From NCBI GenBank assembly GCA_947488345.1, contig CANKZQ010000002.1:62001-126000 (forward strand): 64,000 nt of DNA, in the 5' to 3' direction. Positions 1 to 64,000 of this stretch are shown in pieces. The stretch comes from an uncultured Flavobacteriaceae bacterium. GTDB taxonomy: Bacteria > Bacteroidota > Bacteroidia > Flavobacteriales > Flavobacteriaceae. The position numbers were made by a program, and so were the translations under genes. The notes beneath the pieces were generated by a model, which had not been told where the DNA came from, ran no database searches, and saw nothing but the letters and a program-made list of their open reading frames with translations. How positions within the stretch are numbered: the first letter of the stretch is position 1; every line of letters begins with the position of its first letter.

Positions 1-1240
1 TACCAAAGTCCTTATCAACACCCATAGCAACGGAAGGCCAATAGGTAGCTGCCTTAATTGCTAGCATGGCATCGTATTCTAATTCATTAACCCATACATC
101 AAACTCATGCCAGGTAGATTGACTATGAAATTTCATAGGGATACCACTATCCGTACCAATTAATAAAACCACTCCCGCATCTTTTAGTTGTTGAAATTTT
201 CTCGCTAAGGTGGGTTTGCGGTATGGTGTGATTTGAAAATAAGACAAGCGATTGGGGTATTCAATAGATTTTTTAATATCTGCTATGATATCATCTGGTA
301 GGCCCATATGCCAGGAGGTATTGTCTAAATGCTCACCGTAGTCTCTGTTGTATTCATAATTCCAGAGACCTTCAATGGTAGGTGTCCAAAATAATTTCTT
401 GCCAGAAGCGGTTCGTTCCTTGATCATTTTCATCACATCTTCAGGATATTCTGGTGCTGTAGCATGGCCTGTATGTTCAAAACAGTCAACACCCGCTAAC
501 AATCCACGTCGAATTTCTTCGGGGCGATGAGAATGCGCCACCACAGGTAATTGGTGTTTGTGAGCTTCGTCAACTATGGCTTTTACCTCCTCTATAGTCA
601 TTTGATCTTGATCTACCAGTTTGATACAGTCAACTCCGGCCTTTGCCAATTTTTTTACCTTAGCTCGGGCATCTACAACGCCGTTGATACCCCAGCGAAA
701 TTGCTCTGTCCCAGGATAGGGTTGATGCTGCAGAAAGGGCCCAGACATATACATCGTAGGACCTTCTAATTCTCCAGCATTGATTTTATCACGTATATAG
801 ATACTCTCCTTTAACGGAGCTCCTAAATCACGTGCGCTTGTCACTCCAGCATGCAATAACTGCTTCGCGGAAGCAGGCATAATCACATCTCTAAATTTTG
901 GAGGATAGGTTTTGTCCCAGTAGGCATAATCTGCATGTCCGTTAATCATTAAATGAACATGCATGTCCCATAAACCAGGTAAAATACTCATACCTTCAGT
1001 GGAAATAACTTCAGCACCCGCTGGAACTTTCAAGGTGCCTACTTGTCCCACGGCTTTGATTCGTTCACCTTCAATAATAATAACGCTATTAGAAATCGGA
1101 TTACCACCAAATCCGTCAATCAATCGTCCACCAACAAGAGCTTTGATTTTTTTTGATGTTTTTTGAGTATACGCTGTCGTTGGAAGAAAAAGTAATAGTA
1201 CAAAGCAGCAGCTAAGAAGCGCAAGGTTATAATTTTTCAT
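1..1240 (-). CDS. Secreted amidohydrolase family protein (3' end outside window)
   Basis: The reading frame starts at the ATG complementary to 1238-1240 and runs off the left edge, so the C-terminus is missing. The protein opens with a hydrophobic signal peptide of about 25 residues, so it is exported. An amidohydrolase N-terminal strand segment follows, then the metal-binding motif DMHVHL, a candidate carbamylated lysine in CIKLVDQ, the AHSH and FEHTGHA histidines, and the metal Asp in IGTDSGIP. These are the marks of the imidazolonepropionase/prolidase-like branch of the superfamily, which hydrolyses C-N bonds with one or two metals. Substrate cannot be told. It lies 100 bp downstream of the DUF2188 gene on the same strand. 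Confidence 0.85.
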   Translation of the reverse strand, partial: MKNYNLALLSCCFVLLLFLPTTAYTQKTSKKIKALVGGRLIDGFGGNPISNSVIIIEGERIKAVGQVGTLKVPAGAEVISTEGMSILPGLWDMHVHLMINGHADYAYWDKTYPPKFRDVIMPASAKQLLHAGVTSARDLGAPLKESIYIRDKINAGELEGPTMYMSGPFLQHQPYPGTEQFRWGINGVVDARAKVKKLAKAGVDCIKLVDQDQMTIEEVKAIVDEAHKHQLPVVAHSHRPEEIRRGLLAGVDCFEHTGHATAPEYPEDVMKMIKERTASGKKLFWTPTIEGLWNYEYNRDYGEHLDNTSWHMGLPDDIIADIKKSIEYPNRLSYFQITPYRKPTLARKFQQLKDAGVVLLIGTDSGIPMKFHSQSTWHEFDVWVNELEYDAMLAIKAATYWPSVAMGVDKDFG

Positions 1241-1339
1241 TGATTTGAAGTGTCTTAGGGTTTGTGTTTAGTAAATATACAGATTTTAATCGGAGAAGAT
1301 GATTCAATACCCGAAGCCTAAAAATACCTACTAATGATA

Positions 1340-1627
1340 TTAGTCATTATAACTAATTCTATCACGAATACCACCACTTTTTCTATGAATAATTACGTCA
1401 GCCTTACGCTTTCGCGCCAAGCTTTTTGCTTTGCGAATGGCCGTTTCTTGCTTTCGGTGTTTCGAAGTAATTTTTTTATTGCCTTCACGGCGCACTGCCC
1501 AGCCGTCTTCATGAGGTACCACATGCTGATGCCAAGTTCTTTTCTTGTTACGAGAACTTTTAAAAAAGACATCAACGAGTTGACTAATAAAATCTAAAAT
1601 AATACGAGAAGTACTTCGGTCTGCCAT
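1340..1627 (-). CDS. DUF2188 domain protein
   Basis: This is a 95-residue basic protein. Residues 30-95 match the DUF2188 pattern: a WHQHVVPHEDGWAVRREG strand region, a helix rich in Lys/Arg/Ala, and the closing IIHRKSGGIRDRISY. The family is small, usually 60-90 residues, and its function is unknown; this copy has an extra 30-residue N-terminal extension. It starts 3 bp after the serine hydrolase gene stops and is probably the last gene of the operon that begins at 4118. No signal peptide or membrane segment is seen, so it is likely cytoplasmic. Confidence 0.8.
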   Translation of the reverse strand: MADRSTSRIILDFISQLVDVFFKSSRNKKRTWHQHVVPHEDGWAVRREGNKKITSKHRKQETAIRKAKSLARKRKADVIIHRKSGGIRDRISYND

Positions 1628-1630
1628 AAA

Positions 1631-2851
1631 TTAGTTTAATTTTTGTTCATAACGTTCGAGTAACTTCCAAGTTCGAAAAAAGGACTTAATAACTTCTACA
1701 TTACTATCATAATCGGTATTGATAAAGAGTATTTTTCCGATGCTGGTTTGAGGATCGAAGTACATAAAGGTCAATACTCCTGGATCACCGCCATTATGTC
1801 CTACACCATATTTGCCAAAATCCATGAAGATACCCATATTACTATCATTATCGTCCTCACCACCTAATTGATTTGCTGATAATTGTTTTGTGAAAAGTTC
1901 AGTATAACCTTCTTTACTTAGTAAAGTACCATTACCGTTGTAGCCTTTTATCAATTCACCAAGATAAAGGCTTAGATCTCGGGTTGAGGTAATCATACCA
2001 CCATCAGGATAGGTAAGTAGCCTGTAATCAGCAATGACAGTATCTTTATGTACGTAGCTCTTAGCGCGTTTTGATATATCAATGGCATCATTTGACCAAC
2101 CAGAGTTCAACATATTTAGGGGTCGTAAGATGTGTTTTGTGGTAAAAGCGTCAAAGGTCATGCCCGTTGCACCTTCAATTGCTAAGGCCGCCAAGGTCGC
2201 TCCGATATTCGTATACTCAGCAAGGGTGCCAGGTCTTATGTTTGCAAAAGTTTCTGGTTCATACATACTTCCTTTGGGAGTCAATACATTTCTAAGATAA
2301 TCTGACATCGACATAGTACTTTCTGGGCCGCTAAAATAGTCAAGTACCTTGGTGTTTTCGGAATGTTCTTTGCTAAGCATTACATATGACTTACCATACC
2401 AATCAGTGTCATTAATACTTGAAGTGTGTGTTGCTAACTGCCTCAAAGTAATAGATGTACTTTTGTATTTAGGATTGGACACCTGAAAGGGTAAATACTC
2501 GTTCACAGGGTCGTCTAATTGTAGTTTGCCTAGTTCCTGTGCTTTTAGCAATGCAATGCCGATAAAGGTCTTTGAAATAGAACCGATATTTTGAATTGTT
2601 TGATGGGTATAGGCCATACTATCGACAATATTAGCATAGCCAAAGCCTTGATTATACAATACGGTGTCTTTTTTTAGAATTGCTGCTGACAATCCTATTA
2701 TTGGTCCATTGCTTACTATACTATCTAAGGCCATAGTTAATGAATCTAGCGCACTATTTGAGGCGTTGGCGACCGTTGGCGGGGTGTTGCCCGTATTTTT
2801 GCAAGAAATGATGAGTACTATGAGAAGCGTGAGATAGGCATATTTTTTCAT
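1631..2851 (-). CDS. Serine hydrolase lipoprotein, class C beta-lactamase fold
   Basis: The 406-residue protein begins with a lipoprotein signal ending LIISC (Cys17), so it should be anchored in the envelope. The catalytic SxxK motif is S91-I-S-K94 in NIGSISKTF, followed by the YxN motif in EYTNIGA and the HxG-type motif in VGHNGGDPG. This set defines the beta-lactamase/D-aminopeptidase/esterase superfamily (PF00144). Members in Bacteroidota hydrolyse D-amino acid peptides or esters; true beta-lactam resistance is not implied. It sits 17 bp downstream of the zinc-ribbon membrane protein and 3 bp upstream of the DUF2188 gene, in one apparent operon. Confidence 0.9.
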   Translation of the reverse strand: MKKYAYLTLLIVLIISCKNTGNTPPTVANASNSALDSLTMALDSIVSNGPIIGLSAAILKKDTVLYNQGFGYANIVDSMAYTHQTIQNIGSISKTFIGIALLKAQELGKLQLDDPVNEYLPFQVSNPKYKSTSITLRQLATHTSSINDTDWYGKSYVMLSKEHSENTKVLDYFSGPESTMSMSDYLRNVLTPKGSMYEPETFANIRPGTLAEYTNIGATLAALAIEGATGMTFDAFTTKHILRPLNMLNSGWSNDAIDISKRAKSYVHKDTVIADYRLLTYPDGGMITSTRDLSLYLGELIKGYNGNGTLLSKEGYTELFTKQLSANQLGGEDDNDSNMGIFMDFGKYGVGHNGGDPGVLTFMYFDPQTSIGKILFINTDYDSNVEVIKSFFRTWKLLERYEQKLN

Positions 2852-2868
2852 AAGAATTGTATTCGTTA

Positions 2869-3375
2869 TTATTCTATGTCGTAGTCCTTTTTGAACTTTT
2901 CGGCACTTTTGATAAGATACATACTGTAGAGCAAGCTCCCTATCAGTGCTATTTTCATTTCAAGGCCTCTCACTAAGGTATCTGGGTCCATCAGATAGTT
3001 CAAAGTGTATACAGCCGGTAATAGTATCAATGGGATTAACGAAAACCATATGGGCTTTTTTCTCAGATGGTATCCGCAAAGAAATACAATAACACTAATA
3101 ATAATATTGATCGTGATATGTAAAGGTACTAGTATTTGTTCCGATCCATACATGAAAAGCATCAATATATTCAAGCCTGCAACGGCGTATAATAAGAGCT
3201 GACTCTTCTCTAAAAAGATATCAGCATCCATAATCACACCTTTTTGTGTAATAAAGGTACCAATGTGTACACCACGTTCTTTTTCTGTTCCGTTAAACGG
3301 ATAATTACAACGACTACATACGCCTACCTGCCCTGGAAATTGTTTTTTACAGGCCGGACATATGACTTCGTTCAT
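2869..3375 (-). CDS. Zinc-ribbon membrane protein
   Basis: The 168-residue protein has an N-terminal zinc ribbon with paired cysteines (CPACKKQF near residues 6-13 and CSRCNYPF near 20-27). Three to four hydrophobic segments follow between about residues 58 and 155, and it ends in a short charged tail. The layout suggests a cytoplasmic metal-bound head on an inner-membrane anchor. No specific family was recognised. It starts 11 bp after the ROK kinase gene and lies 17 bp before the serine hydrolase, so the three are probably co-transcribed. Function unknown. Confidence 0.7.
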   Translation of the reverse strand: MNEVICPACKKQFPGQVGVCSRCNYPFNGTEKERGVHIGTFITQKGVIMDADIFLEKSQLLLYAVAGLNILMLFMYGSEQILVPLHITINIIISVIVFLCGYHLRKKPIWFSLIPLILLPAVYTLNYLMDPDTLVRGLEMKIALIGSLLYSMYLIKSAEKFKKDYDIE

Positions 3376-3386
3376 GATTGAACTAT

Positions 3387-4118
3387 TTATTTAGCAATCA
3401 ATGCCGCACCTACAATACCTGCATTGTTCTGAAACTGCGCAGGGATTACAGGAGTTTTTATAGTAATTTGGTCTTTATAACGGTCCATTTTTTTAGAAGC
3501 GCCTCCTCCCAAAATAATAACATCTGGAGAGGTCAAGGCATTTACAATTTTTAAAAACTTATTAAAGCGTTTACCCCATTCTGGGTAGGAGAGTTCGTCA
3601 CGTTTACGCGCAGAATCCGCTGCCCAATGTTCGATACATTTGTATTTTTTATACGGAATGGTACCTAATTCTAAATTTGGTACTAAAGATCCGTTATAAA
3701 ATAGTCCTGAGCCTAAGCCTGTGCCAATAGTAATCATGAGTACAAGCCCTTCTACACCTTTTCCTGCACCAAAGGTTACTTCAGCAAGTCCAGCAGCATC
3801 AGCATCATTTCCTACGTGAAACTGAAGTCCAGTGTGTTGATGAAAGATGTCTTCAACATTGATGCCTCTCCAGCTTTTATCGATATTACCGCTAGATAAG
3901 GCCACTCCGTGAGAAATAATAGCTGGAAATCCGCAACCTACTTTACCTTTCCAGTTGAAATGTTCAACTAACTGTGCTATGACATTGGCTACGTCAGTAG
4001 GTTTTGCTCCTTGAGGTGTTGGAATACGGTGTTTTTCGGTGATTAAAGTGCCAGTTTCTACATTTACAACGGCTCCTTTGATGCCAGAACCTCCAACATC
4101 AATTCCTAAAATTTCCAT
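3387..4118 (-). CDS. ppgK: ROK family kinase, probable polyphosphate glucokinase
   Basis: The 243-residue protein starts with the ROK/actin-fold phosphate-binding motif [12 protein letters not shown] and has the second loop [12 protein letters not shown] and the adenosine-side motif [11 protein letters not shown]. Its length and the terse N-terminus fit the polyphosphate glucokinase branch (EC 2.7.1.63), which phosphorylates glucose with polyphosphate or ATP in the cytoplasm. The CxCGxxGC zinc motif of ROK sugar kinases and repressors is absent, as expected for that branch. It is the first gene of the minus-strand run 4118-1340. Specificity is inferred from family resemblance, not shown. Confidence 0.8.
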
Positions 4119-4369
4119 GTATTTTCGTTGTTATTTGGTTTTAAAGTTTAAAAATGGTCATTCTCTCGTGACTGAGCAAGGATTGTGAATAAGTGTTGAT
4201 AAAGTTCGACTCTAGTTAGTAAGAGCATCCTACAATTGAGCTATACTTGTCAACTAAGATGAGATGCAATTTCGTCGAAATATAATTTCAAGGCACAAGG
4301 TTTTGGTCAATAAAAATGAATATTTAATCATAATTATTGTTTAATTAATGTTGAATAAAGTCTTGTTTG

Positions 4370-5398
4370 TTAGAACATTAAATCTTGACCTTGAATTGTA
4401 ACATTCGGTCGAGGTTCTGGAATGTCTTCTTCATCTAACATCTGCCTGATGTCTATTTCAATACCGTTCGCTAAGGTTGAAATAGGTACATCATTATAGA
4501 GCCCTTCAAACGGATTTTCACTGTAGTCACCAATCATTTCCATCATGATAAATACCCATGAAACGAGCACCGTTAACGGAATGGTCAACCAAACAAATAA
4601 AGGGTTGTTCATGCCCGATACAATGTTTAACATTGCAAAAGGTAGTAGTAGAATGAAAATCCACACAAAAAAGAAATTCACAGAAGCGTATTGTCTCGGA
4701 AAAGGAAAGTTTTTAATCCGTTCACATTTCCCCTGAAGGGTATAAAACTCCTTGATCATATTAGCAAGTTCCATATGTCTAAAATCCTCAATGAGATCTT
4801 TTTCTCTCAAGGCTTTGAGATAGCTTGATTGAATACTTAGTAGGTGAGATGCTTTATTGCCTTTAGTCATCATATACTTATAATCGCTTTCTGATAAGTA
4901 AGGTCTCAATTTCTCGAAGTGGTTTTCATCACTATGAATACCGGCGAGCTTTCGCATTTTCTCACTTTTTTCATCACTATGTTCCCATGCGCGTTTTTCT
5001 CGTAATTGAAAGGTTAATGCATGCAACCAAGCGACATGACAATGTACAACAGTCTTGCGAATGGTTAAGAGTGAATCCTCGGGTAGATTTACTTTGGAGA
5101 AGTGATTAGAAATAAAATCACGAGACATAACAGTAAAAGTTCTTGATGAATTCACAATGCCACCCCAAATTTTGCGGGCTTCCCATAATCGCTCATAGCT
5201 CGAGTTATTTTTAAAGCCGAGATAAAAGGAAACAGCAATACCAATCACTGATATGGGTTGCCACGGAATAACCAACCATTTAAAATCAAAGACTTGATAA
5301 AGTACTACGGGAATAGCGGCGATAATGGTAAATAATAAAATGTACTTTTTGCTCCAGTTAAGACTTCCTAAGAAAGAATAGTGTTTGCCTACAAACAT
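4370..5398 (-). CDS. Bestrophin family ion channel protein
   Basis: I place the start at the ATG complementary to 5396-5398 (342 residues); the frame could open at a TTG at 5425 but that would add only nine residues. Features fit bacterial bestrophins (UPF0187): two N-terminal hydrophobic helices, the sequence SFYLGFKNNSSYERLWEARKIWGGIVNSSR, which is the conserved pore-neck region, and a second pair of helices near residues 230-290 followed by PFEGLYNDVPIS. Bestrophins form pentameric channels in the inner membrane for anions or cations. The gene follows the DUF3307 gene by about 60 bp and may share the satD promoter. Confidence 0.87.
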   Translation of the reverse strand: MFVGKHYSFLGSLNWSKKYILLFTIIAAIPVVLYQVFDFKWLVIPWQPISVIGIAVSFYLGFKNNSSYERLWEARKIWGGIVNSSRTFTVMSRDFISNHFSKVNLPEDSLLTIRKTVVHCHVAWLHALTFQLREKRAWEHSDEKSEKMRKLAGIHSDENHFEKLRPYLSESDYKYMMTKGNKASHLLSIQSSYLKALREKDLIEDFRHMELANMIKEFYTLQGKCERIKNFPFPRQYASVNFFFVWIFILLLPFAMLNIVSGMNNPLFVWLTIPLTVLVSWVFIMMEMIGDYSENPFEGLYNDVPISTLANGIEIDIRQMLDEEDIPEPRPNVTIQGQDLMF

Positions 5399-5460
5399 GC
5401 ATGAAAGATTAAGGTTTATCTGCAACTAAAATAACCTTTTCTTGCGTCCTGCGCAATAGG

Positions 5461-6174
5461 CTAAAGCATAGGAAGTAGCGCTTTGTAAACGACACCAGCT
5501 AAAATGGCGAGCCCAAAGCTCAAAAGAGTTCCGATAAGCACATATTCTGTTAGTTTTCGGTCTTTTCCACTTGTTAGGTCGCCAAAGCGAAACACTGATT
5601 TCGCGGCGATCAAAAACCCTACAGCCGACCATATACCTGCGACTACAAAGCCGAAGACTAATAAACGTTCGAGCATTCCGATATACTTTCCGGCCCCATC
5701 AATTGATTTCCTATCGGTATTTATTTGAGCATCCCAAGGTGCAATTAATTGTTTGATGCATACCGAAAATGCGTAGGTAACCAAAACCACAAAAATACTG
5801 GCTAGTAAAATTTGAGGACTAAATAGCTGTGAGAAATCTATCGTGAATGGAAAGTAGTAGTAGCTTACACCAATGAGCACTATGATGTGAGCCAGTTGAT
5901 CTAAGATGAATAATAGGCGTTCATTTTTCTTTGTGCTAAGATATAGTTTAAGCACATCGATGCCGAAATGAGATACGATGACTACAATCAAGGCCAGGAT
6001 AAACTCAAACTGTAAAAGTGCGACTAAGCTCAGCGCATGTATAGCAATATGCCAATACAGATATTTAGAAGCGATTTTATGCTGTTTTTTATGAAGCACC
6101 CATCTATTTGATTGGAATAGAAAATCACCAATTAAGTGTGCTAAGAATAGTTTGAGAAAGAGTGGTGTTAGCAT
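5461..6174 (-). CDS. DUF3307 family membrane protein
   Basis: The 237-residue, mostly hydrophobic protein opens with the DUF3307 signature, in which HLIGDFLFQSNRW lies near residues 13-25 and HIAIHAL near 43-49. About six membrane segments can be drawn. The function of the family is unknown. Its ATG overlaps the last 7 bp of the satD-like gene, a sign of translational coupling. DUF3307 proteins are commonly found beside SatD-like regulators, and the pair here keeps that arrangement. Expression is likely governed by the repeat-bearing promoter at 6785-6868. Confidence 0.87.
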   Translation of the reverse strand: MLTPLFLKLFLAHLIGDFLFQSNRWVLHKKQHKIASKYLYWHIAIHALSLVALLQFEFILALIVVIVSHFGIDVLKLYLSTKKNERLLFILDQLAHIIVLIGVSYYYFPFTIDFSQLFSPQILLASIFVVLVTYAFSVCIKQLIAPWDAQINTDRKSIDGAGKYIGMLERLLVFGFVVAGIWSAVGFLIAAKSVFRFGDLTSGKDRKLTEYVLIGTLLSFGLAILAGVVYKALLPML

Positions 6175-6770
6175 AGTGTTTTGATTTTTTTCTGATAGAG
6201 TTGTAGTAGTTTTAGAATCTCATCATAACCAGCTCTGCTCAGGGCTTCGCTAATGCTACTCTGTGATTTGCCAAGCATATTCGCTAAGGCTCTTTGACTT
6301 AGGTCTTGATTGCGTAAAGCGGCTCTTACAATGGTGGCGGTTGCTGGTAACCATCCGTTCATGGTTAACAGCGCTAGTTCAAGTAAGAGATTGATATATT
6401 CATCGACTTCTGGAACATCGGTTTGGAGCGCCAAATTGACTTTTTTTAAGCGATCAAAACATTCGCCAGAATGTACAAAGGCCGTACCATTAGAGGATGT
6501 CACTTGCGGAGAAGTGTAGTTCTTTTCTCCGATACCAATAGCAATGCGCACATCGAGATTCTTTTCTTTTTTGATGCTAGCTTTGATATAAATAGCAGCT
6601 TCTAGGGCTTTTAGAGGATCAATTTCAAGTTGAAAACTATCTCCTCGGTAGATTTCCCAATGCGTAGGTTCGGTGCCAAAAAAAGCCAAGGCCTCTTTTA
6701 GATTCAGCATCCAATCAGGGGGAGTACCCTGTTTAGAATTGATGATGTCACCTGTTAGTACTGCTGTCAT
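6168..6770 (-). CDS. SatD family regulator
   Basis: I start at the ATG complementary to 6768-6770 (200 residues, beginning MTAVLTGDIINS). The longer frame to 6818 would run through the promoter and part of the operator repeats. Residues 1-110 carry the SatD-type domain (TGDIINSKQG, YRGDSFQLE, VRIAIGIGE, GTAFVHSGE). The C-terminus holds a helix-turn-helix (LSQRALANMLGKSQSSISEAL). The family is named for the secretion-and-acid-tolerance locus of streptococci. The gene overlaps its DUF3307 partner by 7 bp. The tandem repeats over its promoter point to autoregulation, which is inference. Confidence 0.82.
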   Translation of the reverse strand: MTAVLTGDIINSKQGTPPDWMLNLKEALAFFGTEPTHWEIYRGDSFQLEIDPLKALEAAIYIKASIKKEKNLDVRIAIGIGEKNYTSPQVTSSNGTAFVHSGECFDRLKKVNLALQTDVPEVDEYINLLLELALLTMNGWLPATATIVRAALRNQDLSQRALANMLGKSQSSISEALSRAGYDEILKLLQLYQKKIKTLC

Positions 6771-6784
6771 TTGATGATTATTTA

Positions 6785-6868
6785 ATGCAAATATATCTCT
6801 TTTATTGCCGATATCCAAAAATATCGGCTTTTTTACCGATAATTTAAAATATCGTCTTTTTTACCGAT
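6785..6868 (-). repeat. Three tandem 28-bp repeats over the satD promoter (probable operator)
   Basis: Read on the minus strand, three copies start with ATCGG at 6868, 6840 and 6812, exactly 28 bp apart. By eye copies 1 and 2 agree at 23 of 28 positions and copies 2 and 3 at 21 of 28. Across copies 2 and 3 lies a perfect inverted repeat with 8-bp arms GCCGATAT/ATATCGGC (6807-6828). The third copy contains the -7 box, so a protein bound here would block RNA polymerase. The downstream helix-turn-helix protein is the natural candidate. Confidence 0.7.
6788..6819 (-). promoter_or_regulatory. Bacteroidota-type promoter for satD-DUF3307
   Basis: On the minus strand TTTG (6819-6816), a 20-bp spacer and TATATTTG (6795-6788) match the -33/-7 consensus of Bacteroidota sigma factor promoters. 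Transcription would begin near 6783, leaving a leader of about 13 nt before the ATG at 6770. Confidence 0.7.
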
Positions 6869-6911
6869 AATACTATTAACTCTTATAACGTATTAATTGC
6901 TGTATATTGTG

Positions 6912-6939
6912 TTGCTGATCGCAGTTTTTGTTATTTTTG
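6912..6939 (+). promoter_or_regulatory. Candidate promoter for rdgB
   Basis: TTG (6912-6914), a 17-bp spacer and TATTTTTG (6932-6939) match the Bacteroidota consensus. The box ends 3 bp before the ATG at 6943, so the transcript would be leaderless or nearly so if this site is used. Confidence 0.5.
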
Positions 6940-6942
6940 AGC

Positions 6943-7536
6943 ATGAAAATAGTCTTCGCCACACACAATCAACATAAATTGCGAGAAGTACAAAGCTTAT
7001 TGCCTCTCACAATTGAATTATTGAGCTTGACAGATATCGGTTGTACCGAGGAAATTTTAGAAACTGCAACTACACTTGAAGGCAATGCGAAAATCAAGGC
7101 CAATTATATCACAAATACCTATGGCTATGCTTGTTTTGCTGATGATACGGGCCTCGAAGTTGCTGTGCTTGACGGAGAGCCTGGGGTGTATTCGGCGCGC
7201 TATGCTGGGGATCACGCTGATGCGGAAGCTAATATGAGTAAGCTGCTCCTTAATTTAGTGGGTAAGAGCGATAGAAGTGCGCAATTTAAAACGGTGGTGG
7301 TTCTAAATCTTAATGGAAGACAGCATGTTTTTGAAGGTGTATGCAAAGGAGAAATCTTATCTACACGGCAAGGGACGCAAGGTTTCGGTTATGACCCTAT
7401 TTTTAAACCTCATGGATTCGACACTTCCTTTGCTCAGATGTCTATGGAAGAAAAAGGGCGCATTAGTCATAGGGGTAAGGCTATTGCCTTACTCGTAGAG
7501 TTTTTAAAGGATTCAGCAGCTAGTGTAAAGCCATGA
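6943..7536 (+). CDS. rdgB: Non-canonical purine NTP pyrophosphatase (RdgB/HAM1)
   Basis: The start is the ATG at 6943, giving MKIVFATHNQHKL, the canonical RdgB N-terminus; the frame opens five codons earlier without homology. The 197-residue protein carries the family motifs ATHNQHK, CFADDTGLEV, PGVYSARYAG, GFGYDPIF and SHRGKA. It hydrolyses ITP, dITP and XTP to the monophosphates, keeping deaminated purines out of DNA and RNA, in the cytoplasm. It is divergent from satD and convergent with the heme membrane protein gene, whose end is only 5 bp away, so it is probably a single-gene unit. Confidence 0.96.
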   Translation: MKIVFATHNQHKLREVQSLLPLTIELLSLTDIGCTEEILETATTLEGNAKIKANYITNTYGYACFADDTGLEVAVLDGEPGVYSARYAGDHADAEANMSKLLLNLVGKSDRSAQFKTVVVLNLNGRQHVFEGVCKGEILSTRQGTQGFGYDPIFKPHGFDTSFAQMSMEEKGRISHRGKAIALLVEFLKDSAASVKP

Positions 7537-7541
7537 TGTAT

Positions 7542-8153
7542 CTATATTTTCTTTCGAAACAAGATGGAAATCCTTAATAAAAGTACGATTACCGCAATAA
7601 CAGCAAATACAATCCGCAAAGGACTTGTCATTTCTAGTATATAGGATTTTGCAAAAATAACCCATAACAAATACCCACCGATCGTATGTATACGTTTCCA
7701 GTTATGCGCTCCAAAGAGATTACGAGTCTTGTCAAAGGAGGTTAGTGTCATAATGGTTATAAATGCATAAGCTGTTGCGCCAAAAGCGGTTCTAAATAAG
7801 CCTCTATCCTCAAACACATTGAAATTGATGTGCAAGGTCATTAACAGTAGCATTGATAAGTGAATATAATGCGAGATAGCAAAAGATACTCCGATATAAC
7901 GCCTATTGGTCAAGAGCCATTTTGTAAAGCTATTCTTAGCATGGTGGTGTAGGGAAGAGGCTACAAAAGCCATCATAAACAATACAAAAGATAATTTGGC
8001 TGTTGATCGAATTAAAACACTTACTGTTTCTTTTGTATTGATGTCCAGCGTCACTAATGTTGTGACTACATTGGAAATCAATAGAATGCTAATAATTCCT
8101 GTAAGCGACCATCCAGAAAAGATATTCTTTGTTGGGAGGCTGGAGGTGCTCAA
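7542..8153 (-). CDS. Ferric-reductase-like (MsrQ-like) heme membrane protein
   Basis: The 203-residue protein has about six hydrophobic helices and the histidines expected of the ferric reductase-like transmembrane domain, in SSLHHHAKN, ISHYIHLSML and NWKRIHTIGGYLLW. Members of this fold bind two b-type hemes and pass electrons across the inner membrane; MsrQ serves the periplasmic methionine sulfoxide reductase MsrP. No msrP gene is nearby, so the partner is unknown. The start appears to be TTG at 8153, 2 bp after the parC stop, which suggests co-transcription with parE-parC. Confidence 0.72.
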   Translation of the reverse strand: MSTSSLPTKNIFSGWSLTGIISILLISNVVTTLVTLDINTKETVSVLIRSTAKLSFVLFMMAFVASSLHHHAKNSFTKWLLTNRRYIGVSFAISHYIHLSMLLLMTLHINFNVFEDRGLFRTAFGATAYAFITIMTLTSFDKTRNLFGAHNWKRIHTIGGYLLWVIFAKSYILEMTSPLRIVFAVIAVIVLLLRISILFRKKI

Positions 8154-8155
8154 AA

Positions 8156-10807
8156 CTAAAACAAGGTTGGTTGTCCGTCCTGGTCATTGGCTGTATCATC
8201 CTTTTTTGTTGTGGTATTTACATTGTCTTCTGCGGGAGTATCTCCTTTAACTTGTTCTTCTTCCACAACTTCAACTGCATTTACTTCGGGCTCTTCGTAC
8301 GGTAAAGATTCTAATAAATTTACCTGTTTTATTTTGTCTCTAGTTAATTGATTTCCAATTGCTTTAATTCCCTTTATTGAAATGAATTCTTCAAAATTTA
8401 TCGATTCGTTTTCTAGGCTGCGTTTTGAGAAAACTACCTCTGCCATCGGTCTAAAATCTGTGGATACAATCTCTAGATTTGACTTGGGATGTTCACTAAT
8501 AAATTGCTCTTCTTTATTCGGATTGTCAATCATAAAACGTTTGACATAATAGCACTCTTTAGAGCCATCATAATGGACCGCTGAAATAGGTTTATTCGGA
8601 ATCCATTTCTCGAGTACAATCATATTGCTGTCGAAATGTGTTGATAGTTCGGGACGAATAGTTTTTACCATTCCAGATTGTGTAATGATTAATAGTCTAT
8701 CTTCCGCAGTAAATTCACCTAGTAATTCCCCTCTGTTGTCAACATTTAGGCGTTGTACGGTATCATCGAACCAAATTTTTCTAGGTTTTAGGGTAGAAAT
8801 GCCTTTTTCTTTAAGTTCTATACGTTTTACACTGTACTTAGTTACGGTATTTCCGCGACTACCTCGGCCCTTAATGGCCAAATCTGCAAAATCGATATCC
8901 CATTTTAGTTTTTTGACACTGCCCACCGCTCGCAGATGTACAGTTACTACTTCTGCTTCTCCATTAGGGTTCGCTGAGAAATATAGTACTTTAGAAAGTT
9001 TATTGCCAGCAGTTAAGTCATATTCCTTATCACGTGTTACAGCAGTTACAGCAAAGCGTTTCATGTAGGTTGGTCCTGATTTGCCATCCTTATAGATCAT
9101 ATTATACACCGTACGCTTATCACTTTTCTTAAAAACCGCTACGTGAATGATGTTTTTACCTACAAAAGTTTTGGAGTCTAGTTTAGTAACAGTCATTTTT
9201 CCATCTGCTCTAAAGACTATTATGCTGTCAATATCAGAACAGTCAGTTACGAACTCATCTCGGCGTAAAGAAGTACCAACAAACCCTTCTTCTCGATTTA
9301 CATAGAGCTTGGCATTTTTCATAGCTACTTTCGACGCTACAATGTCTTCAAAAATGCGAATTTCTGTCTTGCGCTCCTTGCCCTTACCGTATTTGGTTTT
9401 TAGGTTTTTAAAGTAATCAATCGCGTACTCAATCAGATTTGCCAAATGATTCTTTACTTCGGCAATCTTATCTTCTAAGCTTTCGATATGTTGTTTTGCC
9501 TTGTCAATATCAAATTTTGAGATTTTCTTAATTCGAATCTCTGTCAAACGAACAATGTCCTCCTCGGTTACCGCGCGCTTTAAATGCTTTGTATGCGGTT
9601 TTAAGCCTTTATCAATAGCTTTAATCACTCCTTCCCAAGTTTCTTCCTCTTCGATGTCGCGGTAGATCCTATTTTCAATAAAGATACGTTCTAGAGATGC
9701 GAAATGCCATTGCTCTTCTAATTCGCCTAACTGAATCTCGAGTTCTTGTTTAAGTAGATCTACGGTATGATCTGTTGATCGACGTAGCATTTCTGTTACC
9801 CCAATAAAAACAGGTTTGTTATTCTCTATGATACAAGACAACGGAGAAATCGATTGTTCACAGTTCGTGAATGCGTACAAAGCGTCAATGGTTTTGTCTG
9901 GAGACACACCATTTGGTAAGTGGACTAAAATTTCTACATTGGCGGCAGTATTGTCTTCAATACGCTTAATTTTTATCTTGCCTTTTTCATTGGCCTTAAT
10001 GATTGATTCAATTAAAGAAGAAGTTGTAGTGCTATATGGTATTTGACTGATTATTAACGTATTTTTGTCTAATTGAGAAATGGCGGCACGCACCCTTACT
10101 TTACCGCCACGTAGCCCGTCATTATAGTTTGTAACGTCGGCGATACCACCAGTTAAGAAATCGGGCACCAATTTAAAACTTCTCCCTTTAAGATGCTTTA
10201 TCGATGCATCAATCAATTCATTAAAGTTGTGCGGTAGTATTTTTGTGGAAAGACCTACAGCGATTCCTTCGGCGCCTTGTGCGAGTAACAGCGGAAATTT
10301 AACGGGCAGATCAATAGGTTCTTTTCGTCTCCCGTCATACGATGATTGCCATTCTGTCGTTTTCGGGTTGAAAACAACTTCTAAAGCAAATTTTGAAAGT
10401 CTGGCTTCAATATAACGTGAAGCAGCTGCGCGGTCACCGGTTAAGATATTTCCCCAGTTTCCTTGCATATCAATCAATAACTCCTTCTGACCTAGTTGCA
10501 CCATAGCGTCGGCAATACTGGCATCTCCATGGGGATGATATTGCATCGTATGTCCGACCAAATTGGCTACCTTATTATAACGGCCGTCATCTAGGTCTTT
10601 CATAGACTGCATAATACGACGCTGTACAGGCTTGAAACCATCATCGATGGCAGGAACTGCACGTTCTAGAATTACGTACGACGCATAATCTAAAAACCAA
10701 TCTTTGTACATACCAGTGACCTTGGTAATGGTCTCTTCGGTATGACTTTCTTCTTGTTGGTTATGTTCTAAATTATCGTCTTCTATGTCGTTATGTTCTT
10801 CTTGCAT
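8156..10807 (-). CDS. parC: DNA topoisomerase IV subunit A
   Basis: The 883-residue protein contains the breakage-reunion domain with the conserved QYHPHGD motif (about 89-95) and the catalytic tyrosine at residue 132 in AASRYIEARL. A coiled-coil and tower region follows, then beta-pinwheel repeats that lack the GyrA box, ending in an acidic tail. With ParE it decatenates daughter chromosomes and relaxes supercoils. Its ATG overlaps the stop of parE by one base, so the pair is translationally coupled. The acidic low-complexity C-terminal 50 residues vary widely in this family. Confidence 0.96.
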   Translation of the reverse strand: MQEEHNDIEDDNLEHNQQEESHTEETITKVTGMYKDWFLDYASYVILERAVPAIDDGFKPVQRRIMQSMKDLDDGRYNKVANLVGHTMQYHPHGDASIADAMVQLGQKELLIDMQGNWGNILTGDRAAASRYIEARLSKFALEVVFNPKTTEWQSSYDGRRKEPIDLPVKFPLLLAQGAEGIAVGLSTKILPHNFNELIDASIKHLKGRSFKLVPDFLTGGIADVTNYNDGLRGGKVRVRAAISQLDKNTLIISQIPYSTTTSSLIESIIKANEKGKIKIKRIEDNTAANVEILVHLPNGVSPDKTIDALYAFTNCEQSISPLSCIIENNKPVFIGVTEMLRRSTDHTVDLLKQELEIQLGELEEQWHFASLERIFIENRIYRDIEEEETWEGVIKAIDKGLKPHTKHLKRAVTEEDIVRLTEIRIKKISKFDIDKAKQHIESLEDKIAEVKNHLANLIEYAIDYFKNLKTKYGKGKERKTEIRIFEDIVASKVAMKNAKLYVNREEGFVGTSLRRDEFVTDCSDIDSIIVFRADGKMTVTKLDSKTFVGKNIIHVAVFKKSDKRTVYNMIYKDGKSGPTYMKRFAVTAVTRDKEYDLTAGNKLSKVLYFSANPNGEAEVVTVHLRAVGSVKKLKWDIDFADLAIKGRGSRGNTVTKYSVKRIELKEKGISTLKPRKIWFDDTVQRLNVDNRGELLGEFTAEDRLLIITQSGMVKTIRPELSTHFDSNMIVLEKWIPNKPISAVHYDGSKECYYVKRFMIDNPNKEEQFISEHPKSNLEIVSTDFRPMAEVVFSKRSLENESINFEEFISIKGIKAIGNQLTRDKIKQVNLLESLPYEEPEVNAVEVVEEEQVKGDTPAEDNVNTTTKKDDTANDQDGQPTLF

Positions 10808-12663
10808 TATTTATCCTCAACTAAATCAAGTTCAACTTTTAGGTTTTCGATGATGAATTTCTGTCTATCCGGCGTGTTTTTTCCCATATAGAAATTTAAT
10901 AATTGATCGATAGACATCTCTTTATCGAGCATGACAGGATCTAATCGAATATTATCTCCTATAAAATGGGCAAATTCATCAGGAGAAATTTCTCCAAGCC
11001 CTTTAAACCTTGTTATTTCTGGTTTTCCTTTTAAACTTTGAATTGCCTTTTGCTTTTCGGTATCTGAGTAGCAATAATGTGTTTTGCTCTTATCTCGCAC
11101 ACGAAACAATGGTGTTTCTAGAATATATAGATGTCCTTCTTTGATTAATTCAGGAAAGAATTGTAGAAAAAAAGTAATCAATAAGAGTCTGATGTGCATT
11201 CCATCGACATCGGCATCAGTTGCAATTACAATATTGTTATAGCGCAAGTTTTCGATGCCATCTTCAATGTTTAGTGCTGCTTGAAGCAGGTTGAACTCTT
11301 CGTTCTCATAGACAATCTTCTTACTCATGCCATATGAGTTCAATGGTTTTCCTCGTAGGCTAAAGACAGCTTGTGTATTTACATTACGAGATTTGGTTAT
11401 CGATCCACTCGCTGAATCTCCTTCTGTTATAAATAAGGTACTATCCAAGCGATTGTCTTTTTTCATATCACCCAAATGCACACGACAATCACGCAATTTT
11501 TTATTGTGAAGATTGGCTTTTTTTGCACGTTCACGCGCTAACTTTCGAATGCCCGAAAGATCTTTTCGTTCACGTTCTGCCTGAAGTATTTTGCGCTGTA
11601 ATGATTCCGCGGAAGCGGTATTTTTATGTAAGTAATTATCAAGATTCGTTTTTACAAAATCATTGATAAACGTTCGAACAGTCGGTAGACCACCTCCCAT
11701 TTCCGTAGAACCTAACTTTGTTTTCGTTTGGCTTTCAAAAACAGGTTCCATCACTTTGATGCTAATCGCAGAAACAATTGATTTCCGGATATCAGAAGCT
11801 TCATAGTTTTTACCGAAAAACTCTCGTACTGTTTTTACCACAGCTTCTCTAAATGCATTTTGATGAGTCCCTCCTTGGGTTGTATGTTGACCATTCACAA
11901 ATGAATGGTATTCTTCACTGTATTGTGTTCTGCTATGTGTTAGTGCCATTTCGATATCATCACTTTTTAAGTGAATGATGGGGTAGAGCATATCGGTATC
12001 TGCAATATTCTCAACTAACAGATCTTTTAACCCATTTTCAGAAAAGTATTTTTCACCGTTAAAAATGATTGTTAAACCAGTGTTGAGATACACGTAGTTT
12101 TTGATCATTTTTATGATATACTCATTACGAAATTTATATTGGTTAAAGATGGCTTCATCAGGCGTGAAGCTTACTTTTGTTCCCTTTCGTTGCGAGGACG
12201 ATTGCACTGCGTCATCGATGACCAAATTTCCTTTTTCAAATTCAGCAACCTTTGTTTTATCTTCTCTAACAGACTGTACTTTAAAATGCGATGATAGGGC
12301 ATTTACGGCTTTGGTTCCGACTCCGTTCAATCCGACAGATTTCTTAAACGCTTTCGAATCATACTTACCACCGGTGTTCATTTTAGAAACGACATCGACC
12401 ACTTTTCCCAATGGAATACCACGCCCATAATCTCGAACGCTAACAGTTTTGTCTCTAACCGAAATTTCAATGGTTTTTCCTGCTCCCATAACGTATTCAT
12501 CGATGGAGTTATCAAGAACCTCTTTAATCAAAATATAAATACCATCATCTGGAGACGATCCATCACCTAATTTCCCAATATACATCCCTGGTCGCATTCT
12601 GATATGCTCTTTCCAGTCGAGTGATCGTATATTGTCTTCGGTATATGTCGTTTGTTTAGCCAT
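10807..12663 (-). CDS. parE: DNA topoisomerase IV subunit B
   Basis: The 618-residue protein is of usual length for ParE. The GHKL ATP-binding motifs are present: [10 protein letters not shown] with the Mg-binding Asn at residue 52, DYGRGIP, and [11 protein letters not shown]. The TOPRIM motifs [10 protein letters not shown] and DADVDGMHI come later, and [11 protein letters not shown] lies near the end. It supplies ATP turnover and half of the cleavage site of topoisomerase IV. parE leads the operon parE-parC-heme membrane protein. The ATG at 12663 has no competing upstream start. Confidence 0.96.
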
Positions 12664-12841
12664 TTGATAATACTTATGATGCAGGTTTGCTAAAATAAGA
12701 CTTCATACTAAAAAATAAAACTGTCTTCTGATTATTTATTAACATATAAATTAAAAATGTGAATCTAATTTATTTCTTTAAATTTACCCGAATTTAAAAT
12801 CAACAATTATCAAAAAACATATTCCAAACTTCATTACCTTA

Positions 12842-13558
12842 TTGAATTTATTTTGTGGTATAGTGGCAGTACTAGCAGCGGCCTTAGGAAACTTACAAAC
12901 TGCTGCGTTATTTGTGCTTTTGGGTATCTTTTTTGACTTTTTTGATGGTTTCGCCGCGCGCCTATTAAAGGTAGATAGCGAGTTAGGCAAACAGTTAGAT
13001 TCATTAGCAGATATGGTAACCTCAGGTGTTGCACCTGGTTTGGTAATGTATCAATTAATTTTAAGAGCTTTGAACCATGATTCTTTTGCGACTTCTTTTA
13101 TAGAAAAAGGGAGTATAATCACTTGGGAACTTGGCGATATTCAATTATTACCCTTCATTGGCTTTCTATTACCCATAGCAGCCGCCTACAGATTGGCAAA
13201 TTTCAACTTAGACGAACGTCAATCAACTACATTCATCGGTTTACCTACACCCGCCATGAGTGTTTTTGTAATATCCTTGCCGTTGATTTTGAGCTATTCA
13301 AATGTGGAACTTGCACAAGACTTAGTTCAAAATATTTATGTGTTAATCGGAAGCACCTTATTTTTGTGTTTTGTGATGAATACAGAAATTGCGCTCTTTT
13401 CGTTAAAATTTAAGAGTTTCTCCATAAAAAATAATTGGATTGAAGTTTTATTTATCTTGTTGGTTATTATTGGGTTGATATCTTTCAAATTCATTGCAAT
13501 TCCCTTGATCATAGTCTTTTACATTTTGCTTTCGATGTTGAAAAAAGGAATCAGTTGA
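12842..13558 (+). CDS. pssA: CDP-diacylglycerol--serine O-phosphatidyltransferase
   Basis: The 238-residue frame is written from the TTG at 12842, but the family N-terminus continues upstream: codons from 12806 read IIKKHIPNFITLLNLFCG, and the frame stays open to a TAA at 12779-12781 without any ATG, GTG or TTG. The enzyme motif DG-x2-AR-x8-G-x3-D-x3-D is intact in the segment starting DGFAARLL, and about seven membrane helices follow. It makes phosphatidylserine from CDP-diacylglycerol and serine, leading to phosphatidylethanolamine. It is divergent from parE. Confidence 0.92.
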   Translation: MNLFCGIVAVLAAALGNLQTAALFVLLGIFFDFFDGFAARLLKVDSELGKQLDSLADMVTSGVAPGLVMYQLILRALNHDSFATSFIEKGSIITWELGDIQLLPFIGFLLPIAAAYRLANFNLDERQSTTFIGLPTPAMSVFVISLPLILSYSNVELAQDLVQNIYVLIGSTLFLCFVMNTEIALFSLKFKSFSIKNNWIEVLFILLVIIGLISFKFIAIPLIIVFYILLSMLKKGIS

Positions 13559-13580
13559 TCTTTACTTTTTTTTATTTTTG
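13555..13580 (+). promoter_or_regulatory. Candidate promoter for the T9SS type B cargo gene
   Basis: TATTTTTG at 13573-13580 fits the -7 box. A TTG at 13555-13557 lies 15 bp upstream, which is short for a -33 partner. The leader to the ATG at 13702 would be about 118 nt and includes a small hairpin, CAGAC/GTCTG at 13664-13682. Confidence 0.4.
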
Positions 13581-13701
13581 AGTTATTACAGCCTTTTTTT
13601 ACACAAAGAGGGTAGGAAAAAACATTATCTAGTTGTTGTGTTTATATACTAAATGATAAAACAGACCGTTTAAAAGTCTGAGAATCGCTAAACATTTTGT
13701 T

Positions 13702-16700
13702 ATGAACCGACCGAATACTTTTACCAAGGTAAAGTTGTTTTTTATTGCAACTTTATTTTTTCTCCCTTATTTTATGAATGCTCAAACTACAGTACCTTTC
13801 GAGAAAAGGTATGAGAATGTAGGTATTAATGGAGATTTAACCATGGTAGGAAATTCTATCGTTGGTCAAGATGCTACAGCACCTTATAATGGGGGAAGCA
13901 ATAACAATAGTTTTTCAGCCGTCTATATTGATGTTGACACAGATGCCTCGACATTTAGTTCAAGTAGTGCTGCGTTAACTGGACTTACCAGTTGTGATAG
14001 AGTGGTATATGCCGGACTGTATTGGGGGGCCAATGTAACACTAGCGACTCAAACTCCAGAAACCATAAAATTTAGACCTCCAGGAGGTTCGTATATAGAT
14101 ATAACCGCCGACACGGCAGATGCTACTTTACGAGAACAGCTAGATGTCATGTATTATAAAGATGTAACTAGTATTGTTACAGGTCTCTCTAACCCTTCGG
14201 GGGATTATTTCGTTGCAAACGTATCATGTGAAACAGGTGTTGGAAATAGGGCAGCGGGTTGGACGATGGTCGTTGTGTACGAAAGTCCAACAAAGCCGCG
14301 TAAATACATCACTACTTTTGATGGATTCTCTAATGTAAGTCCGAGTAATACAGAGCAGTTTAGTTATTCTGGTTTTGTGACACCACCATCAGGTAGTGTG
14401 CAGGGTAGAATTGGTTTGGGTGCATTAGAAGGAGATAGAGCATTAACAGGAGAACAATTGTTTTTTGCCGATGCTATTGTACCGGCTACGGATCCAAATA
14501 GTAGTTTTGATTTATTATTTGATGCTGAAAATCCAGCTGATAACTTTTTTAATAGTAAGGTGACGATCGATGGAGCTCAGGTAACGACCAGAAATCCAAA
14601 TAGTACAAATACCTTAGGATGGGATACAGCGATTGTAGATTTAGATCCGCTCAATAATCCGAATGCTCCGCTCACGGAAAATCTTATATTAGCGAATGGT
14701 GCGACCGATGCTACCGTTAGAGTAGCCACAACCGGAGATAGAATTCTAACTTTTTTAAATACGTTTGCGGTAGATATAATCGAACCAGTAATTGATGTAT
14801 TAACAAGTGTAGAAGACACTTCGGGTAATGCGATTACTTTAGGATCACCAGTATCTTTGGGCGCTACTGTTGTGTATAATATTAATTTTGAGAATTCAGG
14901 TACCGATGGCGCCTTAAATACGGAGGTAGTAAACACCTTACCATTTAATGTAACTTTAGATGAAACAAGTATTCAATTTTTGGATGCTACTGATACTCCA
15001 TTAGCCCCAGGTCTAATAACATATACATATAATACTACTACTAGGCAGTTGACGTTTACGATAGATGATTCGTTAGTGTTAAAAGATGGATTAGCTGGTT
15101 CATATAATATTAGATATCAAGTAACGGCCTCGAATGATTGTTTTGACTATACGGATGCCTGTACCAATTTACTCGAAAACTTTTTAGAAACTTCTTATGA
15201 CGGTGAAACCTCAGGAACCAATATTACAGGTCAACCTGGGTTGAATGGAGTAAATGGTTGTGGATTAGGTAATCCTGGATCAATGGACTTATTCGTAGAC
15301 ACAAGCTCATGTAATTTTGATAGTACCTTGACATTTTGTAATAATAATTTGACATTTTCTGGTGATGATGGATATAATTTATATGAATGGGTGGATGAAA
15401 CGGGTACCAATATTGGTAATACGAAAGAAATTACCGTAACCGGACCAGGAATATATACAGTAACACAAACAAGAACAGGTTGTTCTATAACTACGAGAGT
15501 GGTGACTGTATTAGGTTTAGATGTTACTTATACACCATCAGATGCATTATGTAGAAATAGTGCTGACGGAACGATAGCTGTTCAAGTTAATGAAGCTTCA
15601 GCCAATTTTACATTTGAATTGTTTAAAGGTGGTGTACTACAAGAAACAACAGGCGCAATCACAGCCGACAATCATGTATTTACAGGTTTAGATATTGGAA
15701 CCGATTATTCAATACGTGTCACGAATGCTGCTGGATGTTTTGATTTTCAAACAACTGGTTTAACAGTAACCGAGCCAACGCTCCTGCAAGCTACTAATGT
15801 GGTAAGTGATAATATAATGCCTTGTAATGGAAATTTATTGAGTGGTAGAATTGAGGTTAACGCCAATGGAGGTACGCAATTTACTGCAACTGGTGATTAT
15901 GAATATAGCATGGACGGGGGCGCTTTTCAAGAGTCGAATGTATTTAATACTACTGTCCAAGGAAATCATACCATTACCGTTAGAGATCAAAATAACTGTA
16001 CAACCACTACTGTCGCTAATGTAGGTTTCGATGACGAAATTGCGTTTAACATGTCGAAAGTAGATGTGAATTGTGCAAATAGCACCAACGGTTCTATCAC
16101 AGTCAATCTCACGCAAAATACTGCAGGTAATACTATGACATATAGTATTGATGGCGGTACAACATTCCAGAACTCACCTGTATTTAATGGGTTGGGAGTT
16201 GGAGATTACTCCATAATTATCCGTAAAGAAAAAGGGATTAATAGCTGTGAAACAACAGTAACAGAAAGTATCAATCAGTTGATATTTTTAGAATTCGAGG
16301 CAACGGGAGGTTTTTCTTGTTCTGGAAGTATTAATACAATTACTGCAACCGTTGCACCGGCATATGCAAATGAAGTAACGTATATCATGGATGGTACTAT
16401 TACCAACACAACGGGTATTTTTGAAAATGTAACACCTGGTTTACATAGTGTAACTGCAAGACATAATACATTCTTATGTGAAGCACCACCTGTTGAAGTA
16501 AGTGCATTGGCATATACGCCAATGAATATACTAGGTGTGAATCAGCAAATAGATAATCCGAATCAATATGATATTAGTTTCTCTGGTGGAGTTGCCGATT
16601 ATCAATATGCAATGCTCCCAGGAAGAATAACCGATGTGACTGTTACGGATGATGATTTTGGAGACGAGAATCTCTTTACGATTAATGCAGATGGTTTCTA

Positions 16701-17034
16701 TACTTTCTTTGTGAAGGATACCAATGGGTGTATTGTCGAATTTGAAGCAGAATTGGAGTTTTTAGATCTTGAGATTCCTAATTTCTTTACACCAAATGGA
16801 GATACTTTTAATGATGAGTGGTATCCTAGAAATATTCAACCATATCCGAACATTACTGTTGAAGTATTTGATAGATATCAGCGCTTAATTGTGGCTTTTG
16901 AAGGAATTAACAATTCTTGGAATGGCTATTATAAAGGAAAACCTTTGCCTTCTGGAGACTATTGGTATGTTGTCAAGTTGAATAGTCTAACCGATGACCG
17001 CGTGTTTAAAGGAAATGTAACATTGTATAGATAA
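13702..17034 (+). CDS. Large secreted adhesin-like protein with T9SS type B sorting domain
   Basis: The 1110-residue protein has a signal peptide (about residues 1-27), an N-terminal beta-rich region, and a DUF11-like domain near 360-460 (VVYNINFENSGTDG). Several cysteine-bearing SprB-type repeats follow between about 540 and 900, for example the block around YSMDGGAFQES and NHTITVRDQNNCT. The last 85 residues (NFFTPNGDTFNDEW to FKGNVTLYR) are a type B C-terminal domain that directs export by the type IX system and surface attachment. It is followed by its probable outer-membrane partner at 17062. The role is likely adhesion or gliding; the ligand is unknown. Confidence 0.92.
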   Translation: MNRPNTFTKVKLFFIATLFFLPYFMNAQTTVPFEKRYENVGINGDLTMVGNSIVGQDATAPYNGGSNNNSFSAVYIDVDTDASTFSSSSAALTGLTSCDRVVYAGLYWGANVTLATQTPETIKFRPPGGSYIDITADTADATLREQLDVMYYKDVTSIVTGLSNPSGDYFVANVSCETGVGNRAAGWTMVVVYESPTKPRKYITTFDGFSNVSPSNTEQFSYSGFVTPPSGSVQGRIGLGALEGDRALTGEQLFFADAIVPATDPNSSFDLLFDAENPADNFFNSKVTIDGAQVTTRNPNSTNTLGWDTAIVDLDPLNNPNAPLTENLILANGATDATVRVATTGDRILTFLNTFAVDIIEPVIDVLTSVEDTSGNAITLGSPVSLGATVVYNINFENSGTDGALNTEVVNTLPFNVTLDETSIQFLDATDTPLAPGLITYTYNTTTRQLTFTIDDSLVLKDGLAGSYNIRYQVTASNDCFDYTDACTNLLENFLETSYDGETSGTNITGQPGLNGVNGCGLGNPGSMDLFVDTSSCNFDSTLTFCNNNLTFSGDDGYNLYEWVDETGTNIGNTKEITVTGPGIYTVTQTRTGCSITTRVVTVLGLDVTYTPSDALCRNSADGTIAVQVNEASANFTFELFKGGVLQETTGAITADNHVFTGLDIGTDYSIRVTNAAGCFDFQTTGLTVTEPTLLQATNVVSDNIMPCNGNLLSGRIEVNANGGTQFTATGDYEYSMDGGAFQESNVFNTTVQGNHTITVRDQNNCTTTTVANVGFDDEIAFNMSKVDVNCANSTNGSITVNLTQNTAGNTMTYSIDGGTTFQNSPVFNGLGVGDYSIIIRKEKGINSCETTVTESINQLIFLEFEATGGFSCSGSINTITATVAPAYANEVTYIMDGTITNTTGIFENVTPGLHSVTARHNTFLCEAPPVEVSALAYTPMNILGVNQQIDNPNQYDISFSGGVADYQYAMLPGRITDVTVTDDDFGDENLFTINADGFYTFFVKDTNGCIVEFEAELEFLDLEIPNFFTPNGDTFNDEWYPRNIQPYPNITVEVFDRYQRLIVAFEGINNSWNGYYKGKPLPSGDYWYVVKLNSLTDDRVFKGNVTLYR

Positions 17035-17061
17035 TTTATAAACCCAAAGACAGACAAACCG

Positions 17062-18009
17062 ATGAAAAAAGTTATTTATATAATCATATTTGCATGTACT
17101 TTAGCGGTAAATGCACAAGAGTTTAAACTATCACCGTATACACAATATTTAACCGAAAACCCGTATTCTATATCCCCAACATTTGCTGGTATTAATGAAG
17201 ATTATGATAGAATTCGATTGAATGCTGTATCACAATGGTTAGGATTGAAAAATGCACCGAATACACAAAATTTATCATACGACCTTCGATTTGGAGAAAA
17301 GTCTGGTGCCGGTATTTTACTCTATAACGACAGTAATGGTGCAACGAAACAATTAGGTGCGCAATTGTCATATGCGCATCATTTGATCTTAAATTACGGA
17401 AATGAAGAGTTTTTGTCTTTTGGTATTTCCTATAAATTCAATCAATTTAAAATCGAAACAGCTGATTTTGATGATGGGAGTGGAGAAGGTTTTGATGATC
17501 CTGCGGTAGGAGCGGCAAAAAGTACTACAAATCATAACTTTGAGGTGGGTGCTTTGTATAGATATATGGACTTCTTTTTTAGTTTGAATGCTTCTAATAT
17601 TTTGAACAAAAAAGTAGAAGGTGTTTTTGACTTTACAGAGCCTAAAAAATTGAGAAACTATTATGTGTATACAGGCTATACTTTTGTAAGTAGAAATGAA
17701 GAAATGGAATATGAGCCTTCTATATATTATAATTTATTTGAAGGTGATTCGCGCTCTGAGATGCATTTAAATTTTAAAGCGAGAAAAATTACAGACACAG
17801 GATATATGTGGGCCGGATTAAGTGGAAGATTTTATATTGACCAAAGCTTTAAATCATCCTCTGTGGCTCCAATGTTAGGCTTGAAGAAAGATCAGTTTTA
17901 TGTTGCTTATGCTTTTCAATGGAACATCAATGAAGCTGTAGAACTGAATAATGCCGGGACACACTTGATTACTCTTGGTTTTGACTTAGAGAACAACAGG
18001 AGGTATTAA
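17062..18009 (+). CDS. PorP/SprF family type IX secretion outer-membrane protein
   Basis: The 315-residue protein has a signal peptide ending near VNAQEF and the PorP/SprF family pattern: LSPYTQYLTENPYSISPTFAGI at the start, then alternating beta strands of an outer-membrane barrel. Family members are needed to export or anchor a cognate type B cargo, as SprF is for SprB. It follows the cargo gene by 27 bp, the standard cargo-partner arrangement in flavobacteria, so the two probably work together. It is 27 bp before the next gene. Confidence 0.9.
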   Translation: MKKVIYIIIFACTLAVNAQEFKLSPYTQYLTENPYSISPTFAGINEDYDRIRLNAVSQWLGLKNAPNTQNLSYDLRFGEKSGAGILLYNDSNGATKQLGAQLSYAHHLILNYGNEEFLSFGISYKFNQFKIETADFDDGSGEGFDDPAVGAAKSTTNHNFEVGALYRYMDFFFSLNASNILNKKVEGVFDFTEPKKLRNYYVYTGYTFVSRNEEMEYEPSIYYNLFEGDSRSEMHLNFKARKITDTGYMWAGLSGRFYIDQSFKSSSVAPMLGLKKDQFYVAYAFQWNINEAVELNNAGTHLITLGFDLENNRRY

Positions 18010-18036
18010 TTAAAAAAAATTCATAAAATAAAAGAC

Positions 18037-18348
18037 ATGAAAGTTTTAAAGATAGTAGTAGTATTGATGGGAATCGGTTTTTTTGGTACAGAATGTACTT
18101 ATGCTCAGGCTAAGAAAATAGTTCCAATCGAGTTTAATGAAATTTCATCAAAAAGTATGGCGGTTGTTGAGTTGCCTGCAAAGGTGAAGGAAGCCGCATC
18201 TAAATATGCCGGATATAAGATAAAGAAAGCATTTGTTGGTCAGCATAAACGCAACAAAAAACTCTATAAAGTTCAAATAGCTCGTGGACCAATTGTCTAC
18301 GAATTAATTATTAATGAAAAAGGGAAAGTGCTAGAGTCTAGAGAATAG
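18037..18348 (+). CDS. Small periplasmic protein, PepSY-like
   Basis: The 103-residue protein has a signal peptide of about 24 residues ending near TYAQAKK. The mature part resembles a PepSY-like fold: ELPAKVKEAASKYAGYKIKKAFVG, a basic linker, then YKVQIARGPIVYELIINEKGKVLES. Such proteins are small periplasmic domains of uncertain role. It is the third gene of the unit that starts with the T9SS type B cargo, 27 bp behind the PorP/SprF gene, and may assist that secretion pair. The family call is moderate and rests on pattern only. Confidence 0.65.
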   Translation: MKVLKIVVVLMGIGFFGTECTYAQAKKIVPIEFNEISSKSMAVVELPAKVKEAASKYAGYKIKKAFVGQHKRNKKLYKVQIARGPIVYELIINEKGKVLESRE

Positions 18349-18349
18349 A

Positions 18350-19231
18350 TCAAGTACCTTTTCCAACATTTTTAAAACGTTTATGCGTCCAGAAGTAATA
18401 TTCGGGCGCATTTTTTATTTGCTTTTCTACTTCCCTTAAATACAAGTCAGTCAACTCATAATCCTTAAATTCGTTTGGATTTTCTGTTAATAGTTGAAAA
18501 GTAGATACATAATATCCTCTTTTGATCTTTCTGGTATTAAAATAGACCACTGCTAAGTCATGTTTCTTTGCTAATAACTCAACACCCGTATGAATAGGAA
18601 CTTCTTTAACTCCTAGAAAATCTGCCCAATAATGAATCTTTCCTTTTTTTGGAGACTGATCTCCGAGGAATCCGTATAATGATAAAACATCTTGAGCTTT
18701 GTTTTTTGCCATTAATGCGAAGGTCTCTTTGGTAGGTACTAACGTTGTATTGTATTTACCCCTCGTTTCTCTAACCTTTTTGTCGAAATATGGATTTTTA
18801 ACTTTTTTATAAATGGCATAACCGTTAAACTTTATTTTTAAGTTTAGGTTAAAAATCCATTCCCAATTGGCATAATGCGCTCCATAAAGGATGCCACTTT
18901 TACCTTTTTCTTCTAAGGCATGTAACACTTCAATATTTGTAAAAGAATATCGCTTTGATATCTGCTTTTCTGATATCGTAAAAGATTTGATCATTTCAAT
19001 AAAAATATCAACGAAGTGCTTATAAAAGGTCTTTGTGATTTTTTTTATCTCTACATCTGACTTTTCGGGAAATACCAATCTAAGATTCCCAACAACAATT
19101 TTTTTACGATAACCTATAATATAATAGAGTAAATAATAGAAGAGATCTGATATGAAATAAAGAACTCTAAATGGTAGTATCGAAATGAACCAAATTAAAG
19201 GATATATCAATATAAATATTACAAATTGCAC
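18350..19231 (-). CDS. Lysophospholipid/lipid A acyltransferase family protein
   Basis: The 293-residue protein starts at a GTG (complement of 19229-19231). It has an N-terminal membrane helix and the acyltransferase catalytic motif HYANWE in GILYGAHYANWEW, with a later GFLGDQSPKKGK block and WTHKRFKN at the end. These match the LpxL/HtrB family, which transfers acyl chains to the lipid A precursor on the inner face of the inner membrane. In Bacteroidota such proteins make the late acylations of lipid A or act on aminolipids. It converges with the PepSY-like gene, stop to stop, one base apart. Confidence 0.88.
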   Translation of the reverse strand: MQFVIFILIYPLIWFISILPFRVLYFISDLFYYLLYYIIGYRKKIVVGNLRLVFPEKSDVEIKKITKTFYKHFVDIFIEMIKSFTISEKQISKRYSFTNIEVLHALEEKGKSGILYGAHYANWEWIFNLNLKIKFNGYAIYKKVKNPYFDKKVRETRGKYNTTLVPTKETFALMAKNKAQDVLSLYGFLGDQSPKKGKIHYWADFLGVKEVPIHTGVELLAKKHDLAVVYFNTRKIKRGYYVSTFQLLTENPNEFKDYELTDLYLREVEKQIKNAPEYYFWTHKRFKNVGKGT

Positions 19232-19291
19232 GCGATAAATATTTTGACAAATATCGGATATAATTTTATCTTTGAGTAAATTATTTTCTGA

Positions 19292-19918
19292 ATGAATTCC
19301 ATTGTTTTTTTATTAATTGGTGTTAATGCATTAGTGTCACTAAAGGGCTTTTCTGATCGTTTGTTTTTGGAGCGTTATAAATTTCAAGTTGGGCCAATTT
19401 TACAAGGCGATCAAATACGCATGTTGACTTCTGGCTTTTTGCATGTAGATCAAAAGCATCTTATTTTCAATATGATTACGCTTTATTTGTTTGCGGATGC
19501 TGTAATTCAGAATGTAGGATCTTTAAAATTTATATTGATTTATTTTGGAAGTCTATTTGCAGGAGGACTTCTAGGATTGGTCTTTCATAAAAAGGAACCT
19601 TATTATAGTGCTGTTGGAGCCTCTGGAGCGGTAATGGGTATTATTTATTCGGGGATTATATTAAGTCCGTCTATGCGGATTTATGGCCTGCCAGCCGTTG
19701 TTTTCGGTGTTGGTTATTTGTTATACTCAATGTATGGAATGCGAAAGCAATTGGGTAATGTTGGGCACAGCGCTCATTTAGGTGGAGCAATAGGAGGGTT
19801 TGTATTGACTTTGGCTTTGTATCCTCAAGTCTTTCAAACAAACCAAAAGATAATTTTAATCTTGGCCTTACCAATACTGTTGATGTTTGTTTTTAAGAAC
19901 AAGTTAGAGCAAAGATAA
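19292..19918 (+). CDS. Rhomboid family intramembrane serine protease
   Basis: The 208-residue protein has six predicted helices. The rhomboid features are HVDQKHLIFNMITLYLF (oxyanion-hole histidine and asparagine region), the nucleophile Ser111 in GASGAVMG, and the catalytic His162 in GHSAHLGGAIGG. It should cleave membrane protein substrates within the bilayer. It is a short form without extra domains. A second rhomboid, cut by the window edge, lies at 63531-64000; it shares the GxAHLGG motif but has a long cytoplasmic tail. Confidence 0.92.
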   Translation: MNSIVFLLIGVNALVSLKGFSDRLFLERYKFQVGPILQGDQIRMLTSGFLHVDQKHLIFNMITLYLFADAVIQNVGSLKFILIYFGSLFAGGLLGLVFHKKEPYYSAVGASGAVMGIIYSGIILSPSMRIYGLPAVVFGVGYLLYSMYGMRKQLGNVGHSAHLGGAIGGFVLTLALYPQVFQTNQKIILILALPILLMFVFKNKLEQR

Positions 19919-19969
19919 ATATTGAATATTTTAATTATTCATAGTATGTGCTTCTTTTTCTAACACAAT

Positions 19970-22261
19970 TTATTCAAGATTTTTTACAACAAATTTAAAT
20001 CTTTTCGAACCTATCAGGCCTCGATCGCCAACACCTTGGATATTCCCAATAAAAATGGTATTCAAATCAGAACAGAAAAACTCTATTGAGGCATCACCAT
20101 TTTTATTGGTTATAACGTCGGGTTTCCAAACCAGTGTGTTGCGTGTATCTGGAAAAGGATCTTTACGTGCAGTATCCTCCTCATGTTTAGGTTGGTAAAA
20201 TTCTTTTTTTCCATAATACCCTTTAATCATTACAAGGTTAAATTTTTCCAACAATTCAGATTCTGAATATTTTCTTTTGGCATAAACAATATTAACTAAA
20301 AAACCCTTTTGCCTTTCTTTCAAAACTTCACCAACTACAGGTGGACGTCCGGTAATATGATTTGAACAATTTAAAATATTATAATCACAAACATAATCTG
20401 AGTAACTGCCTCTACCGGCAATAAGATCATTAAGTGTACTCAAGTATTTATCTCGAAAGGTTTTTTTGACTTTGCCTTTAACGTTAACCTCATTGAGTTG
20501 ATTTACGCTTGGCTTAAGATTAAAAGCTTTTGTCTTTTTTGATGAGGGTAAAGAATTTTCGAAGATAGGGTAGTGCTTTTTTGTTGTCATTCTCCATTTA
20601 TTAATGTTATTGAAGCGATAATCACCTATACTTAATTTGAATTCTCTTTCTGGGTCGTTGAGGCCTTTAACGTATAGATAAGAATGATCAGCAATTCTTA
20701 AATGTCTTGGGGTTATATTGAATCTTCCTAATGAATCAGTAAGAACTAATTCTTTCTCACCTTCTTTATTCCCTGAAAAGGCCATAACGGCATGTGCCTT
20801 TGGTATAATTGCATGCTTTTTACGTCTTCTTTTGGATACGATTCTTCCGCCAATATTGTCATTTATAAACAGTTGTTTTTTTGAAATTAGCTGAGTATCT
20901 AAATTCGTTTCCGCCCAAAGATAGCGTCTCCATCCTTGAGTACTCAATAGTAGATCTAATGCTTTTTTTCTATCTTGATTGACGGAGTCAAAATAATACG
21001 TTGGATTGTATAGTTTTCCTTTTAATTTTGACGATAATAGATAATGACTTTCTATTGTTTTAGAGCCATGATTATTCGTGTATATCTTATCACTGATACT
21101 AAGCCCTAGATGGCCTACAACGGGCTTATTATATTGATCAGTGGTTTTAATCTTTAAAATTGCCTTCTCTCTAGTTGCGTATACGGATTTGTCGAGAGTG
21201 GCTGTAATATGTAATTTTTGATCTTGATTCACAAATACCAAACGCTCCGCTAAGGGTTTGATATTTTTGTCAAAAAGTGTTATTTCTGCAATACCTCTAG
21301 GTAGATCGTCTAATGGAATCTTTATGATAATTTCATTAGCCAACTTGGCGTGCACAATCAAAAAAACAGTACCATTCATCTGTATTCTGAGGTATATTTT
21401 CTCTTGTGAACTACTACTTTTTGACACTTTAAATTCTAATTCTTTATTGGTATTCGAAAGCAGCTGTAATGTTTGTCCAGAAGGTTTTATATCTGGCATA
21501 TTTAATCTAGTTTGACTCAAAGGTTCTGATAATTTAATCACATACTTCTTCGTTATATCTGGGGTAAACATGAAACGTCCCATCCCAGCGTGTTCACTTT
21601 TAAAGTCAAGTATTGGGAGATCATTTTCAAAAATTGTTCCCAAAACTTTGACAGGAAAATCTTTAGAATCGGTAGCTTTAAATGCTACATAACTTGCAAT
21701 GCCAGAAATTAAATAACCTCCTTCAGGAAACAAGTCAAATTGAATGGAATCATTTCTTCTAATTTTACTGGATGTATTATTTGAGATGTTTTTTAAAATT
21801 TTAATTTTCCTCATTGCTTGAAAATCATTGGAAATACTATTCACTGCGTTAACACTATAAGCATGAATGGTGTAATTCCCTTGTTTTAAAGACTGATCTA
21901 AGTAGATGTGACCGTCTACAAATCCATTTACAATTTCATATTTCTCTTCCGAAACAGGTTGGTTTGTTATATCATTAATTAGTTGTACGTATAATATTTT
22001 GTCTTGTGATGAAGGTGATAGATATTTTGAATTTAGAATATATCCTTTAAACCAAAGATCTTCTTCAGTTTCGTAAATATCTTTACTAGTTTGCAGATAT
22101 ACCAGGTCGGTAGCTAGTTTATTCGATTTCGAATGAAACTGATCGACTAATTGTTTTTCAATAAGCTTGTCTTGAGAGTACAAGGTGTTTGACCAACACC
22201 AAGTGCACAAAAAAGAAGCTAGAAAAATAAATTTTTTCGACGAGAACCTACAATGAAACAT
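19970..22261 (-). CDS. Secreted macroglobulin/carboxypeptidase-regulatory-like protein
   Basis: The 763-residue protein has a signal peptide (FIFLASFLCTWCWSN, cleavage near residue 29). It resembles the large flavobacterial proteins that begin with an MG2-like region (TSKDIYETEEDLWFKGYILN) and hold a further macroglobulin-like strand block near 365-400 (LDKSVYATREKAILKI). The motif STQGWRRYLW lies near 435, and the end holds a closing strand domain (VWKPDVITNKNGDASIEF). Many relatives carry a TonB plug-like domain near residues 580-690; here that segment is present but divergent, with CDYNILNCSNH. Function is unknown; an envelope role in binding peptides or proteins is inferred. Confidence 0.65.
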   Translation of the reverse strand: MFHCRFSSKKFIFLASFLCTWCWSNTLYSQDKLIEKQLVDQFHSKSNKLATDLVYLQTSKDIYETEEDLWFKGYILNSKYLSPSSQDKILYVQLINDITNQPVSEEKYEIVNGFVDGHIYLDQSLKQGNYTIHAYSVNAVNSISNDFQAMRKIKILKNISNNTSSKIRRNDSIQFDLFPEGGYLISGIASYVAFKATDSKDFPVKVLGTIFENDLPILDFKSEHAGMGRFMFTPDITKKYVIKLSEPLSQTRLNMPDIKPSGQTLQLLSNTNKELEFKVSKSSSSQEKIYLRIQMNGTVFLIVHAKLANEIIIKIPLDDLPRGIAEITLFDKNIKPLAERLVFVNQDQKLHITATLDKSVYATREKAILKIKTTDQYNKPVVGHLGLSISDKIYTNNHGSKTIESHYLLSSKLKGKLYNPTYYFDSVNQDRKKALDLLLSTQGWRRYLWAETNLDTQLISKKQLFINDNIGGRIVSKRRRKKHAIIPKAHAVMAFSGNKEGEKELVLTDSLGRFNITPRHLRIADHSYLYVKGLNDPEREFKLSIGDYRFNNINKWRMTTKKHYPIFENSLPSSKKTKAFNLKPSVNQLNEVNVKGKVKKTFRDKYLSTLNDLIAGRGSYSDYVCDYNILNCSNHITGRPPVVGEVLKERQKGFLVNIVYAKRKYSESELLEKFNLVMIKGYYGKKEFYQPKHEEDTARKDPFPDTRNTLVWKPDVITNKNGDASIEFFCSDLNTIFIGNIQGVGDRGLIGSKRFKFVVKNLE

Positions 22262-22317
22262 GTTTTACTAATGTTTTATTTACACAAGTGATTCGTAAAT
22301 TAATCAATTATAGTCAA

Positions 22318-22348
22318 ATAAAAAAGGCTCGCATTTCGCGAGCCTTTT
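22318..22348 (-). terminator. Rho-independent terminator
   Basis: The 11-bp stem AAAAGGCTCGC/GCGAGCCTTTT (22322-22332 with 22338-22348) has a 5-nt loop, and on the minus strand it runs into a T-tract. It lies 27 bp after the stop of the basic secreted protein gene. Confidence 0.9.
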
Positions 22349-22374
22349 CAATTTCAATTTGCATACCAATTTTA

Positions 22375-23628
22375 TTATTGTCTTCTTCTAGAAGTTGATT
22401 TTCTAGCAGTAGATTTTCTCTTTGGAGCTGCACTTCTTTTTTGTACTGACCTTGAAGTGCTTCTCGCTTTTTGAGGTTGTCTTTGAGATGTCGTTCTTCG
22501 CTGTACTGTACTTCTTTGCGGTGCTTTTCTCGTTTGTGTTCTCGATCGCTGACTAGCACTTGACTGTCTGTTTACACTTCTCCCTCTATTAGAAGCCGAC
22601 GAGCGTCTTTGTGTTGTATTGTTTTGTGCAACTCTTCTTTGAGTGTTACTTCTTTGCACCGAACGCTCTTTACTTATGCCTCTTCTCTGAGAACTAACCG
22701 AATTGTTGTTCGAAGTTCCTCTACGAACACCTATTTTGTTTCCTTGCGTTCGCTGAAGAGTTCTTCGTTGTTGCGCACTTCTTTGAACTCCTCTGTTATT
22801 ACCATTTTCTCTTTGAACAGTTCGACGTTGTTGTGTACTTCGTTGTACACCTCTTTGTTGTCCTGATCTTCTTGCGACGTTACGACTAGTTGAAGCTGAT
22901 CTATTTGCTCTATTAACCGTTGAACGTCTGTCATAAGCTCTTCTGTTAGTGCTGGCCGTTGTTCTTACACGTGCATCGATGTTTCTATATACTCTGTTCG
23001 CTCTATTATTTCTTGTATAACGTCTGTTATAGTTTCTGCGATAGTCTCTAAAATTATATCTTACAGGTGTGTAAAAACGTCTATACGGTCTATAACTTAC
23101 AATACATCTGTTAAAAATAGGTCGAACGAAATAGTTGTGATATGGATGAAACACATAGTTTCGGTTATATACATTCACATATCCTGTATAATGTGAGTAG
23201 TTTCCATAACGATTATAGTGTACGTATAACCCTCCAACACGTGACAAACGTTGTCTATTATATCGAATACGTATGTTATCAACTCTACTGATACGACCAT
23301 AATGATCATAATCAATGGCTACATCTTCAATTTGAACAATAGCACCATAATCATCATATTGCACATATGCATCATAATCGTAACCGCCATTATAGCTAAT
23401 ACTCACCCCACCAAGATCCACATTAGCATGCACTCCGTTTCTAGGATTGATATAGAAATCAAATTCGCCATTTTCAAATATAGAAAAGGTAATGCCTCTA
23501 TGATTAAATGTAAATGTTTCTTGATTATTGTAAGAATAATTTACTGATGCGCTGTTTGTATTTGCAAACGCAAGGGGAGAAAGGCTCGTCGAAATGATTG
23601 CTACTAATACTATTGCTAATTTCTTCAT
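22375..23628 (-). CDS. Secreted protein with Tyr/Asn-rich N-half and very basic low-complexity C-half
   Basis: The 417-residue protein has a signal peptide ending SPLAFANTNS. Residues 25-130 look like a folded beta domain rich in Asp, Gly and Tyr (for example YDYDAYVQYDDYGAIVQIEDVAIDYD). Residues 130-210 are rich in Tyr, Asn and Arg. From about 225 to the end the chain is almost wholly Arg, Ser, Gln, Asn and Thr with degenerate repeats of the form QRRxxQR and NRGVQR. No family was recognised. The high positive charge of an exported protein suggests binding to polyanions such as LPS, exopolysaccharide or DNA, which is inference. It ends in a strong terminator. Confidence 0.75.
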   Translation of the reverse strand: MKKLAIVLVAIISTSLSPLAFANTNSASVNYSYNNQETFTFNHRGITFSIFENGEFDFYINPRNGVHANVDLGGVSISYNGGYDYDAYVQYDDYGAIVQIEDVAIDYDHYGRISRVDNIRIRYNRQRLSRVGGLYVHYNRYGNYSHYTGYVNVYNRNYVFHPYHNYFVRPIFNRCIVSYRPYRRFYTPVRYNFRDYRRNYNRRYTRNNRANRVYRNIDARVRTTASTNRRAYDRRSTVNRANRSASTSRNVARRSGQQRGVQRSTQQRRTVQRENGNNRGVQRSAQQRRTLQRTQGNKIGVRRGTSNNNSVSSQRRGISKERSVQRSNTQRRVAQNNTTQRRSSASNRGRSVNRQSSASQRSRTQTRKAPQRSTVQRRTTSQRQPQKARSTSRSVQKRSAAPKRKSTARKSTSRRRQ

Positions 23629-23788
23629 GGCGTGTATATTTTATTTTTTAAATCGGTTCTTATGAATCACGATCACATCATCTAAAACAAACAGCGTGCC
23701 AAAAATTTTTAAACGTCAAAAAAGTTACCCAAAAACAGACCAATAGAATACGAAAGAAAAGCGATTCCCTTAGTTGTTGCATCGAATG

Positions 23789-23814
23789 TTGATTGCAATA
23801 AAAAAATACATTTG
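23789..23814 (+). promoter_or_regulatory. Candidate promoter for priA
   Basis: TACATTTG at 23807-23814 is a match to the -7 consensus, with TTG at 23789-23791 as a weak -33 partner (15-bp spacer). The first TTG of the longest priA frame (23812) lies inside this box, so that codon cannot be the start if the promoter is used. Confidence 0.5.
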
Positions 23815-23871
23815 TATCGGCGTTTGTATTTGATTTCATTTCAATATTTTTACAGTCCAATTTTTCACACA

Positions 23872-26316
23872 CTGTATTTTATAAACGTCATATTACCAAT
23901 TCCGCTTCAGCGACTATTTACCTATAAAATAACGCAGGCAGAAGCTTCTTTTTTGCAACCTGGAATGCGCGTTGCTGTGCCTTTTGGGAAGTCAAAAATC
24001 TATACCGCCTTGGTTTCAGAATTGCATCAAACAGCTCCAGAGGCTTATGAAGCAAAAGAGATTCATCAAATTTTAGATGAAGTTCCCTTAGTAACGGTCA
24101 AACAATTACAACATTGGTCATGGATAGCAAACTATTATATGTGCTCTTTAGGTGAAGTAATGCGTTCGGCTTTGCCATCTGCATTTCTGTTAGAGAGTGA
24201 GACCTTGGTTTTGCGCAATGAACAATTTTTAGATGAGCATGACTTGTCTGATGATGAGTTTTTAATTTTGGAAGCTTTGCAATACCAATCCTCATTGAAA
24301 ATTGATAAAATCAGCGCTATTTTGGATAAAAAGCGTGTGCTTCCTATACTGCAACAACTATTGGAGAAAGGTGCAATTCAGTTACAAGAAGAATTATATG
24401 AAAGATATACGCCCAAATTAGTTAAATATGTTCGTTTAGCGGAAGCATATACACAAGAAGAGGAGTTGAATAATTTATTAAGTTCCTTGTCTCGAGCAAA
24501 AAAACAACGAGCTTTAGTGCTGTCTTATTTTTCTTTAGAGGCATCGACTAAAAAACCTATCAAGGCAAAGCAATTAAAAGAACAGAGTGGTATTTCGGAG
24601 GCTGTATTGAAAGCCTTAGTTGAGAAAGGAGTTTTTGAGATTTATTATATTCAAGTTGATCGCGTTAATTTTGAAGGTGAAAATAGAAAAACGTTTAAAC
24701 TAAATGAATATCAGGATATTACATATAAAAAAATAAATGATTCATTTAAGGATAAAGATGTCACATTATTACATGGTATAACCTCAAGTGGTAAAACAGA
24801 AATTTATGCGAAACTTATCGAAAAGGTATTAACTAGTGGGAAACAAGTGCTTTATTTGTTGCCCGAAATTGCATTGACCACGCAACTTATTAGTCGTTTG
24901 CAAATGTACTTTGGAGATCAAATTTCGGTATTTCATTCTAAGTATTCTTTAAATGAACGTGTAGAAGTATGGCAGAATGTATTGCATAGAAATAAAAAGG
25001 CTCAATTAATATTGGGAGCCCGTTCTTCAGTCTTTTTGCCCTTCGATGATCTTGACTTGATTATTGTTGATGAAGAACATGAGGTTTCGTACAAACAATT
25101 TGATCCAGCACCACGATATCATGCGCGAGATGCTGCTATTGTGCTCGCAAATATTCATAATGCGAAGGTGCTTCTGGGAAGCGCAACGCCGTCACTAGAG
25201 AGCTATTATAATGTAAAAGAGGGTAAATACGGTTTTGTTGAATTGAAAAGACGTTATGGAAATGTGCAATTACCCGAGATAGAGCTGGTAGATATTAAGG
25301 AAGGGTATCGTAAAAAGCGTATGGATGGTCATTTTTCAGAACGACTACTACTACTAATTCAAGAGGCGCTTAAAGAGAAAGAACAAGTGATTTTATTTCA
25401 GAACCGTCGTGGTTTTTCGCCAATTGTTGAATGTACCTCTTGTGGAGTGGCACCGCAATGTCCAAATTGTGATGTGAGCTTAACTTTTCACAAGTTTAGG
25501 AGTGAGCTGCGTTGTCATTATTGTGGTTATAATAGGGCGATGCCCCAAACCTGCGCTGCTTGCGGAAATCCAACACTTGACACGAAAGGATTTGGTACCG
25601 AACAAATAGAATTAGAGCTTAAAGAGTTGTTTCCAGAACATGCCATCGGTAGAATGGATTTGGATACAACCCGAGGTAAATATGGGTATGAAAAAATTAT
25701 TGGTGCCTTTCAAGCACAGGAAATCGATATTTTGGTAGGGACACAGATGTTGTCTAAAGGGTTAGATTTTGCTAACGTAACCCTCGTTGGAGTTCTGAAT
25801 GCTGACAATATGTTGAATTTTCCTGATTTCAGGGCACATGAAAGGAGTTTTCATATGCTTACTCAAGTGTCTGGTAGGGCAGGACGAGATAAGAAGCGAG
25901 GAAAAGTAGTGATTCAAACCTTTAATCCATATCATCAGATACTACAACAAGTAACGACAAATGACTATGCAGCGATGTTTAAGGAGCAATTGGATGAGAG
26001 ATATCAATATAAATACCCTCCGTTTAATCGCCTCGTAAAAATTATCCTTAAGCATAAAGATTACATCAAGGTTGATGCAGCCAGTAAATGGTTGGCAGCA
26101 TCTTTGCAGAATTCTTTTGGAGATAATGTATTAGGACCGAGCAGTCCGGCTATTTCTAGAATTAGAAATCAACATATTAAAACAATTTTGATCAAGTTAC
26201 CCAAAAAGCAATCCTTGCAACAGTCGAAAGTCATCATTCAGAAAATTAAAAATAGCTTTCAATCTATTGCTGATTTTAGATCCGTTCGTTTCAATATAGA
26301 TGTAGATTGTTACTAA
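23872..26316 (+). CDS. priA: Primosomal protein N' (PriA helicase)
   Basis: The 814-residue call begins at a CTG (23872), where the family N-terminus starts (YFINVILPIPLQRLFTY); the frame stays open upstream to a TTG at 23812 but without family similarity. Helicase motifs are present: Walker A in HGITSSGKTE, DEEH in IIVDEEHEVSYKQ, and GSATPSLESYY. The eight zinc-binding cysteines follow (CTSCGVAPQCPNCD, then CHYCGY and CAACG), and QVSGRAGR comes later. PriA restarts replication at collapsed forks by unwinding the lagging strand and loading DnaB. Other possible starts are TTG at 23824 or 23830. Confidence 0.94.
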   Translation: MYFINVILPIPLQRLFTYKITQAEASFLQPGMRVAVPFGKSKIYTALVSELHQTAPEAYEAKEIHQILDEVPLVTVKQLQHWSWIANYYMCSLGEVMRSALPSAFLLESETLVLRNEQFLDEHDLSDDEFLILEALQYQSSLKIDKISAILDKKRVLPILQQLLEKGAIQLQEELYERYTPKLVKYVRLAEAYTQEEELNNLLSSLSRAKKQRALVLSYFSLEASTKKPIKAKQLKEQSGISEAVLKALVEKGVFEIYYIQVDRVNFEGENRKTFKLNEYQDITYKKINDSFKDKDVTLLHGITSSGKTEIYAKLIEKVLTSGKQVLYLLPEIALTTQLISRLQMYFGDQISVFHSKYSLNERVEVWQNVLHRNKKAQLILGARSSVFLPFDDLDLIIVDEEHEVSYKQFDPAPRYHARDAAIVLANIHNAKVLLGSATPSLESYYNVKEGKYGFVELKRRYGNVQLPEIELVDIKEGYRKKRMDGHFSERLLLLIQEALKEKEQVILFQNRRGFSPIVECTSCGVAPQCPNCDVSLTFHKFRSELRCHYCGYNRAMPQTCAACGNPTLDTKGFGTEQIELELKELFPEHAIGRMDLDTTRGKYGYEKIIGAFQAQEIDILVGTQMLSKGLDFANVTLVGVLNADNMLNFPDFRAHERSFHMLTQVSGRAGRDKKRGKVVIQTFNPYHQILQQVTTNDYAAMFKEQLDERYQYKYPPFNRLVKIILKHKDYIKVDAASKWLAASLQNSFGDNVLGPSSPAISRIRNQHIKTILIKLPKKQSLQQSKVIIQKIKNSFQSIADFRSVRFNIDVDCY

Positions 26317-26498
26317 TGTATCTATAGCATTCAGTGATCAAACAACTGAAGTCAAAGTGATGATCTTTTACAATATCTAGACTCATAGTACTCTTGTTTT
26401 GTTATTTTTTCAATAAAACTAAACTTCGCACAATAAATAGGCCATATGGTTGTTATTTAATTTCGTTAAACATTTTAAAACAGAAAAATTAAAGAACA

Positions 26499-27089
26499 AT
26501 GAAGAAAATTACGAGCCATTTAATGATGCTATTATTTGTTTCAATCGCCCTATTCAGTTGTAGTGATGATGATGAAGCGCAAAGAGAAACATTGACCGTG
26601 AAAGGTACTTTTGAAGGAACAGCATACGAGAAGGAGTTTACTGTCGATGCAGATGATGTTTTTACAGATAGTGAAGGTTTTACTTTTGAGTTAACCTGGG
26701 AAAGTCAAGAAAGCAACAGTTTTGATGTTGATTTTTTTGCTGACGCTCAAGCAACTGGTGGAGATTTCAATACTGGTTTTGATTTGAATTACACGAGAGG
26801 TGTGACAATGCCAGAAATCGTTACAGTGCGAAATACAGGTTCTGATACTTTTGGTAAGACCCACATCAATCTATACAGTAGTTTTGAAGATACTATTGAT
26901 TACACCCTAAGAATTAGAAGAATTTCAAATGATGAAGTAGTAAAAACTGTAAATGGAAGTGTACAGTCTACAACCGATGATGTTGATAATGCTTCTTTAA
27001 TAGGAAGTATTCATAATACAAGATCACATGGATTTAAAATCCTTGGCGATTTTGTTAAAGTTGGTAATAAGTTTTACTTCTCATATTAA
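26499..27089 (+). CDS. Lipoprotein of unknown function
   Basis: The 196-residue protein has a lipoprotein signal ending ALFSC (Cys21), followed by the acidic stretch SDDDEA, which in Bacteroidota often marks surface-exposed lipoproteins. The rest is predicted beta-rich and acidic, with an evenly spaced strand pattern (LTVKGTFEGTAYEKEFTVDADD, then TFELTWESQE). No family was recognised. It stands alone between priA and a beta-barrel gene, with its own terminator just downstream at 27112. Confidence 0.75.
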   Translation: MKKITSHLMMLLFVSIALFSCSDDDEAQRETLTVKGTFEGTAYEKEFTVDADDVFTDSEGFTFELTWESQESNSFDVDFFADAQATGGDFNTGFDLNYTRGVTMPEIVTVRNTGSDTFGKTHINLYSSFEDTIDYTLRIRRISNDEVVKTVNGSVQSTTDDVDNASLIGSIHNTRSHGFKILGDFVKVGNKFYFSY

Positions 27090-27111
27090 TTGGGAATATT
27101 TAAGAAATAAG

Positions 27112-27142
27112 AAAGGGAAGCCATGTGCTTCCCTTTTTTTTT
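27112..27142 (+). terminator. Rho-independent terminator
   Basis: The 10-bp stem AAAGGGAAGC/GCTTCCCTTT (27112-27121 with 27127-27136) has a 5-nt loop and runs into a T-tract to 27142. It ends the lipoprotein gene 23 bp upstream. Confidence 0.9.
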
Positions 27143-27271
27143 CGCACATTCAAAGCCCGTTTTGTCTAAGAACGAGTCGAGAGAAACATTATTTTATACT
27201 AAATCTAACGATGGTTCGTTCTTGTAAAAGTGTAAAACGATTCCCCTACAAGTTTTAAAAATTCAAAAAGT

Positions 27272-27919
27272 ATGGGAAAATTCTGCGTTTTTTTAAGGAA
27301 AGGAATCTTTTTCTTTTCGATTTTTTTTATAACCACTTCTTCGTACGGTCAGTTCTACCACGGTATTGAACTGGGTTCTGGCATTACCAATGCAGACTTT
27401 ATGCTGGATACCTCACGTGAGCCTTCAAGCGCATTTGGGTTTAGTTTAGGGTATGCTGCAGAAAGAGATCTTTCTGAAAGCGTATACATGAAAGTTGCGG
27501 TATTAGTAACCAAAAGAAGCTTTAATGCGAATAATATACGTGGCATAAATACCACTCAAGAAAAGTGGGGTGTCAATGTGATTGAAATTCCCCTTAACTT
27601 GGGATATTATTTGAATTTTAATAATCGTAATTTTCAATTTTTCGTTGAAGGTGGTCTCAACATTGATTACAATATGAGGGCATTTGTGAAAAACGACAAT
27701 GAAACCATTACATTAGATATTGGTGGGGAAGGAAGTGTAAATCGAATTTCTACAGGCGTAAATGTAGGCGCAGGCTTACTATTTTCCAAGCGAATAAAGG
27801 TGAGATTGCAATATTATAACGGCCTCACAAATATTTTGAATACCGATGATGATCAATGGAAGAATAAGGCTTTTGGTATTTCGTTAAATTACTTTTTAAA
27901 GAAAAGAGAACCGTATTAA
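27272..27919 (+). CDS. PorT-like outer-membrane beta-barrel protein
   Basis: The 215-residue protein has a signal peptide (residues 1-27, ending SSYGQF) and alternating beta strands with glycine-aromatic turns: GIELGSGITNADF, FGFSLGYAAERDL, IEIPLNLGYYLNF and KVRLQYYNGLTNIL. This is the pattern of small outer-membrane beta-barrels (OMP_b-brl_2 type). The function cannot be told from sequence. Its stop overlaps by 4 bp the stop of the convergent sterol desaturase gene. Confidence 0.8.
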   Translation: MGKFCVFLRKGIFFFSIFFITTSSYGQFYHGIELGSGITNADFMLDTSREPSSAFGFSLGYAAERDLSESVYMKVAVLVTKRSFNANNIRGINTTQEKWGVNVIEIPLNLGYYLNFNNRNFQFFVEGGLNIDYNMRAFVKNDNETITLDIGGEGSVNRISTGVNVGAGLLFSKRIKVRLQYYNGLTNILNTDDDQWKNKAFGISLNYFLKKREPY

Positions 27920-28806
27920 GCGTTTTTATCTTTCCATTCTTTCCGAATGTCATCTGATAGTATTCCGGTACCATCATGCTTCCATCCTGGAGGTTTGGTA
28001 AGATACTTCAGTCTGTTGAGCAAAGAAGTTTTCGACGAAAAGACATCTGAAAACATATCTATCCATTCATGAAAGGCCACATATAAAGGGTTAAATGATG
28101 AAATGTTCTTTACTAAGCCATATCTAGGTTTTTCAACTTCAGGTTGGAAAGATCCGAACAATTTATCCCAAAAAATGAAGATGCCTGCGTGATTTCTATC
28201 AAGGTACTGAGGGTTAGTAGCATGATGCACACGATGATGGGATGGTGTATTGAAAATGGCTTCAAACCAGTTCGGCATTTTTTTAATAAACTCTGTATGT
28301 ATCCAATATTGGTAAATTAAACTAATTGACATTTGAGCCAATATCATGGCAGGATGAAACCCTAACAAAGGAAGCGGTAACCAAAATACAAATGCAAGGA
28401 AGCCGCCCGTCCAAGTTTGTCGTAAAGCCGTACTTAGATTATACTTTTGAGATGAATGATGTACAACATGCGACGCCCAAAAAAAGCGACTCTCATGGCT
28501 CATTCTATGGAACCAGTAATATGCAAAATCATCTACAAACAAAATAAGTAGCCATGCCCACCACGAAAATGGTATCGTAAAAAGGCGTACGTGATTATAA
28601 ATCAATATAAAAACTCCAAAAACAAAAACTTTACTCAAAATTCCGAGAAAAACATTGCCCAGACCCATGCTGATAGAAGTAAGGGCGTCTTTAGTTTCAT
28701 ATGCGTTCGCTTTCTCTCGTACATCTACAATAATCTCAATAATCAGTGTGACTAAGAAAAAAGGGATGGCATAGAGTATAAGATCAGGTATTTCCGGTAT
28801 TTCCAT
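27916..28806 (-). CDS. Sterol desaturase/fatty acid hydroxylase family protein
   Basis: The 296-residue membrane protein has the diiron histidine clusters of the superfamily: WFHRMSHE, HVVHHSSQ and HRVHHATNP, with several hydrophobic helices around them. Members use a diiron centre and oxygen to hydroxylate or desaturate lipids in the membrane. The C-terminal part (PPGWKHDGTGI) is shared by a common flavobacterial subgroup. Substrate unknown. Note the 4-bp tail overlap with the convergent beta-barrel gene. Confidence 0.92.
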   Translation of the reverse strand: MEIPEIPDLILYAIPFFLVTLIIEIIVDVREKANAYETKDALTSISMGLGNVFLGILSKVFVFGVFILIYNHVRLFTIPFSWWAWLLILFVDDFAYYWFHRMSHESRFFWASHVVHHSSQKYNLSTALRQTWTGGFLAFVFWLPLPLLGFHPAMILAQMSISLIYQYWIHTEFIKKMPNWFEAIFNTPSHHRVHHATNPQYLDRNHAGIFIFWDKLFGSFQPEVEKPRYGLVKNISSFNPLYVAFHEWIDMFSDVFSSKTSLLNRLKYLTKPPGWKHDGTGILSDDIRKEWKDKNA

Positions 28807-28889
28807 GAAGTAATGTTTAGCAATCTTTAATGTTTGTCAATTTACTAAATTTAATAGAAATTAGTAAGGAAATAAAGAAATTAATATCG

Positions 28890-28897
28890 TATATTTG
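28890..28897 (+). promoter_or_regulatory. -7 box of the rpsF-rpsR-rplI operon promoter
   Basis: TATATTTG matches the -7 consensus TAnnTTTG exactly. The -33 region is AT-rich with no clean TTG at the right spacing. Transcription would start near 28901, giving a leader of about 30 nt. Confidence 0.55.
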
Positions 28898-28930
28898 CAC
28901 GCTTAAAAATAAACAATTAAAATTTCAATT

Positions 28931-29272
28931 ATGAATCATTACGAAACTGTTTTCATTTTGAATCCCGTTTTATCTGATACTCAGGTAAAGGAAACAGTAA
29001 AGAAGTTTGAAGACTACTTGGTTTCTAAAGGTGCCGAAATGACTCACAAAGAAGATTGGGGCTTAAAAAAATTAGCTTATCCAATTCAAAAGAAAAAAAC
29101 TGGCTTTTATCATTTATTTGAATACAAAGTTACTGGTGACGCTATTGCTCCATTTGAATTAGAATTCAGAAGAGATGATAGCATCATGCGTTACTTAACG
29201 GTATCATTAGATAAACATGCTGCTGCTTGGGCAGAAGTTAGAAAAGAACGTGTTAAAGCAACTAAAAACTAA
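28931..29272 (+). CDS. rpsF: 30S ribosomal protein S6
   Basis: The 113-residue protein begins MNHYETVFILNPVLSD and contains WGLKKLAYPIQKKKTGFYHLFEY and LEFRRDDSIMRYLTV, all diagnostic of bacterial S6. S6 binds the central domain of 16S rRNA together with S18. It leads the conserved rpsF-rpsR-rplI operon, with rpsR 3 bp downstream. The -7 box is at 28890 and the operon ends at the terminator at 30073. Confidence 0.97.
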   Translation: MNHYETVFILNPVLSDTQVKETVKKFEDYLVSKGAEMTHKEDWGLKKLAYPIQKKKTGFYHLFEYKVTGDAIAPFELEFRRDDSIMRYLTVSLDKHAAAWAEVRKERVKATKN

Positions 29273-29275
29273 GGT

Positions 29276-29572
29276 ATGGCATCAATAGATCAACAAGCAA
29301 AAGAAGGAAACAAAGCTGAGATCAGATATTTAACTCCGTTAGATATTGATACAAAGCAAAAAGTAAAGTATTGTCGTTTTAAGAAAAATGGCATTAAGTA
29401 TATCGACTATAAAGATGCAGATTTTTTAATGTATTTAGTAAATGAGCAAGGTAAAATTTTACCGCGTCGTTTAACTGGCACTTCATTAAAATATCAACGT
29501 AAAGTGAGTCAGGCAATAAAAAGAGCGCGTCATTTGGCATTAATGCCATATGTAGGTGATATGTTAAAATAA
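29276..29572 (+). CDS. rpsR: 30S ribosomal protein S18
   Basis: The 98-residue protein has the S18 core: [32 protein letters not shown], then [32 protein letters not shown]. It pairs with S6 on the small-subunit platform. It starts 3 bp after rpsF and 14 bp before rplI. The N-terminal extension of about 15 residues is usual in Bacteroidota. Confidence 0.97.
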
Positions 29573-29586
29573 TTAAAGAGACAATT

Positions 29587-30039
29587 ATGGAACTTATATT
29601 AAAGAAAGACGTAGCAAATTTAGGATTTCAAGATGATGTAGTATCTGTGAAGAACGGTTACGGACGTAATTTTTTGATCCCACAAGGATATGCAGTATTA
29701 GCAACTAGTTCTGCGAAAAAAGTATTGGCTGAAAATTTAAAACAAAGAGCTTTTAAAGAGGCTAGTGTTGTCAAAGAAGCAACGAAAGTAGCAGATGCTA
29801 TCAAAGCATTGGAAATTAAAATTGCTGCTAAAACAGGCGATGGCGACAAGTTATTTGGATCGGTAAGTAATGCCGATGTAGCTGATGCTATAGCAAAAGC
29901 CGGAACCGAAGTAGATAAAAAGTATATTACTGTTTCTGGTGGTTTGGTAAAAAGACTTGGTAAATATAACGCCAAAGTTCGTTTGCATAGAGATGTAATT
30001 TTTGACCTATCATTTGATGTAGTCGCAGAAAAGAAATAA
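29587..30039 (+). CDS. rplI: 50S ribosomal protein L9
   Basis: The 150-residue protein begins MELILKKDVANLGFQDDVVSVKNGYGRNFLIPQGYA, the L9 N-terminal rRNA-binding domain. The long connecting helix and the C-terminal domain (GDGDKLFGSVSNADVADAI, then KRLGKYNAKVRLHRDV) follow. L9 extends from the large subunit and helps keep reading frame. It is the last gene of the operon and is followed 33 bp later by a strong terminator. Confidence 0.97.
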   Translation: MELILKKDVANLGFQDDVVSVKNGYGRNFLIPQGYAVLATSSAKKVLAENLKQRAFKEASVVKEATKVADAIKALEIKIAAKTGDGDKLFGSVSNADVADAIAKAGTEVDKKYITVSGGLVKRLGKYNAKVRLHRDVIFDLSFDVVAEKK

Positions 30040-30072
30040 ACACATTGTTGATAAATAGCAATGTTAAGATTT

Positions 30073-30103
30073 AAAAGCCGTTCAGTTCGAACGGCTTTTT
30101 TTT
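30073..30103 (+). terminator. Rho-independent terminator
   Basis: The 11-bp stem AAAAGCCGTTC/GAACGGCTTTT (30073-30083 with 30089-30099) has a 5-nt loop and is followed by T residues. It ends the ribosomal protein operon. Confidence 0.93.
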
Positions 30104-30167
30104 ATACCTTTCTTAGACTAATTATACCTTTTAATAACAAAACTAATTCAAATAAAATCAAAACATT

Positions 30168-33100
30168 ATGAAGAAAAAACTCTTGCTTGCAATGTTGTTT
30201 TTAAGCATTGCTTTGAGCACATTTGCTCAGGTAACAACTTCCAATATTAGAGGGTTGGTTGTTGATGATCAAAATCAGCCATTGCCCGGAGCTACGGTAG
30301 TGGCGATACATGTACCAACAGGCACAAAATATGGAGGAACCTCTAATTTAGATGGGCGCTATAATTTATTAAATATGCGTGTCGGAGGACCTTATACGGT
30401 AACGATTTCTTACGTAGGTTATAAATCTCAAGAATTTAAAGATGTATTTTTAACTTTGGGTAAAACGTTTTCATTAGATGTGAAATTGCTTTCGGATAGC
30501 CAATCATTAGATGAAGTGGTTATAAATGCAACAGGAGGTAATAACGTTTTTGGTAATGACAGAACCGGCGCACAAACAAGTGTAAGTCGCAGAGAAATAG
30601 CAAGACTTCCAACAATTTCTAGATCTCAGGCCGATTTTACGAGATTAGAACCTTCTGCTAGTAATGGTTCTTTCGGAGGAAAAAATGATCAATACAATAA
30701 TTTCTCGTTAGACGGATCCATTTTTAGCAACCCATTTGGTTTGGATGCCGCTACTCCGGGAGGACAAACAAATGCACAACCAGTATCAATTGATGCCATC
30801 GAGCAAATACAAGTTTCTGTTGCTCCTTATGATGTCACATTAGCGGGTTTTACGGGAGCTTCGGTAAATGCTGTTACAAAGAGTGGTACCAATGAATTTC
30901 ACGGTACGTTGTACGGTTTTTTTAGAAATCAAGATATGACTGGAGGAAAGATTGATGGAGATGATATTTTTAAAGGAAAGTTATCGCAAACACAATATGG
31001 AGTAAGTGTTGGTGGACCAATTGTTAAGAATAAGCTATTTTTCTTTGCAAACTTCGAAGTAGATGATCGAGAAGACTTAGGTTCTTCTTTTGCTCCAAAT
31101 AGAGGTACAGGAGCTTCTAATGAGTCTAGAGTGTTATCCTCTGATTTAATGGCTGTACAAACGGCATTAAGAAATCTTGGGTACGATCCTGGCGCGTTTG
31201 AGAATTTTACCTTTGATACAGGATCTACAAAAGGTATTTTTAAGTTAGATTGGAATATTAATGATAATAATAGATTAGCATTAATTTATAACTTCTTAGA
31301 TGCAGATAGAACGATACCCGCAAATCCAGTAGCCTTAGGTTTTAGAGGGCCAAGTTTAAATACACTTCAATTTCAAAATGCAGGATATCAGATAAATAAT
31401 GAGTTGAACTCTGTCTTATTAGAGCTAAATTCAACCATTTCTGATAAAGTAACCAATAAATTTCAAATAGGTTATACGGCATTTAATGATTTTAGAAATC
31501 CATTATCGGTACCAGCCCCAAGTATTACTATACAAGAAGGTGGATCGAACTACATTATTGCAGGACACGAGCCTTTTTCGATTAATAATAAGCTAGATCA
31601 AAAAGTATTTCAAATGACCAACAATTTGAATATTTTTCATAAAGACCACACCTTCACTGTTGGATTCTCATTTGAGAAATTTAGCTTTGAAAATTCTTTC
31701 AATCTAGGTGTTTATGGTGCGCAGGGTGTGTTTTTCCCTACTTCACCTTCGGTAGCACAATTTTTAGCGGATGCACAACCAGGAGGACTCATAGAAACCT
31801 TATTGAACGATGCGACAGCAGCGCATAACGCGTTGAGTGCCGCTGGTGAAGGGGTTGCTGGTGGATTTAACTTGTATAAAGCAGAATATGGTCAATTGGC
31901 TTTCTACTTACAAGATGAGTGGAATGCAAGTGATAATTTTAAATTAACCTATGGCGTTCGTTTTGATAAGCCCTTGTACTTCAATAGTGCAGACTTAGCG
32001 CAGGATTTTATTGAGACGCAGCCTGCAGTTATTCCTGGAATCGAATATGTAGATCCGGTTACTGGAGAAACTAGAACATTCGATTCTACAGAGCAACCTT
32101 CAGGAGATTTTTTAATCTCTCCAAGAGTTGGTTTTAATTGGGACGTTAAAGGAGATGATTCATTTCAACTACGTGGTGGTACAGGACTGTTTAGCGGACG
32201 TTTACCATTTGTTTGGTTAGGAAACCAAACATCGGCACCAAACTTCTTTTTCTTTCAAGCGGTTGATCCTGATTTTCAATGGCCACAAGTTTGGAGAACA
32301 AACCTAGGAATCGATTATAAGTTCAATATTGGTTCTATCGAGAATATCATTGCGAGCGCCGATTTAAGTTACACGAAAGATATCAATGGAGCGCATGTTC
32401 AGAATTTTGGATTAAGACCACCAACTGGTCAATTACAAGGCGTTGATAATAGAGCAACGTATTTACCAACCGATAGGGTACAAGTGTTTGGCGGACCGGC
32501 AGATGCTTTTGTATTTGTAAATGATGACCAAGGACGTGTATATAATGCTTCTTTTAAATTGCAAAAACAATTTGAAAATGATGCCTTTATAAGTGTTGGA
32601 TATAATTATTTAGACTCGAAGGATGTGAATTCTGTAGATGCAGAGATCACAGGTGATGCTTTTGCTGCAAATGCTGCCCGTGATAATGTAAATGTGCCTG
32701 TCTTATCTAATTCAAGGTACGGAGATCAGCATAGATTTATCGCTGTAGGAAGTAAGAAGTGGTCATATTCTAATGATAAGGTAAGTACAACAGTTTCTGC
32801 ATTTTATGAATATGCGAAAGGTGGACGTTTCTCTTACATTTATGGAGGAGATATTAATGGAGATGGTTCTGGCTTGAATGATTTATTATATATCCCAACG
32901 GCAGCGGAAATTGGATCTATGCAGTTTTCTGGCGCAGGTCAAGCGGCTGCATTTGAATCATATATTAGACAAGACGACTATTTGAAGAGCCGAAGAGGAC
33001 AATATGCTGAGCGCTATGGAGCGCTTGCACCTTGGAGAGGTAGAATGGACTTAAAGGTAATTCAGGAGTTTAAAGTATCTGAAACGAATGCAGTGCAAAT

Positions 33101-33314
33101 CAGTGCAGATCTATTAAATGTAGGTAACTTAATTAGCTCTAAATGGGGATTGGTGCAATCACCAAATAACTTCCAAGTATTAGGGGTTTCTGTTGATGGT
33201 ACCAACACACCAACATATACTTTTGATCCGAACCTTACACAGAGTTTTGGTTTCGATAATACAAATTTGCAATCTGTTTGGCAATTGCAACTCGGATTGA
33301 GATATATATTCTAA
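30168..33314 (+). CDS. Oar-like TonB-dependent receptor
   Basis: The 1048-residue protein has a signal peptide ending STFAQVT. A carboxypeptidase-regulatory-like domain follows (about 27-110, IRGLVVDDQNQPLPGATVVA), then a plug domain (about 115-260, including YNNFSLDGSIF and GASVNAVTKSGTNEFHG) and a long outer-membrane barrel ending in LGLRYIF with a terminal aromatic residue. The length and GTNEFHG motif fit the Oar/OmpA-related TonB receptor group. Such receptors take up large nutrients or export signals; the ligand is unknown. It is a single-gene unit between two terminators. Confidence 0.92.
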   Translation: MKKKLLLAMLFLSIALSTFAQVTTSNIRGLVVDDQNQPLPGATVVAIHVPTGTKYGGTSNLDGRYNLLNMRVGGPYTVTISYVGYKSQEFKDVFLTLGKTFSLDVKLLSDSQSLDEVVINATGGNNVFGNDRTGAQTSVSRREIARLPTISRSQADFTRLEPSASNGSFGGKNDQYNNFSLDGSIFSNPFGLDAATPGGQTNAQPVSIDAIEQIQVSVAPYDVTLAGFTGASVNAVTKSGTNEFHGTLYGFFRNQDMTGGKIDGDDIFKGKLSQTQYGVSVGGPIVKNKLFFFANFEVDDREDLGSSFAPNRGTGASNESRVLSSDLMAVQTALRNLGYDPGAFENFTFDTGSTKGIFKLDWNINDNNRLALIYNFLDADRTIPANPVALGFRGPSLNTLQFQNAGYQINNELNSVLLELNSTISDKVTNKFQIGYTAFNDFRNPLSVPAPSITIQEGGSNYIIAGHEPFSINNKLDQKVFQMTNNLNIFHKDHTFTVGFSFEKFSFENSFNLGVYGAQGVFFPTSPSVAQFLADAQPGGLIETLLNDATAAHNALSAAGEGVAGGFNLYKAEYGQLAFYLQDEWNASDNFKLTYGVRFDKPLYFNSADLAQDFIETQPAVIPGIEYVDPVTGETRTFDSTEQPSGDFLISPRVGFNWDVKGDDSFQLRGGTGLFSGRLPFVWLGNQTSAPNFFFFQAVDPDFQWPQVWRTNLGIDYKFNIGSIENIIASADLSYTKDINGAHVQNFGLRPPTGQLQGVDNRATYLPTDRVQVFGGPADAFVFVNDDQGRVYNASFKLQKQFENDAFISVGYNYLDSKDVNSVDAEITGDAFAANAARDNVNVPVLSNSRYGDQHRFIAVGSKKWSYSNDKVSTTVSAFYEYAKGGRFSYIYGGDINGDGSGLNDLLYIPTAAEIGSMQFSGAGQAAAFESYIRQDDYLKSRRGQYAERYGALAPWRGRMDLKVIQEFKVSETNAVQISADLLNVGNLISSKWGLVQSPNNFQVLGVSVDGTNTPTYTFDPNLTQSFGFDNTNLQSVWQLQLGLRYIF

Positions 33315-33334
33315 AATGAGTAAAATATAACGAG

Positions 33335-33365
33335 AAAAACCACTCTTTTACAGAGTGGTTTTTTT
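33335..33365 (+). terminator. Rho-independent terminator
   Basis: The 12-bp stem AAAAACCACTCT/AGAGTGGTTTTT (33335-33346 with 33352-33363) has a 5-nt loop and a T-run, 20 bp after the receptor stop. The T-run merges into a -7-like TATTTTTG (33365-33372) that may serve the next gene. Confidence 0.92.
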
Positions 33366-33394
33366 ATTTTTGTAGTCTAGAAATATGATTGAAA

Positions 33395-33868
33395 ATGAAG
33401 TATAGACAATTGAGTAAAGAGCAATTTGAAGCCCTACATAAAGAATTCGCACAATTTTTAGCATCTCAGCAAATAGATGTTAAAGAGTGGATACGTATTA
33501 AAGAAACAAAACCTGAAGTTGCTGACGAAGAATTGAATCTGTTTAGTGATGTGGTTTGGGATGATGCACTTACAAAAACCAATTATTTAGAGCATTTTTC
33601 AAAAACCAACATTAACTTGTTTAAATGTGATGATAAATCGATAGCTAGAATTGTAGTGCAGATAAGTAAAAAGGATTTTGATTTTTTTAACGAAGTCGAC
33701 TATAATTGGTTTATTGATAATACCAATGATCCATCAATTCAGTTTTTAAAGGGTGTCAAGAAATACGCTAAAGAACGAAATTTAGAATTATTTGATCTCG
33801 TTGAAAAAGGGAGCGTGATCTCAGATGGGAAGCTGTATGAAAGCCTTTTTCAGCTGATATCGAAATAG
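33395..33868 (+). CDS. DUF6495 family protein
   Basis: I start at the ATG 33395 (157 residues, MKYRQLSKEQFEALH). The sequence fits a flavobacterial family of unknown function that I recall as DUF6495, with the conserved segments ELNLFSDVVWDDALTKTNYLEHFSK and NLFKCDDKSIARIVVQI. It is soluble, with no signal or membrane segment. A TATTTTTG box at 33365-33372 gives a leader of about 18 nt. No function can be assigned. Confidence 0.8.
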   Translation: MKYRQLSKEQFEALHKEFAQFLASQQIDVKEWIRIKETKPEVADEELNLFSDVVWDDALTKTNYLEHFSKTNINLFKCDDKSIARIVVQISKKDFDFFNEVDYNWFIDNTNDPSIQFLKGVKKYAKERNLELFDLVEKGSVISDGKLYESLFQLISK

Positions 33869-33872
33869 ACAT

Positions 33873-34463
33873 CTAGATTGCCTGCAATTTTAATAGTTTA
33901 TTGGTGCTAATAGCTTTGATAATCTTTCTGCCTCTATTTTTATAACCTGTACTTCCATGAGGTAAATTTCGCTCTATTTGAAGTAATAATTCTGGATGAA
34001 TCCAATCAAATTTGGTACCTAATAAATAGAGTGAATACATAGAATGTGCCTGAATAGCAATGGCTCGATCTGTAATCATCCAGTCAAAACAACATTCGGT
34101 GAATCTTTCAAGCACATCATTTGTAAGTCGCTCAATATATAAAGAATTATATTTTATAAAGTATTGAACAGTAAGCATTTCTATTATTTTAGCTGAAGAT
34201 CTACATGAACCATCTAATTTTAATTCAGAGATTAAATTACTAAAGGTTTCAAGGTAAGGTAGCATAATGCTCAAATCCTTTTTACAGGTCAATTCTAATA
34301 TCCGAGCGGAAAAAGGAGAATTTTCATCCTTCACGGCACTCATCTTAGATAATAAAATGGGAGTCCAATGATTATGTGTCAATACTGCGGCAGTAAGAAT
34401 AGGTCGATACCTATAATCTTTAGGAGCCGATTCTAACATATGAATGAATTCTTTCTTAGTCAC
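33873..34463 (-). CDS. HEAT-like helical protein of unknown function
   Basis: The 196-residue protein starts at a GTG whose first 8 bp overlap the end of the sirtuin gene, so the two are translationally coupled. The sequence is all-helical with short repeats resembling HEAT units (FSARILELTCKKDLSIMLPYLETFSNLI, then DWMITDRAIAIQAHSMYSLYLLG). Similar flavobacterial proteins have been labelled adenylosuccinate lyase, but none of the lyase catalytic signatures is present. Its pairing with a protein deacylase may hint at a shared partner; that is inference. Confidence 0.7.
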   Translation of the reverse strand: MTKKEFIHMLESAPKDYRYRPILTAAVLTHNHWTPILLSKMSAVKDENSPFSARILELTCKKDLSIMLPYLETFSNLISELKLDGSCRSSAKIIEMLTVQYFIKYNSLYIERLTNDVLERFTECCFDWMITDRAIAIQAHSMYSLYLLGTKFDWIHPELLLQIERNLPHGSTGYKNRGRKIIKAISTNKLLKLQAI

Positions 34464-35142
34464 GCAAATGGGTTTTAATTAAATGATCAACACCTTTGGT
34501 GGCAGTTTCAGAAATGATAGTCAAATTATGAAAATCATTTTTAGATACTGAAGGCCTTGGATCAATAAAGTAAATTGGAACCTGGGGTTGTACATAGTTT
34601 ATTAAACTTGCCGCAGGATATACTTGCATAGAAGTGCCAATAATCACTAAAATATCCGCCTTAGCAGTAGTTTCGATAGCCTCATCCAACATCGGAACGG
34701 CTTCACCAAACCACACAATATGAGGTCTTAACTGGGCCTTTTCTTCACAAAGATCTCCTAAAATAATATCATTTTTTTGTTCATATATCAATCGCTGATT
34801 CTTAGTACTTCTAGATTTCAATAACTCTCCATGCAAATGCAATACATTTGAACTACCCGCTCTTTCATGTAAGTCATCGACATTTTGAGTAACAATATGC
34901 ACATGATAATCGCTCTCTAAGTTAGAGAGTGCGTAATGCGCGTTATTCGGATCTACCTTTAATAGTTGCCTTCTACGTTGATTGTAAAAATCTAATACAA
35001 GCTCTGGGTTGTTATAAAATCCTTGAGGAGAAGCAACTTCCATGATATCGTGCCCCTCCCATAGACCATCTGCATCCCTAAAGGTGTTTATTCCACTTTC
35101 GGCACTCATGCCTGCTCCAGTTAAAACAACAATTTTTTGCAT
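34456..35142 (-). CDS. cobB: NAD-dependent protein deacylase (sirtuin, class III-like)
   Basis: The start at the ATG complementary to 35140-35142 gives MQKIVVLTGAGMSAESGI, the Rossmann NAD site (228 residues). Other sirtuin motifs are NTFRDADGLW, TQNVDDLHERAG, the catalytic histidine in LHLHGEL, PHIVWFGE and GTSMQVYPAA. The tyrosine and arginine of FYNQRRRQL match the YxxR pocket of CobB/SIRT5 enzymes, which remove succinyl and malonyl groups. The zinc-finger region has only one cysteine (in GDLCEEKAQLRPH), so the usual Cys4 zinc site is absent. It is divergent from trmH and coupled to the next gene. Confidence 0.92.
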   Translation of the reverse strand: MQKIVVLTGAGMSAESGINTFRDADGLWEGHDIMEVASPQGFYNNPELVLDFYNQRRRQLLKVDPNNAHYALSNLESDYHVHIVTQNVDDLHERAGSSNVLHLHGELLKSRSTKNQRLIYEQKNDIILGDLCEEKAQLRPHIVWFGEAVPMLDEAIETTAKADILVIIGTSMQVYPAASLINYVQPQVPIYFIDPRPSVSKNDFHNLTIISETATKGVDHLIKTHLRD

Positions 35143-35163
35143 ACAAACTATATATTTCTTTGC

Positions 35164-35193
35164 TTTGGGTAAATTTACCAAAAATTAGTTTTG
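35164..35193 (+). promoter_or_regulatory. Candidate promoter overlapping the start of the SpoU methyltransferase gene
   Basis: TTTG (35164-35167), an 18-bp spacer and TAGTTTTG (35186-35193) match the consensus. The last G is the first base of the GTG start at 35193, so either translation begins further in or this box is not the main promoter. Confidence 0.4.
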
Positions 35194-35873
35194 TGATAGA
35201 TATTCATCTTTTGAAATATTTAGAATCTATTATTACCGATAATCGAAAATCAACATTTGAAAAAGTGCTCAATAATCGTACGCGACATTTTACGGTTGTT
35301 TTAGAAGATATTTATCAAAAACATAACACGAGTGCAGTCGTAAGGAGTTGTGATATATTTGGTATTCAGGATATTCATATCATAGAGAATAAATACAATA
35401 GTTATGTATCAAATCAAGTTGCTAAAGGTTCTCAAAAATGGATAGATTTTCATGAGTATAACACGGAGGAGTATAACACCGACACTTGTATTGATGCGCT
35501 TCGAAACAACGGGTATCAGCTTATTGCTACTACACCGCACAATGATTCTTGTTTGTTGAAGGATTTTGATATTTCTAAAAAGTCAGCCTTTGTCTTTGGT
35601 GTGGAGAAAGCTGGGGTTTCTGATAGAATGATGGCTGAAGCCGATGGGTATTTGAAAGTACCAATGGTTGGCTTTACTGAAAGCCTCAATGTATCGGTTG
35701 CAGCAGCTATTGTATTAAATGATCTCACTACAAGATTGAGGGATTCTGCTATAGATTGGTCACTTTCTGAGGAAGAAAAGAATGAGAAACGCCTCGATTG
35801 GTGTAAAAAGACAATAAACAATGTTGACCAAATAATTGAAAGGTATCATATTGACAATCAAAAGATAAGTTAG
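35193..35873 (+). CDS. trmH: SpoU/TrmH family RNA 2'-O-methyltransferase
   Basis: The GTG at 35193 gives MIDIHLLKYLESIITDNRK, the usual TrmH opening (226 residues). The three SPOUT knot motifs are present: NTSAVVRSCDIFGI, FVFGVEKAGVS and VPMVGFTESLNVSVAAAIVLNDL. The enzyme probably methylates the ribose of Gm18 in tRNA, although the SpoU family also includes rRNA methyltransferases. The neighbouring sirtuin gene diverges from it. Confidence 0.9.
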   Translation: MIDIHLLKYLESIITDNRKSTFEKVLNNRTRHFTVVLEDIYQKHNTSAVVRSCDIFGIQDIHIIENKYNSYVSNQVAKGSQKWIDFHEYNTEEYNTDTCIDALRNNGYQLIATTPHNDSCLLKDFDISKKSAFVFGVEKAGVSDRMMAEADGYLKVPMVGFTESLNVSVAAAIVLNDLTTRLRDSAIDWSLSEEEKNEKRLDWCKKTINNVDQIIERYHIDNQKIS

Positions 35874-35898
35874 CGACGAAAGTATTTTTATAACCACA

Positions 35899-35955
35899 GA
35901 AATTTCTTGAGACTGTGTTTTGATGAATTCTCATGACCTAAAATCAAGAAATTTC
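35899..35955. repeat. 12-bp inverted repeat upstream of the cold-shock-domain gene
   Basis: GAAATTTCTTGA (35899-35910) and its perfect reverse complement TCAAGAAATTTC (35944-35955) flank a 33-nt spacer. A related third copy, AAGAATTTCTTGG, lies at 35986-35998. No T-run follows, so it is not a standard terminator. It could be a protein-binding site or an RNA hairpin. Confidence 0.6.
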
Positions 35956-35967
35956 AAGGTAAAATGC

Positions 35968-35975
35968 TATATTTG
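35968..35975 (+). promoter_or_regulatory. -7 box of the cold-shock-domain gene, with a long leader
   Basis: TATATTTG matches TAnnTTTG exactly. Transcription would start near 35980, leaving a leader of about 150 nt before the ATG at 36131. A long leader is typical of cold-inducible csp genes, where RNA folding controls translation. Confidence 0.5.
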
Positions 35976-36130
35976 TAACAGTTTAAAGAATTTCTTGGAG
36001 TAAATAATTGAAATTGTTTGATAAACTATTTTTATAAGATAGTGAACTTCGCGCTTAATTTTGAACATTCGTTTCGTAGTTAGATTTCTTCTTAAACTAT
36101 ATATACTAATTACTAATTCTAAATATACGA

Positions 36131-36577
36131 ATGGCAAAATCGCAACAGACATACAACAAGAAAGAAAAAGAGAAGAAGCGTTTAAAGAAAAGAGAAGAGA
36201 AGCAAAAGAAAAAAGAAGCACGTAAAGCAGAAAAAGAAGCTACTGGAGGGGGAGGTATTCCTTTTGCATATGTAGATCATAATGGTAATTTGTCTGATAC
36301 CCCGCCAGACCCGAATATGAAGGTAAAAGTAGACGCGGAGAGTATTAGTTTAGATTATAAAAAAGAGCACATAGAAGTAGATCCAATCCGTAAAGGAAAG
36401 GTGTCTTTCTTTGACACTTCAAAAGGATTTGGTTTTATCACCGATATAGAGAACCAAGAAAAATATTTTACACATGTGAGCGGATTAATAGACCAAATTG
36501 CCGAAAATGATAAGGTGCAATTTGAGCTAGAAAAAGGAATGAAAGGCTTGAATGCTGTGCGTGTTAAAAAGATCTAA
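36131..36577 (+). CDS. Cold-shock-domain protein with Lys/Glu-rich N-terminus
   Basis: The 148-residue protein has a highly charged N-terminal helix (residues 5-38, alternating Lys and Glu), a short Gly/Pro linker, and a C-terminal cold-shock domain (about 84-148). The domain contains the RNP1-like motif KGFGFI and the RNP2-like segment KYFTHVSGL. It should bind single-stranded RNA or DNA; family members are RNA chaperones. The N-terminal extension is common in flavobacterial versions and may add RNA binding. It has its own promoter and long leader. Confidence 0.9.
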   Translation: MAKSQQTYNKKEKEKKRLKKREEKQKKKEARKAEKEATGGGGIPFAYVDHNGNLSDTPPDPNMKVKVDAESISLDYKKEHIEVDPIRKGKVSFFDTSKGFGFITDIENQEKYFTHVSGLIDQIAENDKVQFELEKGMKGLNAVRVKKI

Positions 36578-36799
36578 GTAACTTATTTATACTCGAACAT
36601 TTTTTTGGTGTAATTACTGTGAAAATAAGATAGTTATTTTTTCACCCCTCATTTGTAGATACGCTTGACCTACTCAAAATACTCTTAATACACCCTATAA
36701 AACACAACTTTAGAATTTCTTTAGACTTTGTATTTATGTTTACTTTATACTAAAATAACGATTCAACCGTTAATTTAATGATTATAAAGAAATATAAAT

Positions 36800-38290
36800 A
36801 TGAGTACTAACTACGTTTCATGTAATATTTCTCCTCTAACCGAATACTCGCCTTCACCTGCCAATCCTTGGGATGCTGTAAAAGTAAGGCATCTTCACAA
36901 TCGTATTGCATTTGGTATCAATACCTCTTCAGTTGCGAATGCGTTAACTCAATCACCATCAGCATATATAGATGCCTTGATAGACGGCGCCATGGCTCTA
37001 GCTCCAACAGTTGCACCTCCATGGGCACCCTTGGATCCAGCAGATTATGAAGCGAATGGGTTTACGTACGGAGAAGATGAAAATAGACAGTTATTGGATG
37101 AAACCCAATACACCTTTATTAAAGAGTTGATTGACAATGGTGTTCGTGGGAGACTGACTTTTTTTTGGCATAACCATTTTGTGACTATAGCACATGAATA
37201 TGGATTTGCCGGCTATGCGTTTAGATATTATTTAGCCTTACAACGAAATTCCTTTGGAAATTTTAGAACTTTTATTACTGAGATGGGGCTAGATAATGCC
37301 ATGTTAAAGTTTTTGAATGGTTTTGAAAGCACTGTGGTAAGTCCGAATGAAAATTATGCTAGAGAACTATACGAACTTTTTGCCTTAGGTGAAGGGAACG
37401 GATATACCGAAGATGATATCGTAGAAACTTCAAGGGCTTTAACAGGATATAATGAATATGTTAACGGCGAAAATTCGAACATTATTTTTAATGAAGCCAA
37501 TTTTGATATTGAAGATAAAACTATTTTTGAACAAACAGGTAATTGGGGATATACTGACGTTATAGCTATTTTATTTGATCAGAAGACTGAACTTATTGCG
37601 CGCTACATATGCGAGAAAATCTATATTAACTTTGTAAGCCCTGAAGTAGACGATGTTATTAGAACAAATATTATCAATCCTTTAGGTGCAATTTTTATTA
37701 GTAATAATTTTGAAATAGCTCCAGTATTAAAAACATTGTTTAAAAGCGAGCACTTTTTTGATGAAAAAGCAAGGAATACCATTATTAAAAGTCCACTGGA
37801 TCTTATTATCCAGTTTATCACGGCTACAGGTTTCAATTTTGGTGAGTACGACATGTACAAAGAATTTGTAAAGAATGCTTCTAGGGTTTTCGATCAAGAT
37901 ATTATGAACCCTCCAACTGTTTTTGGATGGCCTGGAGATAGAGATTGGATAAACTCAGGTACAATTACATTTAGAGCCGGTTTTTTAAGTGACGATATGC
38001 TCACGCTGGCTAGAGAACAAGACGAAGAACAATTTCGTCAGTTTGCCATTGACGTGTCGGGAAATAGTAATGACGCTGATGTTGTAACTAAAGATATTTT
38101 TGAAGCCTTGATGGGGGAAGTTCCCTATACCTTAGATGATTTTGAAACAGGTATTGATATTTTTAAGAGTAGTGTACCATCTAATTATTTTGAAGACGAT
38201 ATTTGGACACTATCCTTTGAAGGTGTACCACTTCAGGTACGTGATCTTATAGAATATATAGTTTCTCTCCCAGATTATCAACTTAAATAG
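36800..38290 (+). CDS. DUF1800 family protein
   Basis: The 496-residue protein has DUF1800 family sequence: HNRIAFGINTSS near the start, GRLTFFWHNHFV, NENYARELYELFALGEGNGYTEDDIVETSRALTGY, KIYINFVSPE and FGWPGDRDWIN. No signal peptide is evident. It is followed 6 bp later by a DUF1501 protein; the two families are a well-known adjacent pair in Bacteroidota, Planctomycetota and Proteobacteria. Function is unknown; secreted partnership is inferred from the DUF1501 neighbour. Confidence 0.92.
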   Translation: MSTNYVSCNISPLTEYSPSPANPWDAVKVRHLHNRIAFGINTSSVANALTQSPSAYIDALIDGAMALAPTVAPPWAPLDPADYEANGFTYGEDENRQLLDETQYTFIKELIDNGVRGRLTFFWHNHFVTIAHEYGFAGYAFRYYLALQRNSFGNFRTFITEMGLDNAMLKFLNGFESTVVSPNENYARELYELFALGEGNGYTEDDIVETSRALTGYNEYVNGENSNIIFNEANFDIEDKTIFEQTGNWGYTDVIAILFDQKTELIARYICEKIYINFVSPEVDDVIRTNIINPLGAIFISNNFEIAPVLKTLFKSEHFFDEKARNTIIKSPLDLIIQFITATGFNFGEYDMYKEFVKNASRVFDQDIMNPPTVFGWPGDRDWINSGTITFRAGFLSDDMLTLAREQDEEQFRQFAIDVSGNSNDADVVTKDIFEALMGEVPYTLDDFETGIDIFKSSVPSNYFEDDIWTLSFEGVPLQVRDLIEYIVSLPDYQLK

Positions 38291-38296
38291 AAACTT

Positions 38297-39916
38297 ATGT
38301 GCACACCAAAAGAGTTAAACTCAAATAAAAATACGCATACAAATTGTAATACCGACGACCATAGCAAATGGAATAGACGTTCATTTCTGCAAACACTAGG
38401 TCTAGGTGGCGCTGGGGCTACATTAATGATGAATGGTATACCTATGGCCTTTGGACAACCAACTCCTTTAACTACAGCTTTAGGAAGCTCCGATTCTGGT
38501 AGAGTATTGTTGATTATTAGATTGCAAGGAGGAAATGATGGATTAAATACAATTGTGCCTATTTATGACTACGACAGATATGCCAATGCAAGGCCATCGA
38601 TTAGACATGAGATGGCAGATATATATAAATTGTCAAATGACTTCGGCATACCAAATTATTTACAGAATGCTATAGAACCCATTTGGGAAGGTGGATGTAT
38701 GAAAGTAGTGCAAGGTACGGGTTATGAGAATCAAAACTTATCACATTTTACCGGAACTGATAATATGTCTCGAGGTACTGATGACGATTTGATAGAAACT
38801 GGGGTGTATGGTCGACATTTTGAAGAGATTTATCCAGATTATCTATTAAACTTACCAGATGCACCTCCAGCGGTTCAGATTGGTGGCGTTGGAGATATTA
38901 TGTTTACGGGTAATGAAAGTAATTTTGCATTTACCATTGCAAATACGCGACAATTAGAAAGAATAATTGAAAGCGATGCTTTTTATGATGTTGCTGATAT
39001 ACCCGATTGTACGAGAGGATCACAGTTGAAGTATGTAAGAGGTATTTTGAACACAACTTTAAAATATTCAGGTGTTATAAAAGAAGCTGCCCGAGCTCAA
39101 ACAAATACCGTTGAGTTTCCAGACACCAATTTAGGACGTGCATTGTCAATCATATCGAAAACTGTGAAAGACGGAATGGGAACCTGTGTTTATATGGTGA
39201 GTTTGAACGGATTTGATACACATGCAAATCAACCAGATAGACATCAGGAGCTATTGACTAATATTTCAGAATCTGTAACTGCTTTTTATAGAGATTTAGA
39301 GCCAACAGGAAGAGATAGGGATGTCTTAACGATGACGTTCTCCGAATTTGGAAGACGTGTGCGAGAGAATGGATCAAACGGAACAGATCACGGTACAGCC
39401 GCGCCTATGATGCTTTTTGGACCAGCACTGAATGGAAATGGATTTATTGGAGAGCACCCAAGTCTTTCTAACTTAACACGTGGAGGAAATCTACGATATA
39501 CTACAGATTATATAGATGTCTACGGTACAGTAATGGAGGAGTGGTTATGCGTTGATCCGAGTGTAATCAATCAATCAATACCTAGACCTTATAATAAACT
39601 TGATTTAGGATTTAGTTGTTCAAGCACCGTACGAAATCATGATTATATCGTGAGAGAGAATTTTGAACATACTCCAGTGTATGAACAGGAGAGCGTTGCG
39701 GTGAGAATTGATAATAATTTCCCAGAAAACTATAAGATTTCACTTTTCAATATTATTGGACAGAATTTAGGAGTGGTATTTGACGATACTCTAGAACCAG
39801 GTTTACATGACATCAGTATTACGGATAGATTTCCTAGATTATCACCAGGTGTCTACATTTATAACATTAATAAAAACAATAAAAATTATAGTAAAAAAAT
39901 TGTTATCAATAGTTAA
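38297..39916 (+). CDS. DUF1501 protein with Tat signal and T9SS type A-like C-terminus
   Basis: The 539-residue protein has a twin-arginine signal (NRRSFLQTLGLGGAGA, Arg27-Arg28), so it crosses the inner membrane folded. The DUF1501 body carries LIIRLQGGNDGLNTIVP, NLSHFTGTDNMSRG, FDTHANQPDRHQELL and TFSEFGRRVRENGSNGTDHGTAAPMMLFGP, a sulfatase-like arrangement of His/Asp residues. The last 75 residues look like a T9SS type A sorting domain ending SPGVYIYNINKNN. Export by Tat and then by type IX secretion is therefore likely. It pairs with the DUF1800 gene 6 bp upstream. Confidence 0.92.
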   Translation: MCTPKELNSNKNTHTNCNTDDHSKWNRRSFLQTLGLGGAGATLMMNGIPMAFGQPTPLTTALGSSDSGRVLLIIRLQGGNDGLNTIVPIYDYDRYANARPSIRHEMADIYKLSNDFGIPNYLQNAIEPIWEGGCMKVVQGTGYENQNLSHFTGTDNMSRGTDDDLIETGVYGRHFEEIYPDYLLNLPDAPPAVQIGGVGDIMFTGNESNFAFTIANTRQLERIIESDAFYDVADIPDCTRGSQLKYVRGILNTTLKYSGVIKEAARAQTNTVEFPDTNLGRALSIISKTVKDGMGTCVYMVSLNGFDTHANQPDRHQELLTNISESVTAFYRDLEPTGRDRDVLTMTFSEFGRRVRENGSNGTDHGTAAPMMLFGPALNGNGFIGEHPSLSNLTRGGNLRYTTDYIDVYGTVMEEWLCVDPSVINQSIPRPYNKLDLGFSCSSTVRNHDYIVRENFEHTPVYEQESVAVRIDNNFPENYKISLFNIIGQNLGVVFDDTLEPGLHDISITDRFPRLSPGVYIYNINKNNKNYSKKIVINS

Positions 39917-39932
39917 TGTAATTAATTGATAG

Positions 39933-40307
39933 TCAATTACTAATGTTCATTTTTTGAATAGTTACAATGGTGTCGCAGTTTTCAACATAAATAGAGGCTT
40001 CCTTTTGCAATAGATATCCGTCGATCCAATAGTGTCTACAAGGTTCTTGACGGACCTTACTCTTGGAAAAATCAATATCTCCTTTAAGAAGTAACTCAGC
40101 AACTGAAGCCGAATCAATATTATTTAAAGTCATAATCTGATGTACTTCGTCGGTATAAGCTCTATGCTTGTTTCTCAATATTTCCAACATTCTAGCATTC
40201 GGGAGGTAATTGCATGAGGCATTTTTACCATTTAGAATAAATAGAACAATAACAATCCCAGCGGCAAATCCAAATCCGAAAAGAGTAAAGCGACGTTTAA
40301 GATTCAT
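39933..40307 (-). CDS. Small single-pass membrane protein of unknown function
   Basis: The 124-residue protein has one N-terminal membrane helix (about residues 8-26) and a soluble domain containing CNYLPNARMLEILRNKHRAYTDEVHQIM, followed by CRHYWIDGYL. The pattern resembles a flavobacterial family often found after alanine dehydrogenase, but I cannot give a secure name. It is 5 bp downstream of the dehydrogenase gene and ends a five-gene minus-strand run. A weak hairpin, TAATTGA/TCAATTA, overlaps its 3' end (39923-39939). Confidence 0.7.
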   Translation of the reverse strand: MNLKRRFTLFGFGFAAGIVIVLFILNGKNASCNYLPNARMLEILRNKHRAYTDEVHQIMTLNNIDSASVAELLLKGDIDFSKSKVRQEPCRHYWIDGYLLQKEASIYVENCDTIVTIQKMNISN

Positions 40308-40312
40308 AGAAT

Positions 40313-41512
40313 TTAAATAATCAATAAATTAATATCTCTAAAAGGAAGATTAAACCAATCAGCAACTGCTCTATTGGTTAAAATTCCGTGGTAAAAGTAC
40401 ATACCTTTTCTGAGACTTTTATTGAAACGTACAGCGTTTTGAATACCTCCTTCTTCTGCAATATCTAGAAGATAAGGTGTGAAAATATTACTAATTGATA
40501 ATGAGGCTGTTCTAGAATATCTTGATGGTATATTGGGGACGCAATAATGAATAACGCCATGTTTTGTGAATGTCGGTTTTTTATGTGTTGTAATCTCTGA
40601 AGTTTCAAAACATCCTCCGCTATCAATACTTACATCAACGACTACTGAACCATCTTTCATCAATTCTACCATTTCTTCACTTACAATGACAGGTGTGCGG
40701 GTTTTCCCTCTTACGGCACCGATAGCAACGTCACAACGCATCAATGCTTTTTGAAGTGTTTTTGGTTGTATCGTTGAAGTGTACACAGGCGCATTTAAGT
40801 TTTGTTGTAATCGTCTCAGTTTTGTGATAGAATTGTCAAAAACTTTGACTCTGGCTCCCAAGCCTAAAGCCGATCTTGCTGCAAATTCACCAACAGTACC
40901 TGCTCCTAAAATAACGACATCAGAAGGAGGAACACCACCAATATTTCCAAATAATAATCCGTTACCGCCGTTATTATTGGTCATTAATTCTGCCGCAATT
41001 AGCACCGATGAAATACCTGCAATTTCGCTCAAAGATTTCACTACAGGATACACACCGTGTTCATCAGTGATAAAGTCAAAGGCAATTGCTGTAATTCTTT
41101 TCTTAGCGAGCGTTTCAAAGTACTTTTTGTTTTGGGTTTTCAATTGTAAAGCCGAGAACAAGGTACTCTGAGGATTCATCCATCCAATTTCTTTAATCGT
41201 CGGGGGTTCGACCTTTAATATAAGATTGCATCCAAAAACTTCTTCGGTACTATACGATATTTTTGCACCGGCCTCAGAATATTCCGTATCACTATAATTC
41301 GAACCGTCACCTGCTCCAGATTCTAAAACTATACGGTGTCCGTGATTGGTCAGAGCGGCCACTGCATCTGGCGTAAGGCAGATTCGTTTTTCTTGGAGAT
41401 GTGTTTCTTTAGGGATTCCTATAAACAATTCGCCCTTTTGTTTTTTTACTTCGAGCATCTCAGCTTGTGGTAATAACTCTTCTTTACTAAAAGGCGAAAA
41501 CTGCTTACTCAT
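40313..41512 (-). CDS. ald: Alanine dehydrogenase / PntA family protein
   Basis: The 399-residue protein has the family's N-terminal substrate-binding block (IGIPKETHLQEKRICLTPDAV), the NAD-binding motif VILGAGTVGEFAARSALGLGA, and YCVPNIPSRYSRTASLSISN. Alanine dehydrogenase converts alanine to pyruvate with NAD; the related transhydrogenase alpha subunit has the same fold, so the reaction is not settled by sequence. It is slightly longer than classical Ald, with a 20-residue N-terminal extension. The gene lies 6 bp after tsaE in the yebC operon. Confidence 0.85.
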   Translation of the reverse strand: MSKQFSPFSKEELLPQAEMLEVKKQKGELFIGIPKETHLQEKRICLTPDAVAALTNHGHRIVLESGAGDGSNYSDTEYSEAGAKISYSTEEVFGCNLILKVEPPTIKEIGWMNPQSTLFSALQLKTQNKKYFETLAKKRITAIAFDFITDEHGVYPVVKSLSEIAGISSVLIAAELMTNNNGGNGLLFGNIGGVPPSDVVILGAGTVGEFAARSALGLGARVKVFDNSITKLRRLQQNLNAPVYTSTIQPKTLQKALMRCDVAIGAVRGKTRTPVIVSEEMVELMKDGSVVVDVSIDSGGCFETSEITTHKKPTFTKHGVIHYCVPNIPSRYSRTASLSISNIFTPYLLDIAEEGGIQNAVRFNKSLRKGMYFYHGILTNRAVADWFNLPFRDINLLII

Positions 41513-41518
41513 AAATGT

Positions 41519-41926
41519 TTATTTGATTGAAATTGTACGCGATTGATCTTCATTGATTGACAAATGAATTGCAACAGCATTTAAAGGTAGTAAATTTTTG
41601 ACTTTATTGGGCCATTCAACAAAGCACCAGGCATCGTCGTCAAAATAATCTTCTATACCCATGTCGAGCGCTTCTGTTTCATCTTCTATTCGATAAAAAT
41701 CAAAATGATAAATCGTATCTCCTTGATGGGAACGATATTCGTTTACTAAAGAAAAAGTAGGAGAACTAACCACATCGTCTACCTTTAATTGTTTTGTTAA
41801 TTCTTTAATGAGTGTCGTTTTACCAACACCCATATCGCCATAAAACAATAGTAATTTATTGGAAGCTTTTTCAATTATAAGCTTCGCAATTTGAGGTAGT
41901 TCATTCAAAGTGTATTTAGACGTCAT
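41519..41926 (-). CDS. tsaE: tRNA threonylcarbamoyladenosine biosynthesis ATPase
   Basis: The 135-residue protein has a Walker A in GDMGVGKTTLIKEL and the conserved SPTFSLVNEY and IYHFDFYRIE motifs of TsaE, together with FVEWPNKV. It works with TsaB and TsaD to place the t6A modification on tRNAs that read ANN codons. It is 6 bp from its neighbours on both sides in the operon. Pairing of tsaE with an alanine dehydrogenase gene is common in flavobacteria. Confidence 0.94.
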   Translation of the reverse strand: MTSKYTLNELPQIAKLIIEKASNKLLLFYGDMGVGKTTLIKELTKQLKVDDVVSSPTFSLVNEYRSHQGDTIYHFDFYRIEDETEALDMGIEDYFDDDAWCFVEWPNKVKNLLPLNAVAIHLSINEDQSRTISIK

Positions 41927-41932
41927 TAAAAC

Positions 41933-42535
41933 CTAATTTCTATTTACATCTAAAATTTTTCGAGAGGCATAAAACCCCTTTATATCTTCCTTTGAGATAC
42001 CATAAGGCTCGGTGGTATAGTTTGATGCTTTATCAATTTTATATAACCTAGACTGTCTTTCAATCTCATAGTTGTTAGAAATAACAAAAACAGAATCTTG
42101 ACTTATCGATACTACCTTAAGCGTCGAATAATAGTCATCAGGTTTATATTCATAGACATCGCCTACCTGTGGTTCGTTTATATAAACAAGCGCGTCTTTT
42201 TTATGTTGATTAGAAGAATAGATAACAAAACCAACAAGTGCCACTATTAAAATTAATCCAGACCAGTGCCAAATGGGTGTCTTACTGTTACTTTTTACAT
42301 TTTTATAAGCTAGTTTCAATTGCTCATTCATATCGCTCGGCTCGAGCGTTCTTTTACAGTTGTCGCATTCAGAAACTCCTTTTTTTCCTAGAGGGAAAAC
42401 AGGAATCCAGTAAAGATAAGCGTACCTAGCAAAAATGCTCACTGTATGAGGTGATTGTTGCTCGCAATAAGAACATTTGATTCCACTTACTTTTTCGCTT
42501 TTGAGGTGCGCGCCTTTGGTTCCGTAAAAGATCAT
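41933..42535 (-). CDS. Zinc-ribbon single-pass membrane protein
   Basis: The 200-residue protein has a zinc ribbon with two CxxC pairs (CSYCEQQ near 21-24 and CDNCKRT near 56-59) separated by a hydrophobic ARYAYLYWIPVFPLGKKG loop, which is the zinc_ribbon-like pattern of membrane-proximal proteins. One transmembrane helix follows near residues 88-108, then a C-terminal SH3-like region (EPQVGDVYEYKPDDYYSTLKVVSISQDSVFV). Function unknown. It lies between yebC and tsaE in the operon. Confidence 0.72.
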   Translation of the reverse strand: MIFYGTKGAHLKSEKVSGIKCSYCEQQSPHTVSIFARYAYLYWIPVFPLGKKGVSECDNCKRTLEPSDMNEQLKLAYKNVKSNSKTPIWHWSGLILIVALVGFVIYSSNQHKKDALVYINEPQVGDVYEYKPDDYYSTLKVVSISQDSVFVISNNYEIERQSRLYKIDKASNYTTEPYGISKEDIKGFYASRKILDVNRN

Positions 42536-42551
42536 AATATGTTATTTTGGT

Positions 42552-43268
42552 TTATACTTCCATTGAATGGTAGACATTCTGCACATCGTCATCTTCTTCT
42601 AATTTCTCTAGGAGTTTTTCAACTTCTGCTTGTTGGTCTTCAGTTAATTTCTTTGTGGTCGTTGGGATACGTTCGAAACCTGAAGACAATATTTCTACGT
42701 TATTGTCTTCAAAAAAAGACTGAATGGCACCAAACTGCTCAAAAGGAGCATAAATGATGACTCCTTCCTCGTCAATAAAAATCTCTTCAACGTCGAAATC
42801 GATGAGTTCCAATTCTAGTTCCTCCATATCGATAGAAATATCTTCCTTTTTAACAGTAAAGTTACAGGTATGATCGAACATAAAGACTACAGAACCTGAA
42901 GTGCCAAAGTTACCTTCACATTTGTTAAAAGCTGCTCTTACATTCGCGACGGTTCTGTTATTATTATCAGTTGCAGTTTCTACTAAAATTGCAATACCAT
43001 GGGGAGCATACCCTTCAAATAATACTTCTTTGTAATTGGCTGTATCTTTATCGGTTGCTTTTTTAATCGCACGTTCTACGTTATCTTTCGGCATATTGGC
43101 AGCTTTTGCATTTTGCATAACTGCACGCAGGCGCGAATTCGATTCGGGGTTAGGACCACCTTCTTTTACAGCCATCACAATGTCTTTACCTATACGCGTA
43201 AAGGTTTTGGCCATAGCCGACCAGCGTTTCATTTTTCTTGCTTTCCTAAATTCGAATGCTCTTCCCAT
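42552..43268 (-). CDS. yebC: YebC/PmpR family protein
   Basis: The 238-residue protein has the YebC signature throughout: MGRAFEFRKARKMKRWSAMAKTFTRIGKDI, GGPNPESNSRLRAVMQNAKAANMPKDNVERAI and YEGYAPHGIAI-like text (FEGYAPHGIAILVE). The family was described as transcription regulators and has more recently been linked to relief of ribosome stalling. It leads a five-gene run (yebC, zinc-ribbon protein, tsaE, ald, small membrane protein). Its length is usual for the family. Confidence 0.95.
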   Translation of the reverse strand: MGRAFEFRKARKMKRWSAMAKTFTRIGKDIVMAVKEGGPNPESNSRLRAVMQNAKAANMPKDNVERAIKKATDKDTANYKEVLFEGYAPHGIAILVETATDNNNRTVANVRAAFNKCEGNFGTSGSVVFMFDHTCNFTVKKEDISIDMEELELELIDFDVEEIFIDEEGVIIYAPFEQFGAIQSFFEDNNVEILSSGFERIPTTTKKLTEDQQAEVEKLLEKLEEDDDVQNVYHSMEV

Positions 43269-43322
43269 GTATTAAAAAATATATTTAATCGTTTATGTAG
43301 ATTTATTTTGTTCTTTTTTATA

Positions 43323-44951
43323 TCATACCTGTATTACTCCAAGATTAAAAGGCTTCTCAATAGGAGCATGGTTTGCAGCTTCAATACCCATAGAAATCCA
43401 AGTTCTTGTATCTAGAGGATCAATAACTGCATCAGTCCAGATGCGAGCCGCCGCATAATAAGGTGATACCTGTGAATCGTATCGATCTTTAATTTTATTG
43501 AAGAGTTCAGCTTCTTTTTCTTTGGTTATTTCTTCACCCTTTTTTAATAAAGAGGCTTTTTCTATTTGCAGCAATACTTTAGCCGCTGAATTTCCGCTCA
43601 TTACTGCGAGTTCAGCACTAGGCCATGCCACTATAAGTCTAGGGTCATAGGCCTTGCCGCACATGGCGTAGTTACCAGCGCCGTATGAGTTTCCGATAAC
43701 AATCGTAAATTTTGGAACCACTGAATTACTAACGGCATTCACCATTTTAGCACCATCTTTAATAATACCTCCATGTTCTGATTTGCTACCCACCATGAAA
43801 CCCGTGACGTCTTGTAAAAATACTAACGGAATCTTTTTCTGATTACAATTAGCAATAAAACGCGTCGCTTTATCGGCAGAATCTGAATAAATCACACCAC
43901 CAAACTGCATTTCACCCTTCTTCGTTTTTACTATTTTTCGTTGGTTTGCAACAATACCAACGGCCCAACCATCAATGCGTGCATAGGCTGTAATTATGGT
44001 TTGTCCGTACCCAGCTTTATATTCATCTATTTCAGATTTATCCACAATGCGATTGATAATTTCACGCATATCATATTGCTCATTTCTAGCTTTAGGTAGG
44101 ATTCCATAAATATCTTTAGGAGAGTCAGTTGGTTTGTTCGATTCAATTCTATTATATCCAGCTTTATCAAAGTCACCAATCTTAGCTATAATATTTTGAA
44201 TGGTAGCTAAAGCATCCTTATCATCTTTTGCCTTATAGTCTGTGACTCCCGAAACTTCGCAATGTGTTGTAGCACCTCCCAAGGTCTCATTATCGATAGT
44301 TTCACCGATAGCGGCCTTCACCAAATAACTTCCCGCAAGGAAAATACTTCCTGTCTTATCCACAATCAATGCTTCATCGCTCATAATTGGTAGATAGGCT
44401 CCCCCTGCAACACAACTACCCATAACAGCAGCAATTTGGGTGATACCCATACTACTCATGACGGCATTGTTTCTGAAAATTCTACCAAAATGCTCCTTGT
44501 CAGGAAAAATTTCATCTTGCATCGGTAAATACACACCTGCAGAATCAACTAAATAAATAATTGGTAACCTGTTTTCAATAGCAATTTCTTGCGCTCTTAA
44601 ATTCTTTTTGCCAGTAATAGGAAACCAAGCACCAGCTTTAACAGTAGCGTCATTCGCTACCACCATACATTGCTTACCTTTTACATAGCCAATTTTTACA
44701 ACAACGCCTCCACTCGGGCAACCTCCATGTTCTAGATACATCTCATCACCGGCAAAGGCGCCAATCTCTATAGCATCTCGTTTGTCATCTAACAAAAAGT
44801 CAATGCGTTCTCGAGCGGTCATTTTGCCCTTCGCATGGTGTTTGTCGATTCTTTTTTGCCCTCCGCCAAGCTTGACTTTCGCGAAACGTTTGCGAAGATC
44901 TGATACTAATAATTTATTGTGATCTTCGTTTTTGTTGAAGTTGATATCCAT
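43323..44951 (-). CDS. Acyl-CoA carboxylase carboxyltransferase (beta) subunit, MCC-like
   Basis: The 542-residue protein is a full-length carboxyltransferase of the MCC/PCC beta family. Typical blocks are TARERIDFLLD, GGCPSGGVVVKIG, YLVDSAGVYLPMQ, GGATTHCEVSGVTDY and VFLQDVTGFMVG. The GGATTHCEVSGVTDY sequence is characteristic of methylcrotonyl-CoA carboxylase, so leucine breakdown is the best guess. It transfers CO2 from carboxybiotin to the acyl-CoA. No biotin-carboxylase or biotin-carrier gene is nearby, so the complex partner is encoded elsewhere. Confidence 0.9.
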   Translation of the reverse strand: MDINFNKNEDHNKLLVSDLRKRFAKVKLGGGQKRIDKHHAKGKMTARERIDFLLDDKRDAIEIGAFAGDEMYLEHGGCPSGGVVVKIGYVKGKQCMVVANDATVKAGAWFPITGKKNLRAQEIAIENRLPIIYLVDSAGVYLPMQDEIFPDKEHFGRIFRNNAVMSSMGITQIAAVMGSCVAGGAYLPIMSDEALIVDKTGSIFLAGSYLVKAAIGETIDNETLGGATTHCEVSGVTDYKAKDDKDALATIQNIIAKIGDFDKAGYNRIESNKPTDSPKDIYGILPKARNEQYDMREIINRIVDKSEIDEYKAGYGQTIITAYARIDGWAVGIVANQRKIVKTKKGEMQFGGVIYSDSADKATRFIANCNQKKIPLVFLQDVTGFMVGSKSEHGGIIKDGAKMVNAVSNSVVPKFTIVIGNSYGAGNYAMCGKAYDPRLIVAWPSAELAVMSGNSAAKVLLQIEKASLLKKGEEITKEKEAELFNKIKDRYDSQVSPYYAAARIWTDAVIDPLDTRTWISMGIEAANHAPIEKPFNLGVIQV

Positions 44952-45082
44952 GCAAATTGCAGTTAATTGACTATTGGGCTAAAATACAAAAATGCATGAA
45001 ATCTTAGATAAATCCTTTCGAATAACTTATACATGGCGATTGTTTCTGTTTAAGTGTCTGTATTTTAATGCCTAAAATGCTG

Positions 45083-45119
45083 TTTGTAACAAAACTGAGA
45101 GAATTCCTACATATATTTG
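45083..45119 (+). promoter_or_regulatory. Candidate promoter of the six-gene AAA+ operon
   Basis: TATATTTG at 45112-45119 is an exact -7 match. The nearest TTTG (45083-45086) is 25 bp upstream, slightly long for a -33 box. The leader to the ATG at 45205 would be about 80 nt. Confidence 0.45.
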
Positions 45120-45204
45120 AGTAGTTTCTCTTTCTATTTAGATTTTTTTAACGAAATTGCTTAGCCAAAAATATCTTGTTGAACCTTAAAAAACAATAAA
45201 CCAT

Positions 45205-46545
45205 ATGTCTGATGATTTTGATTTACTAGAAACTAGTTCTAATGAAAAAACCGAAAAAGTTGATGTGAACTGGGGCAAAGCGATCGATACCATGAAATCT
45301 AAACTCGCTCAAGAAGACGATCCACAAACACGTCAAAAAATACTGAACGCCACCTTAGATGATGTTGTGCATATGGCCGAGAAGGATAGAACTACCTTAT
45401 TGGATGCCATTAAAGATTTAACTGATTATCAAGATGAAGTAGGTATCATATTTGAGAAATTCTCTGCGTTGAATGCGGTGGAACAGAAAGTTATAGACGA
45501 CGCACAAAAAGGGCTCGAAAGAGCAAATGTAAAACTTGAAGATGCAGAAAATAAACCAAATACTTGGTGGAATAACCTTTGGGGACGAAAAAGTAAGATT
45601 AAAAAAGCGCAAGTCGAGCTACAAGAAGCTCAAAAGATTCGCGATGGAGCCGACAATAAGGCAAAAGCTATGTTTCAAGAGCGAATTGAAAGCGCTGACG
45701 TTCAAACATTGTTAAGTGAGTTGTCTTACAAAAGTCAGGCAGCGGTCACACGTTTAAAAAACAGAGAAGTTGAAATTAAAGAAGTTGAAGATAAATTGCA
45801 AACCGCCATTGTCGAAGCAACAAAGAACCATACCAAGGCCTTAGAGAAAAAGAAAGAGGTTGAATCTAAATTAGAAGAGCAATATGCGCTACTCAAACAA
45901 GTACGTCAAGAGCTTGAAGAAATTGTAGATAAACAATCTGCTGCTTATGCCGAAGCTGTCGGTAAAGTGACCACGGTAGAACAAAAGGTCGAAGAATTAG
46001 AAGGTTTGAAAAATGCCTATACCACCTTGGCTGCTAGTAAAGACAGTTTCGTTCACAAACATAATCTAACGATTAAGGTATTGACTTCCTTGCGAAGTAA
46101 TTTACAAACGCATCGTGCGAAGTTAAAAAGTGATACTGAAGAACGTTTGAAATATTATGATGGTTATGTAGTTGCCTTAAAAGCAAGAACAGATCAAGAA
46201 TTTGCTGCTATTTTAGAACATCTGGGTGTAAAGACTGATGAACATATTGGGGAAACCTTAGCTTCTATGCACACAGCAAGTGCGAAGGCTCGTCAAGAAA
46301 TGATGGATAATATTCCAGTACATGAAAAAGTAATGCAAGGTGTGTACGGCAGTTATGCTGAAGCTTTGCAGGAAATTAGAGCGAAAGATTCAGAGATTCA
46401 AAAGAACTTTGCAGATCGATATGGTATTGATATGAAAGAGATTTTTGAAGATTATTATAAGGCTGATGGTGCAGCTCCTTCTGAGGATGGAGATGAACCA
46501 GCTTCAGATCCCAAACCAACATCGAACGACGATTTATTGTCTTAA
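45205..46545 (+). CDS. Long coiled-coil protein, first gene of the six-gene AAA+ operon
   Basis: The 446-residue soluble protein is rich in Glu, Lys and Ala and is predicted to be nearly all helix. A coiled coil spans about residues 90-160 and another about 175-275. An amphipathic, tryptophan-rich segment (TWWNNLWGRKSKIKK, from residue 120) could touch membrane. The C-terminal 30 residues are acidic and disordered (APSEDGDEPASDPKPTS). No signal peptide or membrane helix is present. I recognise no family; the TelA and PspA families were considered and not matched. It is co-directional with five further genes, so it may be the structural partner of the ATPase at 47841. Confidence 0.7.
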   Translation: MSDDFDLLETSSNEKTEKVDVNWGKAIDTMKSKLAQEDDPQTRQKILNATLDDVVHMAEKDRTTLLDAIKDLTDYQDEVGIIFEKFSALNAVEQKVIDDAQKGLERANVKLEDAENKPNTWWNNLWGRKSKIKKAQVELQEAQKIRDGADNKAKAMFQERIESADVQTLLSELSYKSQAAVTRLKNREVEIKEVEDKLQTAIVEATKNHTKALEKKKEVESKLEEQYALLKQVRQELEEIVDKQSAAYAEAVGKVTTVEQKVEELEGLKNAYTTLAASKDSFVHKHNLTIKVLTSLRSNLQTHRAKLKSDTEERLKYYDGYVVALKARTDQEFAAILEHLGVKTDEHIGETLASMHTASAKARQEMMDNIPVHEKVMQGVYGSYAEALQEIRAKDSEIQKNFADRYGIDMKEIFEDYYKADGAAPSEDGDEPASDPKPTSNDDLLS

Positions 46546-46768
46546 AGGTTGGGCGTTTCAATTGCTGTATTGTTTATGATACTTTTCTCCATAAAAATTG
46601 AGATTGTATAGAAATACGGCAATTGTCAGGCTTTGCGCTATATCTTTTCTTTTAGCATGTTAAACCCAGTCTGAGCGTTTCTTAAAAAAGAAAAGGATGT
46701 CGCTGCAATCCTTAACGCACAAGGAATGAACTTTTTTGTAGAACTTAAAATTGAATAGTTAAACTAAT

Positions 46769-47833
46769 ATGTCTGTCAATCATATCGTAACACCTTTAGA
46801 TTCTGCAGTTTTAGACTCTAAAGAACAGTATGTTTTCTATCATAAAATGGTAGATTTTGCACTCAAAGAATTGATTGTAAGAGTGCAACAAAAAAACTTA
46901 TGTACACAGCAAGAAGTATTTTTCTTCAAACAATATGCTGATTTACTCTTGTATTCTATTGAAGCCATGCGCATTAAATATATGTATGATGATGAAGACA
47001 ATATGAAAGTAGATTTAACAGATTCTGGATTTCCAAATTATCTAGAGTTACGTTATTTGTATAATGACTTGTCGTTACGTGATAATTATATTAATAAGTT
47101 AACAGATGTAAGTGTTTTGCAAGATCAATTTTTAGATCAATTATTGCGAAAAAAAGAACCAGTAAGAAGTGATAAGCTTTTTCAAGCCGCATCTATAGTA
47201 TACTATACTTCGGTAGAACAACAGTATATTTTTAATCGTTTTGTGCAAGGAAAAATCATTGATGCTCCCGAAGGTATAGAGGCAAAATTTATGACGAGTT
47301 GGAGTTTTTATGATGTTGCTCACAATAGACCCTTCATTTGTTTTATGTATTTCGATTATAATGGAAAGACAACAAAGAAAGAAAAAGAGCTCATATATGA
47401 TGTGCTAAAAACAACGGCTGACAGAGAAATGTCATTAGATACCATGGCGTATACCATCGATAGAAGGTTGCCTGATTTGATTCCTAAGCATATAAAAAGG
47501 GTAGATTTAGGCCCATTCCACAACATTTTTGCAAAGGATGAACATGTCATAACACATGCCATTTTAGATAGTATCGCTAAAAAAGAAATTCCTATAGAAT
47601 CATATGCTTTATCCCTAAAAATTGATGAAGTATTTTCTGGAGATACTTTTGAAGAAGGAAGTTTTTTCTCCAAGCAAGTGTTACAACGTTGGAGCGATGT
47701 TGTGCATCAAAAGTACATATTAGCGCCACATAGAATTATTCAATTGCTTTATAACAAGGCGCCAGAAACATTAAATAAATTAGCAAAACCACCGATTGAA
47801 CTTGCCGATCTTAAAATTGATAAATTAGACTAA
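46769..47833 (+). CDS. Helical protein of unknown function, six-gene operon
   Basis: The 354-residue protein has no signal peptide and no membrane helix and is predicted mainly helical. Sequence landmarks include IEAMRIKYMYDDEDN, FMTSWSFYDVAHNRPFICFMYFDYNGKTTKK and KHIKRVDLGPFHNIFAKDEHV. No domain was recognised. It lies 223 bp after the coiled-coil gene, the only large gap in the run, and 7 bp before the AAA+ ATPase gene, so it is closely tied to the ATPase. A role as adaptor or substrate handler is inference. Confidence 0.65.
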   Translation: MSVNHIVTPLDSAVLDSKEQYVFYHKMVDFALKELIVRVQQKNLCTQQEVFFFKQYADLLLYSIEAMRIKYMYDDEDNMKVDLTDSGFPNYLELRYLYNDLSLRDNYINKLTDVSVLQDQFLDQLLRKKEPVRSDKLFQAASIVYYTSVEQQYIFNRFVQGKIIDAPEGIEAKFMTSWSFYDVAHNRPFICFMYFDYNGKTTKKEKELIYDVLKTTADREMSLDTMAYTIDRRLPDLIPKHIKRVDLGPFHNIFAKDEHVITHAILDSIAKKEIPIESYALSLKIDEVFSGDTFEEGSFFSKQVLQRWSDVVHQKYILAPHRIIQLLYNKAPETLNKLAKPPIELADLKIDKLD

Positions 47834-47840
47834 ATTAACT

Positions 47841-49805
47841 ATGGAACATAACTCAACCTTTCCCATTAAACAAAGCGAACTTGATATGCTTCGCGATGAA
47901 GCTGCATCGTATTTAAAAAGTATACAATGGGAGCAAGGACAAAGAGCAAAGAATAAGGACAAAGATGCTAAAGATGAGTCTATTTTATTATATCTATCAA
48001 GAGCCAATAATGGAAGTAGTGCCGCCAATATCACATCAGTTTCTAAGACCATTTTAGCCTTAAAAAAGAGACTTTTGCCTGATTCTGTAGCAATTCCTAT
48101 TTGTCTGAACCAAACCTTATACGCAGTTCAGGAAGGAATTACCTTGGGTATATGGATTAAAGACAGCTACTATGATGCTTCTGGATTGTCTAGTTTAAGC
48201 GAGAACAAATCTGGTCTTGATACTAGCGGAAAAAGAGAGTTCGAAAGTAAAATGCATACCGCAACGGCTTTTATGTTGTTTGCAACGGCCTATAATATTT
48301 TGCATAATTTAAAAGAAACGGCTTCAGATGATTTAAGTGTCATGAAACAAAAGTTCGCCGGAATTCCTGAAGTGTCTTTGTTATCTCCGTTAAAAGGAAT
48401 TGGCTGTAGCCTATTTTATTATGATAAATATTTAGGGCATCCCGATATTATTAAGAGCGATCAAGATGTAGTCGATTTTACAGTGGTGTATTTTGAAGCT
48501 TTAATTGATGAAATTCAATTAAGAAAAAGTGCACTCGAATATACCGAAACCATTGTTGATAGAACCTATAAGTTAGAAAAATCAGAGTTCGCTGTTTCCG
48601 GATGGGATAATGTGTTCGCTGGTGCTGCGAAAAGTGTTGAGTTTAACAAAATTCAATTTGAACAAATTGTAGGAAATAGAGATGCTAAACATTTTGCACG
48701 TCGCCTTACCGAGCGGATGCTGAGCTATGATTTTACAGCAAAGAAAAATCCGTTTCAAGAATTAGGAGGTTTTATGCCTGTTTTTATGGGATATGGTATT
48801 CCAGGGACTGGAAAAAGTATGCTAATTGCAGCTATCGCAACACGTCTAAAAGAACATTGTGATAATTTAGAATTACCATTCTTATTTCACCCAATGCCAG
48901 ATACATTGATTTCAACATTTCAAGGAGGGTCTGCCGAAAAAATGGTAGAATGGATGAAGCCTTTACAAGATCCTACAAAGTTGATTTTTGCGCCTATCGA
49001 TGATGCAGAAAATAATTTGCAAGAACGTACGGCTCAAGGAGTGTCGGCCGGTGTAAAAGAAGTGATTGGTGTTTTTCTAAGATATACAGAAGGCGCGTAT
49101 GCCGTAAATTACGGAAATAGTTCCGTAGGATTATTCACCAATTTGCCAGAAATGCTCGATAAAGCAGTTATTTCTAGAGTGCAAGGACGTTTTAAGATAG
49201 ATGGAGCACGAACAGAACATGATTTCTTAGATCAAGATCACCTTTGGTGGCGTAAACTACAAGAAACAATGCCTGAATTTGTGAATATGAAAGGTCCAAA
49301 CGATTATACATACTTGAGTAATCAAGGGTTGGCGAAAAGCATGGGTGAAATCTTAAATTTAACAGAAAAACCTACAGAAGAGCGTGTGTTGCAAACCTAT
49401 GAAAAAGTAGAGAAATTGCATCGAGCAAATGATCATATGTTTTACGCTAGTTTATATAAAGAAATACAACAAATATTTCCATTTTTCTCTTCACGTGATG
49501 TTCGAAATATACAATCGGCAGTTTCCTTGCGATTAACCGATTTTGATTTAGAGCAGGACTGGTTTGAAAATCCAGAAAAGTATTTCAAACAACCATATGA
49601 AACGAAATTCAACATGCTACAAGAATTAATGAAAGCGAATATGAAAGGATTGAACTTTTCAGATATTAGAAGGCAAGAAGTGGTAAGATATTTAGATAAT
49701 GTTGCGACCATCGCCGATACAGACTTTAAACGTAAAGTTGACGGTAGAGTAAATCAATTGAATATTGATTTAGAAGCGAGAGAACAGTTTGAAAAGGGTA
49801 GATAG
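47841..49805 (+). CDS. Classic-clade AAA+ ATPase with divergent Walker B
   Basis: The 654-residue protein has an all-helical N-terminal region (about 1-300) and one AAA+ module. Walker A is GIPGTGKS (319-326). A pore-loop-like block ISTFQGGSAEKMVEWM (357-372) precedes Walker B LIFAPIDDAE, where Asp387-Asp388 replace the usual Asp-Glu. The second region of homology is TNLPEMLDKAVISRVQGRF (433-451), as in FtsH, p97 and Vps4 enzymes, with Arg446 and Arg450 as candidate fingers. It is therefore a remodelling ATPase, hydrolysing ATP to thread or disassemble a partner. The next gene is 5 bp downstream. Substrate unknown; the coiled-coil protein is the obvious candidate. Confidence 0.85.
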   Translation: MEHNSTFPIKQSELDMLRDEAASYLKSIQWEQGQRAKNKDKDAKDESILLYLSRANNGSSAANITSVSKTILALKKRLLPDSVAIPICLNQTLYAVQEGITLGIWIKDSYYDASGLSSLSENKSGLDTSGKREFESKMHTATAFMLFATAYNILHNLKETASDDLSVMKQKFAGIPEVSLLSPLKGIGCSLFYYDKYLGHPDIIKSDQDVVDFTVVYFEALIDEIQLRKSALEYTETIVDRTYKLEKSEFAVSGWDNVFAGAAKSVEFNKIQFEQIVGNRDAKHFARRLTERMLSYDFTAKKNPFQELGGFMPVFMGYGIPGTGKSMLIAAIATRLKEHCDNLELPFLFHPMPDTLISTFQGGSAEKMVEWMKPLQDPTKLIFAPIDDAENNLQERTAQGVSAGVKEVIGVFLRYTEGAYAVNYGNSSVGLFTNLPEMLDKAVISRVQGRFKIDGARTEHDFLDQDHLWWRKLQETMPEFVNMKGPNDYTYLSNQGLAKSMGEILNLTEKPTEERVLQTYEKVEKLHRANDHMFYASLYKEIQQIFPFFSSRDVRNIQSAVSLRLTDFDLEQDWFENPEKYFKQPYETKFNMLQELMKANMKGLNFSDIRRQEVVRYLDNVATIADTDFKRKVDGRVNQLNIDLEAREQFEKGR

Positions 49806-49810
49806 GGGCA

Positions 49811-51046
49811 ATGAAAAAACTGAGAGAGGCAAATTTGTACAGAGGAGAGTTGATTCCGATAAGCGGAAAACTCGTTACGCGTTATAACCAATGCTTGGAA
49901 AAGCTTGGATTTACCAAAACAAAACTCAAAACATTCTCAATCGATGGTATAGGATGGAGTCCCGAAATTGCTGAGGAAAAAGATGAAATGCATTATCTGA
50001 ACAATGGTGAGGCTAATTTGCATGGTATCGTTATTACTCCATTACAGAAAGGAAAACCGGTATATGTACCATTTCATTCATTCGATAGAGAAATGATGCG
50101 TGAGATCTTTAAAATTCACGGAGATAAGATCAATGATATTACACGCGATTCTGCGATATGCATAGATTTCGATCAGGATATCGATGCGTTTTACGAGCCC
50201 TTAGATATTCTAAAATATGAAAGCATAAGAATTAGTTTTCATCTTATCAATAATTTAGATGAAGCTCAAAAGGAGCAATTGAAACTAATAGACACGTTTA
50301 AGCAAGGAAATAATTTCATAGACGAAAATTTACACCAACAACTACTCGGATCTGCAAAAAAATATGGTGATTTACGACATAGAGATGTTTCGTTGTCTGA
50401 AATACATTTTACAGCGAATTCTTTTTATACAAAGGCCTTTGGGGGTATTTATGTTTTGCGCGATTTTGTAGCCCCGATTGTGGTCTTTGAAGAGGAGAGT
50501 TCATATAAAGAAGCCATTAAAGATACCGTTCATGATGTGATGATTTATCATATCGAACAACATGAGTTAGTCAACCAATTACGCGATCATGTAATTATCG
50601 ATTATGATCTAGATCGAGATGTGAGAACCAAGCGTTACGAGCGAATAAAAAAATATATTTTCTCACAACATTTGAAGAAAACACAGCACCCAATTAAGGA
50701 TATTTTAAGTGATTCGTTGCTCTTTAAAAGCTACCTGAACAAAATGGAACTTGAAGCACGTAAACGAGTAATGAGTGTAGAGCGCTACCTTGAAAAATCT
50801 GAAATCAGCAATGAGTATAAAATTGTGGATATCGTTGATCAAAAAATGTTTCATGCCTTACATAGTCCACATTCTTCATTAGAGCCTAAACATCAGGATC
50901 TTATTTGGAAATTACTCGTAAATGTTGCACCAAAGGATATACTGTTTTTGTATTGGTATGATAAAGAAGAATTTTATGAGCAGTTTAAGACCTGGGATGA
51001 ATCTATGAAGGATTGGGTTATTCATACCATCCGTAACAATATTTAA
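49811..51046 (+). CDS. Conserved protein of unknown function, six-gene operon
   Basis: The 411-residue soluble protein starts 5 bp after the ATPase gene. It begins ANLYRGELIPISGKLVTRYN and contains FSIDGIGWSPEIAEEKDEMHYLN, then a region rich in His, Asp and Tyr (RHRDVSLSEIHFTANSFYTKAFGGIYVL) and a helical C-terminal half. It may belong to a Bacteroidota-restricted domain of unknown function that I cannot name with certainty. No catalytic motif is evident. Its tight linkage suggests it acts with the ATPase. Confidence 0.68.
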   Translation: MKKLREANLYRGELIPISGKLVTRYNQCLEKLGFTKTKLKTFSIDGIGWSPEIAEEKDEMHYLNNGEANLHGIVITPLQKGKPVYVPFHSFDREMMREIFKIHGDKINDITRDSAICIDFDQDIDAFYEPLDILKYESIRISFHLINNLDEAQKEQLKLIDTFKQGNNFIDENLHQQLLGSAKKYGDLRHRDVSLSEIHFTANSFYTKAFGGIYVLRDFVAPIVVFEEESSYKEAIKDTVHDVMIYHIEQHELVNQLRDHVIIDYDLDRDVRTKRYERIKKYIFSQHLKKTQHPIKDILSDSLLFKSYLNKMELEARKRVMSVERYLEKSEISNEYKIVDIVDQKMFHALHSPHSSLEPKHQDLIWKLLVNVAPKDILFLYWYDKEEFYEQFKTWDESMKDWVIHTIRNNI

Positions 51047-51131
51047 AAATTATAGACTAATTTAGTAAGAGGATAAATCGAAAACTTGTTTAATTCTGAG
51101 CAGGATATGAATTTTAAAAAAAGAAGAACTT

Positions 51132-51659
51132 ATGACACTTGAACTCATTGTATTTATTGCAACCATATTATTTGGAGCCTTGTTGTATTGGAGAGAATCT
51201 AACGGGAATGGGTTGTATCGATTTTTCAATAAGATTGTCAATTCTAAAGAACTACAGATGAAACCTGATGATAAAACAGGATTCGTTTACCAACAATCCT
51301 TTTTATTACGATTAGTGTTCATTTCATTTCTTTTTTTAATAGGTATTGTAATTACTCGTTTTGTAATTCCAATAGACTTAGCGACCCTTTCACTATTCGC
51401 TTCCATGATTGCTGGGACAGTTTTAGGCACGTATTTGGCCAATTTCATATTTAAATCTTCAGAAGTTATTGATGAAAAGAGTGATTCTTTAGAAGATATA
51501 GTGCACGATACAATAGAGAAAGGAAAGGATATGTTAGGAGATTTGAAACAAAAAGAGGCTCCGATAAAAGAAATCATCGAAGAACCAGAACCAGAAGCAC
51601 CTAAAGTAGAGAAAAAAAGTGCTCGAGAACGTTTGAAAGACAAAGGCTATTTAAAATAA
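51132..51659 (+). CDS. Small membrane protein, six-gene operon
   Basis: The 175-residue protein has three hydrophobic helices (about 3-20, 55-76 and 80-108) and a long charged C-terminal tail (about 110-175, with EEPEPEAPKVEKKSARERL) that should face the cytoplasm. No family was recognised. It starts 85 bp after the preceding gene and ends 10 bp before the large membrane protein. It may anchor the cytoplasmic parts of the operon products to the inner membrane; this is inference from topology and gene order. Confidence 0.65.
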   Translation: MTLELIVFIATILFGALLYWRESNGNGLYRFFNKIVNSKELQMKPDDKTGFVYQQSFLLRLVFISFLFLIGIVITRFVIPIDLATLSLFASMIAGTVLGTYLANFIFKSSEVIDEKSDSLEDIVHDTIEKGKDMLGDLKQKEAPIKEIIEEPEPEAPKVEKKSARERLKDKGYLK

Positions 51660-51669
51660 GAAATTCAAA

Positions 51670-53379
51670 ATGATAAAAAGTTACTGGCAAAAAGGAACCA
51701 AACAGAAGATTATTACAATAATATTGGCAATATTGGTTGCCGTGATACTATTTGTACTGCGCGATGATTACCAACCCGCAATCCTCTTTCTTAGAAAATT
51801 CTTGTTTGTTATTTTATTTTGTGGTTTGATCACTTTTATTGCCTTGCGTAGCTTTAGAAAATCACCGAGTGCAGGAAAACGCGTTGGTATTTTAACCATC
51901 TTATTGGTGTTTTTTGGAATCGTATACGTAATCGGTTGGCATTTTAACATGTATGATTATATGAAAACATACAATGTTTTTAATAATCTAAACAAACAAG
52001 AAATAAATGAGCTCCCATTAACGCAAAACGAACGTATCCAACCTTTACAAAATATTTCGTCGATGGCCAATGAGTCTGTGGGAGAAACCAAAGATGTATC
52101 TCTACCACATTTGGTAAGAGTTGATGGGCAGAATAAATGGACCATGGCTATTCAACCAACCGAAAAGTACATTTGGCAACGTATCAATGATAATACCGAA
52201 GAAGTATTTTCAGTATCCAGTACCACACCATTTCCAAGATTTTCAAGTGAAAATCGCATTTCTGTTACCTTTTCAATTGGTGAATCCTTAAAGTTTAGCA
52301 GAAATACCTACAATGCGGTGGTGCAACGTATGACTGCCTTACAATATTTGACAACCGAACCTGGGGATGTTTTTTACATGAAAAATGACAACAATCATTG
52401 GGTACAAGTAGTGAGTTTGATCAAATGGAAAGGGTTCTTCTTTCCTTATCCGACGTTTGGTGGTGTCGTGGTAATTGAAAGAGGGGAGCATGATTTTAAT
52501 GATTATGTTGAGCGAACCTTTCTCGGAAAAGGCACTTATATTTCTCCAGATGACATGGTAAATCATCCTTATTTGATAGGTCAAAACACATTGTCAGAAA
52601 AAGTTTCAAGATTGCAGGCAGAGTCTTTGAAATTTTTAGGCGGATTTAGCGATCCGTTACCATGGAATATGGAAACTGCAGTAAAAATCCCGAATTTACC
52701 AAAAGATCAAAATCAACAACCGTACGTAACAGATTTTAATTTTACAGATACAGAAATAGATGCTTTTAATGGTTTGTATCATTGGTTCGGACTTGAACCA
52801 GTAGGTGAGGATCGTACCAGTTTAACTCATAGTGTTTTTGTGCCCGCTGACGGATCTAATAAATTATATTACTACGATCATTCTTCAAAAAAAGAAGGAT
52901 ATGCGGGTGTATCCGCAATGCCTTTAAAAGTGAAAGAATCAAAGAAAGAATATGACTGGGACGCAAATACCCCTGTTGAGTTTAGACCTTATATCAAAGA
53001 AATAGCAGGAAGAAAACGACTATTTTTTCTAGGAACCGTGTCGGCAATTAGCGATAGCAATTCAAGTCAGTTTGATGGTTCAGCAACACCCGACTTAGCT
53101 TTAATTGATAGTGAGTATCGTGATGTGGTATGGATTGATGCAAAGCACCCAAGTAGATGGGATAAATTGGTATATGATCAGCTAAACGAAGCTTGGCGAT
53201 CAAGTGAAAACATTGATTTTTACTATAAAGATGAAGGAAAGTTGAAAGATACTTCTCAACCCTTATTAGATTCCGTTAAGGAAATCTCCAAGATTGATCC
53301 AGAAGTGGCCGCAATTAATGAATGGCAACGAAAAATCGATTCTGTAAAAATGCTCAAAGCGAAAGATACATTACAATAG
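51670..53379 (+). CDS. Large membrane-anchored protein, six-gene operon
   Basis: The 569-residue protein has three N-terminal hydrophobic helices (about 13-31, 38-59 and 73-92), then a 470-residue soluble domain that, with an odd number of helices, could lie on the opposite side from the N-terminus, likely the periplasm. The domain has tryptophan-rich segments (GQNKWTMAIQPTEKYIWQRIN) and FPYPTFGGVVVIERGEHDF, but no known motif. It ends in a charged helical tail. It closes the operon and is followed after 7 bp by a terminator. Function unknown. Confidence 0.65.
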   Translation: MIKSYWQKGTKQKIITIILAILVAVILFVLRDDYQPAILFLRKFLFVILFCGLITFIALRSFRKSPSAGKRVGILTILLVFFGIVYVIGWHFNMYDYMKTYNVFNNLNKQEINELPLTQNERIQPLQNISSMANESVGETKDVSLPHLVRVDGQNKWTMAIQPTEKYIWQRINDNTEEVFSVSSTTPFPRFSSENRISVTFSIGESLKFSRNTYNAVVQRMTALQYLTTEPGDVFYMKNDNNHWVQVVSLIKWKGFFFPYPTFGGVVVIERGEHDFNDYVERTFLGKGTYISPDDMVNHPYLIGQNTLSEKVSRLQAESLKFLGGFSDPLPWNMETAVKIPNLPKDQNQQPYVTDFNFTDTEIDAFNGLYHWFGLEPVGEDRTSLTHSVFVPADGSNKLYYYDHSSKKEGYAGVSAMPLKVKESKKEYDWDANTPVEFRPYIKEIAGRKRLFFLGTVSAISDSNSSQFDGSATPDLALIDSEYRDVVWIDAKHPSRWDKLVYDQLNEAWRSSENIDFYYKDEGKLKDTSQPLLDSVKEISKIDPEVAAINEWQRKIDSVKMLKAKDTLQ

Positions 53380-53386
53380 TAGATAT

Positions 53387-53411
53387 AAGCTCCTTAATTG
53401 GAGCTTTTTTT
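53387..53411 (+). terminator. Rho-independent terminator of the six-gene operon
   Basis: The stem AAGCTCC/GGAGCTT (53387-53393 with 53400-53406) has a 6-nt loop and a T-run to 53411. It begins 7 bp after the last operon stop. Confidence 0.85.
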
Positions 53412-53440
53412 AGAAAATGTCATTTTAGTTATCATGGAAA

Positions 53441-53458
53441 TATATTCCTTGGAAAATA
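53441..53458. promoter_or_regulatory. Candidate MarR operator 1
   Basis: TATATTCCTTGGAAAATA is a near-palindrome that agrees at 16 of 18 positions with the perfect palindrome at 55189-55206. It covers the -33 element (TTG at 53449-53451) of the promoter for the FMN reductase gene, a good position for repression. Confidence 0.6.
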
Positions 53459-53479
53459 AATTTAAATGTTGTATCTTTG
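53449..53479 (+). promoter_or_regulatory. Promoter of the redox operon
   Basis: TTG (53449-53451), a 20-bp spacer and TATCTTTG (53472-53479) match the Bacteroidota consensus. The start site would be near 53484, giving a leader of about 15 nt to the ATG at 53499. Confidence 0.7.
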
Positions 53480-53498
53480 TATCAAATTAAGAAAATAA

Positions 53499-54029
53499 AT
53501 GAAAAAAATTATCGCTTTCGCAGGAAGTAATAGCAAAGAGTCCATCAATAAGCAATTGGTAACATATGCTGCTGGTCAGTTAGAGAACGTACACATTGAG
53601 GTATTAGACTTAAATGATTATGAATTGCCCTTGTATGGGATAGACTATGAATTAAAATTTGGCGTTCCAGACAACGCAAAAGATTTTCTGAACAAAATTC
53701 AGTTGGCCGATGGCTTAATGATCTCATTTGCCGAACATAATGGAGCCTACAGTGCAGTTTTTAAAAACTTATTCGACTGGATGTCGCGTATTGATGGGAA
53801 GCTATGGAATGGAGTCCCCATGTTGTTAATGGCCACATCTCCAGGAGCCAGAGGCGGTGCCACAGTATTAGAAATTGCAAAAAACAGATTCCCATATATG
53901 GGCGGAAACATTACAGGAACGTTCTCCTTTCCATCATTTAATGAGAATTTTGAGAACGGAACTATTACGAATGAAGAATTAAAAAATAATTTGCATCAAG
54001 AAATCAAGGCATTAGAAAACGTATTATAA
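53499..54029 (+). CDS. NADPH-dependent FMN reductase family protein
   Basis: The 176-residue flavodoxin-like protein begins KKIIAFAGSNSKESINKQL, the FMN phosphate-binding loop. SFAEHNGAYSAVFKNLFDWMSRI and MLLMATSPGARGGATVL follow, the usual motifs of the FMN_red family (ChrR/azoreductase type). It reduces quinones or other electrophiles with NAD(P)H in the cytoplasm. It is the first gene of a run of four that ends with the MarR regulator, and its promoter carries operator 1. Confidence 0.9.
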   Translation: MKKIIAFAGSNSKESINKQLVTYAAGQLENVHIEVLDLNDYELPLYGIDYELKFGVPDNAKDFLNKIQLADGLMISFAEHNGAYSAVFKNLFDWMSRIDGKLWNGVPMLLMATSPGARGGATVLEIAKNRFPYMGGNITGTFSFPSFNENFENGTITNEELKNNLHQEIKALENVL

Positions 54030-54045
54030 ATTTAAAATCAAGGTT

Positions 54046-54477
54046 ATGAGTGCAATGAGAGAAGTAGTAAAAGAGTATTCGAATGGAGAAATGACAATTT
54101 TCTGGAAGCCCAAGGCGTGCATTCATGCTGGTGAATGCGTTAAGCGATTGCCGAAGGTCTATAACCCAAAAGGGCGTCCATGGATTCAAATTGAAAATGC
54201 AACAACTCAAGAACTGAAAGAGCAGGTAAAGGCATGCCCTTCAGGAGCACTCTCTTATAAAATGATGGGTGTTGATACTAAAGAAAAAATGACACCAGAA
54301 GTTAAGGTGGAAGCTTTAGAAAATGGTCCATTATTAGTTTCCGGCACTTTAAATGTCATAAATTCTGATGGGTCGCGAGCTATTAAGAAAAGAACCACTG
54401 CCTTTTGTAGATGTGGTGCATCTAAAAATAAACCTTATTGTGACGGCGCTCATGTAGAGGCAGAATTTAAAGGATAA
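54046..54477 (+). CDS. Divergent ferredoxin (Fer4_19) fused to a CDGSH iron-sulfur domain
   Basis: The 143-residue protein has two iron-sulfur modules. Residues 17-72 fit the divergent single-cluster ferredoxin family with cysteines 25, 31 and 64 (CIHAGEC, then KACPSGALSY). Residues 95-141 hold a CDGSH domain with ligands Cys121, Cys123, Cys132 and His136 in CRCGASKNKPYCDGAH, a mitoNEET-like 2Fe-2S site. The fusion is common in bacteria and is thought to carry electrons or clusters. The gene is 6 bp before the glutaredoxin-like gene and probably works with the FMN reductase. Confidence 0.92.
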   Translation: MSAMREVVKEYSNGEMTIFWKPKACIHAGECVKRLPKVYNPKGRPWIQIENATTQELKEQVKACPSGALSYKMMGVDTKEKMTPEVKVEALENGPLLVSGTLNVINSDGSRAIKKRTTAFCRCGASKNKPYCDGAHVEAEFKG

Positions 54478-54483
54478 AACACC

Positions 54484-54732
54484 ATGAAAATTACCTTATA
54501 CGGAAAGAAAGGCCACGCCTACACGGTTGCTTTTAAGAATTTTTTGAGAATGGCTGAAGTGCCGTTTGATTATAGAGATATTTCAGAAGATCTTGAAGCA
54601 AAAAGTCACACCTTAGAAATCTATGACGGTCTGCTAAAAGTACCTACGTTGATTGTTGATGACGAAATACATAAAACACCCAGTACTGATAGTTTTAATA
54701 AAATAATGCAAAATTTAAAATTAAGAGGATAA
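54484..54732 (+). CDS. Glutaredoxin-like protein lacking active-site cysteines
   Basis: The 82-residue protein has the thioredoxin-fold pattern of a glutaredoxin or GST N-terminal domain: MKITLYGKKG, the cis-proline in KVPTLIVDD (Pro54) and a helical end. Where the CPYC active site should be (residues 11-14) it reads HAYT, and the protein has no cysteine at all. It therefore cannot do dithiol chemistry; glutathione binding or a GST-like role remains possible. It lies 3 bp before the MarR gene. Confidence 0.72.
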   Translation: MKITLYGKKGHAYTVAFKNFLRMAEVPFDYRDISEDLEAKSHTLEIYDGLLKVPTLIVDDEIHKTPSTDSFNKIMQNLKLRG

Positions 54733-54735
54733 TTT

Positions 54736-55173
54736 ATGGGTGATATTTCGAAAGACATACAATCTACATTTCCATCGAATAAGGTGAAGGCACTTGTAAA
54801 TATTAAATATACAGCGAATTGGATAGAAAGTCATCAGAATACGTTTTTTAAACCTTATGGGATATCTCCCCAGCAATATAATATTTTGAGAATCTTAAAA
54901 GGCGCAGGAACTTCTTTAAAAGTGCAGGAAATTAAGGAGAGAATGATAGAAAGAGCACCAAATGCGACGCGTTTGATGGATAAACTATGTGCAAAACTAT
55001 TGATTGAACGATTAGCATGTTCAGATGATAGGCGAGTAGTACACATTGCCATTACGCAAAAAGGATTAGATCTTTTGAATGATATCGCCAAAGGTGCGAA
55101 AAATGATATATTAAAGAACTTAACGGATAAAGAGGCGTTGTTGTTAAGTGAGTTATTAGACAAAATAAGATAA
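54736..55173 (+). CDS. MarR family transcriptional regulator
   Basis: The 145-residue protein has the MarR winged-helix layout: a dimer helix near 18-40, the recognition region around LKVQEIKERMIERAPNATRLMDKL (61-84), and the wing DDRRVVHIAITQKG (97-110). Cys85 and Cys95 lie beside the DNA-binding region and could sense oxidants, as in other redox MarR proteins; that is inference. It closes the four-gene redox run. The palindromes at 53441 and 55189, one on each side of the run, are its likely sites. Confidence 0.9.
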   Translation: MGDISKDIQSTFPSNKVKALVNIKYTANWIESHQNTFFKPYGISPQQYNILRILKGAGTSLKVQEIKERMIERAPNATRLMDKLCAKLLIERLACSDDRRVVHIAITQKGLDLLNDIAKGAKNDILKNLTDKEALLLSELLDKIR

Positions 55174-55188
55174 AAAAAATTATATTAA

Positions 55189-55206
55189 TATTTTCCTAGG
55201 AAAATA
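55189..55206. promoter_or_regulatory. Candidate MarR operator 2 (perfect 18-bp palindrome)
   Basis: TATTTTCCTAGGAAAATA is an exact palindrome between the MarR stop (55173) and the pirin start (55216). It matches operator 1 at 16 of 18 positions. No clear -7 box is seen beside it. Confidence 0.65.
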
Positions 55207-55215
55207 AATAAAACA

Positions 55216-56085
55216 ATGATTATGTTAAAAACCATTCAACATAGGACAGGTAGTCCATTAGTGAATATGGGACCCATTAGATTGAGACAACCCATACCAA
55301 ATACGAATATTGAACAAGTAGATCCTTTTTTATTATTGCATCATTATGGACCATACGCCATAAGTGCATTTAATAATCCATTTGATTTAGGTCCACACCC
55401 GCATCGCGGATTTGAACCGATTACACTTCTTTTTAAGGGTGAGCAATTACATCGAGATTCCTTGGGTAATGAAATGCTAGTAAAAGCTGGGGATGTACAA
55501 TGGACAACGGCAGGAAGAGGAATTATCCATTCAGAAGGACCCACAAAGGAGTTTGTCGAAAAAGGGGGTGAACTAGAGGGAATTCAACTTTGGTTAAATC
55601 TACCGGCAAAAGATAAAATGATGCCTGCGGCTTATCAGCATTTGAAAAGTGAGGATATTCCTATTCTCAAAAATGAAGATCAAAGTATTTCTCTAAAAGT
55701 GATAGCAGGAGCGCAAGGAGAGGTAAAAGGTCCTATCAAAACACAGACAGAGGTAAATGTTTTCACAATTGAAACTACATCGAATGGAATCATTGATGTA
55801 ATGCTTCCGCAACAGCATGAATCGCTTATCTATTTGTTAGATGGTGAGGCCCTTATTAATGATGAAGCTTTACTTAAAAAGGGAGCCGTGCAAATGCTTA
55901 CTTTTAATAAAGATGGAAACCACATTCAAGTAAAAGTGAATTCAAAAAGCACCTTATTAGTGCTCTCAGGTATGCCTATTAACGAAAAAGTAGCCCAATA
56001 TGGACCTTACGTAATGAATACTCAAACTGAAATTATGGAAGCTATGCGTGATTTTCAACAAGGTAAAATGGGATATCTCTATTAA
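55216..56085 (+). CDS. Pirin family protein
   Basis: The 289-residue bicupin carries the pirin iron-binding residues His61 and His63 (in HPHRGFEP), His105 and Glu107 (in IIHSEGP). Other family text is QVDPFLLLHHYGP and GGELEGIQLWLNLP. Bacterial pirins are Fe-dependent and several act as quercetin or quinone dioxygenases; others affect gene expression. A start two codons later (55222) is equally possible. Its upstream palindrome puts it in the putative MarR regulon. Confidence 0.92.
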   Translation: MIMLKTIQHRTGSPLVNMGPIRLRQPIPNTNIEQVDPFLLLHHYGPYAISAFNNPFDLGPHPHRGFEPITLLFKGEQLHRDSLGNEMLVKAGDVQWTTAGRGIIHSEGPTKEFVEKGGELEGIQLWLNLPAKDKMMPAAYQHLKSEDIPILKNEDQSISLKVIAGAQGEVKGPIKTQTEVNVFTIETTSNGIIDVMLPQQHESLIYLLDGEALINDEALLKKGAVQMLTFNKDGNHIQVKVNSKSTLLVLSGMPINEKVAQYGPYVMNTQTEIMEAMRDFQQGKMGYLY

Positions 56086-56169
56086 GAAATATGCTTAGAT
56101 TGGGGGAGAATTGTATATTTTTACGACCCGTTTTTTCATTTCGATAAAATTGCAGTATCTTGCTAAACT

Positions 56170-56185
56170 ATTATGCATGCATAAT
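56170..56185. promoter_or_regulatory. Perfect 16-bp palindrome before the dienoyl-CoA-reductase-like gene
   Basis: ATTATGCATGCATAAT reads the same on both strands and lies 18 bp before the ATG at 56204. It does not resemble the TTTTCCTAGGAAAA operators, so another regulator may bind here. Confidence 0.45.
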
Positions 56186-56191
56186 AATTAA

Positions 56192-58228
<2,037 letters not shown>

Positions 58229-58231
58229 GGT

Positions 58232-58717
58232 ATGACACCAAAAATTGTTACCATTCAAGCAAAGAGCATGTTAGGCATGCGTTTAGAAATGTCTTTAATT
58301 GATAATAAAACAGGTGAATTGTTTCAAAAATTTATGCCACGAAAAAAGGAAATAGCTAGAACTGTTTCCCCTGGAGTATATGCCTTGCAACAGTATGACT
58401 TTAAGAGTTTTAATCCAAATACTCTTTTTGAAAAATGGGCATGTGTAGAGATTAATAGTAGTCAAGAGGTACTTAACGGAATGGAAACATTTCAACTAAA
58501 CGCAGGATTATATGCCGTTTTTATGCATAAAGGTACGACCAAAGATTTTGTAAAAACTATGGGCTATATAACTCAAGCTTGGGCACCTAATTCAGCATTT
58601 ATAATAGATAACAAAAGGCCACACTTCGAATACTTAGATGCTAAGTATTTAGGACCAAACAATCCTCTTTCGGAGGAAGAAATTTGGATTCCAATCAAAA
58701 AGAAAAGCGACTTCTGA
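58232..58717 (+). CDS. GyrI-like/AraC effector-binding domain protein
   Basis: The 161-residue protein looks like a stand-alone effector-binding (GyrI-like) domain, with VTIQAKSMLGMRLEMSLIDN at the start, LNAGLYAVFMHKGTTKDFVKTMGYITQAWAPNSAF in the middle and ECEIWIPI-like text (EEEIWIPIKKK) at the end. Such domains bind small hydrophobic or cationic molecules and some hydrolyse them. It follows the flavoenzyme gene by 3 bp and may handle the same compound. Confidence 0.8.
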   Translation: MTPKIVTIQAKSMLGMRLEMSLIDNKTGELFQKFMPRKKEIARTVSPGVYALQQYDFKSFNPNTLFEKWACVEINSSQEVLNGMETFQLNAGLYAVFMHKGTTKDFVKTMGYITQAWAPNSAFIIDNKRPHFEYLDAKYLGPNNPLSEEEIWIPIKKKSDF

Positions 58718-58800
58718 ATAGGTTAATTGAAAACACGGGAGTGAAAAAAATTAACAATTCCAACAATTATAATTTAGTATCTTTATCGGAAAAACAATCC

Positions 58801-59481
58801 ATGAAACAATTCATACTTGCCATCACAATTGGTGTATTTTTAATTAGCTGTAAGTCAGAACCTAAGAAAGCTGAAACCATTGATAAAGAAACGAAAGAAT
58901 TAACAGTAGCTGAAAAAATAGCAGAAGCACATGGCATAAAAAATTGGGTTAAGATATCTAAAATTGATTTTGTCTTTAATGTTGATAGAGGCGAAAATCA
59001 TTTTGAACGATCTTGGCAATGGGAACCTAAGAAAAATGATATTGTCATGTTTTCAAAAACAGATACTGTAAAATATAACAGAATGAAAATGGATAGTACA
59101 GCGATCAAGGCCGATGGAGGTTTTATCAATGATAAGTTTTGGCTATTAACGCATTTCAATCTTGTATGGGATGAAGGAATTGAACTATCAGAACCCATTA
59201 AGGAAATGGCCCCAATAAGTAAGACAGAACTCAATAAGATTTCAATGACATATGTTGGTGATGGTGGCTATACCCCAGGAGATGCATACGATTTATATTA
59301 CGGAGATGATTTCTTAATAAAAGAATGGGTCTTTAGAAAATCAAATGCCGAAGAACCTTCGCTAATTACAACCTATGAAGGATATCAAGATTTTGGAGGC
59401 TTAAAAATTGCGACCATTCGATATAACGAAGACAAAAGTGCTAAATTTTATTTTACCGGAGTGAACGTGACTACTGATTGA
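58801..59481 (+). CDS. Lipoprotein of unknown function
   Basis: I start at the ATG at 58801; the frame is open further upstream but that part overlaps the GyrI-like gene. The 226-residue protein has a lipoprotein signal ending VFLISC (Cys17). The mature part is predicted beta-rich and contains HGIKNWVKISKIDFVFNVDRG, ERSWQWEPKKNDIVMF, GGFINDKFWLLTHFNLVWDEG and YTPGDAYDLYYGDDFLIKEW, a conserved pattern of Bacteroidota lipoproteins without assigned function. Likely located in the periplasmic or outer-membrane space. Confidence 0.78.
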   Translation: MKQFILAITIGVFLISCKSEPKKAETIDKETKELTVAEKIAEAHGIKNWVKISKIDFVFNVDRGENHFERSWQWEPKKNDIVMFSKTDTVKYNRMKMDSTAIKADGGFINDKFWLLTHFNLVWDEGIELSEPIKEMAPISKTELNKISMTYVGDGGYTPGDAYDLYYGDDFLIKEWVFRKSNAEEPSLITTYEGYQDFGGLKIATIRYNEDKSAKFYFTGVNVTTD

Positions 59482-59576
59482 CGGCATCACTATCAACTTA
59501 GCTATCAAAATAAGTATATTTTCTAGTTAAAATGAATTAAAATGCGATATTTGCCCACTAACCAAATTTATGAGAT

Positions 59577-59759
59577 ATGTCAATGAATAAAAACACTGTA
59601 CTTGGATACGCGACCCTAATTATGATTATTATGGGTGTGATCTTAATCGGACTTGGAGCCTTTAGATATGACGATGTTGCCGGCTGGGGTTTTGCTACTG
59701 TAGGTATCGGTTTTTTTGCAATTGCTTGGGTTTTTAATGCCCTTAAAGGAAGAGTATAG
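59577..59759 (+). CDS. Tiny two-helix membrane protein (CAL67264-type)
   Basis: This 60-residue protein has two hydrophobic helices (about 8-29 and 36-55) with the short loop FRYDDVAGWG between them. I recall it as a small, widely conserved flavobacterial membrane protein named after CAL67264. Function unknown. The start may instead be the third codon (ATG at 59583). It lies 55 bp upstream of ettA. Confidence 0.8.
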   Translation: MSMNKNTVLGYATLIMIIMGVILIGLGAFRYDDVAGWGFATVGIGFFAIAWVFNALKGRV

Positions 59760-59814
59760 CCTTTGTTACGAGTTAACAGTCAACAATTTAATAACTATTA
59801 ATAACTACTAATTC

Positions 59815-61506
59815 ATGTCCGACGATAAGAAAGTCATCTTCTCGATGAATAAGGTTTCTAAAACCTATCAAAGTACCAATAAACAAGTTTTAAAAGATAT
59901 ATATCTAAGCTTTTTCTATGGAGCGAAAATCGGAATTTTAGGTTTAAATGGTTCTGGTAAATCTACCCTGTTAAAGATCATTGCAGGGGTAGAAAAGAAC
60001 TTTCAGGGAGACGTTGTATTTTCTCCTGGATATAAAGTAGGATACTTAGAACAAGAACCAAAATTAGACGAGTCGAAAACCGTTATTGAAATTGTAAAAG
60101 AAGGAGTGGCCGACACCGTTGCTATTTTGGATGAATACAATAAAATAAACGATATGTTTGGGCTTGAAGAAGTGTATTCTGACCCAGAAAAGATGGAAAA
60201 ACTAATGGCGCAACAAGCTGAGTTACAAGATAAAATTGATGCAGCTAATGCTTGGGAATTAGACACTAAACTCGAGATTGCCATGGATGCATTGCGAACT
60301 CCTGAACCAGATAAATCAATAGCTGTCCTTTCGGGAGGTGAGCGTCGTCGCGTGGCACTTTGTAGATTATTACTACAAGAACCAGAAATTTTGTTACTCG
60401 ATGAGCCAACGAACCATTTAGATGCAGAATCAGTACATTGGTTAGAACACCATTTGGCACAATATAAAGGTACTGTCATTGCCGTAACGCATGATAGGTA
60501 TTTTCTTGACAATGTTGCAGGTTGGATTTTAGAATTAGATAGAGGAGAAGGCATTCCATGGAAAGGGAATTACTCTTCCTGGTTAGATCAAAAATCAAAA
60601 CGTCTAGCACAAGAAAGTAAAACAGCCTCGAAGAGACAGAAAACACTAGAGCGAGAGCTAGAATGGGTGCGTCAAGGAGCAAAAGGACGACAAACCAAGC
60701 AGAAGGCACGTCTTAAGAATTATGATAAATTATTAAGCCAAGACCAAAAGCAGTTAGATGAAAAGCTAGAGATTTACATTCCTAATGGTCCTCGTCTTGG
60801 TACGAACGTAATTGAGGCAAAAGGGGTTTCTAAAGCATTTGGTGATAAGTTACTCTATGAAGATTTAGAATTCAATTTACCACAAGCAGGTATTGTTGGT
60901 GTAATTGGTCCGAATGGTGCTGGTAAAACTACCATTTTTAAAATGATCATGGGAGAGGAGGCGCCAGATAAAGGAGAATTCAATGTGGGCGAAACCGCCA
61001 AAATAGCGTATGTCGATCAAAGTCATTCGAAGATAGATCCCGAGAAGAGTATCTGGCAGAATTTTAGTGATGAACAAGAGCTCATAATGATGGGCGGAAA
61101 ACAGGTAAATTCAAGGGCTTATTTAAGTCGATTTAATTTCTCAGGGAGTGAGCAAAATAAGAAAGTTTCAACCCTTTCTGGAGGTGAACGTAATCGCCTG
61201 CATTTGGCAATCACCTTAAAAGAAGAAGGTAATGTATTACTTTTAGATGAGCCTACTAATGATTTAGATGTTAACACCTTAAGAGCTTTAGAGGAAGGGC
61301 TTGAGAACTTTGCTGGTTGTGCTGTAGTTATTAGTCACGATCGTTGGTTCTTGGATCGTATTTGTACACATATCTTAGCTTTTGAAGGAGATAGTCAAGT
61401 ATATTTCTTTGAAGGTTCCTTTAGTGATTATGAAGAAAATAAAAAGAAACGTCTTGGAGGTGATTTAATGCCAAAACGAATTAAATACAAGAAGTTAATT
61501 AGATAA
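59815..61506 (+). CDS. ettA: Energy-dependent translational throttle protein EttA (ABC-F)
   Basis: The 563-residue protein has two ABC ATPase domains without membrane segments. Domain 1 has Walker A GLNGSGKST, signature LSGGERRRVALCRLL and LLLDEPTNHLDAESV; domain 2 has GPNGAGKTT, LSGGERNRLHLA and LLLDEPTNDLDVNTL. The linker and arm sequence (RQGAKGRQTKQKARLKNYDKL) fit EttA, which binds the ribosomal E site and holds back translation when ADP is high. The length matches EttA (about 555). Confidence 0.95.
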   Translation: MSDDKKVIFSMNKVSKTYQSTNKQVLKDIYLSFFYGAKIGILGLNGSGKSTLLKIIAGVEKNFQGDVVFSPGYKVGYLEQEPKLDESKTVIEIVKEGVADTVAILDEYNKINDMFGLEEVYSDPEKMEKLMAQQAELQDKIDAANAWELDTKLEIAMDALRTPEPDKSIAVLSGGERRRVALCRLLLQEPEILLLDEPTNHLDAESVHWLEHHLAQYKGTVIAVTHDRYFLDNVAGWILELDRGEGIPWKGNYSSWLDQKSKRLAQESKTASKRQKTLERELEWVRQGAKGRQTKQKARLKNYDKLLSQDQKQLDEKLEIYIPNGPRLGTNVIEAKGVSKAFGDKLLYEDLEFNLPQAGIVGVIGPNGAGKTTIFKMIMGEEAPDKGEFNVGETAKIAYVDQSHSKIDPEKSIWQNFSDEQELIMMGGKQVNSRAYLSRFNFSGSEQNKKVSTLSGGERNRLHLAITLKEEGNVLLLDEPTNDLDVNTLRALEEGLENFAGCAVVISHDRWFLDRICTHILAFEGDSQVYFFEGSFSDYEENKKKRLGGDLMPKRIKYKKLIR

Positions 61507-61514
61507 TACAGATC

Positions 61515-62234
61515 ATGCGCTTTTTTCATATTTCTTTATGGCTGTTCGGTATGATAAGTTTGGCTATTGGGAGTGATAGGCATATTGTACGGCATTCGTC
61601 TATTCTTTATGAAACAAAATCAGCGCAGGATTCAACGCTACATTACTTAGCACTGGGCGATAGTTACACCGCAGGAACAAGCGTTCGTGCTCCAAAGAGT
61701 TTTCCTCAACAATTGGCAGGTTCTCTAGAAAAAGACATGAAAAAAGCCATCGTACCCGAGGTTATAGCGAAAGCTGGGTGGCGAACAGATGAGCTTTTAG
61801 ATAGTCTTAAATCAGGCACAGCAAGGACTTCATATGACATTGTAACTTTGTGGATTGGTGTAAATAATCACTACCAAAAGAAATCTTTTAAAAAATACAA
61901 AAAAGAGTTTCCTATATTGTTATCGGAGGCCATCAAATTAGCGAATGGAGATGCGAATCGTGTTTTTGTGGTTTCAATTCCAGATTGGGGATATACACCA
62001 TTTGGTGAAAAAGATGGTCGAAAGAATATTTCTAAAGAAGTTGATAAGTACAATGCCTATGCCAGTATGAAAGCCAACGAATATGAGGCTAATTATGTTT
62101 CAATTATTGATATCTCTCGCGAAAGCATAAGAGATGCCAATCTCATCGCTAAAGACGGATTGCATCCGTCAGGAATAGCATATAGACGCTTTGTCGAGCG
62201 TATATGTCCGATGATGGTCAAGACTTTCAAATAA
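61515..62234 (+). CDS. SGNH/GDSL hydrolase, exported
   Basis: The 239-residue protein has a hydrophobic N-terminus (residues 4-20) that looks like a signal peptide. SGNH blocks: LALGDSYTAGTSV (nucleophile Ser in GDS), the oxyanion residue in KAGWRTDELLDSL, GVNNHY in place of GxND, and DGLHPSG with the Asp-His pair. Family members are esterases, lipases or acyl hydrolases of polysaccharides. Starts 8 bp after ettA. Substrate unknown. Confidence 0.87.
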   Translation: MRFFHISLWLFGMISLAIGSDRHIVRHSSILYETKSAQDSTLHYLALGDSYTAGTSVRAPKSFPQQLAGSLEKDMKKAIVPEVIAKAGWRTDELLDSLKSGTARTSYDIVTLWIGVNNHYQKKSFKKYKKEFPILLSEAIKLANGDANRVFVVSIPDWGYTPFGEKDGRKNISKEVDKYNAYASMKANEYEANYVSIIDISRESIRDANLIAKDGLHPSGIAYRRFVERICPMMVKTFK

Positions 62235-62265
62235 GATAAAGAGTTGTCTTAGATTTTCATTTACA

Positions 62266-62676
62266 TTATTTGATCACTTCACTAATTTGGAGAATGGGCT
62301 TGATATTGGTGTAATTCGGAATATCATTCACTATTTTTTCAGCATTTGGTCCAAAAGAGTTTTGGTATGCAGAAAGTTGATCAAAGTACAAATAGCCAAT
62401 GGCTAAATAGGGTATTGGCTCATCTGGTGTTCGACTCGCTAAACCCTTATCGATTTTAAATACTTTTAAGGAGTCACCCAACAAACTGGCAACCATGGGC
62501 ATATGCTTATTAGTATAATAATCCATATCAAAAGTTTTTCCTTCACTATTTGGATAAAGAATAGTCACTTTAACCATACCGCTTTTAATAATGTTGTCTT
62601 CTTTAGAAACTGTTTTCTGGCAACTTATAAAGAATAGAGTAGTGACAAGTACTAAGACTTTTATTGTAGTTTTCAT
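62266..62676 (-). CDS. EthD-like lipoprotein
   Basis: I start at the ATG complementary to 62674-62676; a longer frame opens at 62757 but has no signal at its start. The 136-residue protein has a lipoprotein signal ending LFFISC (Cys19). The rest matches the EthD/dimeric alpha-beta barrel pattern (VKVTILYPNSEGKTFDMDYYTNKHMPMVASLLGDSL; YLAIGYLYFDQLSAYQNSFGPN). EthD proteins accompany some cytochrome P450 ether degradation systems, but many stand alone. The lipid anchor is unusual for the family. Confidence 0.78.
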   Translation of the reverse strand: MKTTIKVLVLVTTLFFISCQKTVSKEDNIIKSGMVKVTILYPNSEGKTFDMDYYTNKHMPMVASLLGDSLKVFKIDKGLASRTPDEPIPYLAIGYLYFDQLSAYQNSFGPNAEKIVNDIPNYTNIKPILQISEVIK

Positions 62677-62766
62677 ATGATCGTGATTAAATGATTGAAT
62701 CAAAGTTACTATTTTTATCGCAGCACTCGTTGAAATACACAACTTTGCATCAATCAATTCACTTCA

Positions 62767-63435
62767 ATGAAAAAAAATCAACATAAAAAGCAGCAACCTT
62801 GGCCAACAAAAGATGCTATGCAGCAGGTGTATGATATGAAGCTCTGGGGAGGAAATACAACTGTGTTTTATTCAGGAGAAGGATCACATCTTCCAGAAAT
62901 GGTAACCCCATATATTCAAGCGATGCGCTCATTTTTATTGTCATTTAAAAACCGTCTTAGTGTTTGTGATCTGGGGTGTGGAGATTTTAATATCGGTAAA
63001 GAATTAGTTCAATATACAAAGCAATATATAGCGATAGATATTGTACCTACACTGATTAAGTACAATAAAGAAAAGTTTGTAGCAGAAAATTTAACATTTC
63101 ATTGTTTAGATATCGCTGTAGATGAAATTCCTTTCGGGGAATGTGCGTTGGTAAGACAAGTTTTGCAACATTTATCAAATGACGAAGTAAAAAGTATTCT
63201 GAAGAAGCTTCGTAACTTTAAACATGTGATTATTACAGAACATATCCCTCTTGGAGATTTTGAAGCCAACAAAGATATTATTTCTGGTCAAGGTATACGG
63301 TTGAAAAAACAAAGTGGATTGGATGTGTTGGCACCCCCTTTTAATTTTAAGGTGAAGGAAGAAAAACAATTAGTTGTTGTGCCAATGAATGAAGGTAAAG
63401 AGGCCTTAGTCACGACCTATTACAGAACTTTTTGA
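62767..63435 (+). CDS. Class I SAM-dependent methyltransferase
   Basis: The 222-residue protein has SAM-binding motif I in VCDLGCGDFNIG (about 68-79), an acidic residue in YIAIDIVP, and a post-motif region FGECALVRQVLQHLSNDEVKSIL typical of the small-molecule and protein N-methyltransferase fold. The N-terminus includes KLWGGNTTVFYSGEGSH, a sequence often seen in sugar- or polyketide-associated methyltransferases, but the substrate is not clear. It lies between convergent and divergent neighbours and is a single-gene unit. Confidence 0.85.
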   Translation: MKKNQHKKQQPWPTKDAMQQVYDMKLWGGNTTVFYSGEGSHLPEMVTPYIQAMRSFLLSFKNRLSVCDLGCGDFNIGKELVQYTKQYIAIDIVPTLIKYNKEKFVAENLTFHCLDIAVDEIPFGECALVRQVLQHLSNDEVKSILKKLRNFKHVIITEHIPLGDFEANKDIISGQGIRLKKQSGLDVLAPPFNFKVKEEKQLVVVPMNEGKEALVTTYYRTF

Positions 63436-63530
63436 TCTCTGTTATGCTAGTTTCTAGCGTTACGTTTCGAGTAATTTTTAGCTGTTTGGTAGCTCACGAA
63501 TTTTATGAATTTAACCTAGCATCTCCATTT

Positions 63531-64000
63531 CTATTTTGTCAATTCCTTTAAGCGATCCTGATCTTTTTTCGACAAGCTTTCATATCCTTTTTTGCTGATC
63601 TTATCTAGTATGCTATCTATTTCAAACTGTTTTTCTACTTTTTCCGAATTGTATTTATCTTCAAATGATTGCACACCTGTTGTTTTTGTGAAAGGACTCG
63701 ATGAAAGCAACAACAAATGTGGCATTTTAACAATAAGATAGAAGAATACTATGGCAGGAACCAAAATCAATGCAATCGGAAATAGATTTGTAGTTAAAAC
63801 TGATGGGTCTAGCAGAATTGCAATAATCAATCCTACTACGCCACCACCTAAATGTGCTTCATGTCCGATATTACCGCGCTGTGATTTAATACCATAAATC
63901 GAAACAGCCACATAAACAATACCATACAACCATCCAGGAATCTCAATAGGTAATAAAATGAACCCTATATTCATGCCAGGAAATAATGCAATGGACGCAA
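63531..64000 (-). CDS. Rhomboid family protease (5' end outside window)
   Basis: The frame runs off the right edge, so the N-terminal helices and the serine motif are missing. The visible end reads ALFPGMNIGFILLPIEIPGW, the catalytic histidine in GHEAHLGGGVVG, one more helix pair, then a charged cytoplasmic tail (about 85 residues, including KGYESLSKKDQDRLKELTK). This is the C-terminal half of a second rhomboid-type intramembrane protease. An apparent ATG at 63974 is internal. The tail is longer than in the rhomboid at 19292. Confidence 0.9.
   Translation of the reverse strand, partial: ASIALFPGMNIGFILLPIEIPGWLYGIVYVAVSIYGIKSQRGNIGHEAHLGGGVVGLIIAILLDPSVLTTNLFPIALILVPAIVFFYLIVKMPHLLLLSSSPFTKTTGVQSFEDKYNSEKVEKQFEIDSILDKISKKGYESLSKKDQDRLKELTK

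What the first reader, a model, noticed from the sequence alone, without database searches (positions are those of the whole stretch)
45083..53411. Unassigned six-gene operon: coiled coil, AAA+ ATPase, two unknowns, two membrane proteins
Six co-directional genes lie between a -7 box at 45112 and a terminator at 53387-53411. Products: a 446-residue coiled-coil protein with a Trp-rich amphipathic stretch, a 354-residue helical unknown, a 654-residue classic AAA+ ATPase, a 411-residue unknown, and membrane proteins of 175 and 569 residues. Only the ATPase belongs to a family I can place. The closest known logic is an AAA+ remodeller acting on a coiled-coil assembly next to a membrane (as Vps4 with ESCRT-III, or AAA partners of PspA-like proteins). 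That parallel is inference; no homology to those coiled coils was seen.
Basis: partly seen in the sequence, partly recalled or inferred. Interest (0 to 1): 0.75.

Follow-up and report, generated by a model that had tools for sequence, protein, structure and literature searches.

The report
Undescribed six-gene AAA+ ATPase operon
A block of six genes, kept in the same order in many marine flavobacteria and, in a four-gene form, in some vibrios and root-nodule bacteria, looks like an unstudied ATP-driven machine that may pull on a coiled-coil protein next to the cell membrane.

Summary
Six co-directional ORFs lie at the stated places and form a real unit. All 94 (of 105 examined) loci that hold all six genes keep the order g1-g6; the other 11 are contig-end cuts, one split contig, or proteobacterial loci with g1-g4 only. 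In 6 of 6 tested same-genus genomes without the operon, its flanking genes are adjacent. The 76 genomes with g1 all hold g3.

A four-gene core (coiled coil, g2, AAA+ ATPase, DUF6638) recurs on Vibrio megaplasmids and rhizobial replicons. g4 is PF20343/DUF6638; its confident model matches no solved structure. The window g1 matches no Pfam family above cut-off. The Bacteroidota form adds membrane proteins g5/g6 and, on g1, a Trp tip and short end motifs.

Upstream of g1, TGTAACA-N16-[CA]TAC-NN-ATA is kept across Flavobacteriaceae; the TAnnTTTG box is not.

Most likely this is an ATP-driven remodeller of a coiled-coil assembly, membrane-linked in Bacteroidota. No held paper names DUF6638. ESCRT-III/PspA membership is not supported; working like it is possible but unproven. 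A single transcript is not shown.

The parts
45085..45118 (+). Conserved upstream element TGTAACA-N16-[CA]TAC-NN-ATA(A/T)TT; probable promoter, or regulator site, of the operon
   Evidence: TGTAACA within 300 bp of g1 in 80 of 94 loci (2.9 expected from shuffles); TGTAAC-N17-TAC in 75 of 84 sites; one strict match in the 64-kb window
45151..45161 (+). Conserved leader block ACGAAATTGCT, function unknown
   Evidence: ACGAAATTGCT in 62 and CGAAATTGCT in 73 of 88 loci within 130 bp of g1; window sequence
45205..46545 (+). g1: coiled-coil protein, 446 aa
   Evidence: ORF; median identity 0.857 within the close set but 0.277 close to distant; long helical hairpin 166-239/246-326 in a low-confidence model
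45217..45228 (+). g1 N-terminal FDLL motif (residues 5-8)
   Evidence: invariant in the 27 rows of A8, all Bacteroidota; not seen in the four proteobacterial g1
45565..45591 (+). g1 Trp-rich tip WWNNLWGRK (residues 121-129), between two helices of the model
   Evidence: W122 N123 L125 G127 K129 invariant in A8; the surrounding stretch is gapped in the four proteobacterial g1
46525..46542 (+). g1 C-terminal NDDLLS motif behind a probably disordered linker
   Evidence: L444 invariant in A8; [DN][DN]L[LM] in the last 12 residues of 88 of 101 g1; pLDDT under 50 at 417-446
46769..47833 (+). g2: 354-aa protein without predicted TM segment, no known family
   Evidence: no Pfam, NCBIfam or PADLOC hit at E<=1, one PHROG at 0.29; no TM segment; homologue in Vibrio and rhizobia
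47841..49805 (+). g3: AAA+ ATPase, 654 aa
   Evidence: PF00004 35.2 bits, cut-off 21.2; PDB sequence matches to VCP-like/Cdc48, Rpt4, Vps4, Pch2
48795..48818 (+). Walker A, residues 319-326 (GIPGTGKS)
   Evidence: G319 and P321-K325 invariant in 105 of 105; S/T326
48912..48929 (+). pore loop 1, residues 358-363 (STFQGG), aromatic F or Y
   Evidence: F 96, Y 9 of 105; S358, Q361 and G362 invariant; role assigned by alignment, inference
48996..49004 (+). Walker B with IDD in place of IDE, residues 386-388
   Evidence: I386 D387 D388 invariant in 105 of 105
49140..49190 (+). sensor 1 N434 to arginine fingers R446 and R450
   Evidence: invariant in 105 of 105; roles assigned by alignment, inference
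49811..51046 (+). g4: DUF6638 (PF20343), 411 aa, alpha/beta first half and helical second half in the model
   Evidence: 120.7 bits; model pLDDT 91.6; no PDB or BFVD match at E<=0.001
51132..51659 (+). g5: membrane protein with about three TM helices, charged tail and conserved KDKG near the C-terminus
   Evidence: hydropathy; K169 D170 K171 G172 invariant in alignment A5, 25 rows
51670..53379 (+). g6: three N-terminal TM helices and a large, strongly conserved, probably periplasmic domain
   Evidence: hydropathy and charges; A6 invariants; no PDB sequence match at E<=1
53387..53411 (+). terminator-like hairpin and T-run
   Evidence: weakly conserved in relatives (6 of 87)

Best explanation
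The operon encodes one ATP-driven remodelling machine. g1 is a coiled-coil protein that probably assembles into an ordered structure. In Bacteroidota it sits on the inner membrane through a Trp-rich tip and short acidic/leucine motifs at both ends. g3 is a ring-forming AAA+ protein whose aromatic pore loop pulls on a flexible tail, most simply the g1 C-terminal tail (linker plus DDLL), and takes the assembly apart or turns it over. g2 and g4 (DUF6638) are obligate soluble partners, as adaptor or regulator. g5 anchors the complex by its cytoplasmic tail. g6 senses or acts in the periplasm. Expression starts at a dedicated upstream element. Shown: a conserved unit with co-occurrence, intact ATPase motifs, hydrophobic segments in g5/g6, and the conserved upstream element. 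Inferred: assembly of g1, g3 acting on g1, the membrane site of action, the roles of g2, g4, g5 and g6, and the envelope-maintenance purpose.
For: Gene order kept in 94 of 94 loci that hold all six genes. All 76 g1-positive genomes are g3-positive. g2, g3 and g4 in the same 10 of 72,556 plasmid records, with g1 in those 10 plus one. Clean absence, with flanking genes adjacent, in 6 of 6 same-genus genomes tested, out of 11 without a match. ATPase motifs invariant, and the pore loop aromatic, in 105 of 105 g3. Within the close set g1 evolves as slowly as the ATPase (median pairwise identity 0.857 and 0.853), which fits a protein packed in an ordered assembly. g1 tip and end motifs are invariant in the Bacteroidota rows of A8 and not seen in the four proteobacterial g1, whose loci also lack g5/g6. 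Hydrophobic segments. Conserved upstream element. One rhizobial locus keeps only g1 with a DUF2333 gene, in the same synteny.
Against: No direct evidence that g1 polymerises, binds lipid, or is the substrate. Between the close and distant groups g1 is less conserved (0.277) than g3 (0.428), g6 (0.359), g4 (0.314) and g2 (0.284), so its slow evolution holds only within Flavobacteriaceae. The g1 model is poor (pLDDT 69.2) and its fold matches are generic (best E 0.012). The Vibrio core has no g5/g6 or DUF2333 in the stretches examined. Walker B has Asp where a catalytic Glu is usual, so turnover may be slow. pSK03 is a single record, its chromosome was not searched, and its g1 is divergent. The conserved element was not found in the 10 distant-group loci. 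Terminator-like sites after g1 in 4 of 88 loci count against a single transcript there.
Confidence: 0.42

Rival explanations
1. The AAA+ protein with g2 and g4 is a protein-quality or assembly factor for the membrane/periplasmic protein g6 or for other clients. g1 is a passive scaffold or spacer, not the substrate.
For: Between close and distant groups g6 is conserved better than g1 (0.359 against 0.277), with many invariant residues. g2-g3-g4 are missing together in pSK03 while g1 and a membrane gene remain. Classical AAA relatives in the PDB list include unfoldases such as Cdc48 and proteasomal ATPases.
Against: The core occurs in Vibrio without g5/g6. g1 is in the same 10 plasmid records as g2-g4, and all 76 g1-positive genomes hold g3.
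Confidence: 0.27
2. An anti-phage or other conflict system: patchy, carried as a block, with variable small genes in the spacers.
For: Patchy (87 of 299 family genomes); clean presence/absence; variable genes in the spacers; weak AAA-domain hits to IetA models.
Against: No PADLOC hit beyond weak AAA-domain, coiled-coil and one RT_IV cross-hit (best E 3e-5). EttA lies in the same stretch in 62 of 101 Bacteroidota loci, and distances of the five operon genes tested follow EttA distances (Pearson 0.33-0.58, Mantel 0 of 999), which fits inheritance at a fixed site with losses. No match of g3 in 50,697 phage records.
Confidence: 0.1
3. A true, very divergent ESCRT-III/PspA-Vps4 system.
For: Long antiparallel helical hairpin in the g1 model, a C-terminal motif behind a linker, and an AAA+ partner with weak sequence kinship to Vps4 among others.
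Against: No PspA_IM30 or Snf7 among the six hits of the window protein; hhalign against E. coli PspA gives probability 0.8%; no PspA/ESCRT-III entry among the 50 listed of 623 fold matches; no MIT domain among the hits of g3.
Confidence: 0.05

Closest known systems
ESCRT-III/PspA with Vps4-type AAA+ ATPases (PSP survey PMC11237479, passages read)
   Same: coiled-coil protein encoded next to a AAA+ ATPase with an aromatic pore loop; membrane proteins in the operon; C-terminal motif behind a flexible linker (the comparison with ESCRT tails is recalled)
   Different: no sequence or fold membership of g1 found; no MIT domain found; extra conserved genes g2 and DUF6638; Walker B IDD
DUF6638 family (PF20343)
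   Same: g4 is a member, as are the Vibrio and Sinorhizobium g4
   Different: no assigned function; no held paper names it
DUF2333 family (PF10095)
   Same: lies after g4 in Sinorhizobium and Shinella, where g5/g6 lie in Bacteroidota; two N-terminal hydrophobic segments
   Different: no detectable homology to g6 (hhalign probability 1.3%); not found in the Vibrio stretches or the R. leguminosarum TP16 stretch
IetA of the IetAS defence system
   Same: AAA domain only (best E 3e-5, PADLOC)
   Different: score far below the equivalog cut-off (17.2 against 510 bits in NCBIfam); none of the other five proteins reached a curated cut-off of a protease family

Membership tests
ESCRT-III / PspA_IM30 | sequence profile match of the coiled coil to PspA_IM30 or Snf7 | tested here: not met
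   window g1: 6 weak Pfam families, none of these (for the 27 members together only 25 of 59 families are displayed); hhalign to E. coli PspA probability 0.8%
ESCRT-III / PspA_IM30 | fold: alpha1-alpha2 hairpin followed by the ESCRT-III helix order | tested here: inconclusive
   model pLDDT 69.2, no fold match at E<=0.001
ESCRT-III / PspA_IM30 | polymerisation on membranes | not testable with these tools
   -
Vps4 | N-terminal MIT domain | tested here: not met
   no MIT family among the four Pfam hits of g3 at E<=1
classical AAA (PF00004) | curated score, Walker A, sensor 1, arginine fingers | tested here: met
   35.2 bits against 21.2; residues in 105 of 105, roles by alignment
classical AAA (PF00004) | Walker B hhhhDE | tested here: not met
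   IDD in 105 of 105
DUF6638 (PF20343) | curated score | tested here: met
   120.7 bits against 27
known anti-phage systems (PADLOC 2.0.0) | system-specific protein profiles | tested here: not met
   seven weak hits over g1 and g3, best E 3e-5 to IetA by its AAA domain; none for g2, g4, g5, g6

The most novel reading that the evidence does not exclude
A further kind of AAA+-driven coiled-coil machine, unrelated by descent to ESCRT-III/PspA, SMC or dynein systems. Its soluble core (g1-g4, with DUF6638 as a fold without a known solved relative) is shared by Bacteroidota and Proteobacteria, and Bacteroidota turned it into a membrane machine by adding a Trp-tipped hairpin, terminal docking motifs and two membrane proteins, in Flavobacteriaceae under a dedicated promoter.
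Probability: 0.33. Interest if true: 0.85.

Novelty: new variant of a known kind. Interest (0 to 1): 0.62.

Why it matters
If true, bacteria have another way of coupling ATP hydrolysis to coiled-coil assemblies, outside ESCRT-III/PspA, and several protein families of unknown function (g1, g2, DUF6638, and g6 or DUF2333) gain a common context that makes them testable together. The natural presence/absence at one chromosomal site in close relatives gives ready-made comparisons, and the conserved upstream element points to a dedicated regulator.

Tried and rejected
PspA/ESCRT-III homology was tested by Pfam, PDB sequence, fold and hhalign searches, without support. g6 as a DUF2333 relative: hhalign probability 1.3%. 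A phage origin: no match of g3 in 50,697 phage records, and 2 weak AAA-domain matches out of 330 pattern hits in viral contigs. The TAnnTTTG box as promoter: little above chance in relatives. A wide regulon for the upstream element: in 464 kb (the window plus 400 kb of the same genome, about 12% of it) 4 loose sites against 2.2 expected, of which only the operon site matched strictly; a wide regulon is unlikely, but most of the genome was not scanned. The element does not show the CGT -10 box of the ECF-type motif SM6 of F. psychrophilum (PMC9723704, passages read); likeness to the B. subtilis SigX -35 (TGTAAC) is recalled, from no call. A search for TGTAACA with ECF terms gave 29 papers holding at least three of four terms; none of the 15 listed holds TGTAACA. 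A second structural aligner was not available. In one search the last comparison (a Vibrio locus) printed nothing; repeated it found g1-g4 and no DUF2333 in the two Vibrio stretches.
Full report
Observation. The last one is followed by a short hairpin and T-run, and the next gene is a NADPH-dependent FMN reductase family gene at 53499. The window lies in a 3.8-Mb genome, contig 2. Their titles name genera such as Wocania, Flavivirga, Psychroserpens, Winogradskyella, Polaribacter and Tenacibaculum, which I know as Flavobacteriaceae (recalled), uncultured Flavobacteriaceae, and in two cases only Bacteroidia. The set is thus biased to close relatives.

It is a unit. I scored ORFs of 97 loci with iterated profiles of the six genes: 89 hold g1-g2-g3-g4-g5-g6 in this order on one strand. 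Seven more distant Bacteroidota loci added five complete sets and two cut by contig ends, and one more rhizobial locus holds g1-g4, so 94 of 105 loci hold all six. L030 and L043 hold the same g3; 103 distinct g3 genes were counted. The profiles were trained on part of the same loci. In the first-round BLAST the window proteins alone found g1 (E 2e-7), g2 (1e-6), g3 (2e-65) and g4 (2e-7) in Vibrio, and g2, g3 and g4 but not g1 in Sinorhizobium and Shinella; rhizobial g1 came only with the iterated profile, while a rhizobial g1 finds Vibrio g1 directly at 36-37% identity.

Presence and absence. Among 40 relatives 11 matched g3 at E<=0.001: 8 over the full length (own genome included), one at a contig end, two weakly. 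With profile A7, 87 of 299 genomes of the family hold g3. With the g1 profile, 76 of 249 hold g1. All 76 are among the 87; the 11 others carry handles above the last positive and were probably not drawn. Outside the family the operon is rare: 9 of 198 class genomes with the window g3 at E<=0.001, of which 5 full length including the own genome; 9 of 395 of the class, three of the own family included; 5 of 395 of the phylum, all of the own family; 7 of 108 in the order of G499, 1 of 1 in that of G371, 2 of 9 in that of G340, these last three including their centres. PF20343 was in 4 of 296 phylum genomes and 0 of 14 control genomes. Eleven same-genus genomes had no match; I tested the six most complete of them, and in each the carboxyltransferase gene (window 43323) and the FMN reductase gene (window 53499) lie next to each other (6 of 6). 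EttA (TIGR03719) lies in the fetched stretch in 62 of 101 Bacteroidota loci. Pairwise distances of g1, g2, g3, g4 and g6 follow EttA distances (Pearson 0.33, 0.47, 0.57, 0.49, 0.58; 0 of 999 permutations each; g5 not tested), and the six genes follow each other at 0.44-0.73 in the close set. This fits an old chromosomal locus that is lost often, rather than a mobile island; it is not proof, since related loci share history.

The core outside Bacteroidota. Among 72,556 plasmid records, g3, g2 and g4 match the same 10: four Vibrio replicons of 0.88-0.94 Mb, four Sinorhizobium, one Shinella and one R. leguminosarum. g1 matches these 10 and an eleventh. In Vibrio vulnificus the order is g1-g2-g3-DUF6638, then mfd. 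In Sinorhizobium the core is followed by DUF2333, with an IS4-type element and an endonuclease-domain gene between g3 and g4; Shinella also has DUF2333 next. The eleventh record, pSK03, has the same neighbours as Sinorhizobium (choline transport genes, thymidine kinase; formate-THF ligase further on) but only a divergent g1 (profile E 8e-17) and DUF2333; no remnant of g2-g4 beyond chance was found in the stretch. One record, with its chromosome unsearched, is thin evidence.

Proteins. g3: PF00004 at 35.2 bits; Walker A, aromatic pore loop 1 (F 96, Y 9), sensor 1 Asn and two Arg are constant in 105 sequences, and Walker B reads IDD, not IDE, in all 105. Motif roles are assigned by alignment with known AAA proteins (established knowledge). 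g4: DUF6638; AlphaFold2 on 40 homologues gives pLDDT 91.6, pTM 0.86, with no convincing PDB match (best E 0.64) or BFVD match (best E 0.37); a library of predicted cellular structures was not at hand. g2: no family above a cut-off; the best PDB sequence match, E 0.012 to a Csm6, is not convincing. g1: 446 aa; model pLDDT 69.2 with a long hairpin, 166-239 and 246-326, and shorter helices on either side of the Trp-rich stretch; fold matches are generic: chemoreceptor models, F-BAR, alpha-pore-forming and Smc proteins, at E 0.012 or worse. In A8 (27 Bacteroidota rows) FDLL at the start, W-N-x-L-x-G-x-K at the tip and a Leu near the end are invariant. The four proteobacterial g1 are gapped over the tip and do not show the end motifs, and no g5 or g6 was found in their stretches. 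g5 has about three TM helices and a charged tail; g6 has three TM helices and a probably periplasmic domain (hydropathy only). Median pairwise identities within the close set are g1 0.857, g3 0.853, g6 0.762, g2 0.705, g4 0.691, g5 0.597; between close and distant sets g3 0.428, g6 0.359, g4 0.314, g2 0.284, g1 0.277, g5 0.201. The second series speaks against taking g1 as slow-evolving in general.

Upstream element. Upstream of g1, TGTAACA occurs within 300 bp in 80 of 94 loci, against 2.9 expected from shuffles. The 14 misses are the 10 distant-group loci and L035, L069, L094 and L106; three of these last four show TGTAACG or TGTAACT in the printed sequence. In 84 aligned sites the distance TGTAAC-N17-TAC holds in 75, and each base of the ATA two bases later is kept in more than 90%. 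The window itself was entered one base off in that tally; its site is TGTAACA 45085-45091, TAC 45108-45110, ATA 45113-45115. The strict pattern occurs 79 times in 1.84 Mb of 88 loci and once in the window. It resembles an ECF-type promoter in layout (recalled); the class of regulator is not known. Terminator-like sites are rare in relatives: 6 of 87 after g6 and 4 of 88 after g1 (0.3 expected each), none after g2-g5.

Mechanism and limits. The most economical reading is ATP-driven remodelling of a g1 assembly by g3 with g2 and g4, tied to the membrane in Bacteroidota by g5/g6 and by the g1 additions. That reading rests on co-inheritance, motifs and architecture; no interaction, polymer or phenotype was shown. 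Rivals are given with their evidence.

Literature. DUF6638, PF20343, PF10095 and COG5345 are in no held paper; DUF2333 is in one, where it is a neighbour gene at the hcp3 locus of P. fluorescens, beside a putative NUDIX gene (passages read). The PSP survey (passages read) describes PspA/Snf7 operons with AAA+ ATPases; the passages shown describe none like this one. A search for AAA+ ATPase, coiled-coil, Bacteroidetes, operon and membrane remodeling together found only that survey. The library holds open-licence papers only, so absence there is not absence from print.

Noticed in passing
L034:4235-4825 and the g3-g4 spacer of other loci: A NUDIX hydrolase (PF00293, 51.6 bits for L034) sits in the operon spacers, mostly g3-g4, of many Flavobacteriaceae: its cluster has 58 of 152 co-directional spacer ORFs, in 58 loci. 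The window lacks it there; the nearest relative in its genome is on another contig, 46% identical.
   Followed up: partly
spacers of L043-L122: Other variable small genes sit between the six genes: 23S rRNA IVP and RDD proteins, a GIY-YIG-like one (by eye only) and several small membrane-like proteins (by eye); g3-g4 spacers exceed 200 bp in 68 of 94 loci.
   Followed up: partly
L041 and L119 (same contig): About 9 kb, with a 1490-aa ORF on the operon strand and two ORFs opposite, separates g3 from g4 in a Tenacibaculum.
   Followed up: no
L026, L133: Vibrio replicons of 0.88-0.94 Mb carry the core directly before an mfd gene and near an RNase H family gene and many hypothetical genes; the replicons themselves look worth a study.
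   Followed up: no
L167:5989-8343: R. leguminosarum pSK03 keeps g1 and DUF2333 but not g2-g4 at the same syntenic place.
   Followed up: partly
window 45151-45161: Conserved leader block ACGAAATTGCT between the upstream element and the g1 start, function unknown.
   Followed up: partly
L168, L169: DUF2333 genes of Skermanella rosea and a Rhodobacteraceae bacterium lie near sigma-70 family/anti-sigma gene pairs.
   Followed up: no
window 13702-17034: 1110-aa protein with a type IX secretion type B sorting domain (TIGR04131).
   Followed up: no
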